Source: Actinomycetota bacterium (GTDB lineage: Bacteria > Actinomycetota > Acidimicrobiia > Spongiisociales > UBA4744). From it: a stretch of DNA of 56,164 nt. The stretch lies in NCBI GenBank assembly GCA_013152275.1, contig JAADGS010000058.1:1-56164 (forward strand). The letters are read 5' to 3'. Positions within the stretch are counted from its first letter, which is position 1. Each line of letters begins with the position of its first letter. Made by a program: the position numbers and the translations under genes. Below are positions 1 to 56,164 of this stretch, in pieces. Under the pieces are notes generated by a model. The model was not told where the DNA came from. It ran no database searches and saw only the letters and a program-made list of their open reading frames with translations.

Positions 1-191
1 ACGAACAAGCCCTCCTCGACGGCACCGCCGACGACGTCCCCTGGACCGCCATCGACATCCACACCGGCACACTCACCCCCACCGGCGCCCGCTACGAGCC
101 CGGCACCTGGACCTGGGTCGCCCCCCGAAACGACAACAGTCCACCCACTGGTGAACCCGACTGCAGCGACTGGGAAGGAACCTACCCCTAG
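1..191 (+). CDS. 3' end of an unidentified protein gene
   Basis: An open frame enters from the left edge (first full codon at base 3) and ends at TAG 189-191, giving 62 C-terminal residues. The third codon positions are almost all G or C, as in real genes of this window. The tail is rich in Thr, Pro and Trp and ends CSDWEGTYP. No family is recognisable from this piece and the function is unknown. The next gene faces it, so the two converge across a gap of about 60 bases. Confidence 0.5.
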   Translation, partial: EQALLDGTADDVPWTAIDIHTGTLTPTGARYEPGTWTWVAPRNDNSPPTGEPDCSDWEGTYP

Positions 192-250
192 ACACCAACC
201 CGTCAATGCGCACCCCGCGGGGTGCGGCCTCCAGTGAGGAGAACGGGGAA

Positions 251-1435
251 TCAGATCATCCCGAGCGCCTCCCCCACCTTCCCGAACGCCGCCGCGCCGT
301 ACTCCAAATCCTCCTGGGAATGCGCGGCGGAGATCATCACCCGGATCCTCGCCTTGCCCAGCGGCACCGTCGGATACGCGATTGCCTGGGCGAACACCGC
401 CTCGTCGTCGAACAACCGCCGCGAGAACTCCTGGGCGACCTTCTCATCACCGAGCATCACCGGGGTGATCGGCGTCTCCGAATGCCCGATGTCGAACCCC
501 GCCACGGACATCGCACCTTTGAACCAGGCGGCGTTGGACCACAGCCGATCCACCAGTTCGGTCGACTCGGACAGAATCTCCACCGACGCGATGCACGCGG
601 CGACATCTGCCGGGGTCACCGCAGAGGAGAACAGGAACGGCCGGGCACGCTGGCGCAGCCACTCGACGACCGCTTCAGGGCCGGCGACGTACCCGCCGAC
701 GGCACCGAACGCCTTGGACATCGTGCCCACCTCGACTTCGACCCTGCCATGGAGTCCGAAGTGGTCGACGATGCCGCGACCTCCGCGCCCGAGAACCCCT
801 TCGCCGTGCGCATCGTCCACCATCACCATCGCCTCGTATTCGTCCGCGGCATCGACGATCCGGTCGAGCGGAGCGACGTCACCATCCATGGAGAACACGC
901 CATCGGTGATGACGAGGATGCGTTTGAAGCCCTCGGCGCGGGCCTCGCCAAGCTTGCCCCGTAGATCATCGACGTCGCAGTGGGCGTAGATCTTCCGTGA
1001 TGCCTTGGCGAGACGCACCCCGTCGATGATCGACGCATGGTTCAACTCGTCGGTGATGATCACGTCTTCCTTGTCGACCAGCGCCGGGATCGTACCGGCG
1101 TTTGCGACGAACCCCGCCTGCAGCGAGATCGCCGCTTCGACCCCCTTGAACGCGGCGAGCTTCTCTTCCAACTCGTCGTGGATCGTCATCGTCCCGGCGA
1201 TCGTGCGCACTGCGCCCGGGCCGACGCCGTACCGATCGAGGGCGGCTTTTGCCGCCTCGACGAGACGAGGATCATCGGCGAGGCCGAGGTAGTTGTTCGA
1301 ACAGAAGTTGAGAACCTTCTTTCCGTCGACGGTCAGCCAGGCCCCCTGCGGTCCGTCGACGTGGCGGATCGTGTTGTAGAGGCCCTGGTCTTTGAGCTCC
1401 CGTATCTGATCCCTCAAGAAACCGATCTTGTCCAT
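251..1435 (-). CDS. kbl: Glycine C-acetyltransferase (2-amino-3-ketobutyrate CoA ligase)
   Basis: This cytosolic PLP enzyme cleaves 2-amino-3-ketobutyrate with CoA to glycine and acetyl-CoA, the second step of threonine degradation. It is a class II aminotransferase-fold protein of the usual length (about 394 residues). It shows [10 protein letters not shown] near the N-terminus, [10 protein letters not shown], the PLP-ring aspartate in [11 protein letters not shown] and the Schiff-base lysine in [12 protein letters not shown] (about residue 241). The sequence GAGGTGATC just upstream matches the anti-Shine-Dalgarno and best serves the ATG at 1435; a GTG at 1441 lies inside that ribosome site and is less likely. 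It sits 21 bases after tdh on the same strand, so the two form a threonine-to-glycine operon. Confidence 0.96.
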
Positions 1436-1456
1436 GATCACCTCAGCTCGATGTCC

Positions 1457-2515
1457 TCAGTTCAATGGTCCATCCGCGTCTGCCTCGTCCGGGAACATGA
1501 CCACTTTTCCGCACTCTCCAGAAGCCATCAGGTCGAACGCCTTCTCGTAGTCGTCCAGAGCAAACCGGTGTGTCACGAGTGGCGCAAGGTCCACGGCACC
1601 CGAACGAAGGAGACCTCGCATCTCGTACCAGGTGTCCCAGAGCTTCCGCCCGACGATGCCGTGAACGGTCGCTCCCTTGAACGTGATGTTGTCGTCCAAG
1701 TCGAAGGGGATCGGACCGGACGACAAGCCCAGCAGCGCGACCTCGCCGCCCGGTTTGAGGAGGGCAAAGCCGTCCCGGATCGCAGCCGGCGCACCGGACA
1801 TCTCGAGGAGCACGTCGACGCCTTCGCCGTCGGTGGCCTCGAGACCGAGTTCGACGACGGCGTCCCGGATGGGATTCCAGGTGTGGTCGGCACCCATCGT
1901 TTGCGCGAGGCCCAGCCGGTAGTCCGACACGTCCGTCGCATAGACGGCCCGAGCACCGAGCGCCTTCGCCGCCGCGATCGCCATGACCCCGACCGGACCA
2001 CAGCCGGTCACGAGGACCTTGCGGCCCGAGATGTTCGTCGCCGAGACCGTGTGCACGGCATTGCCGAAGTTCTCCTGCAGAGAGGCGATCGAGTACGGCA
2101 TGTCCGGCGGGTCGGGCCATGCATTGATGGCGGGCACGGAGACGTATTCGGCGTAGGCGCCATCACGGTGCACACCGAGGATCTGCGTGTTCTCGCACAG
2201 ATGGCCCTTCCCGGTACGGCAGAAGCGGCACCGTTCACAGACGACATGTGACTCGACGGACACCAACCGACCGATCTCGGGACCGTCGACATCGGATCCT
2301 CTGTCGACGACGATGCCGCAGAGTTCGTGCCCTACGGTGAGTGGCGGCAGGACGTGCGCCTGCGCCCACGGGTCCCAGTCCCGGATGTGCAGGTCCGTTC
2401 CGCAGATCGACGTCGCCTTGACCTGGATGAGTACGTCTGCCGGCCCCGGAGTCGGGATGGGGACGTCGACCATTTCGAGTCCCGGACCAGGTGACGGTAT
2501 GACGATCGCGCGCAT
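1457..2515 (-). CDS. tdh: L-threonine 3-dehydrogenase
   Basis: This zinc-dependent medium-chain dehydrogenase oxidises L-threonine to 2-amino-3-ketobutyrate with NAD+, feeding the kbl product next door. Its 352 residues carry the catalytic zinc cysteine in SICGTDLHIRDWD, the GHE ligand region, the structural zinc cluster CERCRFCRTGKGHLC, the family-typical ILGVHRDGAYAEY, and the NAD-binding GCGPVGVMAI. The GTDLHI-DWD-WAQ signature separates threonine dehydrogenases from general alcohol dehydrogenases. The ATG at 2515 has only a weak ribosome site. It is the first gene of the tdh-kbl operon. Confidence 0.94.
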   Translation of the reverse strand: MRAIVIPSPGPGLEMVDVPIPTPGPADVLIQVKATSICGTDLHIRDWDPWAQAHVLPPLTVGHELCGIVVDRGSDVDGPEIGRLVSVESHVVCERCRFCRTGKGHLCENTQILGVHRDGAYAEYVSVPAINAWPDPPDMPYSIASLQENFGNAVHTVSATNISGRKVLVTGCGPVGVMAIAAAKALGARAVYATDVSDYRLGLAQTMGADHTWNPIRDAVVELGLEATDGEGVDVLLEMSGAPAAIRDGFALLKPGGEVALLGLSSGPIPFDLDDNITFKGATVHGIVGRKLWDTWYEMRGLLRSGAVDLAPLVTHRFALDDYEKAFDLMASGECGKVVMFPDEADADGPLN

Positions 2516-2696
2516 CGAACCCAGGCTACCGCGTCACGACCGATCTCCTTCTGCCCGACTGCCCGATCCGAGGCGAGTTGGTGGTCGGCGGCCGGATCTT
2601 CTCACGCGGTGACGGGAGAGGGCGGCGCCCGAAAGCCCTGCCGTAACCACCGACATCCCGTAGGCTTCCCAACCGGAATCCACGGAAGGCCTCTCG

Positions 2697-4613
2697 ATGC
2701 ACCCCTCGGCCGAATCCCTCTTGTCCGCGAGACTGTTCCTCAACCCCGAAGTCGCCGGCGAGCACCTCTACTTCGCAAGCGACTTGTCCGGTCGGATGAG
2801 TCTGTATCGCATGCGCCGTGGCGGGAGCGTGCCCGAACCACTCATCCCCGGCGGCATCGCTCTGGCAAACCCGAAGCTCATCAACGGTGAGCTGTTCTCC
2901 GTTTTCCCCGATCTCGACAGGATCCTCGTGATGATCGACGAGGACGGCAACGAGAACTACCAGCCGCACATCATCCCTCTCGCGGGCGGTATCCCGGAAC
3001 CGATGTTGGGCGACCGATTCACCGATCAGCAGGTGAATCTCATCCAGAGCCGTCGGAATCACCACCTCGCCGTGTTCAGCGTCGATCCACGCGTGAGTCC
3101 CAAACACGGTTCTTACGTGGCCGATCTCTCCACCGGCGATCTCCTCGACCTTGGCACGAGCGTCTACGGCAACTACGTCGCAGGTTTCAACGACGACCTC
3201 ACGAGCGTCGCTCTCATCGACAGCTACTCCGCCGCCGATACCGTTCTCTATCTCTGGGAGAAGACCACCGGACAACGCCGGTTGCTGGCCGGCACACCCA
3301 TCGAGCAACGAGCGGCCGACGATGCCGTTCTTCCCACCGGCTTCGATGTGTGTTTCTTTCGCGGGGATCGCGGCATCCTCACCGAGACAACGCTGTTCAG
3401 CGACAGGGGCGGATGTGGCTGGATCCCTCTCGAGGAGGGAGGAGAGGTCCTGCCGGTCACGATCGGCGGGACGATCCATGAGGGCGCCGGAGAGTTCACC
3501 ACTCTGGAGCATCTCGACGGAGACCGCTTCCTGATCGGCTACAACATCGACGGCTGCTCGTGGGCGTACGAAGCGACCTTCGACGAGTCGGCGCTGCACC
3601 TCGAGGCCGGGACCGTGCTCTGGGGTGAGGGACCGCTTCACGATGGCGTCGCCGCGCACAGCTCCTACGACCGGGACCAGGATGTCTTCGCCGTGGCGTT
3701 CTCGACGGCGACGTCACCTGTGCAGCTCTTCACCGTCGAAGGCCGTGAACGCAACGTGGTCCCACACACCAATGAGCGCATACTCGGACTCTCCAGCGAG
3801 CTGCTGTCGGCCGGCGAGGACGCTTCCTACGCAAGCCACGACGGATTGCACATTTCGGCGCGCCTGTACCTTCCACCCGAAACCCTCGGTTTCGTGGGCC
3901 CGCGACCGATTGCCTACTACATCCACGGAGGACCGCAAAGTCAGGAGCGCCCAGACTTCACGTGGTTCTCCATGCCCCTGATCCAGTACCTCTCCCTGCG
4001 CGGCTTCGCCGTATTCGTCCCCAACGTGCGAGGTTCGAAGGGCTACGGACTGTCGTACATGAAGCAAGTGGATCGCGACTGGGGTGGGAAGGATCTCCTC
4101 GATCACGTCGCAGCGATCGAGCACTTGAAGAACGATGCGCGAGTCGACACATCGCGCATGGGAGTGCTCGGCCGTTCCTACGGTGGCTACATGACGCTCG
4201 AGCTCGCAGGCCGGCACCCGCGCCTGTGGTCGGCTGCGATCGACATGTTCGGTCCGTACGACCTCATCACCTTTGTCGAAAGTCTGCCGGAAACGTGGAA
4301 GACCTACTTCCACATGGCGATCGGACACCCCGAACGTGATCACGACTTTCTGGTGGAACGCTCACCGAAGACGTACCTTGGCGATCTGGCGTGCCCGATG
4401 CTCGTCATCCAAGGTCGGAACGACCCGAGGGTCGTGGTCGGCGAATCCAACCAACTCGTCCACGACTTGCGGGCCCAAGGCAAGGAGATCGAGTACCTCG
4501 TCTTCGATGACGAAGGCCATGACATGGTCAAACGAGAAAACAAGCTGCGCGCGTACGAAGCCATCGCCGACTTTCTGACCAAACACTTGCGTCCCCAGGA
4601 CTCTGCTGAGTAA
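2697..4613 (+). CDS. S9 family prolyl oligopeptidase-type peptidase
   Basis: A serine peptidase of the prolyl oligopeptidase/acylaminoacyl peptidase family, 638 residues. An N-terminal beta-propeller (about residues 20-370) precedes an alpha/beta-hydrolase domain. The catalytic triad is visible: Ser494 in GRSYGGYMT, Asp576 in QGRNDPR and His608 in DDEGHDM. The oxyanion-hole HGGP lies at 410-413. No signal peptide is seen, so it is probably cytosolic and trims short peptides. The ATG at 2697 follows a GGAAGG ribosome site. It diverges from tdh. The exact substrate cannot be told. Confidence 0.93.
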   Translation: MHPSAESLLSARLFLNPEVAGEHLYFASDLSGRMSLYRMRRGGSVPEPLIPGGIALANPKLINGELFSVFPDLDRILVMIDEDGNENYQPHIIPLAGGIPEPMLGDRFTDQQVNLIQSRRNHHLAVFSVDPRVSPKHGSYVADLSTGDLLDLGTSVYGNYVAGFNDDLTSVALIDSYSAADTVLYLWEKTTGQRRLLAGTPIEQRAADDAVLPTGFDVCFFRGDRGILTETTLFSDRGGCGWIPLEEGGEVLPVTIGGTIHEGAGEFTTLEHLDGDRFLIGYNIDGCSWAYEATFDESALHLEAGTVLWGEGPLHDGVAAHSSYDRDQDVFAVAFSTATSPVQLFTVEGRERNVVPHTNERILGLSSELLSAGEDASYASHDGLHISARLYLPPETLGFVGPRPIAYYIHGGPQSQERPDFTWFSMPLIQYLSLRGFAVFVPNVRGSKGYGLSYMKQVDRDWGGKDLLDHVAAIEHLKNDARVDTSRMGVLGRSYGGYMTLELAGRHPRLWSAAIDMFGPYDLITFVESLPETWKTYFHMAIGHPERDHDFLVERSPKTYLGDLACPMLVIQGRNDPRVVVGESNQLVHDLRAQGKEIEYLVFDDEGHDMVKRENKLRAYEAIADFLTKHLRPQDSAE

Positions 4614-4893
4614 TGCAGGTACCTGGTGCCTCTGGTACCGAGTATTTCGTACTTCGTATTTCGTATTTCGTATCGCGACCGTAAGGCGACAGCGGCGTCT
4701 CTTGGCACCCCAGCGAGCGAAGCGAGCGTTGGGGGGGAGTACGGCGAAGCCGGGAGGGGGCTTGGGGGAAAGCACCACAGCCGCTTTGCGCTGCGGTAGG
4801 GGGCAGGCGGGTAGAGGAACGGGGAATACGCGCCATGCATCGCTCGGCGGGTTCCCAGACGCTGTGCCGAACATTCACGTAGGGTCGGAGCTG
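4614..4893 (+). repeat. Intergenic stretch with short tandem repeats
   Basis: This 280-base gap has no convincing gene. It holds GGTACC twice (about 4619 and 4635), then four to five tandem copies of TATTTCG/TACTTCG between about 4641 and 4675, then AGCGAGCGAAGCGAGCG near 4713-4730 and a G-run. Composition differs from the flanking genes. It looks like a decayed repeat or end-of-transcript region for the S9 peptidase gene. Confidence 0.5.
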
Positions 4894-5918
4894 ATGACAA
4901 CTCCGCACGTGCTCGTGATCGGTGGCACCCGTTTCATCGGGTTTCATGCCGTGCAAACCTCGGCTGTGACGTCACCTTGTTCCATCGGGGTGTGACCGAG
5001 CCGGACGGCCTGCCCCCCGTGCGGCACCTGCACGGCGACCGCACGGAGATCCTGGAACATCGCGCCGACTTCGAACGTGTCGGCCCAGAAGTCGTGCTCG
5101 ACGTGATGCCGCTGACCCGAGCCCAGGCAGTCGACACGATGATGACGTTCTCCGGTATTGCGGGCCGACTCGTCGGGATCTCCAGCCAGGACGTCTACCT
5201 CGCCTACGACATCTTGCGAGGAAGGGAACGCCTGCCCCCCGTATCGACGCCGATGGACGAGGACGCCCCGCTGCGATCGAAGCGGTATCCGTATCGAGAC
5301 ACGGTGGGAGAAGACAGCCCCCTGTTCGACTACGACAAGATTCCGGTGGAGCACACCTACCTCGCAGATCCCGACCTGCCCGGATCGATCCTTCGATTGC
5401 CCGCCGTGTACGGACCCGGCGACTACCAACATCGCCCCTTTCCCTACCTCAAGAGAATGGTCGACGGGCGACCGGCGATCCTCATCGACGAAGCCACGGC
5501 CGGGTGGCGGTGGTCACGGTGTTTCGTCGAGAACGTGGCAGACGCGATCGCGTTGGTCGTGACGGACGATCGCGCACAAGGTCGGGTCTACAACGTCGCG
5601 GAGCCGAGGGCGCTCACCGAGCCGGAGTGGATCCTTGCCATTGCCGATCAGGTCGGATGGACGGGCGAGATCATCACGCTGCCTTCGGATCGCCTCCCTG
5701 AGCACCTTCGCGACGATCTCGACTTCTCCCAATCACTCGAGGTAGACACGAGTCGCATCCGCACCGAACTCGGTTATACCGAACGGGTGCCCTTCGTCGA
5801 CGCGATGCGACGTACGGTGGAGTGGGAGCTGGCCAACATGCCCGACGATCTCCCTCCGCACCGGTTCGACTACACGGCCGAGGACGACGCCCTGCCCGAC
5901 CTGACCCTCGGAATCTGA
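4894..5918 (+). CDS. NAD-dependent epimerase/dehydratase, frameshifted near the N-terminus
   Basis: An extended short-chain dehydrogenase/reductase. The ATG at 4894 (after GTCGGAGCTG) opens a frame reading LVIGGTRFIGFHAV, the Rossmann nucleotide-binding motif, but this frame stops at about 4995. The rest (GCDVTLFHRG onward to 5918, about 318 residues) lies in another frame. One lost base at about 4953-4957 reconciles the two. The C-terminal part has SSQDVY, the family tyrosine region and RLPAVYGPGDYQH. The function is probably sugar-nucleotide or related epimerisation; substrate unknown. It may be a young pseudogene or a sequencing error. If the N-terminal piece is not used, translation could only start near TTG 4977, without the cofactor motif. 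Confidence 0.8.
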
Positions 5919-5937
5919 GAAGTCCGACGGCCGACCT

Positions 5938-7287
5938 TCAACCGATGGCGGGCAGATGGGCCAGCGACTTCGCGATCGCCTCTTCCGGGTACTCGTAGTC
6001 CACCAGATCACCTGCGAAGTAGCGATCGTAGGCAGCCATGTCGAAGTGCCCATGCCCGGTGAGATTGAAGAAGATCGTCTCGGGTCGGCCCGTCTCCTTG
6101 CACACCAGCGCCTCGTCGATGGCAGCCCTCACCGCATGATTCGACTCGGGTGCCGGGATGATCCCTTCGGTTCTTGCGAACGTCACACCGGCTTCGAACG
6201 TCGCGAGTTGGGGAAGTGCGATGGCGTCGATGACCCCCTCATCGTGCAGTTGGGAAATCAGGGGTGAGTCACCGTGATAGCGCAAGCCCCCGGCATGGAT
6301 CGTCGGAGGCACGAAATCGTGTCCGAGCGTAAACATCTTCATCATCGGTGTGAGCCCGGCGGTGTCGCCGAAATCGTAGGCATAGGTCCCGCGCGTCAGT
6401 GTCGGACACGAGGACGGTTCGACCGCGACGAGGCGAATGTCCTTTCCTGCCGCCTTGTCGGCGAAGAACGGGAACGCCGCTCCCCCGAAACTGGAACCAC
6501 CGCCGCAGGGCCCGAACACGACGTCGGGATAGTCTCCGACGAGTTCGAACTGCTTCTTCGCCTCCAGGCCGATGACGGTCTGATGAAGGAGCACATGGTT
6601 GAGGACCGATCCGAGCGAGTAGTTCGTGTCCTCTCGCGTCGCCGCCTCCTCCACGGCTTCGGAGATCGCGATCCCAAGGGATCCGGGCGATTCGGGGTCG
6701 TTGGCGAGGATGCCACGTCCCGCCTCGGTCCGGTCGCTCGGGCTTGCGTACACGTCTGCGCCCCAGGTCTGCATCATCGAGCGACGGAACGGCTTCTGCT
6801 CGAAGCTGACCCGGACCATGTAGACGACGACCTCTATTCCGAAGAGGCGCCCGGCGAGTGCAAGCGCCGACCCCCACTGGCCGGCACCCGTCTCCGTCGA
6901 GAGGCGCTCGATGCCCGCCTGCTTGTTGTAGTAGGCCTGCGCCACCGCAGTGTTCGGCTTGTGCGAACCGGCGGGACTCACGCCTTCGTACTTGTAGTAG
7001 ATACGAGCCGGCGTATCGAGTGCTTCCTCCAAACGGTGTGCTCGAATGAGTGGGGACGGCCTCCACAGCCGATAGATGTCCCGAACTTCTTCGGGGATCG
7101 GAATCCAACGCTCGGACGAGACCTCCTGACCGATGAGCGCCTCGGGGAAGATCGCAGCAAGAGCTTCTGGCCCGATCGGGTTTCCGTCGGGGCCCAGTGA
7201 CGGAGCCGGCGGGTTCGGCATGTCGGCGACGACGTTGTACCAGTGCGTCGGAATCTCCGCTTCCGGGAGCGTGATCTTCGTATCCAT
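5938..7287 (-). CDS. trpB: Tryptophan synthase beta subunit, TrpB2 type
   Basis: A PLP enzyme that joins indole and serine to make tryptophan. At 449 residues with a long N-terminal extension it is of the TrpB2 kind, which often works without TrpA. The PLP lysine is Lys110 in SHKPNTA, and the phosphate-binding loop is CGGGSSFGG. The start at 7287 is set by GGAGGA placed 7 bases before ATG; a longer upstream frame has no family similarity. No other trp genes are nearby, which fits an indole-salvage role (inference). It converges with the epimerase gene, leaving 19 bases between stops. Confidence 0.94.
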
Positions 7288-7358
7288 GGTGTCGTCCTCC
7301 TTCACCCGTCCGGATGTGGGGCTGTAGTAGAGCCGATCGGATTCGTTATGGCAACTGG

Positions 7359-8081
7359 TTATCGCCGGCCGATGAACACGTCGACCGGCCCCGGATCGGT
7401 CAGGTCTGCCTGAACGACAATCGGATCGAATCCGACATCGTTCAGCATCTCGAGCCATTCTTCTCGAGAGAACAGGCCCATGAGATGACGGTCGTGGACC
7501 GCTTCGACGTCGCCTCCCGTACGCAGCAGATAGACGAAATCGGTGACGAACGTGTGGTCTTCCGGGTCCGGGTCGTAGCTCCACGACAGGTACCGGAGTG
7601 CTCGACCTTCACCGTCGTGGCCGCCGTGGGACGTCGACGGGCGAAAGGTCGACCGGATGCAGTCGGGAACGAAGAGGGCGACACCGTCTACGTCGACATG
7701 TGCGTACGCCGTATCGATCGTGGCACGGAGGTCGGCCGGGGTGGTCATATACATGACTGCGTCGTGTGTGAGGACGGCATCGAAACGCCGGCCGAGTCGC
7801 AGGGAGCGCATGTCACCCTGACGGTGCTCGCACTCCGGGTTGAGGCGTCTGCTCATGGTGAGCATCTCCGGAGACAAGTCGGTCAGCGTCATCTGGTAGT
7901 GCTGCTTGAGGTGGGAGGCGGTGTTACCACCGCCACATCCCAGTTCGAGAACCGTGTGCACGCGCCGCGGTGTCCCGGCATCGATGATCCCCGCGTACGC
8001 CGCTGCCTCTTCGGCGTAGTCCTCCGGTGCCGAGAGCAGCGGCCACCAGACGGCGAGATCCTCGTACAGGCGGGTCCCCAT
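7359..8081 (-). CDS. Class I SAM-dependent methyltransferase
   Basis: A 240-residue Rossmann-fold methyltransferase. Motif I reads [15 protein letters not shown], followed by LTDLSPEML (motif II acid) and the family block [12 protein letters not shown]. The ATG at 8081 begins [17 protein letters not shown], where relatives usually begin; the 46 codons before it look non-coding. The methyl acceptor is unknown. It lies 71 bases upstream of trpB2 on the same strand and could be co-transcribed with it. Confidence 0.85.
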
Positions 8082-8182
8082 CCCTGGAGCGTAGCCGAGA
8101 GGCAGGCGCGAAATCCCCCTTCGACTCCGGTTTTCGCGAACCGGGGTCGGCCACGTAGAGTCCCCGCAGACCGGAGTGACTA

Positions 8183-8200
8183 TCGCGAAATAGCGCGAAA
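8183..8200 (+). promoter_or_regulatory. Direct repeat of CGCGAAA upstream of nrdJ
   Basis: The motif TCGCGAAA at 8183-8190 is followed ten bases later by GCGCGAAA at 8193-8200, one helical turn apart. Related CGCGAA strings lie at about 8107 and 8134, the latter inside the inverted repeat CCGGTT/AACCGG (8127-8144). This is operator-like spacing in the divergent region between the methyltransferase and nrdJ. The binding protein is unknown. Confidence 0.3.
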
Positions 8201-8218
8201 AATGGACCCCGGATACCA

Positions 8219-8307
8219 TTGACGTAATTACATGCTTGCGATTAAAGTGTTGAAGCTCAACACCATATGTCGTAGGTCACTCCCCCTCTGACCACAACAT
8301 GTAGTGG
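8219..8307 (+). promoter_or_regulatory. nrdJ promoter with two NrdR-like boxes
   Basis: A promoter-like pair TTGACG (8219) and TAAAGT (8243) with an 18-base spacer is followed by two 16-bp partly palindromic sites: ACACCATATGTCGTAG (8260-8275) and CCACAACATGTAGTGG (8292-8307). Both resemble the NrdR box pattern ACACwATATwTwGTGT. Their centres lie 33 bp apart, about three helical turns, the usual arrangement for NrdR pairs before ribonucleotide reductase genes. I infer repression of nrdJ by NrdR; no nrdR gene is in the window. Confidence 0.6.
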
Positions 8308-8341
8308 TTTGACTCGCATGAGCTATTCCGAAGGGAGTGAA

Positions 8342-11300
8342 ATGACCGCCAGGCTTCGCATCACCCGCCGCTTCACCAAGGCTGGGCGTGATCCGTACGA
8401 AGAGATCGACTGGACCTTTCGGGATTCCCGCATCACGAATCCCGACGGATCGATCGTCTTCGAGATGAAGGATGCGGAGGTCCCGGCAGCGTGGTCCCAA
8501 GTTGCCTCGGACATCATGGTGTCGAAGTACTTCCGTAAGGCGGGCATACCGCAGACAGACGAACACGGCAACCCGCTCGTGGACGGCAACGGCGAGCCGG
8601 TATTGGGTCCTGAGAGTTCCGCCAAGCAGGTGTTCGATCGCCTCACCGGCGCATGGCGCTGGTGGGGAGAACAGCACGGATACTTCTCCTCGGAGGAGGA
8701 CGCCCGAGCGTTTGAAGACGAGTTGAAGTACATGCTGGCCAATCAGATGGCCGCCCCGAACAGCCCACAGTGGTTCAACACGGGTATCAACTGGGCGTAC
8801 GGCTTGACGGGTCCCGAGCAGGGTTTCTGGTACGTCGATCCCGACACGGAAGAGCTGGTCTCCTCTCCCGACTCGTATAGCCGCCCATCCCCTCACGCCT
8901 GTTTCATCCAGAGCGTCAAGGACGATCTCGTCAACGAGGGCGGCATCATGGATCTCTGGACTCGTGAGGCTCGCCTGTTCAAGTTCGGCTCCGGAACGGG
9001 AACCAACTTCTCGTCGATTCGTGCCGAAGGCGAACCGCTTTCCGGTGGTGGCAAGTCCTCCGGTGTGATGTCGTTCCTCAAGATCGGTGATCGAGCCGCC
9101 GGAGCGATCAAGTCCGGTGGCACGACCCGCAGGGCGGCCAAGATGGTCATCCTCGACATGGACCACCCCGACATCGAGGAGTTCATCAACTGGAAACGGC
9201 TCGAGGAGGAGAAGGCGAAAGTCCTCATCGAGCACGGAGGCCTCACTTCGGACTTCAACGGCGAGGCATACCAGACGGTCTCAGGTCAGAACTCGAACAA
9301 CTCCGTGCGGGTGACCGCCGAGTTCCTCCGCCGGGTGAAGACCGACGGGGATTGGGACCTCATCGAGCGCAGCACCGGCAAAGTCCGTAGGACGGTGAAA
9401 GCACGAGACCTCTGGCGTCAGATCGCCGAGGCTGCGTGGGCCTGTGCGGACCCGGGGATACAGTTTCACACCACCATCAACGAGTGGCACACGTGCCCTG
9501 CCGGTGGCGAGATCAGGGCCTCCAACCCCTGTTCCGAATACCTTTTTCTGGATGACACCGCCTGCAACCTGGCGAGTCTCAATCTCGTGAAGTTCTACGA
9601 CGACGAGTCGGGAAACTTCGACATCGAGGCGTACGAGCACGCAATCAGGATCTGGACGATCGTGCTGGAGATCTCCGTCACCATGGCGCACTTCCCCGCC
9701 AAGCCGATCGCCCAGGGCTCCTACGACTACCGGACCCTCGGTCTCGGTTATGCGAACCTCGGTTCGCTCCTCATGCGTTCGGGGTTCCCGTACGACTCCG
9801 ACGGTGGCCGTGCGATCGCCGGAGCCTTGACGGCGATTCTCACGGGTGTCGCGTACAAGACGTCGGCCGAGATGGCCAGTGTGCTCGGACCGTTCCCGAA
9901 GTGGTCGGAGAACGCCGAGTCGATGCTGCGCGTCATCCGGAACCATCGCCGTGCTGCCTACAACGCTCCTGCCGACGCGTACGAAGGTGTGAGTCACTAC
10001 GTCATGGGGATCAACCCGGACCTGGCTCCGGATTCGCTCCTCGAAGCGGCCCGCCACGCGTGGGACGAAGCCCTCGCCGCAGGTGAAGACCACGGATTCC
10101 GCAACGCGCAGGTCTCCACGCTTGCCCCGACCGGCACGATCGGTTTGCTGATGGATTGCGACACGACGGGCGTCGAACCGGATTTTGCACTCGTGAAGTT
10201 CAAGAAACTGGCCGGTGGCGGCTACTTCAAGATCGCTAATCAGTCGATCGCACCCGCGCTGCGACGCCTCGATTACGACGAGACGCAGATCGAGCGAATC
10301 GTTCGTTATGTCGCAGGCACGATGACACTCGAGGGCGCCCCTCATGTGAACTATGAGTCCTTGCGGGCAAGGGGGCTCTCCGAAGGAGCCATCGACAGGA
10401 TCGAGCGCACGATCCCGAGTGTTTTCGAACTTCGGCACGCGTTCAACGTGTTCGTAGTCGGTGAAGACTCCCTGTTGGAGATCGGTCTGAAACCAGAGGA
10501 TTACACATCGTTGGGATTCGACCTCCTCGCGTCTCTTGGCTTCTCACCCCAGGAGATCGCGGAGGCCAACGACGTCATCTGTGGAGTGCAGACCATCGAG
10601 GGTGCCCCTGGTCTGCGCCATGAGGACTTGGCGGTCTTCGACACCGCGAACCGCAACGGGAAGCACGGGAAGCGATTCATCCACCACGTGGGACACATCA
10701 AGATGATGGCTGCGACACAGCCGTTCATCACCGGTGCCATCTCCAAGACGATCAACATGCCGCACGAGGTCACCCCCGACGACATCAAGGAGGCCTACAT
10801 GATGTCGGCCGACCTCGGATTGAAGTCGATGGCGCTCTACCGGGATGGTTCGAAAGCGTCACAACCGCTCTCTTCTTCATCCGATGACGGCGCCTCCGAC
10901 GAGGACGAGGAGACCGTCGTGCTGGCCCTGGAGCACGAAAAGGCGGTTGCCTGGGGCGAGATCATGAACGCGGCGAGCCCGACGCAGGCATACAGCAACG
11001 GCCACAGGCGACCCCGGTTCCTCCTCCCCGGGAAACGGCAAGGGTGGACCCAGGAAGCACGCATCGGCGGACACAAGGTGTTCCTGCGGACCGGAGAGTA
11101 CGAGGATGGAACCCTCGGCGAATTGTTCATCGACCTGGCGAAGGAGGGAGCGACACTTCGAGGTGTGCTGTCCTGTTTTGCCATCGCGGTGTCCAAGGGT
11201 TTGCAGTACGGGGTGCCGCTCGAGGAGTTTGTGGACACGTTCACGTTCCACACGTTCGAACCTCGCGGCATGGTCGAAGGACATCCAAACATCAAGATGG

Positions 11301-11722
11301 CCAACTCGATCGTCGACTATGTCTTCCGGGTGATCGGCCTCGAGTACCTGGGACGGACCGATCTGGTCCAGGTGAAGCCGCAGGCGTCGTCTCTTCCGGA
11401 ACCTCCGAAGGGGCTCGTCACCGAGGCGGGGCTCCAGCTCGATCTGACCGAGGCTGCGATGGAGAAAGACATCGAGGTGGAGAGGAAGGCGGCGAAGTTC
11501 GCCGATACCCGAGACGGTCACGGACCGGGAACGCCCGCCGCGACGACGCTGAAGCAGTCGCGCCCGGTGACCGCAGGCGATGTGGCGACCGCTTCGGTGC
11601 AGTCGGCCCTCGCCGACATGATGGGGGACGCTCCCCTGTGTCCGACGTGTGGGCACATCACGATCCGCAACGGCACCTGCTACAAGTGCCTCAACTGCGG
11701 GGACACGACCGGCTGTTCGTGA
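8342..11722 (+). CDS. nrdJ: Vitamin B12-dependent (class II) ribonucleoside-diphosphate reductase
   Basis: It makes deoxyribonucleotides with adenosylcobalamin as radical source, independent of oxygen. The protein has about 1126 residues. It shows NSPQWFNTG, the loop CFIQSVKDDL, FGSGTGTNFSSIR, the active-site cysteine in NPCSEY (residues 395-400), and APTGTIGLLMDCDTTG. A long C-terminal extension ends in a zinc-ribbon-like CPTCGH...CYKCLNCGDTTGC, which probably carries the reducing cysteines. The start at ATG 8342 follows AAGGGAGTG; ATG 8318 and TTG 8309 are alternatives but overlap the NrdR-like box region more closely. It appears monocistronic. Confidence 0.96.
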   Translation: MTARLRITRRFTKAGRDPYEEIDWTFRDSRITNPDGSIVFEMKDAEVPAAWSQVASDIMVSKYFRKAGIPQTDEHGNPLVDGNGEPVLGPESSAKQVFDRLTGAWRWWGEQHGYFSSEEDARAFEDELKYMLANQMAAPNSPQWFNTGINWAYGLTGPEQGFWYVDPDTEELVSSPDSYSRPSPHACFIQSVKDDLVNEGGIMDLWTREARLFKFGSGTGTNFSSIRAEGEPLSGGGKSSGVMSFLKIGDRAAGAIKSGGTTRRAAKMVILDMDHPDIEEFINWKRLEEEKAKVLIEHGGLTSDFNGEAYQTVSGQNSNNSVRVTAEFLRRVKTDGDWDLIERSTGKVRRTVKARDLWRQIAEAAWACADPGIQFHTTINEWHTCPAGGEIRASNPCSEYLFLDDTACNLASLNLVKFYDDESGNFDIEAYEHAIRIWTIVLEISVTMAHFPAKPIAQGSYDYRTLGLGYANLGSLLMRSGFPYDSDGGRAIAGALTAILTGVAYKTSAEMASVLGPFPKWSENAESMLRVIRNHRRAAYNAPADAYEGVSHYVMGINPDLAPDSLLEAARHAWDEALAAGEDHGFRNAQVSTLAPTGTIGLLMDCDTTGVEPDFALVKFKKLAGGGYFKIANQSIAPALRRLDYDETQIERIVRYVAGTMTLEGAPHVNYESLRARGLSEGAIDRIERTIPSVFELRHAFNVFVVGEDSLLEIGLKPEDYTSLGFDLLASLGFSPQEIAEANDVICGVQTIEGAPGLRHEDLAVFDTANRNGKHGKRFIHHVGHIKMMAATQPFITGAISKTINMPHEVTPDDIKEAYMMSADLGLKSMALYRDGSKASQPLSSSSDDGASDEDEETVVLALEHEKAVAWGEIMNAASPTQAYSNGHRRPRFLLPGKRQGWTQEARIGGHKVFLRTGEYEDGTLGELFIDLAKEGATLRGVLSCFAIAVSKGLQYGVPLEEFVDTFTFHTFEPRGMVEGHPNIKMANSIVDYVFRVIGLEYLGRTDLVQVKPQASSLPEPPKGLVTEAGLQLDLTEAAMEKDIEVERKAAKFADTRDGHGPGTPAATTLKQSRPVTAGDVATASVQSALADMMGDAPLCPTCGHITIRNGTCYKCLNCGDTTGCS

Positions 11723-11730
11723 TGTGAAAT

Positions 11731-11790
11731 GTCACACTCTCATTCGGTGTTTCGTCACGGAATGAGAGTGGCTCGGTCACACTCTCATTC
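11731..11790. repeat. CACACTCTCATTC repeat cluster, first set
   Basis: GTCACACTCTCATTC occurs at 11731-11745 and again at 11776-11790, with the inverted copy GAATGAGAGTG at 11760-11770 between them. The first direct copy and the inverted one form an 11-bp perfect stem with a 14-base loop. The cluster lies just after nrdJ and before the lipoprotein gene, so it could be a terminator, an operator, or both. A second set lies at 12470-12540 before the paralogous gene. Confidence 0.7.
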
Positions 11791-11868
11791 TGGGAGGAGC
11801 AGACGGCAGGAACAAGTTCTATCCTCTTCTACGGGTGCCATCGACACCGCATCTCGGAGGCATGATCC

Positions 11869-12342
11869 ATGAGTGCAGTCGTCTCACGATTCGTCATCGG
11901 AGTCGCCGCCATGCTCATGCTCGCCATCGTTGCGGGCGGCTGCGCTGCAGGCTCGACGATCCAGGAAACGACAGCGGCCAGGATCGACGTGACCACCACG
12001 GCGTTCCCCATCGACATGACCGACGAGGCCCTGTTCCCTGTGTACTCGACGTGGGTCAACATGCTTGGCCTCAGGCAGTTGGACCCTGCCGTCTGGAGAC
12101 GCCGGCTTAGCGAAGCATGCACCCTGGGGGTCTGGGACAAGACCGTCGCCGTCGACCTCGCCACCAGATACATCGCCGAAGACGCTTCCCTTGCTGCCCG
12201 TACACCTGGGCAGGAGCCACCATCGGTCGAAGATGCAGCCGACGCCTTGTGGCTCATGGCTCTCCAGGTCTGCAGAGACAGATACCCAGCCGAGACAACA
12301 ATCGATGACCTACCGTTTCCCAGCATGAGCCCCAACGGATAG
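11869..12342 (+). CDS. Small lipoprotein of unknown function (intact copy of a tandem pair)
   Basis: A 157-residue protein with a lipoprotein signal peptide: hydrophobic residues 8-21, then VAGGC with the lipidated Cys25. The mature part has no family I recognise. It contains TDEALFPVYSTWVNM, RRLSEACTLGVWDK and two further cysteines. It is likely anchored to the outer face of the membrane. The ATG follows TCGGAGGCATGATCC. The neighbouring gene at 12626 is a diverged copy including its 5' region, so this locus arose by tandem duplication. The conserved core between the copies suggests that it was under selection. Confidence 0.7.
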   Translation: MSAVVSRFVIGVAAMLMLAIVAGGCAAGSTIQETTAARIDVTTTAFPIDMTDEALFPVYSTWVNMLGLRQLDPAVWRRRLSEACTLGVWDKTVAVDLATRYIAEDASLAARTPGQEPPSVEDAADALWLMALQVCRDRYPAETTIDDLPFPSMSPNG

Positions 12343-12469
12343 GGCCCCCACGAGGGGCGCTGCAGATTCGGGTTCGTAGGGACGACTCGGCGTTCTCGTA
12401 GGTCAGCACATGGGGTGTCAGGTGGCTCGCCGAGCCAACACGGGCCGCAGTATCTGCCATCTCTTGCCA

Positions 12470-12540
12470 GAATGAGAGTGTGCAACTTTCACTCTCATTT
12501 TCATGACGCTTTACACGTGAAAAGCGTCACACTCTCATTC
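12470..12540. repeat. CACACTCTCATTC repeat cluster, second set
   Basis: GAATGAGAGTG at 12470-12480 pairs with CACTCTCATT at 12490-12499 (10-bp perfect stem, 9-base loop). A further direct copy GTCACACTCTCATTC lies at 12526-12540, preceded by a smaller hairpin GACGCTT/AAGCGTC (12505-12511 and 12522-12528). The inverted-direct-direct arrangement resembles the set before the first lipoprotein gene and marks the duplication boundary. Confidence 0.65.
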
Positions 12541-12625
12541 TGATCGGAACACGAGAACGAGGGCAGGAACAGGTTCTATCCTCTTCTATGGGTGCCATCG
12601 ACGCCGAATCTCGGAGACATGATCC

Positions 12626-13069
12626 ATGAAGGCGACCTATTCACGATTGGCCACTGGCATCGCCGCAATGCTCATCCTCGCCATCGTTGCAGGTGGCTGC
12701 GGAACATCCTCGTCGAGCGAAGACACGACTGCTGTCACAATCGACATGACCGACGAGGCACTACGCCCTGTGTACTCAACGTGGGTCAACATGCCTGGTC
12801 TCAACCAGTATGACCGCGACATCTGGAGGGCCCGGCTGAGCGAAGCATGCACGTTGGGCGTATAGGACAAGGCTGTTGCCACCGACCTCGCCAAACGGTA
12901 CGTCGCCGAGGACGCTTCCGTTTCTGCCCGTCCCGACAGCATGGGACCGCCGTCGCCGGAGGAGGCGGCCAACGCCCTGTGGCTGATGGCTCTCCAAGTA
13001 TGCAGAGAAGAGTTCCCACCCGGAACCATGTTCGATGATCTGCCCTATGGTCCGTCTGGACAGGGGTAG
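12626..13069 (+). pseudogene. Second copy of the small lipoprotein gene, interrupted by an amber codon
   Basis: The frame from ATG 12626 gives a signal peptide with AIVAGGC and the same core as the upstream gene (TDEALRPVYSTWVNM, ARLSEACTLGV). At 12863-12865 the codon that is TGG (Trp) in the intact copy has become TAG. Beyond it the same frame continues the homology (DKAVATDLAKRYVAEDAS, LWLMALQVC) to a TAG at 13067-13069, for 148 codons in all. One nonsense change in an otherwise full-length copy means a recent pseudogene. A short secreted 79-residue product remains possible. Confidence 0.8.
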
Positions 13070-13309
13070 CTGACGTCACCCTCGTCCAGACGGATCTTTG
13101 TGCACCGTTTCCCAGTCGAAGGACCGACGTCAAAACTGTGCGAAGGACCTGCACGCCGGCCCTGACATGACACACCTCGCCCACGTCTCGTCCACCAAGA
13201 ACCACACGCGCTTCTACCAGTCCTTACCATTGATGGCGCCCCTCTGTCGGAAGATCCACTGTGTGAATGACGGAACCAGCCGGAGCCAGTGCGACGTTCA
13301 CGAAGCGCG

Positions 13310-13520
13310 TTGATCCTGTCCAACTGTCACGACGCGGTCCTGGTGACCGGGCAGTACGCCGAGATTGGACGAGCCGGCAACGCGACGGATCCCGACTAAG
13401 GAGCACTCGCGCGACTGGATCCGAATACCGGAGATGCGATCTGGTCGATGTTCACCCATGAACATGAAGCGATCCATGCTCCGGTGGCTCCGTACAACGG
13501 CGACCGGCTCGCACTTCCGA
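13310..13520 (+). pseudogene. Possible remnant of a beta-propeller (PQQ-like repeat) gene
   Basis: One frame reads HDAVLVTGQYAEIGRAGN, then ATDPD, a TAA at 13397-13399, then ALARLDPNTGDAIW and FTHEHEAIHAPV. The LDPNTGDAIW string is typical of PQQ/WD-like propeller repeats, with Asp-x-x-Thr-Gly and a following Trp. There is no start, an internal stop, and the similarity fades after about 13520. Apart from this piece, 13070-13758 shows no supported gene on either strand. Confidence 0.3.
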
Positions 13521-13758
13521 GTTCGTATCGGTTTCCCCGAGCCATGCGGCATCGAGCCCTGGCTCACGCCAGGACACCTGCTCCGCAGGCGCATCTCCCC
13601 CTATCGACCTCGGCTCGTTCCTCGCCTCGACCACTTTCTCCGCTGGGGGAGGCAGAACCACCAGGACGAAGGCGCACCTGAAGATGCGTCGAGGCGGAGG
13701 ACGTAGCCAGGGGCGTCGAGGGCCGGAGAGACCCGGCAATCACTTGGGCGACACACCT

Positions 13759-14370
13759 CTAGACCGGTCGCATGCCCACCGGGAACACCGGAGGTTCGTC
13801 GATCCCGCCCCACTCCCAGTGCCACGGCTCCGGGGTGTCGCCGCCGCAGACGGCCCAGAACGGAAGCACCCACCCGTGCTCCGCACCGTGTTCGGTCAGC
13901 CACCGGAACGCCTCGCTGCGGCAGTTGACCTGCCGGCCGTTCGAGGTCACGTCGATGGCCCGGCCCCAGCCGTGGTTCGATCGTCCCGGGGTGGCCGTCG
14001 CCTTGTTGCAGGCGCTCGGCGGCGCGTGGAGCGACCCGCAGTTGCGGATGTAGGTCTGGCGCTGTGACGCGAGACTGCGGTAACACCAGGCAGCTTCGAT
14101 CTGCACGCCGTCGGCTGCCGCATCGGCTACGAGCTGCAGCCATCGCGACGCGGCGTCGGCTTCGAGAAGGCACAGGCTCTGGCTTCCGTCGACCTCGACG
14201 AGGGCCTCGTCGGGCAGACGTCCGTTCGCTAATCCCTGCCCCTCGAGATCGGTGACATACGCAGCGTCATCGGACCGAAGGATCTGGACGTCTGCGGCCG
14301 CCCCCGCAGAGACGCCAAGGACGAAGAGCAACACGAGGGTGGGAGCAACGAGACGCCGTAGATGTCGCAT
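13759..14370 (-). CDS. M15 (VanY-like) D-alanyl-D-alanine carboxypeptidase family protein
   Basis: A secreted zinc peptidase of the LAS fold that trims peptidoglycan peptides. It has 203 residues with a signal peptide (residues 1-26, ending AGAAA). Zinc ligands are visible in SNHGWGRAID (His133, Asp140) and in EPWHWEW (His184), with the catalytic Glu181 just before. Several cysteines (67, 96, 111, 121, 150, 175) suggest disulfides. It follows the selenoprotein gene on the same strand by about 60 bases. Confidence 0.85.
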   Translation of the reverse strand: MRHLRRLVAPTLVLLFVLGVSAGAAADVQILRSDDAAYVTDLEGQGLANGRLPDEALVEVDGSQSLCLLEADAASRWLQLVADAAADGVQIEAAWCYRSLASQRQTYIRNCGSLHAPPSACNKATATPGRSNHGWGRAIDVTSNGRQVNCRSEAFRWLTEHGAEHGWVLPFWAVCGGDTPEPWHWEWGGIDEPPVFPVGMRPV

Positions 14371-14430
14371 GAGCCGGGAATCCTGGCGCGCTCCCTGCCA
14401 CTACACCAAATCGACTACACCCTGACAGCC

Positions 14431-14988
14431 TCAGACATCGTCGGGAATCCAGGGCTCCAACTCGACGCCGAGTGCGTCGGCGATCCGGTTGACGTAGGCG
14501 TAGTAGGCGGCCACTTCGGTGATGTGCAGCACATCGAGGTCGGAAAACGCCACAGCCCGCAAACTCGCAACGTCCTCCGCCGTCACCGTCGACGGGGCGA
14601 CCGTCACCTTCGTGGCAAACCGGAGCATCGCGAGGCGCCGCTCGTCGAGACCGGCCGTCTCGAAACCCGCCTCGATCCGGCCGAGCAACTCGTCGTCTCT
14701 CAGCAGCCGGCGCAGACCACGCCGGTGATGGGTGATTCAGTAGTGGCACTGGTTGATCGTGCTCACGACCAGAGCAATCATCTCCCGGTCGACCTTTCGG
14801 AGCGTCTTCGTGCCGCGCATCGCCTGCCGGTACAGGTCCAGATGGGTGCTCATGCTGCCCGGATCGAGGGAGTGGATGGTCATGATGTTGTCCACCCGCC
14901 CGTAGGCAGGGTCGACGGCCCTCGCGTGCAGCTCACCGAGCTCCCCGTCGTCCCAATCCCGATCGTCGATCGTCTCGATGAATGCCAT
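14431..14988 (-). CDS. Peroxidase-related (AhpD/CMD family) protein with in-frame UGA, probable selenoprotein
   Basis: Two open stretches in the same frame are split only by TGA at 14737-14739. Read through, they give one 185-residue protein of the carboxymuconolactone decarboxylase/AhpD peroxidase-related family at full family length. The upstream part ends NQCHY; the downstream part begins ITHHRRGLRRLL. The family normally has CxxC followed by His here, so the UGA (codon 84) sits exactly on the second, peroxidatic cysteine, giving Cys81-x-x-Sec84. A SECIS-like hairpin lies just downstream. The start ATG 14988 follows GGAGGAGGA; ATG 15006 is an in-frame alternative. It likely reduces hydroperoxides. 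No sel genes are in the window, so SelA, SelB, SelD and tRNA-Sec must be elsewhere. Confidence 0.85.
14707..14739 (-). promoter_or_regulatory. Bacterial SECIS element at the UGA codon
   Basis: Starting 12 bases after the UGA, the mRNA forms CCGGCG-UGGUCUG-CGCCGG: a 6-bp all-GC stem closing a loop with GGUCU. In E. coli fdhF the SelB-binding loop also contains GGUCU. From memory of that sequence, GG lies 19 bases after the UGA there, and it is exactly 19 here. Position, stem and loop together fit selenocysteine insertion. Confidence 0.8.
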
Positions 14989-15091
14989 TGGCGTGTCCTC
15001 CTCCATCGCTCACGACCATACTCATGTGGGAGGGGAATCCTGGGAACCGAAACTGCGACATCGACCCTCCCTCGATCTCTAGGATCGCCGC

Positions 15092-16462
15092 ATGGATGAC
15101 ATCAGCGGGCTGCTCCGCCAAACCGCCAGACTCGCCGACCTCTCGACCCTCGACCGGAGGCCGGTCTTCCCGCACGTACAACCCGATGATCTCCGAACAC
15201 TCCTGGCCGTACCGCTCCCCGACGCCGGCGTGGATCCCGACCGGGTCATCGAGGAGCTGGTCGCCGCGGCGGAGCCCGGCCTCGTTTCCGGGGCCGGTGG
15301 ACGCTACTTCGGGTTCGTCACGGGAGGTTCCGTCCCCGCCGCCCTGGCTGCCGATTGGCTCGCCGCGGCCTGGGATCAGAACGCCTTCTCGTACCTGTCC
15401 AGCCCGGCGGCAGCCATCGTCGAGGAGGTCGCCGCGGCCTGGATCAAGGACCTGCTCCGGCTCCCGACCGGCGCATCCGTCGGATTCGTGACCGGGTGCC
15501 AGATGGCGCACGTCACCTGCCTCGCCGCGGCCCGCCACGAGGTGCTGCGACGGGTCGGGTGGAACGTCTCCGAGCATGGTCTCGGTGGCGCCCCTCGCAT
15601 TCGCGTGGTCACCGGTCGGCACAGGCACATGACCGTCGACCGGGCGCTGCGCCTCCTCGGCATCGGCGAGACGGCCATCGAGCCCGTGGACACGGACGAC
15701 CAAGGCAGGATCCTCCCCGATGCCTTGGGCGAGACACTCGCTGCCGGGACAGGGCCGGTCATCGTCGTCGCACAGGCCGGAGAGGTGAACACCGGGGCGT
15801 TCGACCCTCTCTCGGCAGTGATCGGGATCGCAGCCGAACATGGCGCATGGACCCATGTCGACGGAGCGTTCGGCATCTGGGCGCGAGTGAGCGCGTCGTT
15901 GCGGCACCTCACCGACGGGCTCGAACTCGCGGACTCGTGGGCGTTCGATGCGCACAAGTGGCTCAACGTTCCCTACGACTCCGGTGTGGCGGTCTGTGCA
16001 CATCCGGAGGCCCACCGCGCCGCGATGCTCGGCGAGGCCGCATACCTTCTGCCTTCGGCAACCGAGCGTGACGCCATCGATTGGACACCTGACGCGTCGC
16101 GACGCGCTCGCGGATTCGCCGTGTACGCGGCACTTCGATCGCTGGGCAGGAATGGCGTCACAGATCTCGTCGACCGTTCGTGCGCGCACGCACGCCGTCT
16201 TGCGGACGGCATCTCCCGACTTCCCGGCGCGACGATCCTCAACGACGTGGTCCTGAACCAGGTCCTCGTACGCTTCGGTGACGACCACACCACCGAACGG
16301 ATCTTGAACCACGTGCAGGACGGCGGTGTCGCCTGGATGGGTGGCACCACATGGAACGGACGAACGGCCATACGAATCTCCGTGTCGAGCTGGGCCACCA
16401 AGGACACGGACGTGGACCGCACCATCGCCGAGTTCGCCGGCGCCGTACGCACCGTCACCTGA
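15092..16462 (+). CDS. PLP-dependent decarboxylase/aminotransferase family (group II decarboxylase-like)
   Basis: A 456-residue fold-type I PLP enzyme of the group II amino-acid decarboxylase superfamily. It shows GGSVPAALAADWL (substrate side), the PLP-binding Asp257 in THVDGAFGIWA and the Schiff-base Lys289 in FDAHKWLNVPYDSG. Some relatives are annotated as aspartate aminotransferase-like proteins, so the reaction is not certain; aromatic L-amino-acid decarboxylation is the closest guess. The ATG follows AGGATCGCCGC. It diverges from the selenoprotein gene. Confidence 0.85.
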   Translation: MDDISGLLRQTARLADLSTLDRRPVFPHVQPDDLRTLLAVPLPDAGVDPDRVIEELVAAAEPGLVSGAGGRYFGFVTGGSVPAALAADWLAAAWDQNAFSYLSSPAAAIVEEVAAAWIKDLLRLPTGASVGFVTGCQMAHVTCLAAARHEVLRRVGWNVSEHGLGGAPRIRVVTGRHRHMTVDRALRLLGIGETAIEPVDTDDQGRILPDALGETLAAGTGPVIVVAQAGEVNTGAFDPLSAVIGIAAEHGAWTHVDGAFGIWARVSASLRHLTDGLELADSWAFDAHKWLNVPYDSGVAVCAHPEAHRAAMLGEAAYLLPSATERDAIDWTPDASRRARGFAVYAALRSLGRNGVTDLVDRSCAHARRLADGISRLPGATILNDVVLNQVLVRFGDDHTTERILNHVQDGGVAWMGGTTWNGRTAIRISVSSWATKDTDVDRTIAEFAGAVRTVT

Positions 16463-16558
16463 AGCGCCGCCCCACGGCAGACCACCCTCCCCTCGGCATC
16501 GAACGATCGTTGGATCGAGCACCGTAGTCTGCAGGCGACGCGACTCGGAGACGCCATC

Positions 16559-17557
16559 ATGGAGACGTTCATCGCAGGCCTTCCCAAGGCCGAGCTACAC
16601 CTGCACCTCGAAGGCACCTTGGAACCCGAGCTGAAGTTCGCTCTCGCCCGGCGCAACGGTGTATCGCTGCCCTACGGCTCCGTGGAGGAGATGAGCATCG
16701 CCTACGACTTCGACGACCTGCCTTCGTTCCTCACTCAGTACTACGAAGGCATGAGCGTGCTGCTCACCGAAGCGGACTTCTACGACCTCGCCTGGGCCTA
16801 CTTCACCAAAGCCGCGTCGCAGAACATCGTATATGCAGAGGTGTTCTTCGATCCACAGGCGCACACGACGAGGGGCGTCGACTTCAACACGGTGATCAGC
16901 GGCATCAACCGGGCACAGCTCGACGCCGCCGACCGGCTCGGCGTCCGCAGCGGGCTCATCATGTGCTTGTTGCGAGATCTCGACACCGAATCGGCGATGG
17001 CCACCCTCGAACAGGCCATCCCGTATCGGGACCGGATCATCGGAGTGGGCCTCGACTCCGACGAAAAAGACAATCCGCCGATCAAGTTCCGCGACGTGTT
17101 CGCCCGTGCCCGCGCCGAGGGCCTGCATCTCACGATGCATTGCGACGTCGACCAGGAGAACTCGGTCGACCACATCTGGCAATCCCTCGACGACATCGGC
17201 GTGGAGCGCATCGACCACGGCATCAACTGTCTCGAAGACGACCGTCTCGTTACCGAGATCCGCCGCCGCGGCCTCGGGCTCACCGTATGTCCCATCTCGA
17301 ACAGCTACGTCGCCGGAAGCCTCAAAGCGGAGCAGATCCGCGCGATGCTCGACGCCGGCCTCCGTGTCACGATCAACTCCGACGACCCCGCCTACTTCCC
17401 CGGCTACCTCAACGAGAACCTGCTCGCCGTACAACAGGCCGTGGACCTGTCGCGCGCCGACGTTCTGCGGCTGGTCAAGAACGCGTTCGAGGTGGCGTGG
17501 CTGCCCGAGACCGACAAGCAGGGCTATCTGGATGCCGTGGAGGCGTATTCGAGCTGA
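16559..17557 (+). CDS. Adenine deaminase (adenosine deaminase superfamily)
   Basis: A metal-dependent hydrolase of 332 residues. Zinc ligands are His14 and His16 in AELHLHLEG, His194 in LTMHCDVDQE and the aspartates in NSDDPAYF (275-276); the catalytic region includes RIDHG. The block FFDPQAHTTRG and the loop GLDSDEKDNPP, instead of the GLAGDE typical of adenosine deaminase, indicate the adenine deaminase branch. It would convert adenine to hypoxanthine for purine salvage. It follows the PLP gene by about 100 bases and could share its transcript. The ribosome site is CGGAG. Confidence 0.9.
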   Translation: METFIAGLPKAELHLHLEGTLEPELKFALARRNGVSLPYGSVEEMSIAYDFDDLPSFLTQYYEGMSVLLTEADFYDLAWAYFTKAASQNIVYAEVFFDPQAHTTRGVDFNTVISGINRAQLDAADRLGVRSGLIMCLLRDLDTESAMATLEQAIPYRDRIIGVGLDSDEKDNPPIKFRDVFARARAEGLHLTMHCDVDQENSVDHIWQSLDDIGVERIDHGINCLEDDRLVTEIRRRGLGLTVCPISNSYVAGSLKAEQIRAMLDAGLRVTINSDDPAYFPGYLNENLLAVQQAVDLSRADVLRLVKNAFEVAWLPETDKQGYLDAVEAYSS

Positions 17558-17565
17558 ACGCGCGG

Positions 17566-19124
<1,559 letters not shown>

Positions 19125-19344
19125 TCACACGCGCCGGACGGCCCCCAGAGGGACACACATCTTCGAGCTGCACGGTGATCCAAAGGTCATCGCCCCCGGA
19201 GGCTATCCCACGCCGCACACCCGTGTCCCCAATCAACCGCGACGGTGCTGATCTGGCCCAGATGTTCCGGCGTCCTCGGATACCTGCCCCGCCGTGGCAC
19301 CGAGGCGACATCGGCCGTACTCTACGCCAGGAGAGGAGAAGTGG

Positions 19345-19563
19345 ATGTCGCGTGCGATCAGACTTGTCGTGAGCGTGGCCTTTGGGGTGGCGGCGTTCCT
19401 CGCGCTGTTCCCCAGTGCTGCCACCATGCCCATTCCACCCACGTTCTACTCGGTAGTTGGGAACCGGGTGCCCACCGACAACCCCTTGCTTGCCATCGCA
19501 GCGGGCCTCTCGGCCGCCGGATTGGTCTGGTTGTCGACCAGGCCGGGTCGACCAAGACCATAG
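19345..19563 (+). CDS. Small two-helix membrane protein of unknown function
   Basis: A 72-residue protein with two hydrophobic segments (about residues 6-24 and 46-61) separated by a loop with PIPPTFYSVVGNRVPTDNP. AGGAG lies a few bases before the ATG at 19345, the best ribosome site here. It may be a real small membrane gene; no family is recognised. Codon use is less biased than in the neighbours and there is no operon partner. Confidence 0.5.
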   Translation: MSRAIRLVVSVAFGVAAFLALFPSAATMPIPPTFYSVVGNRVPTDNPLLAIAAGLSAAGLVWLSTRPGRPRP

Positions 19564-19934
19564 ACCGCGACCCGTCCCGGCAACACCGTCGATCGGGCAT
19601 GATCCAGCCTCGAGCCCGACTGCACACGACACGCAATGATCGGTGAGTCGTTCACCTTCTCGGGCGTTCCGACACGCGGCAGCCACAGCGTCATGCCACG
19701 TAGGTCCGTTCATCGCGCCGTACCCGCACGGACACTGTCGGGCTTTGGAGGCTGGAGTACCGGCATCCGCAGACGCACTCACCGACCACCTGCAGCTCTC
19801 GCGCCAACTGATCTCGGCGGCGCGTGGCGCCGCCCAGAGTCAGCCTCCGGAGCGCCGGCCACGAGGGGCTCCGTTGCGCGCAGCGAACACGCCTGCACGA
19901 ACCATGGAGCACGGCCGCATAGGATGACACCACC
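19564..19934. other. Intergenic region without a supported gene
   Basis: About 370 bases between the small membrane gene and the FAD oxidoreductase. Several frames are open on both strands but none has a good start or a recognisable motif. I see no clear promoter, repeat or RNA. Confidence 0.3.
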
Positions 19935-21029
19935 ATGGAATCAGCAGACTTCGTCGTCATCGGAGGGGGCATCGCCGGAGCATCGGTCGCGTATGAATTG
20001 GCCGCACACGCTCGGGTCCTCGTGCTCGAGCGCGAAGCGGTGGCCGGCTACCACACCACCGGCAGATCGGCGGCCGTCTTCACCGAGGCGTACGATAAGA
20101 GCGGCATCCGTGCACTGACGAGGGCAAGCCGACAGTTCTTGGAGAATCCTCCGGAGGGGTTCACCGATGTTCCCCTGCTGTCGCCGTTGCCGGTCCTGTT
20201 CGTCGGGCGGGACGACCAGCTCGATGCCCTCGAGCGAGTCCTGAACGAGTCGGCGGATCTGGTCCGATGGGTCGATCCGACCGAAGCGCTCACTCTGTGC
20301 CCGGTGCTCCGACCCGGTTACGTCGCCGGCGGGGTGCTCGAACCGGACGCCCGTTCCATCGATGTGCACGCTCTCCACCAGGGTTTCCTCCGCGGCGTTC
20401 GTCGCAGAGGAAGCCGTGTGCTCACCAGCGCGGAGGTGAGATCCCTCGTCTACACGTCGATGTGGACGGTCGGAACGACGCAAGGGCCGGTCAGGACCCC
20501 CGTGATCGTCGACGCCGCCGGGGCGTGGGCGGACCGGGTCGCCGAGATGGCCGGCGCCCGGCCGGTCGGCCTCACTCCGCTTCGGCGCACGGCCTTCACC
20601 TTCGATCCTCCACCGGACACCGGCGGCACGCCCTGGCCGATGGTCTTCGATATCGGCGAAGACTTCTACTTCAGGCTCGACGGGCCGCAGATCCTCGCCT
20701 CACCGTGCGATGAGAAGCCAATGGAGCCGTGCGACGTCCGGCATGAGGAGATCGACGTGGCGATCGCCATCGATCGCATCCAGACGGCGACCACCCTCAC
20801 GATCCGCCACGTGCGGAACGCGTGGGCAGGTCTGCGCACCTTCGCGCCGGACCGCGAACCAGTGGTCGGCCGGGATCCCGACGTCCCGGGGTTCTTCTGG
20901 CTTGCCGGCCAGGGTGGTTTCGGGATCATGACCTCTCCGGCACTGGCACGTACTGCGTCGGCACTGATCACCGGCGGGTCGGTACCGGAAGGCGTCGACA
21001 CGACCCGTCTGGACCCGGGACGGTTCTGA
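19935..21029 (+). CDS. FAD-dependent amino-acid oxidoreductase (DAO family, D-arginine dehydrogenase-like)
   Basis: A 364-residue flavoprotein of the D-amino-acid oxidase/DadA family. The FAD dinucleotide-binding motif is VVIGGGIAGASVAYEL at the N-terminus. The block GYHTTGRSAAVFTEAY closely resembles D-arginine dehydrogenase (DauA) and related enzymes. A second FAD motif near the C-terminus reads GFFWLAGQGGFGIMTSPAL. It probably oxidises a D- or secondary amino acid, passing electrons to a quinone or oxygen; substrate unproven. The ATG follows GGATGACACCACC. Confidence 0.86.
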   Translation: MESADFVVIGGGIAGASVAYELAAHARVLVLEREAVAGYHTTGRSAAVFTEAYDKSGIRALTRASRQFLENPPEGFTDVPLLSPLPVLFVGRDDQLDALERVLNESADLVRWVDPTEALTLCPVLRPGYVAGGVLEPDARSIDVHALHQGFLRGVRRRGSRVLTSAEVRSLVYTSMWTVGTTQGPVRTPVIVDAAGAWADRVAEMAGARPVGLTPLRRTAFTFDPPPDTGGTPWPMVFDIGEDFYFRLDGPQILASPCDEKPMEPCDVRHEEIDVAIAIDRIQTATTLTIRHVRNAWAGLRTFAPDREPVVGRDPDVPGFFWLAGQGGFGIMTSPALARTASALITGGSVPEGVDTTRLDPGRF

Positions 21030-21062
21030 CCGGCAGGCCCACCTTCATCATCTGCGTCCCGC

Positions 21063-21554
21063 TCAGGTCGTGCCGACCCAGGGGCCACCACCGATGAATG
21101 CACCACCGACAAGGTGGAACACCTGGATCGATTCGCCAACGAACACGACGGCGAGCACCGCGGCGAACAGCGGCGTCAGGTTCAGGTAGGGGCCGGCTTT
21201 CGTCGGACCGATCACCACGACCCCTTGGTTCCACGTGATGTAGGCGATGACGGAAGCGAAGACCCCAACGTAGACGATCGTCGCGACGTGGGGAAGGCTC
21301 CAGGCGAAACCGCCGATGGTGGCGGCTTCCCACAGGTAGAACGGCAGCAGCATCAGGGTCCCCACGGCAGCGACAGCCGTGACGATCACCAGGGGCGGCA
21401 GCTGCGGCCGGCGACGCAGCCCGACGGAGTTGACGGCCCACGCCACGACCGCACCGAGGATGAGCAGGTCACCAACGGCGAAGTGCATCCCTCCGAGCGC
21501 CCGAATGTCACCGCGGGTGAGCAGGACAGGTGCAGGGACTCGACGCTCGAGCAT
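21063..21554 (-). pseudogene. 5'-truncated EamA (DMT) family transporter
   Basis: The 163 residues match only the second half of a ten-helix EamA permease: the mid-protein linker (LTRGDIRALGG) followed by the second EamA repeat, with VVAWAVNSVGLRRR and VIGPTKAGPYLNLTPLFAAVLA. The first repeat of about 120 residues is missing; the 150 bases upstream, read in frame, make no sense. The C-terminus GGGPWVGTT is also shorter than usual. It is most likely a gene remnant, convergent with the FAD gene. Confidence 0.7.
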
Positions 21555-21711
21555 CGATCCTACCGGGTGACAGCCAAGAGCCTCCCCGGACCCTCACGTT
21601 GCGTGATGCTCCGGCATGCACCATATGGCACACATAGTGCGTCACGCGACACAGGCAGTCGCCGAATCCGATTCCCCTCCGACAGCCAAGAAGTGATAGA
21701 TGCTCTCCCGC

Positions 21712-22203
21712 TCACACCCGGTCGACGCGCCCGCCCTCGCCAGGCGGCGGTGCATCCGAGCCCAGGGCCAGGCACGAGTTGCACATCCCTCTGTAGATCA
21801 CCTGGGCCTCGTCGACGACACCTACGACTTCGTCCGGTGTCATGCACGGTTTGGTTCCTTTGGCACAGGGGACATCGATGATCGAGCCACAGTTTCGACA
21901 CACGAGGTGATGGTGCCACTCTGTCGCTATCTCGTAGCGGGTTGTCCCGGGTCCGGCGTCGGCCACCATGACCAGCCCGGCGGACGTCAGGTCCGCGAGC
22001 ACGTTGAAGACCGACGCCCGGGAAACGGTGATGCCGCGTACTTCCAGCCCCTTTGCGACATCCTCCGTCGTCGGGTGTCCTGGGAGTGCGGCCAGTGTCT
22101 CGAGCACGCCCAGACGGGCCCGAGTCACCCTCAGGCCCGCCGAGCGCAATCGTTCGTGCGCGTCGATCGGTTCGGTCACTTGAGGTGAGCGCGGAGCATC
22201 CAC
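21712..22203 (-). CDS. Fur-family metalloregulator
   Basis: A 163-residue metal-responsive repressor with a winged-helix N-domain (LRSAGLRVTRARLGVLETL; recognition region TVSRASVFNVLADL) and a dimerisation domain with EWHHHLVCRNCGSIIDVPC and a second pair CNSC, which form the structural zinc site. The HHH block fits the regulatory metal site. It could be a PerR- or Fur-type sensor. GTG 22203 has an AGGAG site inside the dps gene; GTG 22179, overlapping the dps TGA, is a good alternative giving MTEPIDAHERL. It is the second gene of a dps-fur operon and may repress that operon through the boxes at 22664-22706. Confidence 0.9.
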   Translation of the reverse strand: MDAPRSPQVTEPIDAHERLRSAGLRVTRARLGVLETLAALPGHPTTEDVAKGLEVRGITVSRASVFNVLADLTSAGLVMVADAGPGTTRYEIATEWHHHLVCRNCGSIIDVPCAKGTKPCMTPDEVVGVVDEAQVIYRGMCNSCLALGSDAPPPGEGGRVDRV

Positions 22204-22640
22204 AGCTGCTCCTCGAGCCCTTCGATGATCCCCTGGAGAAGCGCATCGCTGATGACATCGAGATCGGCGACTGTCTGTTGGTTGTCACGCGCCTTCCGTA
22301 CAGCCACCTCCACCCGCTCCGCAATCAGGCGAATGGCGTCTCTGTCGACCAGCCATGTGAGCGGGAACCCGCCACCTGTTCCCTCGTCGCCGACGTCCTG
22401 GGCGCGGCCCTTCGGGATGACGCCGAGGGTAACGATCCGCTCCGCGACACTGTCACTCCAGAGGCGCCAGGCATCGACCAGCACATCGAGGCGCTCGTGA
22501 ACCGACTGGAAACGCTCACCGACGACAGTCCAGTGGGCTTGCTTGCCCAGCAGATGCAAGTCGATCAGATCGATCAGCGTGGGCTGCAAGGCATCGGCCA
22601 CCTTGCCGGCGGTCTCCTCGGGAAGCACGGTCCAACTCAT
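22176..22640 (-). CDS. dps: Dps family ferritin-like DNA-protection protein
   Basis: A 154-residue four-helix protein of the Dps family, which stores iron and detoxifies peroxide as a 12-mer. The intersubunit ferroxidase residues are seen in LLGKQAHWTVVGERF and VHERLDVLVDAWRLWSDSVAER. The ATG at 22640 has GAGGAGGA seven bases upstream; an in-frame start five codons earlier lacks this. It overlaps the fur start and is clearly co-transcribed with it. A promoter with Fur-type boxes lies directly upstream. Confidence 0.92.
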   Translation of the reverse strand: MSWTVLPEETAGKVADALQPTLIDLIDLHLLGKQAHWTVVGERFQSVHERLDVLVDAWRLWSDSVAERIVTLGVIPKGRAQDVGDEGTGGGFPLTWLVDRDAIRLIAERVEVAVRKARDNQQTVADLDVISDALLQGIIEGLEEQLWMLRAHLK

Positions 22641-22663
22641 AACAATCCTCCTCAAACTGGCTT

Positions 22664-22706
22664 TTTGACTGAGTCTAAGCTAGTTGGTGAATTGGACATA
22701 GTCAAA
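22664..22706 (-). promoter_or_regulatory. dps-fur promoter with two Fur-type boxes
   Basis: On the minus strand TTGACT (22705-22700), a 17-base spacer and TAGCTT (22682-22677) form a promoter. A 7-1-7 palindrome TTTGACTGAGTCTAA (22664-22678, one mismatch) covers the -10 and start region. TTGGACATAGTCAAA (22692-22706, two mismatches) covers the -35. Both keep the TT-x-GAC-xxx-GTC-x-AA pattern and their centres are 28 bp apart. This fits repression of the operon by its own Fur-family product. Confidence 0.6.
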
Positions 22707-22798
22707 TATAGGGGTTCACTGCCGGTCTCACCCGCCCACACGCTCGGTCACCGCCGCGAGCGTGCAATCGTCAGGAGACGGCCGGGCGAGACACGCGA

Positions 22799-22969
22799 TC
22801 AGCCGTGTTCGGTGAACAGCCTCGGCAGCGGGCTTTCGTGCCCGGACTTCGCGACCGTGCGCGGCACCGGTCTGATACTCACGTGGCCACATTCCGAGCA
22901 GACCGAACGTTCCAGGCCCGGCCCGATACGCTGAACGACCTGATCGTGCTTGTGGGCTCTTGCCATCAT
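22799..22969 (-). CDS. Small zinc-ribbon-like protein
   Basis: A 56-residue basic protein starting MMARAHKHDQVVQRIGPGLER with one CSECGH knuckle followed by ISIR-type residues (HVSIRPVPRTVAKSG). Only one Cys pair is present, so zinc binding would need dimerisation or a His partner. Its ATG overlaps the TGA of the lipoprotein gene (ATGA), which indicates translational coupling and supports it as a real gene. It is the last gene of the minus-strand cluster. The role is unknown. Confidence 0.65.
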   Translation of the reverse strand: MMARAHKHDQVVQRIGPGLERSVCSECGHVSIRPVPRTVAKSGHESPLPRLFTEHG

Positions 22970-23640
22970 CCGTCGACCTGTCCCACGTCGTAGATCCGTA
23001 CCGTCATCTTCCATGTGCGTGCACCATCGACAAGGGTGTAGCCGGTCAGATCGCCGCCCGGCTGGAAGGTGATCGTCGCATCGGTGAGGGTTCCCGCGGC
23101 CGATGCGTCCGACAGCCCGCTTCCTTGAAGCACCGCCCCCTTGAGCGTTCCGCTCACCTCGCCATCCCCGGTGACCGTCGCTCCTTCGAGGTCGCGCAGA
23201 AGCAGCAGTGAAGGGGCGTCTGCCGCCTCTCCAAGAGGAACTTCGGTCGTCCCGGAGGGAGTGGTGACCGTGGCCACACCGTCTTTGACGGTGGTCGTCA
23301 TTTCCTGGCCGCCCGACCTGGTCACCAGTTCGCGGTCGGTGCCATTCACCCATCCGGACAGATCCACCGAGACCAAGCCGGACTGTGTCTGCGCCTGGAT
23401 GGTTGCTTCGAAACGGTATGCCGAGACGGCGAGCGTCCTGTCCAGCGCATCGATGTACGGTGCGAGCTCCGTCGAAACAGTCGTCGTCGGTGCGGGTGCC
23501 GTTGTCGACGTGGTCGACGTCGACACGGTCTGAGTCGGCTCTGCAGACGGAACCGACGAGGTCGGAACCTCTGCGGCCGGGCCGCCGCAGGCCGCGACCA
23601 CGAGTGCTGCCATGGCCAAGAACGCGATCCTTCGGTACAT
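22966..23640 (-). CDS. Lipoprotein of unknown function
   Basis: A 224-residue protein with lipobox VVAAC (Cys18) followed by a Thr/Ser/Pro-rich linker (about 26-58) and a beta-rich domain. The layout resembles LppX/LprG-type or LolA-like lipid-binding lipoproteins (YIDALDRTLAVSAYRFEA near the start of the domain), but the similarity is too loose to name it. It sits 23 bases after the DUF5667 gene and so belongs to the sigma-factor operon. It probably acts on the outer face of the membrane. Confidence 0.7.
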   Translation of the reverse strand: MYRRIAFLAMAALVVAACGGPAAEVPTSSVPSAEPTQTVSTSTTSTTAPAPTTTVSTELAPYIDALDRTLAVSAYRFEATIQAQTQSGLVSVDLSGWVNGTDRELVTRSGGQEMTTTVKDGVATVTTPSGTTEVPLGEAADAPSLLLLRDLEGATVTGDGEVSGTLKGAVLQGSGLSDASAAGTLTDATITFQPGGDLTGYTLVDGARTWKMTVRIYDVGQVDG

Positions 23641-23663
23641 CTGATCTCTCCTACTGTGTCCGA

Positions 23664-24497
23664 CTAGGGATGTTCCGGCTCGTCGGCATCACTCGAGGCG
23701 CCGGCCTCAGATGCTTCGTCGTCGGTATTCTCACCGCTGCCGACATCGGTCGGCTCCTCAGGTTCCGTCGGCTCCGAGACGGTGGTCTCATCTTCCTCCG
23801 GAGCCGAGACCGAAGCCGAAGAACCAGACTCCGCGTCGTCGGAACCCTCGACCTGCTCCGCATCCGAGCCATCCGAGACTTCGGCGATACCGTCTTGCGA
23901 ACCCTCGACCTGCTCCGCATCCGAGCCATCCGAAGACTCGACACCACCCTCCCCGAAGCCCTCGATGGATGACCCTGCCGGACCCTCCACTTCCTCCTCG
24001 ACAAGTCCCGTCGAGTTCGGTTCGACTTCCTGCTTGAGGGTTTCCAGCTCTCCGGAGAGCGCACTGCCGTCTGGAGCGGCCGCCACCGCGACGGCGGCTT
24101 CTTGGAGTGCGCGAACGATCTCGGACGGGTCGTCGCCCCTGGCCATCAGCCCCGACACCTCTTCGAGACGGTGGCGGGCCGGAACCAATGGATCGAATAC
24201 TGCCTGGACACGCTCGACAACCCGCTTGGCCGGATAGAGCGAGTCGCCGGGAAGCGACCCTTGCGCTGCAAACGCTACACCGGCGGGCCCCAGGGTCATC
24301 GTGGCAATCAACAGACCGGTGATCCTGCGCCGAAGCGATGTCGACCACCGAGTGCGGGTCGCCGGGACCACAACCGGCGCAGATTCGATCGCCTCGGCAA
24401 TCGCGTTCAGGTGAGCGGCGCGCGCCTCGTCCGAAATCTGGAACTTCGTCCGATCCTCGAGCATCCGTGTCAACTGTTGTCGCTTCATGGCTTTCAT
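23664..24497 (-). CDS. DUF5667-type membrane protein, likely partner of the adjacent sigma factor
   Basis: A 277-residue protein with a cytosolic N-terminus (residues 1-57), one transmembrane helix (about 58-78) and an external part starting QGSLPGDSLYPAKRVVERVQ, the hallmark of DUF5667. The tail is very acidic and Ser-rich and holds a 17-residue segment in two copies (DGSDAEQVEGS). The ATG overlaps the sigma gene stop (ATGA), the usual layout for a sigma/anti-sigma pair. It may restrain the sigma factor at the membrane (inference); a zinc-type anti-sigma motif is not seen. Confidence 0.8.
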   Translation of the reverse strand: MKAMKRQQLTRMLEDRTKFQISDEARAAHLNAIAEAIESAPVVVPATRTRWSTSLRRRITGLLIATMTLGPAGVAFAAQGSLPGDSLYPAKRVVERVQAVFDPLVPARHRLEEVSGLMARGDDPSEIVRALQEAAVAVAAAPDGSALSGELETLKQEVEPNSTGLVEEEVEGPAGSSIEGFGEGGVESSDGSDAEQVEGSQDGIAEVSDGSDAEQVEGSDDAESGSSASVSAPEEDETTVSEPTEPEEPTDVGSGENTDDEASEAGASSDADEPEHP

Positions 24498-25099
24498 TCG
24501 TGCGTCCTCCCATACGCAGGCTCACCTTTCACGGGTTCAGACGCCGCAGAACCGTCGGATTCGACTGGTGAGAGCGCTCGACGCAACGAAGCTTCGGCGC
24601 GCGCGATCATCGCGTAGACGGCCACCCTGTTGGAACCGACGACTTGGGCCACCTCCGCACCCGACATTCCCACCACATGGCGCAGCAACACGACGGTTTG
24701 CTGATGGGGAGTGAGCGCTGCGAACGCCGCCTCGAGATCGGGGCCGAACGGCACGTCGATTGGATCCACTTCCTGGGTCTCCGGTTCGGGAAGCTCATCC
24801 ATGAGCTGTTCGGGTCGCCTGGATCGGCGGCGGATCTCATCCAGACACGTAAACCTCACACTGCGATACAGCCAGGCTCGAACGGAACGGCCATCTCCCA
24901 CGAGATCGGGCGCAGCCTTGACGAACTCCAGGAACGCCTGTTGGACGGCGTCCTCTGCTGCAAGACGGTCGCGCAGCATCCCAAATGCAAATCTACCGAG
25001 TGAACCGGAGAGAGCTTCATACAGCCGTCTGAACGCGGCAGGATCCCGCCTCCGGAGAGCAGGAACGAGTGCATCGAGGTCCATCTCGTTTTCTGGCAT
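24494..25099 (-). CDS. ECF-type RNA polymerase sigma factor
   Basis: A 201-residue sigma-70 family protein with region 2 (FRRLYEALSGSLGRFAFGML, AEDAVQQAFLEF, VRAWLYRSVRFTCLDEIRRR) and region 4 (LTPHQQTVVLLRHVVGMS, then the helix-turn-helix AEVAQVVGSNRVAVYAMIARA). It directs transcription of a small regulon. The ATG at 25099 has AAGG shortly upstream. It is translationally coupled to the DUF5667 gene. Confidence 0.92.
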   Translation of the reverse strand: MPENEMDLDALVPALRRRDPAAFRRLYEALSGSLGRFAFGMLRDRLAAEDAVQQAFLEFVKAAPDLVGDGRSVRAWLYRSVRFTCLDEIRRRSRRPEQLMDELPEPETQEVDPIDVPFGPDLEAAFAALTPHQQTVVLLRHVVGMSGAEVAQVVGSNRVAVYAMIARAEASLRRALSPVESDGSAASEPVKGEPAYGRTHE

Positions 25100-25171
25100 C
25101 AACCTTGTCGATTCCGGCGGGAGGCGCCCCTTGTGGACGCCTCCCGCCTCTTGGTCTCTTGGCTTTCCCGT

Positions 25172-26029
25172 CTAGCTGTTTGCACTCGTGGTCACGGTCG
25201 ACGCCGCTCCTTCATCGGAGCCCTCGTCCGAACTCGAATCGGATTCCGAGTCCGATTCCTCATGATCGGACTTGCTGTCGTCGCCCGACACCTGCTCGGA
25301 GTCCTGCTCATCACCCGACACCTGATCGGAGTCCTGGTCGTCGGCCGAGATCTCCTCAGAGTCCTGCTCATCACCCGAGATCTCCTCGGAGTCCTGCTCA
25401 TCACCCGAGATCTCCTCAGAGTCCTGCTCGTCGGCCGAAATCACCTCGGAGTCCTGCTCGTCGGCCGAAATCTCCTCGTCGGAGGACATACCCGCTTCGG
25501 GACTCGAGACAGTCGCCTCGAACGCTCCGTCATCTGCGTTGATCTCGATCGTGACCGAGCCGTCGTCTGCGGTGAGTTTCAGGTGCCCATCGTCTGTTTC
25601 CAGCGTGAAGCCATCCGGCTGGTCCATCGACAGGGAGCCATCGTCGGCAACCGTGATCGTGAAGCTGTACGTGCCGATCGTCACGATGTGGTCACCGGGC
25701 TCCAGTTGCCCCAAATCGACCTTGACCTCACTATCGAACGTTCCGTCTTCGACCTCGACTTCGATCGACAAGCTGTCCGTGGCAAGCACGAACTCACCAT
25801 CGTCACTCGTCGATGCGACGAGATCGACGAGATCCGTGAAACCCTCCGGCGCCGCCGTAACCGTGACCGTGCCGCCGTCGACGCTCAGCGTGACGTCTCC
25901 CACTCCGGGCACCGTCAAGGTGTAATCGCCGTTTGCCAATGCCTCGTCGGCACCGGCAACACTCATGATCCCGACCGTGGCCAGCGTCAGGGCTGCCATC
26001 GTCAGAAGTATCCAGAAACTCCGCCGCAT
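25172..26029 (-). CDS. Secreted acidic repeat protein
   Basis: A protein of about 285 residues with a signal peptide (LLTMAALTLATVGIMSVAGA), a beta-rich N-domain (residues 30-175) and a C-tail made of seven 10-residue repeats of the type EEISADEQDS, then a Ser/Asp/Glu tail. The repeats are strongly negative and could bind calcium or act as a flexible spacer. The second of two adjacent ATGs (26029) is best spaced from GGAGGA. It lies 72 bases upstream of the sigma gene on the same strand, so it could be the first gene of that operon or a target of the sigma factor. Confidence 0.72.
   Translation of the reverse strand: MRRSFWILLTMAALTLATVGIMSVAGADEALANGDYTLTVPGVGDVTLSVDGGTVTVTAAPEGFTDLVDLVASTSDDGEFVLATDSLSIEVEVEDGTFDSEVKVDLGQLEPGDHIVTIGTYSFTITVADDGSLSMDQPDGFTLETDDGHLKLTADDGSVTIEINADDGAFEATVSSPEAGMSSDEEISADEQDSEVISADEQDSEEISGDEQDSEEISGDEQDSEEISADDQDSDQVSGDEQDSEQVSGDDSKSDHEESDSESDSSSDEGSDEGAASTVTTSANS
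25276..25485 (-). repeat. Seven in-frame 30-bp tandem repeats
   Basis: This minisatellite encodes the 10-residue acidic repeats of the secreted protein. Units differ at a few positions (ADEQ, GDEQ, ADDQ; EEI, EVI, DQV, EQV). Copy number could change by slippage without breaking the frame. Confidence 0.85.
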
Positions 26030-26138
26030 CATCTTCCTCCTTGAAGGACGTCTACGCCGGTACAGACGAATATCGACAATCAGATTCGACGGCTTGATCG
26101 AAACTTCTCAGCACGTGCCTGCAAGACGATCGAAAGTG

Positions 26139-27284
26139 TCAGTCGAGCGAGGCCGCAACCTTCTCGGCCTTCCGCAACACTCGGAGCGCGTTCTTCCCGA
26201 GGACCTTGCGGATCGCCTGCTCATCCCAGCCTCTGCCGAGAAGCTCGGCGGTGATGTTCGGGTAGCACGAAACGTCCTCCAGCCCCGCTGGAACGACATC
26301 GATGCCATCGAAGTCGCTTCCGAGCCCGACATGATCAACGCCCGCGACGTGGACGGCGTGTTCGATATGGTCGACGACATCGGCCACGGATCCCGCGTCG
26401 ATCGGATCATCCTCGGCCATGCGCCGCATCGCCTCCTCGAGTGCCTCGTCGTCGCTCAGTTCGCCGTGGAGGCGTCTCGCTTCGGCGAACAATCCGAGTG
26501 ACTTCTCCGCCGCTTCACCAGTGAGGAACCCCGAATAGAAGTTGATCATCACGACGCCACCCGAACGCCCGACCGCTTCGAGAACATCGTCGGGAATGTT
26601 GCGAGGGTGCGCAGCCAACGCAGCGGCGCTCGAGTGCGAAGCGATCACCGGGGCTGCCGACACCTCCAGGGCATCCCACATCGTGTCGATCGACACGTGA
26701 GAGATATCGACGAGCATCGCGAGCCGATTCATCTCCCGCACCACATCTCTGCCGAAGTCGGTCAGACCACCGTGTCGTGGCTCGTCCGTCGCGGAATCGG
26801 CCCAATCGATCGTGTCGATGTGTGTGAGCGTCATGTAGCGCACACCGAGATCGCCGAGCGCCCTCAACGCAGGTAGCGAGTTCTCGATGCTGTGTCCACC
26901 CTCGGCTCCGAGCAACCCCGCGACCCGGCCGGAAGCCCGGATGCGTTCGACCTCATCGGAACCGACGGCCAGTTCCGTCCACCCGGGAGCCATCGCCAAC
27001 ATCCGCCGAACCAGGTCGATCTGCTCGATGGTCTCACGCAGTGGCGACTTGCTCCACGCAGGCACGTACACGGACCAGAACTGCGCGCCGACACCACCCT
27101 CGCGTAGCCGAGGGAAATCGGTGTGATACCCGTCGAGATGGGTTCGAGGATCGGCAACGTCGAGCGAACCACCGGCACGCATCCTGATCGCCCACGGCAG
27201 GTCGTTGTGACCATCCACGACGGGGAGATCTCGATGGATGCGACGGGCAGCTGCCTGTCCCGTTCTCGTGACGTTCAACAGCAA
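26139..27284 (-). CDS. Membrane dipeptidase-type (M19) peptidase
   Basis: A zinc dipeptidase of the renal dipeptidase family, about 381 residues. It shows VVDGHNDLPWAIR (His and Asp ligands), LGAEGGHSIEN (bridging Glu), DISHVS and ASHSS (further His ligands) and VGLGSDFDGID. It would hydrolyse dipeptides, including D-residue ones. No signal peptide is visible. There is no ATG near the start; TTG 27284 or TTG 27278 must be used. Both lie inside a 51-bp hairpin repeat, so the repeat forms the first codons. It follows the nitrilase gene by 16 bases. Confidence 0.9.
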   Translation of the reverse strand: MLLNVTRTGQAAARRIHRDLPVVDGHNDLPWAIRMRAGGSLDVADPRTHLDGYHTDFPRLREGGVGAQFWSVYVPAWSKSPLRETIEQIDLVRRMLAMAPGWTELAVGSDEVERIRASGRVAGLLGAEGGHSIENSLPALRALGDLGVRYMTLTHIDTIDWADSATDEPRHGGLTDFGRDVVREMNRLAMLVDISHVSIDTMWDALEVSAAPVIASHSSAAALAAHPRNIPDDVLEAVGRSGGVVMINFYSGFLTGEAAEKSLGLFAEARRLHGELSDDEALEEAMRRMAEDDPIDAGSVADVVDHIEHAVHVAGVDHVGLGSDFDGIDVVPAGLEDVSCYPNITAELLGRGWDEQAIRKVLGKNALRVLRKAEKVAASLD

Positions 27285-27311
27285 CTATCCGTACGAACCG
27301 TCACGAGAACG
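27261..27311. repeat. 51-bp hairpin element, copy A
   Basis: Perfect 13-bp arms CGTTCTCGTGACG (27261-27273) and CGTCACGAGAACG (27299-27311) enclose a 25-base spacer containing AACTATCCG. It spans the nitrilase stop codon and the dipeptidase start. Copies B (32912) and C (38066) have identical arms and the same spacer length. Confidence 0.9.
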
Positions 27312-28215
27312 AGACCGGTCGTTGCGGTTTCTCGTTCACGACGAGCTGGAATACGTCCGGCCGGGCGTAATGGCCAACCACATCGAGGTCGAATGTCGCG
27401 CGGGGGATCTCGCTCAAGTCGACATCCGCGATGAGGACCGCCTCACCGTCACGATATGGTTCGACGAGGAATGTCCCGTGCGGGTCGACGATACAACTCC
27501 CCCCACCGATCAACACCTGGCTCGGTTCGGCGCCGATCGGATAGTCGTCCGGATAATCCGCTCGGGTGGTGTATTGGCCGACAGAAACAACAAAGCAGCG
27601 TCCTTCGAGAGCGATGTGCCGCATCGATGCAGCCCACCGTTCCCGATCGTCGACAGTGGGAGCGCACCAGATCTGCACACCTTTCGCGTAGAGGGCGGCG
27701 CGATAGAGCGGCAGGTAGTTCTCCCAGCAGATCGCCGCGCCGAGCCGACCGACCGACGTCTCGATCACCGGCATCGTCGAACCGTCGCCGAATCCCCAGA
27801 TGAGACGTTCGGCGGCCGTTGGCATGAGCTTGCGGTGGGTACCGAGCATCGCCCCATCGGGACCGAAGAACACCGCCGTGCAGTAGAGCGTTCCGCCGTC
27901 GCGTTCGATGACTCCGACGATCAGATGCACGCCGTACTCGGCGGCAGCCGCACCGATCCGCTCCGACTCGAGACCCGGGAGATCGATCGCCGATTCCCAG
28001 TATCGGCGGAACCAATCACGGCCTTCCTCGGTCCGAGAGCCGACGACCGTGCCGAAATCATGGCCCTTCGGATACCCGCCGACGAACGCCTCCGGGAACA
28101 CGACGATGTCTGAACCCCCTTCGGCCGCCTCTGCAACGAGCCGTTCCAGCTTGGTGAGCGTCGCCGGCGTATCAAACGCGATCGACCCGGCCTGCACCGC
28201 AGCAATCCGAACCAT
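27301..28215 (-). CDS. Carbon-nitrogen hydrolase (nitrilase family)
   Basis: A 304-residue nitrilase-superfamily enzyme. The catalytic triad is Glu42 in FPEAFVGGYPKG, Lys129 in HRKLMPTAAERLIWG and Cys163 in AAICWENYLP. The GGYPKG and ERLIWG blocks match true nitrilases and cyanide-handling enzymes more than amidases. It would turn organic nitriles into acids and ammonia. Its last codons read Phe-Ser-stop inside the right arm of the 51-bp hairpin element. The start ATG is at 28215. Confidence 0.9.
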   Translation of the reverse strand: MVRIAAVQAGSIAFDTPATLTKLERLVAEAAEGGSDIVVFPEAFVGGYPKGHDFGTVVGSRTEEGRDWFRRYWESAIDLPGLESERIGAAAAEYGVHLIVGVIERDGGTLYCTAVFFGPDGAMLGTHRKLMPTAAERLIWGFGDGSTMPVIETSVGRLGAAICWENYLPLYRAALYAKGVQIWCAPTVDDRERWAASMRHIALEGRCFVVSVGQYTTRADYPDDYPIGAEPSQVLIGGGSCIVDPHGTFLVEPYRDGEAVLIADVDLSEIPRATFDLDVVGHYARPDVFQLVVNEKPQRPVSFS

Positions 28216-28260
28216 CGCCGGCCTTTCCTCGACACTCGACGCAACCCTACCCTTTTGGGC

Positions 28261-29229
28261 TCACCCCTCCGAGCGTATCCTCCCGATGGACGCGAGGCGC
28301 AAGAGGGCACGAGCGAAAAAGAGAAGATTGAGCACAACCAGCACTCCTCCGACGACGAGCAGTATCGGGGCACTCACCCCTGAGGCTATGGACTCGAGCC
28401 AGCGGACGAGCGGGGCACCCGGATCCTCTGTGAGCTCATGGGCGAAGATCGAACGGATGAAATCGACCGGACCGGCAAGCGTTGCCGCGACGACGAACAA
28501 ACCCGACACGAGGCCGATCACGCTCGCGACGACACCCAACGCTGCGCTTCGCCGGCCTTCGACCGTCGCGGGCACGTCGTTTCGCTGCAGATCCCATGCC
28601 GCCAAGACGATGTCACCGAACATGCGGAGCCTGCGCATCAAGCCCGGCCAAAACCCATACTTCTCTTCCTTCACCGTTTGTGAAATCCCCCGGAACACTC
28701 GATACCTGAGCCCTTTGCCGTAGTACACGGCATAGAAGTTGAGCCCCGCTTCGATCCGGAACCGAACCTTGTACCGGTCGGGAAGCTGCTCCCACAGCCG
28801 TTTGGTGACCGCACGTTCACCTCCGAGGAGCGGGATGAAACGCATCAGCAGGCGCAGGTAGTAGATCTTGCGGTTGCGCATGAGAATGAACATCTCGCAG
28901 GAACCGTCGAGCACCGGTTGCACGGTCTCGGCGATCATCTCATGGGTCAGCCCGTCGATATCGGCGTCGGCAAAGAAGATCACATCGGTTCTCGCGTGCG
29001 CCACGCCAACGTCCATGGCGTGACCCTTGCCCTGATTCGGCTCGATACGCAGATAGGTGACCGGGTAGGCGGCAACAACATCTGCGGTGCCGTCGGTCGA
29101 CCCGTCGTCGACAACGATGACCTCTTCAAAACCCCGATAGGTCGTCAGCACATCGAGTACTCGCCCGATACGGGGGGCCTCGTTGTACGCGGCGACGATC
29201 GCCGTCACGCCTCGGTGCGGCGCATCCAT
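28261..29229 (-). CDS. Family 2 glycosyltransferase with C-terminal membrane helices
   Basis: A GT-A fold transferase of 322 residues. VTAIVAAYNEAPRI, VIVVDDGSTDGT and FFADADIDGL (metal-binding DxD) mark the family. Two hydrophobic helices (about 242-262 and 287-310) place it in the membrane. It likely adds a sugar to a lipid carrier or cell-wall glycan. ATG 29229 with AGGGG upstream overlaps the DedA gene by 25 bases; GTG 29208, overlapping the DedA stop as GTGA, is an alternative. It forms a pair with the DedA gene. Confidence 0.87.
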   Translation of the reverse strand: MDAPHRGVTAIVAAYNEAPRIGRVLDVLTTYRGFEEVIVVDDGSTDGTADVVAAYPVTYLRIEPNQGKGHAMDVGVAHARTDVIFFADADIDGLTHEMIAETVQPVLDGSCEMFILMRNRKIYYLRLLMRFIPLLGGERAVTKRLWEQLPDRYKVRFRIEAGLNFYAVYYGKGLRYRVFRGISQTVKEEKYGFWPGLMRRLRMFGDIVLAAWDLQRNDVPATVEGRRSAALGVVASVIGLVSGLFVVAATLAGPVDFIRSIFAHELTEDPGAPLVRWLESIASGVSAPILLVVGGVLVVLNLLFFARALLRLASIGRIRSEG

Positions 29230-29840
29230 ATCCAGCCCCTCTTCGCAACGAACCCGACGACCGCCACAACGAGCAAGAATATCTCGGCACGCGGGACATT
29301 GCGCTGCAGAACCTCGAGCTGTGTCCCGGCGACCCATCCGAGAGGGAGCAGCACACCGAGCCACAGCATCGCCCCGATGGCATCGAACATGACGAATCTC
29401 CGGGTCGGGACCTCTTTCACCGACATGTAGACCAGTGACAGCACCCTGGTGCCATAGAGGAGTTTCACGAACAACAACCCACGATGGGGGTGGTCACCCA
29501 CCCACCGGTCGAGCTTGTCGACGACCCTGTCGAACCGGACGAGCCGATCGGGATCCCGGCGGATCCGTGCAAGCGTCTTCCCCGACATCGAGAACCACAT
29601 CGTGTCCGACACCACCGTTCCCAGCAGCGCCCATCCAAAGACCGAAGGAAGATCCCAGTGCCCCTGCGACGCGAGCGCTCCCGCCGCCAGCACCACCGAA
29701 TCGCCAAGGATGAATGTTCCCAAGAACACGACCCAGGAGCGATAGATGATGAGGGAAGAAAGCACGAACATCCCGAACGAGCGGTTGAGCAACCATAGCG
29801 GGTCGACGATCAAGGAACTTCGACGGCACGCCGGCACCAC
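29205..29840 (-). CDS. DedA-family (VTT domain) membrane protein
   Basis: A 211-residue multi-pass protein of the DedA/SNARE-associated family, thought to flip lipid carriers or maintain proton motive force. Visible blocks are FLGTFILGDSVVLAAGAL, LGTVVSDTMWFSMSG and FVKLLYGTRVLSLVYMS, the last near the conserved R and G of the family. The GTG at 29840 sits very close to GGAGGTG; TTG 29813 is an alternative. It is coupled to the glycosyltransferase gene. Confidence 0.8.
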   Translation of the reverse strand: MVPACRRSSLIVDPLWLLNRSFGMFVLSSLIIYRSWVVFLGTFILGDSVVLAAGALASQGHWDLPSVFGWALLGTVVSDTMWFSMSGKTLARIRRDPDRLVRFDRVVDKLDRWVGDHPHRGLLFVKLLYGTRVLSLVYMSVKEVPTRRFVMFDAIGAMLWLGVLLPLGWVAGTQLEVLQRNVPRAEIFLLVVAVVGFVAKRGWIWMRRTEA

Positions 29841-29879
29841 CTCCGAAGGCGAACGTCGGAACGATCGTCGTCCTGCTGC

Positions 29880-31283
29880 TCAGGTTCCGTACCGAGAGCC
29901 GGTCGCGGGCAGGTCGATGCGAAGGACTGCACCCGGGAATCGATCGTCATCCACAACGTGCACGGTGCCACCATGCGCTTCGACGATGGCTTTCACCACT
30001 GCGAGACCGAGACCAGTGCCTCCCGCGGCGCGAGACCGTGCATCGTCGAGACGCACGAAACGATCGAAGATCTCTTCACGACGGCTCTTGGGGATACCGG
30101 GTCCGTCATCGGCAATCAACAAGTACGAAGAACCGCTGCCTCCACCGCTCTCGACCCACACCCTCTTGTCGGCATGTCGAGTGGCGTTGTCGAGAAGGTT
30201 GCGGGCAAGTTGCCTCATCCTTCGCCGATCCAGGTGCACGTACGTGGCGGCAAGGCCCGACACATCGAACGAGACGCCCGAGACGGCCTTCGACCCGACT
30301 TCTTCTCGGACGAGCTCGGCCAGATCGAATGAAGTGCAGTCGAGCTGGAAGTGGTCTTCGTCGGCACGCGACAGTGTGAGAAGATCCTCCACGAGCAGCG
30401 CAAGCCGCCGAGCCTCCCCGGCGACATCCCCCGCGAACTCCTTCATGTCTATCTGCGCACGTGCCGATTCGACCACCTCCGCCATTGTCAGGAGGGATGC
30501 AACCGGGCTCTTCAGTTCATGCGATGCATCGGAAACGAAACGACGTTGCCGGGCGACAGACGACTCGAGACGATCCAGCATGCCGTTGAGCGTCTCGGCA
30601 AGATGGCGGATCTCATCCTGACTATCAGGAACATCTATCCTTCGATCGAGCTTGGCGAGAGTGATGCCTTCCGCCTGAGCGATCATCTTCCCTACAGGCC
30701 TCAGTGACCGGCCGACGAGTCCCCATGTCATCAAGGCGCCGATCATCACCAGCAGCGGGATCCCGACCGCGAGCATGGGTATCAGCGTCGCTATCGCCCT
30801 GTTGACCGACGCCAACGATCCAACGACGACGACTTGATAGACCCCGTTTCCCGACGCTGCTCCGGTGACCGCCATAAGGTACGGGCCCTCCTCATCATGG
30901 TTGTCGCCGACCTCCTGTTCACCCGAGGCGTCGAGCGCGGTCACCTCGGTGAGCCGCAACGCTCCTGCAGGCACCGTGTCGGTGGTAACGGCCTGCTGAC
31001 CCTCGATGTCGAGAGTCGATGCGATGACCGTGCCCGATGCGTCGATGACCTGCGCGGAAGTTCCCCTCACCGACGGAATCGTGCGCGAGAGACCGCCGGA
31101 CACGACAAGACCCGCGATGTCTTGGGATCGAGACGAGACAACGGTCTCCAGGGAACGCGTGAGGTTCGCGCGGGTCAACGCAATGAACACGACTCCCCCG
31201 ACCACGAGCGCCCCGGTGATGACAAGTGTCGCAAGCACCGTGGCTTGGGCTCTCACCCCTTTCGGAAGTGTGAGCCTACGCAT
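29880..31283 (-). CDS. Two-component sensor histidine kinase
   Basis: A membrane kinase of about 467 residues: first helix VLATLVITGALVVGGVVFIA, an external sensor domain of about 130 residues, second helix (LIPMLAVGIPLLVMIGALM), HAMP, the phospho-acceptor H-box SDASHELKSPVASL, N-box RNLLDNATRHA, and ATP-lid motifs DDGPGIP and GGTGLGLAVVK. ATG 31283 overlaps the end of the response regulator gene by eight bases; an earlier in-frame start (31319) would overlap more. The signal sensed is unknown. Confidence 0.94.
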   Translation of the reverse strand: MRRLTLPKGVRAQATVLATLVITGALVVGGVVFIALTRANLTRSLETVVSSRSQDIAGLVVSGGLSRTIPSVRGTSAQVIDASGTVIASTLDIEGQQAVTTDTVPAGALRLTEVTALDASGEQEVGDNHDEEGPYLMAVTGAASGNGVYQVVVVGSLASVNRAIATLIPMLAVGIPLLVMIGALMTWGLVGRSLRPVGKMIAQAEGITLAKLDRRIDVPDSQDEIRHLAETLNGMLDRLESSVARQRRFVSDASHELKSPVASLLTMAEVVESARAQIDMKEFAGDVAGEARRLALLVEDLLTLSRADEDHFQLDCTSFDLAELVREEVGSKAVSGVSFDVSGLAATYVHLDRRRMRQLARNLLDNATRHADKRVWVESGGGSGSSYLLIADDGPGIPKSRREEIFDRFVRLDDARSRAAGGTGLGLAVVKAIVEAHGGTVHVVDDDRFPGAVLRIDLPATGSRYGT

Positions 31284-31962
31284 CCCGGGAACCGTCGGGG
31301 ACGAGGCGGTACCCGACACCCCTCACCGTCTCGATCGATCTCCGGCCATACGGGGCATCGATCTTCTTGCGGAGATAGCCGACATACACCTCCACAACGT
31401 TCGGATCGCCGTCGAATCCCCAATCCCATACCGCATTCAGGATATCGAGCTTCGAGAAGACCTCACCGGGGTGCCGCATCAGGTACTCGAGCAGAGAGAA
31501 CTCCTTCGGGGTGAGCCGCACCTCCTCGTCTCCTCGCATGCATCGGTGGCGCGCAGGATTGAGCGTGAGGTCTCCGACGGAGAGGACCGCGGGCCGGGCG
31601 GTGTTGCCTCGACGCGCCAGCGCACGGATCCGGGCCAGCAGCACCACGAACGAAAACGGCTTCGTCAAGTAGTCATCTGCTCCGGTGTCAAGCGCTTCGG
31701 CGAGGTCATACTCCCCGTCTTTGGCCGTCAACATGAGAATCGGAGTCCAGTTCCCCTCTTCTCGCAGATCGGCGCAGACCTGGTACCCGTTGCGGCGCGG
31801 AAGCATGATGTCGAGGATGATCACCTCATAGGGTTGGTTGCCGGCAAGCCATAGGCCCTCCTCGCCGTCATGAGCGATGTCCACGGCATGGCCTTCCGCC
31901 TCGAGTCCACGTTTGACATACGCAGCGAGCTTCACTTCGTCTTCGACGACCAGCAGCCTCAC
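31276..31962 (-). CDS. OmpR-family response regulator
   Basis: A 228-residue regulator with a receiver domain (phospho-acceptor Asp51 in IILDIMLPRRNG, LTAKD, Lys in YLTKPFSF) and a winged-helix DNA-binding domain (VRLTPKEFSLLEYLMRHPG, VYVGYLRKKI, IETVRGVGYRL). The GTG start at 31962 follows AGGATGATCAC, a strong ribosome site. It is the first gene of a regulator-kinase operon divergent from a PepSY gene. TCTCAG-type direct repeats in the shared upstream region are candidate binding sites. Confidence 0.95.
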   Translation of the reverse strand: MRLLVVEDEVKLAAYVKRGLEAEGHAVDIAHDGEEGLWLAGNQPYEVIILDIMLPRRNGYQVCADLREEGNWTPILMLTAKDGEYDLAEALDTGADDYLTKPFSFVVLLARIRALARRGNTARPAVLSVGDLTLNPARHRCMRGDEEVRLTPKEFSLLEYLMRHPGEVFSKLDILNAVWDWGFDGDPNVVEVYVGYLRKKIDAPYGRRSIETVRGVGYRLVPDGSRDA

Positions 31963-32129
31963 GTGATCATCCTGTCGCGTGCCGGCCATACGGGCATTCG
32001 GCGTCGGAGGAACCACCCCCGGAGCTGTGGTTCTCGCCTTCTCTGTATACGGGCGGCGTTCTCGCCATCGAAAGAAACCCGGACCGAACGGTGCATGTGA
32101 TGCATGACGTCGAGGCTACCGAGCCAAAA

Positions 32130-32206
32130 CTGAGAGGGAGCTGAGAACACGATCCCGCCATCGTTGTCGAACCTGTGGGCTTCTCAGGATGGCTCAGGGT
32201 TCTCAC
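32130..32206. promoter_or_regulatory. Direct-repeat operators between regulator and PepSY genes
   Basis: CTGAGA occurs at 32130-32135 and 32141-32146 (11-bp period), which is TCTCAG on the minus strand. On the plus strand TCTCAG (32182), CTCAG (32193) and TCTCAC (32201) follow at roughly 10-bp steps. Tandem half-sites one helical turn apart are typical of OmpR-family regulators. One set faces each divergent gene. Confidence 0.55.
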
Positions 32207-32263
32207 AGGACCGATGGTGAACACTGTGAGCAAGCTCCCCGTACCAAAAAGGAGGTATGAGCT

Positions 32264-32863
32264 TTGAGCATCAAGAAGAAGACGAGCATCGCGGCCATCG
32301 CACTGGTTGCCCTCGCGTCACTCGGCGTGGGTAGCGCAGCGATCGCCCAGACCGGTCAGGCCCCGGCGCAGACGTCGGCTCCAACCCAGGCTCCGGCGAC
32401 GGTGCAGCAACCTGCCCAGTCGGAACAGGTCGAGGCCACGACGACGGACTCCGATCAGGTCCAGTTCGAATCCCGGTCCGAGGCCGACGACGCCACCGAG
32501 GCGCCCGGCAAGGAAGACGGGACCGACCAGGACAAGGATGAGCAGTCGCCTTCCTATTCGTCCAGCCTGACGGCACCGCAGGGCAGCGATGGCGGCAATG
32601 AAACGGCAGAAGCGAAGGCTCTTGCCGGCATACCGGGTCTGATCGGTGAGCAGGCCGCCAAGGACGCCGCTCTTGCGGCATTCGATGGCACCGTTCAGAA
32701 GGTCGAGCTCGACAATGAGAACGGCGCTGTCGTCTACTCGGTCGAGATCACCAACTCGTCCGGTGCCGGCGCCGATGTGAAGGTCGACGCGGGCAACGGC
32801 ACCGTCCTCCACCAGGAAGCCGGCGGCGCCGACAAGGGCGAGAAGGAGGCCGGCGAGCACTAG
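32264..32863 (+). CDS. Secreted PepSY-domain protein
   Basis: A 199-residue exported protein: signal peptide (residues 5-28, ending AIAQ), a Gln/Pro/Thr-rich then acidic linker (29-115), and a C-terminal PepSY domain (LIGEQAAKDAALAAFDG, VVYSVEI, VDAGNGTVL). PepSY proteins often inhibit extracellular proteases or modulate a sensor. TTG 32264 lies eight bases after GGAGG; a nearby ATG (32257) is in another frame. It diverges from the two-component operon and is probably its target. Confidence 0.82.
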   Translation: MSIKKKTSIAAIALVALASLGVGSAAIAQTGQAPAQTSAPTQAPATVQQPAQSEQVEATTTDSDQVQFESRSEADDATEAPGKEDGTDQDKDEQSPSYSSSLTAPQGSDGGNETAEAKALAGIPGLIGEQAAKDAALAAFDGTVQKVELDNENGAVVYSVEITNSSGAGADVKVDAGNGTVLHQEAGGADKGEKEAGEH

Positions 32864-32880
32864 GCAACCTCCTCTCTGAT

Positions 32881-32904
32881 GTGTGGGGCCTCCGGGTCCC
32901 ACAC
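32881..32904 (+). terminator. Terminator-like hairpin after the PepSY gene
   Basis: GTGTGGG (32881-32887) pairs with CCCACAC (32898-32904) around a 10-base loop that can itself pair. It starts 17 bases after the stop codon. There is no U-run, as is common in high-GC actinomycete terminators. Confidence 0.6.
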
Positions 32905-32911
32905 ATCGCGT

Positions 32912-32962
32912 CGTTCTCGTGACGCTCAACATGAACTATCCGCACGAACCGTCACGAGAACG
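32912..32962. repeat. 51-bp hairpin element, copy B
   Basis: Arms CGTTCTCGTGACG (32912-32924) and CGTCACGAGAACG (32950-32962) are perfect and identical to copy A. The 25-base spacer differs from copy A at only a few positions and keeps AACTATCCG. It lies between the PepSY and MATE genes. Confidence 0.9.
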
Positions 32963-33030
32963 GGATGGAGTATTCTTGCGCCTCGCCCATCGGCACCGAC
33001 GGCACGACGCCGTCGATCGAGGAACCCTCC

Positions 33031-34416
33031 ATGACCCAACCACAAGGCGCTCGTCTGATCGAAGGCCCCGTAGGGCGGACCCTCCTACGGCTGACGATTC
33101 CGATGGCATTCGCCATCTTCACGATGATCGCCTTCAACCTGGCGGACACGGCTTTCCTCGGACGCGTCGGCACCGCCGACCTCGCGGCGATCAGCTTCAC
33201 CTTCCCCGTCGTGATGATCATCGCCAGCATCGCTCAGGGAATCGGCGTCGGCATGTCTGCGGTGATCTCCCGCTCGATCGGCAAGGGTGACCAACAACAG
33301 GTGCAGCGCCTCACGACCGACGGCTTGGCCCTGGCGATGATCATCGTGGCGGTGTTCAGCATCGCCGGCCTGGCGACCATCGATCCGGTCTTTCGCATGC
33401 TCGGAGCAACCGACCAAACCCTCCCGCTCATCCGCCAGTACATGACCATCTGGTACATCGGCGTGAGCTTCGTGATCATCCCGATGACCGGCAACGCAGC
33501 GATCCGAGCCACCGGCGACATGAAGACTCCGGCGGCAATCATGATGGTTGCAGCCCTTGTGAACGTCGTCCTCGATCCACTGATGATCTTCGGCATCGGC
33601 CCCTTTCCTGCCATGGGTATCCAGGGAGCGGCCCTGGCGACGATGATCGCCCGAGCATTGAGCCTCGCCGCTTCGCTGTGGGTACTCGTTCACCGCGAAC
33701 GAATGGTGACCTTCGCTCGGCCTCGACTGGTCGACATGCTCGACTCTTGGCGCAAGATCCTGTTCGTCGGGCTTCCCGCCGCGGGAACCCAGCTCGTCGT
33801 CCCCCTATCCACCGCAGTCATCACAGGCCTGGTGGCAACGTACGGAGCGTTGTCGGTCGCAGGCTTCGGTGTGGCATCGCGAGTCGAGGCGTTCGGTCTC
33901 GCGATCGTCATGGCTCTCTCCGCGACGGTGACCCCGTTCGTCGGCCAGAACTGGGGAGCCGGCAAGTCTGAACGGGTGGCCGAGGCAGTGAGGGTGGCAC
34001 AGCGGTTCGCGCTCGTCTGGGGCCTGATGCTGTTCGGGGTGTTTGGACTCTTCGGGACAAGCATCGCACGAGTGTTCACCGACGACGCAAACGTCATTTC
34101 GGTGGTGCGCGACTATCTGCGGATCGTCCCCATCGGCTACGGACTCGTAGGAATCCTCATGGTCAGCAGTTCGGCACTGAACGCACTCAACAGGCCTCTG
34201 CATTCGACGGCACTCAGCACCATCCGACTCTTCGTGCTCTATCTGCCCCTGGCGTTTCTGGGCTCGAGGCTCATCGGACTGAACGGTGTGTTCGCCGCCG
34301 CCGCCGTCGCGAGTGTGTTCGCGGGCGTCGCCGCATGGTGGGTGGTGAGCCGGCGGCTCGGTGAGATCTCGGGTGCTCCCGCCGGTGTCCTCGGCACGCA
34401 GGCCGCAGCGGACTGA
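33031..34416 (+). CDS. MATE-family multidrug/toxin efflux pump
   Basis: A 461-residue protein with about twelve hydrophobic segments in two similar halves. Typical blocks are LLRLTIPMAFAIFTMIAFNLADTA split over helix 1, FLGRVGTADLAAISF, and ATVTPFVGQNWGAGK in the second half. It exports drugs or metabolites using Na+ or H+. ATG 33031 follows GAGGAACCCTCC; a longer frame from 32965 runs back towards the hairpin repeat and is less likely. Confidence 0.92.
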   Translation: MTQPQGARLIEGPVGRTLLRLTIPMAFAIFTMIAFNLADTAFLGRVGTADLAAISFTFPVVMIIASIAQGIGVGMSAVISRSIGKGDQQQVQRLTTDGLALAMIIVAVFSIAGLATIDPVFRMLGATDQTLPLIRQYMTIWYIGVSFVIIPMTGNAAIRATGDMKTPAAIMMVAALVNVVLDPLMIFGIGPFPAMGIQGAALATMIARALSLAASLWVLVHRERMVTFARPRLVDMLDSWRKILFVGLPAAGTQLVVPLSTAVITGLVATYGALSVAGFGVASRVEAFGLAIVMALSATVTPFVGQNWGAGKSERVAEAVRVAQRFALVWGLMLFGVFGLFGTSIARVFTDDANVISVVRDYLRIVPIGYGLVGILMVSSSALNALNRPLHSTALSTIRLFVLYLPLAFLGSRLIGLNGVFAAAAVASVFAGVAAWWVVSRRLGEISGAPAGVLGTQAAAD

Positions 34417-34581
34417 CCGACCCAGACCTCTTGCCTCGCGACGCTCCCCCGGCGTGTCCAGAGTCCTCCGAGGCACCGGCAGCGGGAGATGGCCTCCGCA
34501 AACCGACCGGCGGCCCGTGTCCGAGCGGACCCGCCCGCCCTGCGTCTCCGCCGCAACGACCCTTGGGGACCCGGCGAAGGT

Positions 34582-34743
34582 TCAGGTGCGAGCCGGCTCT
34601 GGCTCCGCCGGAGCGGGCTCCGTCTCTCGTTCCGGTTCCACAGGGACACGATCGGGCTCACGTGTCGGCTCCGGTTCTTGGGGCTGTACGGGCGCCTGCA
34701 TCGGTTCGACGATGATCACCCGTTTTTCGTGGCCAATGTCCAT
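34582..34743 (-). CDS. Small proline/glutamate-rich protein
   Basis: A 53-residue protein beginning MDIGHEKRVIIVEPMQAPV and continuing as a PEPEP-type tail. Short proteins with this MDIG-(R/K)-EP start and Pro-Glu tail recur in actinomycetes (from memory; function unknown). GGAGGAACG lies directly before the ATG at 34743, which supports it. It overlaps the end of the upstream gene by 28 bases, suggesting coupling. The rest of 34417-34581 holds no supported gene. Confidence 0.6.
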   Translation of the reverse strand: MDIGHEKRVIIVEPMQAPVQPQEPEPTREPDRVPVEPERETEPAPAEPEPART

Positions 34744-35519
34744 TCGTTCCTCCGTGCTTGTTCCAACAGGTACCGCTCGATCTGACCGTGCACCTCCGCC
34801 CAGGTGCTCTCGCCGATGGCTCCCTCGACCGGTGGATCCTCGAAGATGCCGGCGATCCCGTCCGGATCATCGGCAAACACGATGTTCATCGGTCCTGCCA
34901 CTGCCAGAGCGATGACGCTCGCGTGCGCCGCCCGGTAGCCGCGCTCGTGCTCCACGACCTTGCCGGTCAGAGCAACGACACCGGCAGCGAATCCACGCCG
35001 CTCTCGGGCAACGAATTGTTGGAGCAGCTCGTGCACATCCTTCGCCGCGTACACACCGCACCCGAGCCTGCCGCACCGCCCGTCCGTATGAGGGATCTCA
35101 TCGCCATCGCTGCCGTGGGAACACGCCGCATCCAAAGTCGGGCCGTTCCAACGAACCCGGACACCGTGCAGACCGTCTCGCGTCAGCTTCCAGATACGGT
35201 ATCCGAGTACCGGCGCGGGTGACCAGGCTTCGGCGTGCTCCCGTTCGATGCGACGTATGGCGTCACCGAGGAGCATCTCGAGACCTTTCCCAAACCCGAC
35301 GATCTCGGCATCCAGCCATCGGATCTGTTCTTCGATCTGCGCGATCTGGCACCGCAGAGCTTCGATTCGCCTCGTACGGCGCTGGATATCCCTCTCCAGA
35401 CGGTACAGCTGCCCCGGCTCCTCGAATTTGCCGTAGCGGCGACGAAGCGCACCGAGGCGTCGTCGTAAGCGAACGACCTCGTCACTGGTCTTGGGGGAAG
35501 CTGTCGGCCCTGGCTGCAT
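34716..35519 (-). CDS. Hypothetical protein with coiled coil and Cys/His-rich central block
   Basis: A 267-residue protein. Residues about 10-90 form an Arg/Glu-rich coiled coil (LRRRLGALRRRYGKFEEPGQ). The middle has GYRIWKL and a His/Cys block with HTDGRCGRLGCGVYAAKD, which recurs in actinomycete proteins as a compact C-x-CGxYA-x-KD domain of unknown role (from memory). The end is alpha-helical. GGAGG four bases before ATG 35519 sets the start. No enzyme motif is seen. It is coupled to the small Pro-rich gene. Confidence 0.65.
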   Translation of the reverse strand: MQPGPTASPKTSDEVVRLRRRLGALRRRYGKFEEPGQLYRLERDIQRRTRRIEALRCQIAQIEEQIRWLDAEIVGFGKGLEMLLGDAIRRIEREHAEAWSPAPVLGYRIWKLTRDGLHGVRVRWNGPTLDAACSHGSDGDEIPHTDGRCGRLGCGVYAAKDVHELLQQFVARERRGFAAGVVALTGKVVEHERGYRAAHASVIALAVAGPMNIVFADDPDGIAGIFEDPPVEGAIGESTWAEVHGQIERYLLEQARRNEWTLATKNG

Positions 35520-35862
35520 GCCACCTCCGATCAGGGAGTGCAACGGTACCGGAATCGAACATGTGTTCGCAACCCCATCCGGGGTCTGGTTTTCGCGACT
35601 TCAACGAAACGCGTAAGCACGGCTCCCTCGATTCGATCCACCGCCACACAGGTTCGGCCCGGTCCCTCACCATCGACGCAATTCGGTTCAGATCGGCACC
35701 CGCCGTCACGCCGCGTTGGGACACACTGCGGCGATTCCGCGTCGGCAGAGAAAAGGACGAAACCCGGACTGCAACCCCGCGACTTTCTCGAGACGGTCAA
35801 CCCACCGGTCCGGCCCGGCTAGTGCCTCGACCAGCGACCTTCGGGACGTCGATGCCGAGGCA
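35520..35862. other. Intergenic region with a terminal hairpin
   Basis: No gene is supported. At its right end CTAGTGCCTCG (35819-35829) and CGAGGCACTAG (35856-35866) form an 11-bp perfect stem around 26 bases. The right arm includes the stop codon of the lipoprotein gene (TAG at 35863-35865 on the minus strand), so it can act as that gene's terminator. Confidence 0.5.
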
Positions 35863-36393
35863 CTAGCTGCCTTGGGAGATCATGATGCAGACGCCTGTTT
35901 CATCACCGGACGCCATCGTGCAACCGTCGGTCACATTGATCGACGTGTTCCCGTCATTCGAGAACCACATTGTCGAGCGCACCTTCAGGTCGGCATCCTC
36001 GGTGGAGAAGCTGTTCCTCGCATAATCGCGCGACCCGGTCCAATCGTCGTAGAACTTCACAATGGCCTCGTAGTCGCCATTCGGATAAGAGATGCTCACC
36101 GTCACCGTGTCCGGCGCCGAGACCGAACCGTTGACCTCACCTCCGTCGGGAACCGGAATCGTCAGATTCTCCGGAAGCTCCCCACCACCGATGATCATGG
36201 TCCCGTCTTCGGACTCGACCTTGATCACGGTGTTGTCGCCCGAGCCGGACTGTTGTATGTCCACGCTGTCGCCACCGGCTTGCTCAATCACCTTCTCGGC
36301 GACCTTCTCGCTCACCTTCTCTGCCGCAGCGCCGCAGCCGGTCACTGCCACGGCGAACACCAGTACGGCCGCCGCTCCCATGAGTTTCTTCAT
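35863..36393 (-). CDS. Lipoprotein of unknown function
   Basis: A 176-residue lipoprotein: signal LMGAAAVLVFAVAV, lipobox VTGC (Cys20), a short Glu/Lys helix (EKVSEKVAEKVIEQ), then a beta-rich domain with GDNTVIKVESEDGTMIIGG and PNGDYEAIVKFYDDW. Two C-terminal cysteines (CTMASGDETGVC) could form a disulfide. AGGA six bases upstream fixes ATG 36393; the frame stays open far upstream but is antisense to the methyltransferase gene there. The family is unknown. Confidence 0.75.
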   Translation of the reverse strand: MKKLMGAAAVLVFAVAVTGCGAAAEKVSEKVAEKVIEQAGGDSVDIQQSGSGDNTVIKVESEDGTMIIGGGELPENLTIPVPDGGEVNGSVSAPDTVTVSISYPNGDYEAIVKFYDDWTGSRDYARNSFSTEDADLKVRSTMWFSNDGNTSINVTDGCTMASGDETGVCIMISQGS

Positions 36394-36738
36394 CACACGT
36401 CCTTTCACGCTTTCTCCCACACGAGAGAGGCTATCCGAATGACCCGAGTCTGAGGAGCACTGTCTCGAGCCGTGGTCAACGATGGTCGGGCCGGTGGCAC
36501 GCACGCGCAGACCCGCCGCTGTCGGCCAGATCCCCGCCTTTGGCAGGCCATGGCTCCAAGTTACCCGGCCACAAGAGCCGGGCGAATCCACGTCCCAGGA
36601 TGCTGTCCCACACCCGAACCCGGCGCTCGTGGACAGGTTCCTCGTTGCCCCGAGCCTTGGGCTCAGGAACGGGGCGGGATGCTCACGAACGTCGGGGTCC
36701 TCGCGTTCTCTCCCGCCTTCGCGTACATTGCAGCGGTG
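36394..36738. other. Divergent intergenic region
   Basis: It separates the lipoprotein and methyltransferase genes. A plus-strand frame stays open but its Arg/Pro-rich reading resembles no protein and has no ribosome site. A GC-rich inverted repeat CCCGAGCC/GGCTCAGG lies near 36650-36672. Confidence 0.3.
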
Positions 36739-38076
36739 ATGGACGAACAACGCCGAGGAACCAGCACCTCGAACTTCGGGGTGAGCCGAAGGGAAGCGCA
36801 CGACGCGAGTCCTTTCTATGACCGGTTCCATCCGCCGGAGATCTCCGACGATGACCGCGTCGAGATCGCGCCGGATCTCGACAGCGGCTGTTTCCTCGGC
36901 GACGCCCGCACGATGGAGGAGATCCCCGACCGTTCCGTCGCCTTGGTCGTGACGTCTCCCCCCTACTTCGCAGGGAAAGAGTACGAGGAAGAACTCGGCA
37001 GCGAGGGGGTACCAAGTTCGTACGTCGAATACCTGGAGCTCCTCCGGGAGGTCTTCGACGAATGCAAGCGTACGCTCGAGCCTGGAGGGCGCATCGCCGT
37101 CAACGTCGCGAACCTCGGACGCAAGCCGTTCAGAAGCCTCTCTTCCGATGTGATCACGATCCTCCAGGACGATCTCGGGCTGCTCCTGCGTGGAGAAATC
37201 GTCTGGCGCAAAGGCAAGGGGATGTCCGGATCCTGCGCCTGGGGATCGTTCGCAAGCGCCGCGAATCCGGTTCTGCGTGATACAAGCGAACGCATCGTCA
37301 TCGCGTCGAAGGGCCGCTTCGACCGGGCTCGTAGCCGTGCCCGGCGAGCGAGCGAGGGACTCCCCTACGAAGATTCGCTCAGCAATGACGAGTTTCTCGA
37401 AGCGACACTGGATGTGTGGGAGATCCATCCCGAGAGCGCCCGCCGTGTCGGACATCCGGCGCCGTTTCCGATCGCACTCCCCGAACGGCTCATCAACCTC
37501 TACACGTTCGAAGGCGACCTCGTCCTCGATCCGTTCATGGGATCGGGAACGACGCTTGTCGCTGCTGCTCGAACCCGACGGCGCGGTGCCGGCTACGACC
37601 TGGACCCCGCATACGTGGCGATAGCCAGAAGGCGCATTGCCGAACGCTCGGACGAGCCGTCGCAGTATCGAGTGGTCGGAAAGAAACTGCTCGACATCGC
37701 CGAGGATGTGATCAGCGACGCCGGCTTCTCGATCGAAGAAAAGAACCGCCGTGTGAGCGGCATCACCGTCAGCTTCACCGCCCGCGGGTTGGATGGAGCG
37801 CCGTGGCTGATCGACGTTTCAGGAGGCTTCACCATCACCCCGAGCGGGCTGTCGACGACCGACGCCGTACTGCGCAGCCTCGGAAAGGCCGCCGCTCTCC
37901 GCAGAGAGAGCTCCCACATCCTCCTGTTGACCTCGCATCTCCCGAAGCGAGCGACCGAGCCGGCCCGGATCCTGCAAGCTGCACGAGGCGACCTCTTCGT
38001 CGACGCCCTCGAGATCCTGGACGATCAAACGCCCGCGACACTGCGCTCTCACGCCACCACCCACCCGTTCTCGTGA
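36739..38076 (+). CDS. Beta-class DNA methyltransferase (N4-cytosine/N6-adenine) with extra C-terminal domain
   Basis: A 445-residue site-specific DNA methyltransferase. Catalytic motif IV TSPPY (72-76) precedes SAM-binding motif I DPFMGSGTT (264-272), the order of the beta class; SPPY is common among N4-cytosine enzymes. Residues 312-445 form an added domain (GKKLLDIAEDVI, GAPWLIDVSGGF, ILLLTSHLPKR), which recurs in actinomycete orphan methyltransferases and could be nuclease-like; that is inference. No separate restriction gene is adjacent. ATG 36739 is chosen because homology starts there; ATG 36679 is possible. The stop codon lies within hairpin copy C (end reads HPFS). Confidence 0.88.
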   Translation: MDEQRRGTSTSNFGVSRREAHDASPFYDRFHPPEISDDDRVEIAPDLDSGCFLGDARTMEEIPDRSVALVVTSPPYFAGKEYEEELGSEGVPSSYVEYLELLREVFDECKRTLEPGGRIAVNVANLGRKPFRSLSSDVITILQDDLGLLLRGEIVWRKGKGMSGSCAWGSFASAANPVLRDTSERIVIASKGRFDRARSRARRASEGLPYEDSLSNDEFLEATLDVWEIHPESARRVGHPAPFPIALPERLINLYTFEGDLVLDPFMGSGTTLVAAARTRRRGAGYDLDPAYVAIARRRIAERSDEPSQYRVVGKKLLDIAEDVISDAGFSIEEKNRRVSGITVSFTARGLDGAPWLIDVSGGFTITPSGLSTTDAVLRSLGKAAALRRESSHILLLTSHLPKRATEPARILQAARGDLFVDALEILDDQTPATLRSHATTHPFS

Positions 38077-38116
38077 CGTCTCATGGGAACTAACCGCATC
38101 GAGCGTCACGAGAACG
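38066..38116. repeat. 51-bp hairpin element, copy C
   Basis: Perfect arms CGTTCTCGTGACG (38066-38078) and CGTCACGAGAACG (38104-38116) with a 25-base spacer that is more diverged than in copies A and B but keeps GAACTAACCG. The left arm carries TTC-TCG-TGA, the last codons and stop of the methyltransferase gene. Confidence 0.9.
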
Positions 38117-38165
38117 GAAGGTCGATGCGAGATTTTCTCCAAAGTGCAGTTGAATCGGATCACAC

Positions 38166-39593
38166 ATGAAGTACCGAGCCCTTCTCGCCGCCGCAATTCT
38201 CACCCTGGCCGCCTGCACGGCACCGGCCGGCATCCCGACGAGCACCATGCCTGGTGCGACCTCGGCCGCGAGCACCGCGACCAGCGCGCCGGGCACCACG
38301 ACCAGCGCGCCGTCGGCGATCACTTCCGGCACGACCTCCTGCGACAATCCGCCGGATGCGTTCCAGCCACTCTGTACCGCCTATCACATCATCACGACCA
38401 GCTACGTCGATCCCGTCGATGATTCCCGTCTGGCAGAGGGAGCCGCTCGCGCCATAACCGAGCATGAGGGTGAGCCGGGGGCAACCCCGCCGAACTCGCT
38501 GACGTGTGCACTCCCTTCGCCTGCTTTCGATCAGATGTGCAACGCGTTCGTGGAGGAAGAGCGCACAGATCCTGCACCCACCTCCGATCTCGTAGCGGCC
38601 GCAATCAGCGGAATGCTCCAATACGGACTCGACGATCCCTACAGCGTCTACTTCTCCCCGGAAGCACTCGCCCGGTTCCAGGAGGAGACGTCCGGACAGA
38701 TCGAGGGTATCGGCGCTCTCGTGCGCCCGGAGGACACGAGCAGTCCGGAAGACGGCGCCTGCTCCACCATCTCGGATACCTGCCATCTCGTCATCGTCAC
38801 TCCACTCAAGGGCGGGCCCGCCGAAGGCGCAGGCCTACGGTCCGGAGACATCATGACCACCGTCGATGGCGAGTCCATCGACGGATGGCTCGTCGATGAG
38901 GTGATCGCGGAGGTCCGCGGTCCTGCCGGAACCGATGTCACCCTCGGCATTCTGCGCGACGGGACTCTGATGGAATTCACGATCACGCGCGCCGCCATCG
39001 ACATCCCGATCGTCTCATCGAGAATGATCGACGACTCGATCGGCTACCTCGAACTCACGATCTTCGCAACGAACGCACCCCACCAGGTGGACACGGCTTT
39101 GCGCGATCTCCTCGATGCGGGCGCGACCACCATCATCCTTGATCTTCAGCACAACCCGGGCGGCTCCCTGAACTCGGCGATCTTCGTTGCGAGCGAGTTC
39201 CTCTCCGACGGGTTGGTTCTGCGGACGGAGGCACCGGGAGATACCGAGGAGTACAAGGTCATCCCCGGCGGCGTGGCCACGGATCCGAGCATCGCGCTGT
39301 ACGTGCTCGTCGACCGGGCGAGCGCCTCGGCATCCGAAGTCGTCACCGGCGCATTCATGGATGCAGGCAGAGCTACCGTGATCGGTGAGCACACGTTCGG
39401 CAAGAACACCGTGCAGCAGCAGTTCAACCTCGGCAACGGTGCAGCGCTGAAACTCACCGTGGCCCGCTGGGTGACGCCCAAAGGACACGACTACGGCAAG
39501 GTCGGGCTCACTCCGGACATCCTGATCGAGATCCCCGACGGGGCCGGCCCAGACTTCCTGCTCGACAAGGCACTCGAAATCATCCGCGGGTAA
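38166..39593 (+). CDS. S41 family C-terminal processing peptidase, lipoprotein
   Basis: A 475-residue membrane-anchored serine peptidase. Lipobox LAAC (Cys17), then a Thr/Ser-rich linker, a helical region, a PDZ domain (VTPLKGGPAEGAGLRSGDIM) and the catalytic core. The nucleophile Ser is in DRASASASEVV and the general-base Lys in GEHTFGKNTVQQQF. NPGGSLNSAI is also typical. It would process or degrade exported proteins. The ATG at 38166 lies 50 bases after hairpin copy C. Confidence 0.92.
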   Translation: MKYRALLAAAILTLAACTAPAGIPTSTMPGATSAASTATSAPGTTTSAPSAITSGTTSCDNPPDAFQPLCTAYHIITTSYVDPVDDSRLAEGAARAITEHEGEPGATPPNSLTCALPSPAFDQMCNAFVEEERTDPAPTSDLVAAAISGMLQYGLDDPYSVYFSPEALARFQEETSGQIEGIGALVRPEDTSSPEDGACSTISDTCHLVIVTPLKGGPAEGAGLRSGDIMTTVDGESIDGWLVDEVIAEVRGPAGTDVTLGILRDGTLMEFTITRAAIDIPIVSSRMIDDSIGYLELTIFATNAPHQVDTALRDLLDAGATTIILDLQHNPGGSLNSAIFVASEFLSDGLVLRTEAPGDTEEYKVIPGGVATDPSIALYVLVDRASASASEVVTGAFMDAGRATVIGEHTFGKNTVQQQFNLGNGAALKLTVARWVTPKGHDYGKVGLTPDILIEIPDGAGPDFLLDKALEIIRG

Positions 39594-39600
39594 GACCCTC

Positions 39601-39706
39601 TGGTTTCTCGTCAATGGAAGCGTCGAATAGCGACGCCGGCATTGACAGGAAACGAGAGGTTGGTATCTGGTCAATGGAAGCGTCGAATAGCGACGCCGGC
39701 ATTGAC
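39601..39706. repeat. Two 60-bp tandem repeats, each a nested hairpin
   Basis: Two copies with exact 60-bp period begin at 39601 and 39661. The conserved core (39610-39646 and 39670-39706) folds as GTCAATG/CATTGAC outside and GCGTCG-AATAG-CGACGC inside. The pair lies between the convergent S41 and msrA genes and could end transcription from both sides. Confidence 0.85.
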
Positions 39707-39714
39707 GAGAATCC

Positions 39715-40356
39715 TCAAGTGGGGAGACCCGTCGGACAAGCGACTCCCGTCCCACCGACCCCGCAATAGCCGCTCGGGTTCTTGGCCAGGTACTGCTGGT
39801 GGTACTCCTCCGCGTAGTAGAACTCACCTGCAGGGCGTATCTCGGTCGTGATCATCCCGTGCCCGGCAGCAGAGAGTTCCTGTTGGTAACGCCCGAGCGA
39901 CTGCTGGGCTGCCGCCTTCTGATCGTCGCCGAACGTGTACACGGCCGATCGATACTGCGTGCCGACATCGTTGCCCTGGCGCATCCCCTGGGTGGGATCG
40001 TGCCCTTCCCAGAAGACCTGCAGCAGTTCGTCATAGGAGACCTTGTTCGGATCGAACACGACCTGGACAGTCTCTGCATGACCCGTCGCACCGCTGCAGA
40101 CCTCTTCATAGTTGGCGTTCGGAGTGAACCCGCCCGCATACCCGACCGACGTGCCGTAGACGCCGGGGAGCTGCCAGAACATCCGCTCGGCTCCCCAAAA
40201 ACAGCCCATCGCGAAGAGCGCTCGCTGCATCCCCTCGGGGAACGGCGGCGTCTGTCGCGTGCCGAGCACGTAGTGGCGCTCAGGCACCTGCATCAGAATG
40301 GCTCGGCCGGGGAGAGCGTCTTCTCGGGACGGCATTGTCGGCGGTCGACGGATCAT
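39715..40356 (-). CDS. msrA: Peptide methionine sulfoxide reductase MsrA
   Basis: It repairs methionine-S-sulfoxide in proteins. The 213 residues include the catalytic [40 protein letters not shown] and resolving cysteines near the C-terminus ([15 protein letters not shown]). The length and N-terminus (ALPGRAILM) match the long E. coli type. ATG 40356 or 40335 could start it; neither has a strong ribosome site. Confidence 0.95.
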
Positions 40357-40418
40357 GCCGCGAGGCTACGCCGAACACACCCCTATATATCGTCCCGCTC
40401 GGCGCGTAGGTTGTGAAC

Positions 40419-41108
40419 ATGACACCACAACGCTCATTCACCCCGGCCCTGTTCAGTTTCTTGCGGGACCTCGAAGCCAACAACGATCGCGCTTGGTTCA
40501 GCGCCAACAAGCAGCGCTACGAGCGCGCGGTGCGACAGCCGGGCCTCCGGTTCGTCGACGACTTCGCTCCACATCTCGCCAAGATCAGCCCGCACTTCGT
40601 TGCGGATGCACGTGCGAACGGTGGTTCGATGTTCCGGATCTATCGGGACATCCGATTCTCGCGGGACAAGAGCCCGTACAAGATCAACACCGGTTTCCAG
40701 TTCCGTCACGAAGCCGGCAGAGACGTTCACGCCCCCGGCTTCTACCTCCACCTCGAGCCCGGAGCCGTGTTTGCCGGAGTGGGACTTTGGCGCCCGGACG
40801 CAACGACGGCGCGATCGATTCGCGAGGCGATCGCCGAAGATCCGACTCGCTGGAAACGAGTAACCCGCTCCAAACGGTTCTTGGACGTCTACACCCTCGA
40901 GGGCGACTCCCTCAAGCGCCCACCCCGCGGATTCGACCCCGAGCACCCCCTGATCGACGATCTGAAACGCAAGGATTTCATCGCGTCGACCCAGCTCACC
41001 CAGAAGGCCGTCACCTCCGAAGGCTTCCTCGACACCTACGCGAAGCTCTGCCGCACCGCCGCGCCCTTCATGGAGTTCCTCTGCGACGCGGTCGGCGTCC
41101 CCTTCTGA
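40419..41108 (+). CDS. DUF2461 family protein
   Basis: A 229-residue protein of the DUF2461/TIGR02453 family, whose function is unknown. Family marks are FLRDLEANNDRAWFSANK near the start, MFRIYRDIRFSRDKSPYK, and GFYLHLEPGAVFAGVGLW. It is probably cytosolic. ATG 40419 has AGG eight to ten bases upstream; GTG 40413 is the alternative. It diverges from msrA. Confidence 0.88.
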   Translation: MTPQRSFTPALFSFLRDLEANNDRAWFSANKQRYERAVRQPGLRFVDDFAPHLAKISPHFVADARANGGSMFRIYRDIRFSRDKSPYKINTGFQFRHEAGRDVHAPGFYLHLEPGAVFAGVGLWRPDATTARSIREAIAEDPTRWKRVTRSKRFLDVYTLEGDSLKRPPRGFDPEHPLIDDLKRKDFIASTQLTQKAVTSEGFLDTYAKLCRTAAPFMEFLCDAVGVPF

Positions 41109-41114
41109 GAATCC

Positions 41115-41158
41115 CGAACCCAGGGCTCAGGGGGGTCGCCACGACCCCTCTGGGTTCG
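41115..41158 (+). terminator. Terminator-like hairpin after the DUF2461 gene
   Basis: CGAACCCAG (41115-41123) pairs with CTGGGTTCG (41150-41158), and inside GGGGTCG pairs with CGACCCC around CCA. It starts seven bases after the stop. No U-run is present. Confidence 0.65.
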
Positions 41159-41234
41159 CCGAAACGGGGGCCGGCCTGCAGGTTCCGCGGAGCCTGGACC
41201 GAGGCCCACCCGATGTCGGAGGTCCCCGGCGGCC

Positions 41235-41789
41235 TCAGGCGGAGAGCCAGGCCGGTGCCTGCTCGAGAAGAAACTCGCTGATCTCCTTACAGCGATCCAG
41301 AACATCGCAGAGATGCACCTGGGCCACATAGATGTCGCGAACGGACACCTCCACTTTTCCGGTAATCGCAAGACTCCGTTGAGGAGCATCGGTCACCGAT
41401 GCGAACGAATCGATGGCCGACACCTCGACCGGAAGCACCGTTCCGGCGACCCCGGCGAGGTCGGTGGCCAACACGAGCAGGTCTGGAGGTGACGGAAGTG
41501 GTGGCAAGACCCAGTTGAAGTGCAGCGGAAGATGAAAAACGTCTTCGGGATCGGTTTCGTCCTGTAGCACTCTGTCCTCGAAGGCAAGCACGACCCGAGG
41601 ATCGACCTCCAGCGCCATGTGAAGATCGAGCGGACCTCCACAGGCGTTCTCCGGGTGCAGATCCACTTCCCATTGCTGCCCGAGTGAATACGTTTCAATG
41701 AAATGACGCTCATCGTGCACATGGAAGCCATGCTCGATCGCATGCATCTTCTCACTCGCGACGAACCCGTCGATGTCGATGACAGCCAT
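41235..41789 (-). CDS. Hypothetical protein
   Basis: A 184-residue protein beginning MAVIDIDGFVASEKMHAIEH, with HDERHFIETYSLGQQWEVDL and a long beta-rich middle. No signal peptide, membrane helix or known motif is seen. The start at ATG 41789 is a judgement; an earlier in-frame start six codons upstream exists. Codon bias supports a real gene. It converges with the DUF2461 gene and lies 79 bases downstream of the acyl-CoA dehydrogenase gene on the same strand. Confidence 0.6.
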   Translation of the reverse strand: MAVIDIDGFVASEKMHAIEHGFHVHDERHFIETYSLGQQWEVDLHPENACGGPLDLHMALEVDPRVVLAFEDRVLQDETDPEDVFHLPLHFNWVLPPLPSPPDLLVLATDLAGVAGTVLPVEVSAIDSFASVTDAPQRSLAITGKVEVSVRDIYVAQVHLCDVLDRCKEISEFLLEQAPAWLSA

Positions 41790-41868
41790 GCGCGCCAAGG
41801 TTCGCACACCTGGAGCACTACTGCAATGGCGCCGACCCGAAGAACCGTGTTCCTTGTCGATTTCCGGT

Positions 41869-43011
41869 TCAGCGCACAGGCAGACCGAGCGCCCTGGAAA
41901 TCACGAGTCGTTGAATCTCACTCGTTCCCTCACCGATCTCGAGGACCTTCGCATCACGGTAGAAGCGCGACACCGGAGACTCGTCCATGTACCCGGAGCC
42001 CCCGAAGATCTGCACCGCGTCGCGCGTCGCCGCCACGGCGGCCTCGCTCGCGTAGAGCTTCGCCATGGCCGCAGCCTTCCGATACGAACGGCCCACGCTC
42101 TTCAACCATGCCGCCTTATAGGTCAACAACCGGGCCGCCTCTACCGCGACCGCCATGTCGGCCAGCTTGAACGCCACTGCCTGATTCGCACCGATCGGAC
42201 GCCCGAATGCCATGCGCTCTTTCGCGTATGCACCCGCAAGGTCCAGACAGCCTTGGGCGACACCAACCGACATCGCGGCGATCGCGATCCGGCCCTCGTC
42301 GAGGATCCGTAGGAACTGCTGGAATCCCCTGCCTCGCTCACCCAGCAGATTCTCCGCCGGAACCCGACAGTCGACGAACGTCAGACCGTGGGTGTCGGAG
42401 GCTCTCCACCCCATCTTGTCGTAGGCAGGGTCGACCGTGAACCCCGGAGCTCCTGCCGGCACGATGATCGAACTGATCTCGTCGGGCCCGGTCTTGGCCG
42501 TCACCGTGACGAGCGAGGTAATCGGAGTTCCGGAATTGGTGATAAAGGACTTCGAACCGTTGATCACCCACTCTTCCCCGTCGAGCACGGCCTTGGTCCG
42601 GGTACCGCCGGCGTCCGATCCGGCATCCGCCTCGGTCAGCCCGAACCCTGCGAGGGCCGTCCCTGCCACGAGGTCGGGGAGCCAGCGGCGCTTCTGCTCG
42701 TCGGTGCCGAACTGGTAGATCGGGCTCGCCCCCAGCTCCACCCCTGCCTCCAAGGTGATGGCCATCGACTGGTCGACCCTCGCCAACTCCTCGATCGCGA
42801 TACACAGCGTCGTGAAGTCTGCATCTGCACCACCGTATTCCTCGGGGAAGATGAGACCGAACAGTCCCAGGTCGCCCATCTTGCGGACGACGTCGAGCGG
42901 GAATGAGTGGTTGCGATCCCATTCCTCGGCGTGCGGAGCGATCTCCTGCTCTGCAAACTCCCGAACAACCCTCCGGAAGGCTTGCTGTTCTTCGGACAGT
43001 TCGAACTCCAT
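41869..43011 (-). CDS. Acyl-CoA dehydrogenase
   Basis: A 380-residue FAD enzyme that desaturates acyl-CoA at the alpha-beta bond. FAD/substrate blocks are GFGLTEADAGSDAGG, WVINGSKSFITN and RMAFGRPIGANQAVAFKLAD. Near the end are QIFGGSGYMDESPVSRFYRDAKV and EIGEGTSEIQ, where the Glu before GTSEI is the usual catalytic base. The ATG at 43011 follows GGAGGAGGCGGT. Chain-length preference cannot be told; short-chain or branched-chain types look similar. Confidence 0.95.
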   Translation of the reverse strand: MEFELSEEQQAFRRVVREFAEQEIAPHAEEWDRNHSFPLDVVRKMGDLGLFGLIFPEEYGGADADFTTLCIAIEELARVDQSMAITLEAGVELGASPIYQFGTDEQKRRWLPDLVAGTALAGFGLTEADAGSDAGGTRTKAVLDGEEWVINGSKSFITNSGTPITSLVTVTAKTGPDEISSIIVPAGAPGFTVDPAYDKMGWRASDTHGLTFVDCRVPAENLLGERGRGFQQFLRILDEGRIAIAAMSVGVAQGCLDLAGAYAKERMAFGRPIGANQAVAFKLADMAVAVEAARLLTYKAAWLKSVGRSYRKAAAMAKLYASEAAVAATRDAVQIFGGSGYMDESPVSRFYRDAKVLEIGEGTSEIQRLVISRALGLPVR

Positions 43012-43071
43012 ACCGCCTCCTCCTTGCACCGGCGCACTCTACGACATGGACCGTGCCGGCGCGCGAACCGG

Positions 43072-43728
43072 CTATCCCCTCGGCAACACCTCGACCATCC
43101 CAGCAGGTGTCTCGGCTGTCAAGGTCACAACCTCACCCCATTCGATCGGCCAGGCCATCACGATCGTGCCTCGACGCGGGAACCCGACGATCTCATGACC
43201 ATCGACGGTACGAGCCGTCACCTTGGTGATCTCCCCGGGAGCGACAAGGAGCCCCTCGGCGAAAGGGTCGAGCAGCGTCTGAGTGATCTCGACCTGATCG
43301 GTCTCACAAATGCCCGATCCGACATCGCCCCGGATCGCGATAACGCAGTCCGAACCGTCCTCGGATCGGTACCGCAGAAGATCGTACCGACCCGCCGGGG
43401 TATCGACAGATCCAACCATGTCGGCAGAGCCGGGTTCGAACTCGCCTATCCACTGTTCGGCGATGATCTCGGCCTTGTCACCCACACCAGATCCCGGGTG
43501 AACCTCGACGATCAGGACGCCATCGGTGGACGTTGTCGTCGAACGAGGTATCGAGGCCGGTTCGGTGTCAGTCGTGGAAACCGTCGGTTGCTCGGCGAGG
43601 GTCGTGTCCACGGCGGCGACGCCGGTCGATGCCGTCGATGTCGTTTGCGTGTCTCCACCGGTCTGACTGCACGCCGTAGTGAGGATGACGGCGGCGGCCA
43701 GCAATCGTATGCCTCTCGAGATCTTCAT
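43072..43728 (-). CDS. Lipoprotein of unknown function
   Basis: A 218-residue lipoprotein: signal LLAAAVILTT, lipobox TTAC (Cys20), a long Thr/Ser linker (22-66), and a beta-rich domain (VLIVEVHPGSGVGDKAEI, VDTPAGRYDLLRYRSEDG) with a Cys pair (DCVIAIRGDVGSGIC). ATG 43728 begins the signal peptide; an earlier in-frame start would add 12 non-hydrophobic residues. The family is unknown. It sits 60 bases upstream of the acyl-CoA dehydrogenase gene. Confidence 0.7.
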   Translation of the reverse strand: MKISRGIRLLAAAVILTTACSQTGGDTQTTSTASTGVAAVDTTLAEQPTVSTTDTEPASIPRSTTTSTDGVLIVEVHPGSGVGDKAEIIAEQWIGEFEPGSADMVGSVDTPAGRYDLLRYRSEDGSDCVIAIRGDVGSGICETDQVEITQTLLDPFAEGLLVAPGEITKVTARTVDGHEIVGFPRRGTIVMAWPIEWGEVVTLTAETPAGMVEVLPRG

Positions 43729-43775
43729 ACCGCCACTGTACGCCGGCATCGAGGGACGGCGCACCTGATTGATGA

Positions 43776-44768
43776 TCAGTCCCCGACCGTGTCCTCACCC
43801 TCGGTGGTCTCCGCAAGATCCTGTGACATCCACGTGTGGGCACCGGCAAAGATCCCGGCACCTGCCGGGATCCAATAGGCGATGACCCTGTAGACGAGGA
43901 TCGGACCGAGACTCACCGAGGGGGACACTCCGAACAGCGCAAGCACTCCGACGAGCCCCGCTTCGATCACTCCGAGGCCACCGGGAGATCCGGGAAGGCC
44001 GCCGACGAGGTGCGCAACTCCATACACGACGAAACCCCGAACCGGGGAAAGGTGAATGCCGAAAGCGCTCAGCACGAGAAGCATCGAGCCGGCCTCGGTC
44101 CCCAGGCGGACCATCAGCAGCCCGACTTCGAGCAGTGTCACCCGACGGTCGACTGCAGTCGGTCCGATGAGGCGGCGTAGGCGCTGCGGCAACCGGCGCG
44201 TGATCGAGTGCATCCAGCGAGGCCCGCTGAGCAGAAGGGCACCGGCGGCAACGCCCGAGATCCCGATCGTCACGACCCCCGCATTGACCGCCAGGCCGAG
44301 CCCGGCTGCACGGGCCCAAAGAATCGCACCTCCGGTGCCCAGGAGCAGCCCTCCATAGGTGAGCACCGTCGTTCGAAGTGCCGCACCGGCCGTTCCGGGT
44401 ACTTCGTCACGAACGGTCCATGCCATTGCAGCGGGAGTAAACGCGCCTCCCGCCGGGATCAACCGCGCGACTCCACTCGCAACGAGGGCGGCGCGCACTG
44501 CATCACGAAAACCCAGATGGAACCCTCCCGCTCGCACGGCGACCTTGAACATACCGGCGAACGCGCCCTTCGCCGCGAACTCCACACCCAGGGCCCCGAC
44601 CAGCAGCAAGACGCTCGAGCTGTCGATGCTGGGGAGATGCGCCTTCTCACCGAAGAATCGTGCAACGGCCAAGTACAGCACCAGCCCAAACGCCAGAAAT
44701 ACGAGAATGCCCCTGCCGGCAAGCAGCCGGCGCATCACAAAGCGCCTCGACGGGCGTGCATCTCGCAT
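43776..44768 (-). CDS. Lysylphosphatidylglycerol synthase TM-region family (UPF0104) membrane protein
   Basis: A 330-residue protein with about seven to eight membrane helices. The family signature is GLPGSPGGLGVIEAGLVGVL followed by LVYRVIAYWIP; another is RLIPAGGAFTPAAMAW. It resembles the flippase half of MprF and AglD/YbhN-like proteins, which move lipids; no aminoacyl-transferase domain is present. ATG 44768 or 44735 could be the start. Confidence 0.84.
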   Translation of the reverse strand: MRDARPSRRFVMRRLLAGRGILVFLAFGLVLYLAVARFFGEKAHLPSIDSSSVLLLVGALGVEFAAKGAFAGMFKVAVRAGGFHLGFRDAVRAALVASGVARLIPAGGAFTPAAMAWTVRDEVPGTAGAALRTTVLTYGGLLLGTGGAILWARAAGLGLAVNAGVVTIGISGVAAGALLLSGPRWMHSITRRLPQRLRRLIGPTAVDRRVTLLEVGLLMVRLGTEAGSMLLVLSAFGIHLSPVRGFVVYGVAHLVGGLPGSPGGLGVIEAGLVGVLALFGVSPSVSLGPILVYRVIAYWIPAGAGIFAGAHTWMSQDLAETTEGEDTVGD

Positions 44769-44845
44769 GCTCGAACGCTACTCCATGGAGGAAGGAAGCC
44801 TGCTGAGCCTCGGCACGGCGACGTGTTTCGCCGGCGGTCGCTCAC

Positions 44846-45103
44846 TCATCCAGCCCGTCGTTCTCTTCCGGCTCCACGAAGCTCCCGCCGGCCGGAGGCG
44901 GTCATGCCGCCCCAGACCCCTGAGGTCATACGGAACTCGAAGGCGTACGAAAGGCATTCATCACGCACCCGACAGCCTCCACAGATCGCCTTGGCACGCA
45001 TCGACGACGCATCTTCTCCGGGAAAGAAGACATCTGGGTCCATACCGACGCACGAGGCGTCGCGACGCCAGCCTTCGGATGTCGAGTCTAGGAGTGGATG
45101 CAC
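44846..45103 (-). CDS. WhiB-family iron-sulfur regulator
   Basis: An 85-residue actinomycete-specific transcription factor. Four cysteines (18, 41, 44, 50) bind a [4Fe-4S] cluster: DASCVGMDPDVFFPG and ICGGCRVRDECLSYAF. The turn GVWGGMT and the basic tail SGRRELR complete the family pattern. It likely works with the main sigma factor and senses redox state. The GTG at 45103 has GGGGG six bases upstream. Confidence 0.92.
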   Translation of the reverse strand: MHPLLDSTSEGWRRDASCVGMDPDVFFPGEDASSMRAKAICGGCRVRDECLSYAFEFRMTSGVWGGMTASGRRELRGAGRERRAG

Positions 45104-45167
45104 ACTGACCCCCGAACATCTGTTCCCTGATAATGCTACCCCCGTCCCGGATTTGTAGTCTCTGCTG

Positions 45168-46244
45168 ATGCGATTCCCCGATTATCAGGGCGGCGGGCTC
45201 GTCAACCTCGTCGCCGAAGTCGAGCGAAGGCTCACCGGTACCGCGCCTTCACCCGGGCTGTCCCAACACCTCGCCTCCACCTTCCCCGAGGCGCAGAGCT
45301 ACATACTCGTGCTGTTCGACGGGCTCGGAGACCTTCAGCTCGAACATCCCGACGCCAAGGCACTTCTCGCATCGCGAGTCGGAGCTCTGGACGCCTCCTT
45401 CTCCACCCAGACAACCGTGAACACGTCCACGCTCGCCACCGGACTTCCACCTTCACAACACGGACTGATCGCATACCAGCTCCGCCTGGACACGTCCGTG
45501 CTGAACACCATCTACTGGTATCTGGATGACGGGAAGGCCTGCGACGCCGATCCGGCGACCTTTCTCCCTGTCCCGAATCTGGCCGAGCGGCTTGCACACG
45601 CCGGGCGCCGGGTAGTGGCAACCGAACCCGAGGCGTTCCTCGAAAGCCCTCTCGATCGTATGCTCTACCGCGGATCCACGGTGGTGGGAGTTGCAGACGC
45701 GGGTGTTGACACGGCCCTGGATGCCGTGCAGACACCCGGCACGCTGGCACTCGTCTACCTGCCACACGTGGATGCCGCCGGACACACGGCTGGACAAGGC
45801 TCGGATCTGTATGCGGAAGCCGTTCGCCATGTCTCCGAGGTCTGGAGCGAGATCATCGCCCGGCTTCCTCGAGGAGTTGCAGCCGTCGGAACGGCCGATC
45901 ACGGACATGTCGACATCGCCGACGACCATCGCATCGACCTCCCGCAGCTCGATGACCTGATCCTGTACGGCGACAACCGCGTGGTCTACGTCTCGGGCCC
46001 GGCGTCGGCAGGGGCGGACCTTGCTCGATCCCTCCCTGCCACATGGGTCCCCGTCTCGCGGCTCGAAGGGATCTGGGGTCCTGAGCCCTACCATCCCCGA
46101 TTCGCCGAACGGCTACCGGATGGCCTCCTGATCGCCGACGACGGATACGCTCTGGTTCCTTATGGAACTGTCGACACGATGGTCGGCCACCACGGTGGAG
46201 TCACGGAGGCAGAGCTGAGGATTCCGCTGCTCATCGCTTCGTGA
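45168..46244 (+). CDS. Alkaline phosphatase-superfamily nucleotide pyrophosphatase/phosphodiesterase
   Basis: A 358-residue protein of the type I phosphodiesterase family. Metal-site motifs are VLFDGLGD (first Asp), TQTTVNTSTLATGLPP (Thr nucleophile region), YLPHVDAAGHTAG, GTADHGHVD and VGHHGGVT. There is no signal peptide, so it probably acts in the cytosol on a nucleotide or phospholipid-like phosphodiester. The ATG at 45168 lacks a clear ribosome site and may be leaderless. Confidence 0.86.
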   Translation: MRFPDYQGGGLVNLVAEVERRLTGTAPSPGLSQHLASTFPEAQSYILVLFDGLGDLQLEHPDAKALLASRVGALDASFSTQTTVNTSTLATGLPPSQHGLIAYQLRLDTSVLNTIYWYLDDGKACDADPATFLPVPNLAERLAHAGRRVVATEPEAFLESPLDRMLYRGSTVVGVADAGVDTALDAVQTPGTLALVYLPHVDAAGHTAGQGSDLYAEAVRHVSEVWSEIIARLPRGVAAVGTADHGHVDIADDHRIDLPQLDDLILYGDNRVVYVSGPASAGADLARSLPATWVPVSRLEGIWGPEPYHPRFAERLPDGLLIADDGYALVPYGTVDTMVGHHGGVTEAELRIPLLIAS

Positions 46245-46274
46245 GCCGAACCTCTCTCGCAGTACGCTTCTCAC

Positions 46275-47618
46275 ATGGCATACGAGAAACTCCGTGCAGC
46301 AGTCGATCAGCAGTTCAACACGATCCGTCAGGGCCTCGAAGACCTCACCACCGTCCCCTCCGTGAGTGCACCAGGTTTCGATCCGGGCAACGTTCGCATC
46401 TCGGCCGAAGTCGTCGCCGGTCTCCTTCGGGACGCGGGGTTTCCCGACGTGCGGCTTCTGGAGTCCGAGGGCGCTCATCCTGCCGTCTTCGCCCACTACC
46501 CCGCCCCGGCGGGAGCACCCACCGTGCTGCTGTATGCCCACCATGACGTGCAGCCGCCCGGAGACGAATGCGGGTGGACGTCTCCTCCGTTCGAGCCCGT
46601 CGAGCGTGATGGTCGTATCTACGGCCGCGGTATCGCAGATGACAAGTCGGGTGTGCTCATGCATGTGGGAGCGATGCTCGCCCATCAGGGGAAGCCGCCG
46701 GTTGGAGTCAAAGTGATCATCGAGGGCGAAGAGGAGATCGGCTCGCTACATCTCGAGGATTTCCTGCACGAATACCAACAACTGTTCAGCGCCGATGTGA
46801 TCGTGATCGGGGACTCGGGAAACTGGAAGGTCGGTGTGCCGGCCCTCACCACTTCGCTTCGCGGCCTTGTCGATTGTGTGATCGAGATACGCACGGCCGA
46901 TCATGCGCTGCACAGTGGAGAGTTCGGCGGACCGATCCCCGACGCTCTCACCGTTCTCGTCCGTACGCTTGCCACGTTGCATGACGAGCAAGGGAACGTC
47001 GCCATCCCGGACCTCGTATCGTCTGATACCGCCGATCCGCTCGATCTCACCGAAGTCGAGTTTCGCGCGCAGGCCGGCGTCGTCGATGGTCTCGAGTTGA
47101 TCGGAGAGGGCAGCATCACCTCGCGACTGTGGACCATGCCGGCGATCTCCGTCCTCGCCATCGACGCTCCGTCCGTGGACGAGGCGATCAACGCTCTCGT
47201 TCCGGTCGCACGAGCGAAGGTGAGCATGCGCCTCGCTCCAGGCCAGAGCCCGTCCCACGCCATGAAGGCACTGGTCGATTATCTGGAATCGCACGTACCG
47301 TGGGGCGCCCGGGTAACCGTCACTCCGGGCGCTTCAGGCGAGGCATTCGCTCTCGCAACGGAGGGTCCCCACTTCGACATATACCGTGCTGCCATGCGTG
47401 AGGCCTGGGGCACCGAACCGGTGAACATGGGTGTCGGCGGCTCGATTCCGTTCGTCGCAGCGTTCTCGGAGAGCTTTCCCGAAGCAACGATCGTGCTCAC
47501 CGGCGCACAGGAGCCCGAAAGTCGGATCCATGCGCCAGACGAGAGCCTCGATCTCGGAGAACTCCGCCGATCGGTCCTGGCCGAAGCCATCGTCCTGGAA
47601 CTGCTCGCGACGCAGTGA
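46275..47618 (+). CDS. M20 family metallo-dipeptidase
   Basis: A 447-residue zinc peptidase of the M20 family (CNDP/PepV-like). Metal and catalytic residues lie in LLYAHHDVQPPGD, YGRGIADDKSG, IIEGEEEIGS (general-base Glu pair) and IVIGDSGNW; the lid-domain His is in DHALHSGEFGG. NMGVGGSIPFV and the last ligand region GAQEPESRIHAPDE follow. It cleaves dipeptides in the cytosol. It lies 30 bases after the phosphodiesterase gene, probably in one operon. Confidence 0.93.
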   Translation: MAYEKLRAAVDQQFNTIRQGLEDLTTVPSVSAPGFDPGNVRISAEVVAGLLRDAGFPDVRLLESEGAHPAVFAHYPAPAGAPTVLLYAHHDVQPPGDECGWTSPPFEPVERDGRIYGRGIADDKSGVLMHVGAMLAHQGKPPVGVKVIIEGEEEIGSLHLEDFLHEYQQLFSADVIVIGDSGNWKVGVPALTTSLRGLVDCVIEIRTADHALHSGEFGGPIPDALTVLVRTLATLHDEQGNVAIPDLVSSDTADPLDLTEVEFRAQAGVVDGLELIGEGSITSRLWTMPAISVLAIDAPSVDEAINALVPVARAKVSMRLAPGQSPSHAMKALVDYLESHVPWGARVTVTPGASGEAFALATEGPHFDIYRAAMREAWGTEPVNMGVGGSIPFVAAFSESFPEATIVLTGAQEPESRIHAPDESLDLGELRRSVLAEAIVLELLATQ

Positions 47619-47747
47619 GCCGTCAGCTCCGAGCTGTCAGCGCCCGGTGGGAGCCGCTTCGTCCGCCCCGCTGGTCCTGTGTCGACCCGAGGCGACGATT
47701 CGAAGCACCGAGTACGTGATACGAGGCGCCGCCAAGGCCGGCCCCCC
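47619..47747. repeat. Intergenic sequence similar to 49370-49510
   Basis: No gene. The stretch at about 47655-47735 aligns with 49415-49495 (shared CGCCCCGC, TCGACC, CGAT, AGCAC, GAGTAC/AAGTAC in the same order). Both lie between ends of genes. This suggests a dispersed, diverged intergenic repeat. Confidence 0.4.
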
Positions 47748-48206
47748 TTACACCGAGCCCGCGAACCCGCCCTGACGCCATGCTTCGTACACGACGACAG
47801 ACACGGCGTTCGCGAGATTGAGACTTCTGCGGTCGGGCAGCATCGGGATCCGCAGCACCTCGTCCGCCTGATCGAGCACGTCCTCGGGAAGTCCGACCGA
47901 CTCGGGTCCGAACAGCAGCGCGTCATCACTCCGGTAGACCACATCGGTGTATCGAAGCTTCCCTACGCCCGAGTAGGCGAGCAGGCGGTGCGGCTCGGCG
48001 GCGGCAAGATACGCTTCCAGGCTCTCGTGAACATCGACGCTGGCCCATTCCCGATAGTCGAGCCCCGCCCTGCGTAGACGCCGCTCGTCGAGGGTGAACC
48101 CGAGTGGCTCGACCAGATGCAGGTGAATCCCCGTGTTGGCGCTCAGACGCATCAGATTGCCGGTGTTCGGTGGAATCTCAGGATGGAAAAGGATCACGTC
48201 GAGCAT
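47748..48206 (-). CDS. trmL: tRNA (cytidine(34)-2'-O)-methyltransferase
   Basis: A 152-residue SPOUT methyltransferase that methylates the wobble ribose of some leucine tRNAs. SAM-binding knot motifs are LLFGPESVGLP and IPMLPDRRSLNLANAVSVV; the N-terminus FHPEIPPNTGNLMRLSANTG is diagnostic. Its ATG overlaps the NucS stop codon (TGATG), so the two are coupled. Confidence 0.93.
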   Translation of the reverse strand: MLDVILFHPEIPPNTGNLMRLSANTGIHLHLVEPLGFTLDERRLRRAGLDYREWASVDVHESLEAYLAAAEPHRLLAYSGVGKLRYTDVVYRSDDALLFGPESVGLPEDVLDQADEVLRIPMLPDRRSLNLANAVSVVVYEAWRQGGFAGSV

Positions 48207-48865
48207 CAGAACAGTGTTGGCCGATCCGATTCGAGCCCGCGCAGTTCGTCGTAGTCGAGTTCGACGGTCACGATCCCCCTCGCCTCGGCCAGTACCTTTG
48301 CCTGCGGCTTGACGATCTGCGCCGCAAAGATTCCCCGGACTTCCCCGAGTCGCTTGTCACGGCGGAGGCGCTCCACGTAGCGAACGAGTTGCTCGACCCC
48401 GTCGATCTCGCCTCTCCGTTTGATCTCCACCGCTACCGCGTTCCCCTCTCGATCGGAACACAGCAGGTCGACGGGCCCGATGTCGGTCGGGTACTCCCGA
48501 CGGATCAACACCAGTCCCTCCTCCAGAACCCCTGGGCGCTCTGCAAGCAAGACCTGAAGGTGACGCTCCACACCGTCCTTCTCCAGGCCGGGGTCCGTCC
48601 CCATCTCGAAGTCTTGGTCGGAGAAGATCTCCTCGAACGTGATGACGAGACGTTCCCCCTTCGGGTTGGTGACCGTCCAGATGCCGTCTGTCTCTTGAAT
48701 GAAGTTGGGAGCATTCATCCAGTTGAGCGGCTTGTAGGCGCCGCCGTCGGCATGAACGGCGACACACCCGTCGGCCTTGACCATGACGAGTCGAGTCGCT
48801 GAGGGAAGGTGGGCGGTGAGCCGTCCCTCATAGTCGACGCTGCACCGTGCGATCACCAGTCGCAT
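48206..48865 (-). CDS. nucS: Endonuclease NucS (mismatch-specific)
   Basis: A 219-residue nuclease which in actinomycetes and archaea replaces MutS-MutL mismatch repair by cutting both strands at mismatches. The N-terminal DNA-binding domain ([20 protein letters not shown]) and the PD-(D/E)XK catalytic site [12 protein letters not shown]...[16 protein letters not shown] are clear. The start at ATG 48865 matches the family N-terminus MRLVIA; an earlier start would add 28 unrelated residues. It is first in a two-gene operon with trmL. Confidence 0.94.
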
Positions 48866-48929
48866 CGCGGTGCAGCGTACCAGTGTGTCCATCGACTGCT
48901 CTTCGTCGAGAGGGTGGCACAATGCGTTG

Positions 48930-49355
48930 ATGCGCGACCGAACCGCCAAATACCTCTCCGCCTTTCACGCCGCCGCATTTCACGTCACGCGAGGACGGAT
49001 GGGACGCAGGCTCGTACAAAACGACATCCTGCTGCTCACGACCAGCGGCCGGAAGAGCGGCCGTCCACACACCGTACCGCTCCTGTATCTGCGCGACGCC
49101 ACAGCGCTCGTCGTCATCGCTTCGTGGGGTGGACGCCCCACCAATCCTGACTGGTACGAGAATCTCATGACTTCTCCCCACGCGACGGTCGAGCTTCCCG
49201 GAGGGCAGACCCTCGACGTGTCGGCACGCACGGCAACACCCGAGGAGCGAGCTTCGTGGTGGCCGAGGATCACCGACGCCTACGCCGGATACATCGCCTA
49301 CCAGTCCCGGACGGACCGAGAGATACCGGTGGTGTTCCTCACCCCGACGACGTAG
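48930..49355 (+). CDS. F420-dependent (DDN-type) nitroreductase family protein
   Basis: A 141-residue split-barrel protein of the deazaflavin-dependent nitroreductase family. Typical blocks are [20 protein letters not shown] and [21 protein letters not shown]. Members use reduced F420 to reduce quinones or other acceptors at the membrane. ATG 48930 is close to the nucS start and the two genes diverge. F420 use is inferred from the family. Confidence 0.88.
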
Positions 49356-49532
49356 GAGATCATCGAGCACTCGGCGGCGCCCTCCTGGAGGACTGTGCCT
49401 CGCTCATCGACAGCACCAGCCGCTGGGCTCGCCCCGCAATCTTGCTTCGACCTGAAGGTGCGATCCGGAGCACGAAGTACCGGGAAACCCGGCCCGGCGA
49501 GCGAAGCAAGCCACCGATCCCAGGTGCCGGCA
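49356..49532. repeat. Intergenic sequence related to 47655-47735
   Basis: No gene. It shares ordered blocks with the gap at 47.7 kb and contains ACGAAGTAC. GCTTCG-type strings also occur, recalling the TTCGTA repeats near 4650. Confidence 0.35.
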
Positions 49533-50234
49533 TCACCCGGCAGACTTGTGGAGCCGGACGATCGTTCCCTCACGGAACAGCACAGGCACCCGAAGGCCCA
49601 TCGCCGCGTACACACTCGGCGGAACCGAAATGTCGGCGACGTAGAGTTCACCCACCTGAGATGCACCGAGCAACCCGACCTTCGGGAGCGCCAGTGCCAG
49701 GGTGGCGGTCGCGTCGATACACGGATCGCCTGCTTCGCCACTCGTCACGTTCAACCCACTCGGCGTGTCCAGCGAGAGCACCGGCCGTCCCTTCGCCCAC
49801 CGAATCAGCTCGGCGGTTCTGCCCCTCGGATCGCCCCGGAGGCTATATCCGATCAGGGCGTCGATAACGAGATCGGCGTCGGGCGGGTCGGCTTCGAATC
49901 TCACACCCATTTTCCGCAAGATCTCAAACTGGATCCTCGGCACCTCGCCAAGGCGGTCCGGCGCCGTCGCTGTCACCACACCGACCTTGCTCCCCCGATT
50001 GGCCAGATGGCGCGCCGCCACGAGACCGCCGCCCCCGTTTCCTCCCGTCCCTGCCAGCACGGTCACCGTGCCGGGCCGGAATCTTTCGATGGCGAGCTCG
50101 GCGAGGTTCCTCCCCGCGTTCTCCATCATCTGGACGAGAACGATCCCGAGGTCCTCGATCATCACACGGTCGACCTCTCTCATCTGGGCCTCGGTGAGTG
50201 CAGGGACCGTCCGTAGATCAACTTCCGGAAGCAT
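49533..50234 (-). CDS. nnrE: NAD(P)H-hydrate epimerase
   Basis: A 233-residue YjeF_N-type enzyme that interconverts the R and S forms of damaged NAD(P)HX so a dehydratase can repair them. Motifs are VLAGTGGNGGGGLVAARHL (nucleotide-binding loop), DLVIDALIGYSLRG and SLDTPSGLNVTSG. The usual fused dehydratase domain is absent. The ATG at 50234 follows GAGGAGAGCTC. Confidence 0.92.
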   Translation of the reverse strand: MLPEVDLRTVPALTEAQMREVDRVMIEDLGIVLVQMMENAGRNLAELAIERFRPGTVTVLAGTGGNGGGGLVAARHLANRGSKVGVVTATAPDRLGEVPRIQFEILRKMGVRFEADPPDADLVIDALIGYSLRGDPRGRTAELIRWAKGRPVLSLDTPSGLNVTSGEAGDPCIDATATLALALPKVGLLGASQVGELYVADISVPPSVYAAMGLRVPVLFREGTIVRLHKSAG

Positions 50235-50257
50235 GAGCTCTCCTCGCTCTCACATGA

Positions 50258-50303
50258 GTTGGGGGCGCATGGCCAACCTACTCACGCGAGAACGGAAACG
50301 GGG
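50258..50303. repeat. 46-bp direct repeat, left copy (before ABC operon)
   Basis: From GTTGGGGG through GCATGGCCAACCTACTCAC to GAGAACGGAAACGGG this segment matches 53009-53054 with one single-base gap and two mismatches. The pair brackets the three-gene ABC transporter operon in the same orientation. Confidence 0.85.
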
Positions 50304-50398
50304 GTGCCGTTCGATGGTTGAACGGAGGTGGCCGAGAAATCCCCTCCAACAACGGACCGGATCTGCCAAGCTGCGAACTCGACGAGGGGAGGGGCCAG

Positions 50399-51397
50399 GT
50401 GCCTTCGGTGACCGTCGACAACCTGAGCAAGACGTTCAAGGTGCCGGTGCGCGAGGAAGGGTTCCTCAACTCGCTCCATTCACTGTTCCGTCGTGAGTAC
50501 CGCCAGGTCGAGGCGGTCCGGTCGGTGACGTTCGACCTCGAACGAGGCGAGGTCGTCGGCTTCCTGGGACCCAACGGTGCCGGGAAGACGACCACGTTGA
50601 AAATGCTGTCGGGACTCCTCTACCCGACCGCCGGCCACGCCCACGTGATCGGCTTCGACCCGTCCCGACGCGACCCCGAATTCCTCACCCAGGTGGCACT
50701 CATCATGGGGAACCGCAACTCCCTCCAGTGGGACCTTCCGGTGGCCGACTCCCTCGACGTCCGCAAGGCCATCTACCGGATCCCGACCGCCGACTACCGC
50801 CATCGGCGGGAGCGGTTCACCGAGCTGCTGGACGTCGGCGACCTCCTCACCAAACCGGTCCGCAATCTCTCCCTGGGCGAGCGGATGAAGGTGGAGATTC
50901 TCGCCGCCCTCCTGCCCGCCCCATCCGTGCTCTTCCTCGACGAACCCACCCTAGGCCTCGACCTTGCCATGCAGAGGAGGATCCGCGAGTTCGTTGCCGA
51001 GTACGCCGCCGAGGAGGGGGCGAGCATCCTGCTCACCAGTCACTACATGGCCGACGTCACCGCCCTCTGCGAGCGGGTGATCGTCATCCACCGCGGCTCC
51101 CTGCTGTTCGACGGCGACCTCGCCGAACTCTCCCGACGGTTCGGCGCCGAGAAGACGATCACCGTGACCGTCGGCGGTGACCTGCCCGAGATGAGCGCCT
51201 ACGGAACCGTGCGCGAGACCTCCCCCGGCGAAGCCGTACTGTCGGTTCCTCGCTCCGAGGTGGCGTCGACGGCGGCCCGTCTCCTCGCCGACCTCGACGT
51301 GCTGGACCTCGCCATCGAGGAACCGCCCATCGAGGACGTGATCGAGCAGACCTTCGCCGCCGGCGATGCCGCCGCAAGCCGGCAGGAGGAGTCGTGA
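50399..51397 (+). CDS. ABC exporter ATP-binding protein
   Basis: A 332-residue ATPase of an ABC-2 type exporter. Walker A GPNGAGKTTT, signature LSLGERMKVEI, Walker B LFLDEPTLGLD and the H-loop LLTSHYMAD are present, plus a C-terminal regulatory extension. The pre-Walker region FKVPVREEGFLNSLHSLFRR is typical of partners of PF06182-type permeases. GTG 50399 after GAGGGG is the best start. It overlaps the next gene by four bases (GTGA). Confidence 0.94.
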   Translation: MPSVTVDNLSKTFKVPVREEGFLNSLHSLFRREYRQVEAVRSVTFDLERGEVVGFLGPNGAGKTTTLKMLSGLLYPTAGHAHVIGFDPSRRDPEFLTQVALIMGNRNSLQWDLPVADSLDVRKAIYRIPTADYRHRRERFTELLDVGDLLTKPVRNLSLGERMKVEILAALLPAPSVLFLDEPTLGLDLAMQRRIREFVAEYAAEEGASILLTSHYMADVTALCERVIVIHRGSLLFDGDLAELSRRFGAEKTITVTVGGDLPEMSAYGTVRETSPGEAVLSVPRSEVASTAARLLADLDVLDLAIEEPPIEDVIEQTFAAGDAAASRQEES

Positions 51398-52194
51398 GGA
51401 ACCTCCTCCCTGTGTACGCGATCGAGGCGCGCCTCTCGATGCAGCGACAGTTACAGTACCGGGGCGCCGCGTTCGTGAGCATCCTCGGTTTCCTGGTCGA
51501 GCCGATCGTGTACCTCATCGTCTGGCGGACCGTCACCAGCCAAACCGGAGCGATCAACGGCTACGGCGTCACCGAGTTCACCTCCTACTACATCGTCTGG
51601 ACCCTTGTTCGCGTGTTCAACCTTGCCCTCGCCCCCGGGGCGTGGGACTGGTGGGTACGGTCCGGAAGAATCGCCAACGACCTCCTCCACCCGGTGGACC
51701 CCTACCACCGCAACCTGGCGGGCATGGCCGGGGCCAAGATCGTATGGATCGCCGCCTGGGTGCCGGTGGCGCTCTTCCTCGGTATCCTCTTCCACCCCAG
51801 CCTCTCACCCACCCCCCTGCAGATCGTCACCTTCTTCGCCGCCGCCTGGATCGGCTACGTCATCCGCTTCAACATCCTTTGGGTGTTGGGCCTCGTCAGC
51901 TTCTGGACCACTCGCGCCGAGGCGCTCGTGGAGGTGGTGATCGCCCTGGAGCTGCTGCTGTCCGGCCGACTCGTACCGATGGCGGTCATGCCCGAGTGGG
52001 TACAGCGGATCTCGGCGTGGATGCCCTTCAAGTGGACGTTCCAGTTCCCTATCGAGGTACTCATCGGGCAGGTCCCAACCGCCGAGATCTGGCGGGGACT
52101 GGGGATGCAACTGGTGTGGGTGGCCATAGGCGGCGCGGCGATCCTCCTCGTGTGGCGGCGGGCGCTGCGCCGATTCACAGCGGTGGGAACATGA
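51394..52194 (+). CDS. ABC-2 type exporter permease (first subunit)
   Basis: A 266-residue, six-helix permease of the ABC-2 family (DUF990/PF06182-like). It begins RNLLPVYAIEARLSMQRQLQ and shows RSGRIANDLLHPVDPY, typical of these permeases, and SGRLVPMAVMPEWVQ. It forms the channel with the second permease. Substrate unknown; related systems export drugs such as viologens. It overlaps both neighbours by four bases. Confidence 0.88.
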   Translation: MRNLLPVYAIEARLSMQRQLQYRGAAFVSILGFLVEPIVYLIVWRTVTSQTGAINGYGVTEFTSYYIVWTLVRVFNLALAPGAWDWWVRSGRIANDLLHPVDPYHRNLAGMAGAKIVWIAAWVPVALFLGILFHPSLSPTPLQIVTFFAAAWIGYVIRFNILWVLGLVSFWTTRAEALVEVVIALELLLSGRLVPMAVMPEWVQRISAWMPFKWTFQFPIEVLIGQVPTAEIWRGLGMQLVWVAIGGAAILLVWRRALRRFTAVGT

Positions 52195-52988
52195 GCCGGC
52201 TGCGTCACTCCCTCCGGATCACACTGATTCACTGGCGCCTCGGCGTCCAGTACGAAGTGCAGTACCGGCTGAACTTCGCTCTTCAACTCGTCCGGTCGGC
52301 CGTTCGACTCGTCACCGGAGTGGTGGCCATCCAGATCGTGTTCAGCTACACGACGAGCCTGGACGGGTGGCAGGAACCGGAGCTGTTGGCGGTGCTCGGT
52401 GTCCACATTCTCCTGGGTGGCGTCATGGCGACCTTCGTCCTCCCGAACATGTACCGGTTCCGATACGAGGTGCACCAGGGTGAGCTCGACTACGCGCTGA
52501 TCCGCCCGGTGGACTCCCAGCTCTTCGTGTCGACGCGTCAGATCTCGTTCTGGAACACGGTGGATATCGCCGTCGGCGTGGTGGTGCTCTCCTGGGCGCT
52601 CACCGGGCTCACGGGGCGCATCGGGGTCGAACAGGTGCTCCTGTTCGCCATCGGCCTGCTGTGCGGCGCGGCGATCCTGTATGGGGTGTGGATGGCGTTC
52701 ACCACCACGGTCTTCTGGCTGATCGACCTACAGGACATGGACTCGATCATCACCGGGCTGTACGAAGCGGGACGCTGGCCGATCCGCATCTACCCGCTGT
52801 GGCTGCAAGGGACCTTGACGGCAGTGGTGCCCCTCGGCGTGGCGATCACCGTCCCCGCCGAGGCGCTCACCGGCCGGCTCACCCTATCGGCGATGGCCGT
52901 CCTGGTTGTCGTGGCCGTACTCGCCGTTGCGGGCAGCCGGGCCCTGTGGCTGTACGGAGTCCGCAACTACTCGGGTGCCTCCGCCTGA
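52191..52988 (+). CDS. ABC-2 type exporter permease (second subunit)
   Basis: A 265-residue, six-helix permease related to the first. YRFRYEVHQGELDYALIRPV corresponds to the same cytosolic loop as in its partner, and FQ-type coupling helices follow. The ATG at 52191 overlaps the first permease stop (ATGA), so the three genes are one tightly coupled operon. The right 46-bp direct repeat lies 20 bases downstream. Confidence 0.88.
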   Translation: MSRLRHSLRITLIHWRLGVQYEVQYRLNFALQLVRSAVRLVTGVVAIQIVFSYTTSLDGWQEPELLAVLGVHILLGGVMATFVLPNMYRFRYEVHQGELDYALIRPVDSQLFVSTRQISFWNTVDIAVGVVVLSWALTGLTGRIGVEQVLLFAIGLLCGAAILYGVWMAFTTTVFWLIDLQDMDSIITGLYEAGRWPIRIYPLWLQGTLTAVVPLGVAITVPAEALTGRLTLSAMAVLVVVAVLAVAGSRALWLYGVRNYSGASA

Positions 52989-53008
52989 ACAATCCCGTTC
53001 CTGCGCGG

Positions 53009-53054
53009 GTTGGGGGACGCATGGCCAACCTACTCACATGAGAACGGAAACGGG
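53009..53054. repeat. 46-bp direct repeat, right copy (after ABC operon)
   Basis: It matches 50258-50303. Internally GGTTGG and CCAACC can pair (53008-53030), and flanking CCCGTT (52995) can pair with the AACGGG at its end, so as RNA it may fold as the operon terminator. Confidence 0.85.
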
Positions 53055-53256
53055 ACCATTACCCCGACAGGACTGGACCCTTCCACCACGCTCGGATTGT
53101 CCTCATGCACGACGGGTCCGCCACATGCCAACCTGACTCGGCTCGGGTGTGCCACAGGAGTGGGCGCACTCGACCGCCGCCTCGGGACGTGTTCTGGGAC
53201 AGGCGCAACGCCTCCGTTCACCTCTTCGCTGCCCCGGTTACCACATGATTCCGACA

Positions 53257-53440
53257 TTGTGCTGCCAAAACACATATACTGCACGTGGAGAGTGCTGATG
53301 GCCTCGCGAGAAGCCGGAGCCTAACCAGGGACGCGGTGCCTGACCACAGCCTCTCCGCCGTCACGGCAAGGGGCGGACGACCCGGACGTCGGTCCGGGTC
53401 GTCACGCGTCCCCGCTGAATGAAGCAACGGGCGTCGTTGC
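53257..53440 (+). ncRNA. Candidate structured leader RNA upstream of the HTH-MFS operon
   Basis: TATACT at 53275-53280 looks like a -10 box; transcripts would start near 53287. The following RNA can form a closing stem GGAGAG-u-GCUG/CAGC-CUCUCC (53287-53297 with 53347-53356), two inner hairpins (GGC/GCC; CAGG/CCUG), then a 12-bp perfect hairpin GACGACCCGGAC/GTCCGGGTCGTC (53376-53403) and GCAACG/CGTTGC (53424-53440). GGGACGCG (53328-53335) can instead pair with CGCGTCCC (53405-53412). Alternative pairings like these are usual in riboswitches or attenuators. No known class is recognised. The rest of 52989-53464 holds no supported gene. Confidence 0.45.
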
Positions 53441-53485
53441 GTTCAATTGTATTGACTATTCATATTGATTGAATACGATCCGCAT

Positions 53486-54049
53486 ATGGAAGACGTCTAC
53501 CTCATCAACGACCTCGAGACGTTGCGCACCATCGGGAACCCGACGCGCATGGCCATCCTCGAGTTGCTGTACCAACCCCGGTCGGTCACCGACATCGCCA
53601 GACGCCTCGGCGTGCCTCGAACGCGCCTCTATCACCACATCAACCTGCTCGAGGAGAAAGGGATCATCCGGGTGACCGAAACCCGCAAGGCCGGCCCGAT
53701 GACGGAACGTATCTACGAGGCAAGCGCGAAGTACTACCGCCCCGGCCCGGATCTCCTCGCCTCAGGAACGCTGCAGGAACGAGCCCAAGCAGTCGTTTCC
53801 ACGGTCCTCGACACGACCAGGGCAGACCTGTACCGCTCGATTCTGGACGGCGTCGTTTCGCTCGACCGCCGTGACACTCAACGCCATCTGAGCCTTGGAC
53901 GCGTCGTGGGCAGAATCTCCAAGGCACGGTTCGAGGAGTTCGTCACCCGCCTCGAAGACCTCTCTCGGGATTTCGAGGATGAAGACGGGGACGGCGAGCC
54001 GTTTGCCTTCACGTGGGTGCTCTACCCCACTGCACGAGATGTGTCTTGA
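53486..54049 (+). CDS. ArsR-like winged-helix transcriptional regulator
   Basis: A 187-residue regulator with an N-terminal winged helix: LRTIGNPTRMAILELLYQP, DIARRLGVPRTRLYHHINLL (recognition helix) and a wing with TETRKAGPMTERIYEA. The C-terminal half is helical and may bind a ligand. ATG 53486 has no clear ribosome site; the AT-rich DNA just before it (TTGACT, TTCAAT...ATTGAA around 53442-53473) may be promoter and operator. Its stop overlaps the transporter start (TTGA), so it likely controls that gene. Confidence 0.85.
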   Translation: MEDVYLINDLETLRTIGNPTRMAILELLYQPRSVTDIARRLGVPRTRLYHHINLLEEKGIIRVTETRKAGPMTERIYEASAKYYRPGPDLLASGTLQERAQAVVSTVLDTTRADLYRSILDGVVSLDRRDTQRHLSLGRVVGRISKARFEEFVTRLEDLSRDFEDEDGDGEPFAFTWVLYPTARDVS

Positions 54050-55317
54050 AGGCGTTCAAGGAGCTCCTTCGAACCCGCGACTTCCGGCTGCTGTGGAGCG
54101 GCCAGGTGGTCTCCAACTTCGGTGACGCTCTCACGAGTCTCGCACTCTTGCTGACCGCGGAACATCTCACAGGCTCCGTTGCCGCAGTAGCGACGACGGC
54201 GATCGCCATCGCCCTCCCCCAGCTGTTCTTCGGCCTGATCGCCGGCGTGTATGTCGATCGCTGGAACCGCAAGCATGTCATGGTCGTATCCGACATCATC
54301 CGGGGCGTGCTCGTTCTCGGCTTCCTGTTCGTGACGACGCCAGGGCACATGTGGCTGCTCTACGTCGTCGCCTTTGCCCAAGCGACGATCGGGACACTCT
54401 TCACACCTGCTCGCATGGCAATCCTGCCAGAGATCATTCCGGAGAAACACCTGCTGTCCGCCAACTCGATCGCCCAGTCGAGTCGGGTGATCTTCAACCT
54501 CCTCGGCACCGCGGCGGCAGGTCTCATCGCCGGCCTGGCCGGCAGCGTCACTCCGGCGTTCATCATCGACAGCGGCACGTTCCTGGTCTCCGCATTCCTG
54601 GTTTCTCATCTCGTGGCCGGCCCGGCGCCCGAACGTGCCGAACCATCCTCTCCCCTGTCGATGTGGAGCGAACTCACCGTCGGTCTGCGAGTGCTCGCAG
54701 ATTCGCGCGTGCTCAAGGGAGTGCTCATCGGCGGGGGGATCGTGATGTTCGGACTGGGGGCCGTCAACGTGCTCCTCGTGCCCTTTGTGGTCGGCATCCT
54801 CGAGGTTCCTGCAACATGGTTCGGTGCCCTCGAGGGCTCTCAGGTCACGTCGATGGTCCTGAGCGGAGCCCTCGTGGTGGTCCTCGCCACCAAGTTCCGC
54901 CCAACGAACCTGATCAGCGCGGGTCTCGCCGGGACAGGCCTGGTCGTCGCCTCGATGGCCCTCGCCGGAACCGTGTGGCACTTGATGCTTGCACTGTTTG
55001 CAGTGGGCTGGTTCGTGACCCCGTTGCAGGCTTCGATCGCGACGCTCTTCCAGTCCGAAGTCGAGGCCGAGAAGCGCGGTCGCGCAGGCAGTGCACTCAA
55101 CACCGTCATGACGGGCGCGCAAGTGGCATCCATGGCGCTCGCCGGAGCGTTCGCCGCCGCCGTCGGGGTCCGCGGCGTGTTCGTCGCGGCCGGCGCCATC
55201 GCCCTTCTCGCAAGTCTGGTCACCGTCCAACTCTTCCGGGGCATCCCCCTCGCCGCCATGGGCGCAGTCGAGATCGGCTCCCGTGCGTCGAGTGAGCCAG
55301 AGGGAACGCAATCGTGA
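54046..55317 (+). CDS. Major facilitator superfamily exporter (DHA3/EntS-like)
   Basis: A 423-residue, twelve-helix MFS transporter. FRLLWSGQVVSNFGDALTSL and the loop AGVYVDRWNRKHVMVVSD (motif A) are typical of DHA3 exporters, as is FTPARMAILPEIIPE. It may export a siderophore or drug. TTG 54046 overlapping the regulator stop is the most likely start. Regulator and pump form a self-controlled efflux operon. Confidence 0.9.
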   Translation: MKAFKELLRTRDFRLLWSGQVVSNFGDALTSLALLLTAEHLTGSVAAVATTAIAIALPQLFFGLIAGVYVDRWNRKHVMVVSDIIRGVLVLGFLFVTTPGHMWLLYVVAFAQATIGTLFTPARMAILPEIIPEKHLLSANSIAQSSRVIFNLLGTAAAGLIAGLAGSVTPAFIIDSGTFLVSAFLVSHLVAGPAPERAEPSSPLSMWSELTVGLRVLADSRVLKGVLIGGGIVMFGLGAVNVLLVPFVVGILEVPATWFGALEGSQVTSMVLSGALVVVLATKFRPTNLISAGLAGTGLVVASMALAGTVWHLMLALFAVGWFVTPLQASIATLFQSEVEAEKRGRAGSALNTVMTGAQVASMALAGAFAAAVGVRGVFVAAGAIALLASLVTVQLFRGIPLAAMGAVEIGSRASSEPEGTQS

Positions 55318-55587
55318 TGGAAACCGGATCCGAGAAGGTCGCCTGACTCTTTCATCCAGGCAACCACCGCATCGGGGGTCCGATCATGCCTGGCGCCGGC
55401 CGCGACGATCCCATGGCGACACGCTCAGCAACATCCAGGCAGTCTGAGGCGATCAACGCTCATACGGCTCACACGAGGCGAGGCTGTCTCGATGTGGCCA
55501 CGAGCAGAGCCGGGGCAGACCGACGCTCTCCCTTATGCCGGCCGGGGGCGCGTGGAATGGCGTAGCCGATACCCTGGGACGGTGGCC
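55318..55587. other. Intergenic region
   Basis: About 270 bases between the convergent MFS and DUF454 genes. I see no supported gene, repeat or RNA. Confidence 0.3.
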
Positions 55588-55986
55588 CTACATGTCTTCG
55601 GTCTGTTTGGTTGGCAGCCACAGGATGTAGGTGCTGATGGCGACCGCCAGGAGAACGAGACCGATCCGGACGCCGGTGTATTCGATCACCCACACGATCG
55701 AAACCGTGAATGTGAGCGCGATCGCGGTGATCGCGAGAGCCTTGGCCCGGACGCTGAACCCCCGTCCCGCCCGCCAGTCGCGAATCAGCGGGCCGAACAG
55801 ACGATGATCCACGAGCCACCTGTCGAAACGGTCGGAGGATCGAGCGAAGAAGAACCCCGCCAGGATGACAGGAAATGTGGTCGGAATCAGCGGCAGCACC
55901 ACTCCCACGACTCCGAGAGCGAGGAAGAACATGCCAAGCACCCGATAGACGATTCGGACAAGACGGCTGGGATGTACTTCGGCCAC
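55588..55986 (-). CDS. DUF454 (YbaN-like) small membrane protein
   Basis: A 132-residue inner-membrane protein. GVVLPLIPTTFPVILAGFFF, FARSSDRFDRWLVDHRLFGP and IRDWRAGRG are the DUF454 signature. Four hydrophobic segments are visible. Function is unknown. GTG 55986 is eight bases after AGGG; TTG 55992 is an alternative. Confidence 0.88.
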   Translation of the reverse strand: MAEVHPSRLVRIVYRVLGMFFLALGVVGVVLPLIPTTFPVILAGFFFARSSDRFDRWLVDHRLFGPLIRDWRAGRGFSVRAKALAITAIALTFTVSIVWVIEYTGVRIGLVLLAVAISTYILWLPTKQTEDM

Positions 55987-56071
55987 CGCCAAACCCTACC
56001 GGACGGTGGAGACCGACCCGATCCAGACCTCGAGTATGCGACCCTCGGCGTTTTCACTAGCCTCGCTGATC

Positions 56072-56164
56072 ATGCCGGATCGTGATCGCGTTCATCGTAC
56101 GTGGCTGCATTCTCAGCGGCCCGTTCCGAGGATCTTCATTTCTCCTGTGCTGCGGTTCATGCAG
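56072..56164 (+). CDS. N-terminus of a probable Na+/H+ antiporter (NhaA-like), cut by the window edge
   Basis: ATG 56072 opens a frame of 31 residues ending VPRIFISPVLRFMQ at the edge. Arg-rich starts followed by a P-V-x-R-F block precede the first helix of NhaA antiporters. The piece is short, so the family call is tentative. Confidence 0.45.
   Translation, partial: MPDRDRVHRTWLHSQRPVPRIFISPVLRFMQ

Follow-up and report, generated by a model that had tools for sequence, protein, structure and literature searches.

The window, a contig stretch of 56,164 nucleotides, carries on its minus strand an AhpD-like gene of 185 codons, from an ATG at 14988-14986 to a TGA stop at 14433-14431. Its frame contains a single internal TGA, at codon 84 (14739-14737), which occupies the second position of the CxxC motif (NQCHY-U-ITHH). 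The sequence-only reading from which this work started had described one AhpD/CMD peroxidase-related frame split at this TGA; that description is retained here, with the strand now known, and the plus-strand reading of 14431-14988 was discarded as meaningless. The read-through protein scores 128 bits against the TIGR01926 model 'peroxidase-related enzyme' over residues 25-176 (cut-off 81.8) and 42.5 bits against Pfam CMD (cut-off 23), and lies below the threshold of the model for AhpD proper (TIGR00777, 20 bits against a cut-off of 191.95). A sequence search identified the solved AhpD-like structures 3c1l, 2pfx, 2oyo and 6k40 as homologous to it. We propose that the gene encodes an AhpD-like selenoprotein in which UGA84 is read as selenocysteine, an assignment that we hold with very high confidence. 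The features of the locus are collected in the table below; the stretch is collinear with the sister genome (G001), and in a genome of the same family (G002) the gene likewise has the VanY region and a ribonucleotide reductase for neighbours.

Table. Coordinates of the predicted selenoprotein gene, its elements and its neighbours in the window.
Feature	Positions	Strand	Basis
AhpD-like (TIGR01926) predicted selenoprotein gene	14431..14988	-	translation with TGA as U; matches to TIGR01926 and Pfam CMD
UGA codon 84, predicted to be read as selenocysteine (CHYU)	14737..14739	-	TGA in 43 distinct close orthologues; Cys there in distant homologues
GGAGGAGGA, purine-rich, Shine-Dalgarno-like	14996..15004	-	sequence; 7 bases before the ATG
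Predicted SECIS hairpin	14707..14725	-	third-position covariation; GGT at codon 91; same offset as fdhF
Cys81, first residue of the CxxU pair	14746..14748	-	invariant, 45/45
Glu69, equivalent of AhpD Glu118 and PA0269 Glu36	14782..14784	-	invariant, 45/45; spacing as in PMC3141380
His88, equivalent of AhpD His137 and PA0269 His55	14725..14727	-	invariant, 45/45; spacing as in PMC3141380
VanY-like	13759-14370	-	neighbour
PLP-dependent decarboxylase	15092-16462	+	neighbour
Adenosine deaminase	16559-17557	+	neighbour
Class II ribonucleotide reductase	8309-11722	+	neighbour

The evidence that codon 84 is under constraint comes from its relatives. The orthologue search covered 297 related genomes, of which about 64 possess a close orthologue (about 54-90% identity); in nearly all of these, the matching region contains one TGA or two. 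Of the orthologues that were fetched, which represent many genera, all 43 distinct close ones that contain a TGA in frame have it at codon 84 with the frame open beyond, and the surrounding motif is N-x-C-(H)-Y-U-x-x-H-H-(R)-R-G-L-R. The ratio dN/dS remains below 1 on either side of the UGA, with values of 0.18 upstream and 0.29 downstream in the comparison with the sister genome, and 0.42 and 0.14, respectively, in that with G002. As a control, all 392 candidates for TGA read-through across the window were compared with the more distant G002 alone, the sister genome being left aside because antisense shadows of conserved genes dominated a scan that included it. Of the candidates that retain their stop in G002, this UGA has the highest two-sided identity (85%/73%, the runner-up reaching 69%/59%), in a control in which antisense shadows can also look conserved. 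One orthologue (L083, G120:C116:218-763) carries TTA (Leu) in place of the TGA, with the hairpin intact; selA was not found in that genome, which is 79% complete, and the substitution can therefore be attributed either to a sequencing error or to a recent loss of Sec. A scan of a set of genome contigs yielded no more than two loci: in a Planctomycetota contig the codon is TGA, and in an Acidobacteria contig it encodes Cys. A second group of sequences within the same class (L088-L093, ~30-42% identity), including members from 1-Mb genomes, has a UGA at the same site in the motif CxYU-xxAHL.

Directly downstream of the UGA, the transcript could form the hairpin CCGGCG-UGGUCUG-CGCCGG, in which a 7-bp stem (14725-14719 with 14713-14707) presents GGUCU in its apical loop (14718-14714). 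Its first base lies at +12 from the UGA, that is, 11 nt downstream, and the GG at +19/+20, so that the arrangement is that of a bacterial SECIS placed just past the UGA with a conserved G in the apical loop. Both the hairpin and the GG offset, which had been likened to that of E. coli fdhF, were correctly given in the sequence-only reading: in the RefSeq E. coli genome, GGTCTG stands at exactly the same distance from the TGA of fdhF. The loop is conserved at synonymous sites, the codon of Gly91 being GGT in 41/43 orthologues (GGT makes up 22% of the other Gly codons) and that of Leu92 being CTG in 42/43 (31% of the other Leu codons). The stem is paired in 91.9% of cells across 39 distinct sequences, and 12 changes affect both sides of it, as compared with 2.0 in shuffles, none of the 500 shuffles reaching 12. 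The most strongly covarying pair, 18-30, occurs as GC (29), CG (5), GU (3), AU (1) and UA (1) and is unpaired in 0/39; since it joins two third codon positions, constraint on the protein is a poor explanation for the covariation. Pair 15-33, the outermost, is present in only about half of the sequences. For the single sequence, the folding energy does not stand out (z = -1.27), and it is the comparative signal, namely synonymous conservation at codons 91-92 together with stem covariation at wobble positions, rather than the folding energy, that carries the case for a SECIS element. The orthologues form a clear comparative example of constraint on a bacterial SECIS, in which an fdhF-like GGUCUG is kept at synonymous sites.

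The selenocysteine machinery on which such a reading depends was found in the genome of the window as far as selA (C99:43779, 444.6 bits), the adjoining selB (302.4 bits) and selD (C37:10226, 381.8 bits) are concerned, all above cut-off. An intact tRNA-Sec was not found in the 100 contigs of this draft assembly, either with the Rfam model or by pattern search, but the gene appears to be split across two contig ends. A search with the 3-kb locus of the sister genome, in which ARAGORN finds tRNA-Sec intact, revealed that contig C37 ends in the last 10 bases of tRNA-Sec and that contig C30 breaks off among tandem copies of the first ~30 bases of this gene. Because both contigs end inside the gene and the gene is intact in the sister, the tRNA-Sec most likely lies in an assembly gap. 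Matches of at least 57 bits, above the cut-off, were obtained in 20/21 other genomes searched, the sister included, and all eight of the eight loci run through ARAGORN were read as tRNA-SeC. A tandem repeat of 67 bp that holds the 5' part of the tRNA-Sec is the probable cause of the break. At the end of C30 (L103:2947-3105), about 2.4 tandem 67-bp copies with this 5' part are present, and in the sister genome an extra copy of the 3' half of the tRNA-Sec, 88% identical, is found (L054:1402-1459). A dispersed short repeat located near the tRNA-Sec of the sister genome (L054:1056-1123) has about 20 matches in the genome of the window at 77-95% identity, one of them in the window itself (13591-13657). 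The selD gene (L018, G000:C37:10226-11155) is itself a selenoprotein gene with an in-frame TGA in HGSGUACK, at the site where SelD proteins usually carry Sec. Among the genomes compared, selA is present in 42/42 well-assembled genomes with the UGA form, as compared with 123/173 overall (p = 5e-8, hypergeometric, a value that ignores relatedness and shared ancestry).

Two other readings of the UGA itself have to be weighed. The gene could be a pseudogene or the product of a sequencing error, in which case translation would simply end at the UGA and yield the first half of the protein alone. A single in-frame stop in a draft assembly of many contigs is in keeping with such an origin; however, the same TGA recurs in the distinct orthologues, which come from other assemblies, and the downstream halves, whose disruption in close relatives would have been expected of a decaying gene, are intact and under purifying selection, which makes this explanation extremely improbable. 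Alternatively, the UGA could be decoded by near-cognate suppression or by a reassigned code, for instance as Trp, and not as selenocysteine. Beyond the open frame itself nothing was found that favours this proposition, and several observations contradict it: the same gene terminates at TGA, synonymous positions within the SECIS-type hairpin are conserved, selA, selB and selD are present, and the site is occupied by Cys, not Trp, in distant homologues. The latter was seen in the alignment with Cys homologues envisaged at the outset, which comprises the Acidobacteria contig and, over approximately residues 22-174, 3c1l and 2pfx, and we give decoding as another residue hardly any credence. The comparative data thus argue that UGA84 is almost certainly translated as selenocysteine, a statement in which the insertion of Sec is deduced from conservation and context. 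A standard gene finder would cut the gene short at codon 84, and the same fate would befall about 60 close orthologues.

In AhpD, the second Cys of the CxxC motif is the peroxidatic one. The relay residues are Glu118, Cys130, His132, Cys133 and His137 in M. tuberculosis AhpD and Glu36, Cys48, Tyr50, Cys51 and His55 in P. aeruginosa PA0269 (PMC3141380), and the same spacing, that of an AhpD-type active site, is found here in Glu69-Cys81-Tyr83-Sec84-His88. Glu69, Cys81, Tyr83 and His88 are invariant in all 45 sequences of the alignment, of which 44 have Sec at position 84. We propose that UGA84 would be recoded by SelB with Sec-tRNA-Sec, bound to the GGUCU loop of the hairpin, so that a Cys81-x-x-Sec84 pair would be placed within the relay. 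Sec84, activated by His88 and Glu69, would then most likely attack the hydroperoxide; Cys81 would resolve the resulting selenenic acid, and the selenenylsulfide so formed would be reduced by a cellular reductant. It is on this basis probable that the protein acts as a peroxidase, the activity, substrate and reductant being inferred. The selenoprotein could also be mainly an electron adaptor, or a disulfide/selenenylsulfide reductase serving another peroxidase, in the way that AhpD serves AhpC. In M. tuberculosis, AhpD combines the adaptor function for AhpC with a peroxidase activity of its own (PMC3141380), and a CxxU pair would suit either role. Against a predominant adaptor function, no AhpC-like partner was seen among the adjacent genes, and no redox partner at all among the neighbours examined; we consider this role possible, and less likely than that of a peroxidase.

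The gene is a new member of a kind already known. AhpD-like selenoproteins of COG2128 with the CxxU motif were described in 2005 from 27 sequences of the Sargasso Sea (PMC1088965), a 2006 survey of bacterial genomes reported two AhpD-like (COG2128) selenoproteins, 'AhpD-like 1' was the fourth most abundant family in the GOS data in 2008, with 299 copies (PMC2398784), and a 2026 review and catalogue lists 'AhpD-like protein, TIGR01926, CxxU' (PMC13188914). The statement in the sequence-only reading that such selenoproteins had been reported is confirmed by these sources, and its suggestion that the CxxU arrangement might be less described is not, the motif having long been known for the family (PMC1088965, PMC2398784, PMC13188914). 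As judged from its predicted protein, the gene belongs to this AhpD-like CxxU family (COG2128/TIGR01926) and is not of a new kind. A literature search for acidimicrobial actinobacteria with selenoproteins or selenocysteine returned nothing relevant, and the host lineage may be little described in this respect. It can be tentatively hypothesised, with the odds rather against it, that in this order the enzyme has been inherited vertically in its Sec form, that this form is one main cause of the retention of the Sec machinery, and that it represents a clade-typical selenium-dependent peroxide defence not yet described there. The known range of AhpD-like selenoproteins is widened by this locus, and the understanding of the kind is unchanged. 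With the published family, the gene shares a TIGR01926 score above cut-off, the position of the CxxU pair and a bacterial SECIS directly downstream, and differs in its host lineage, the likeness having been established by family model and motif. A CxYU motif is also found in NF041238 (AhpD_rel_CFYUT), an alkylhydroperoxidase-related (seleno)protein family whose AhpD-type domain is related; the present protein is not a member, since it scores 45 bits where 175 are required. When compared with M. tuberculosis AhpD and PA0269, the five-residue relay is equally spaced, with Sec instead of the second Cys, and the same exchange distinguishes the protein from its Cys-form relatives 3c1l and 2pfx.
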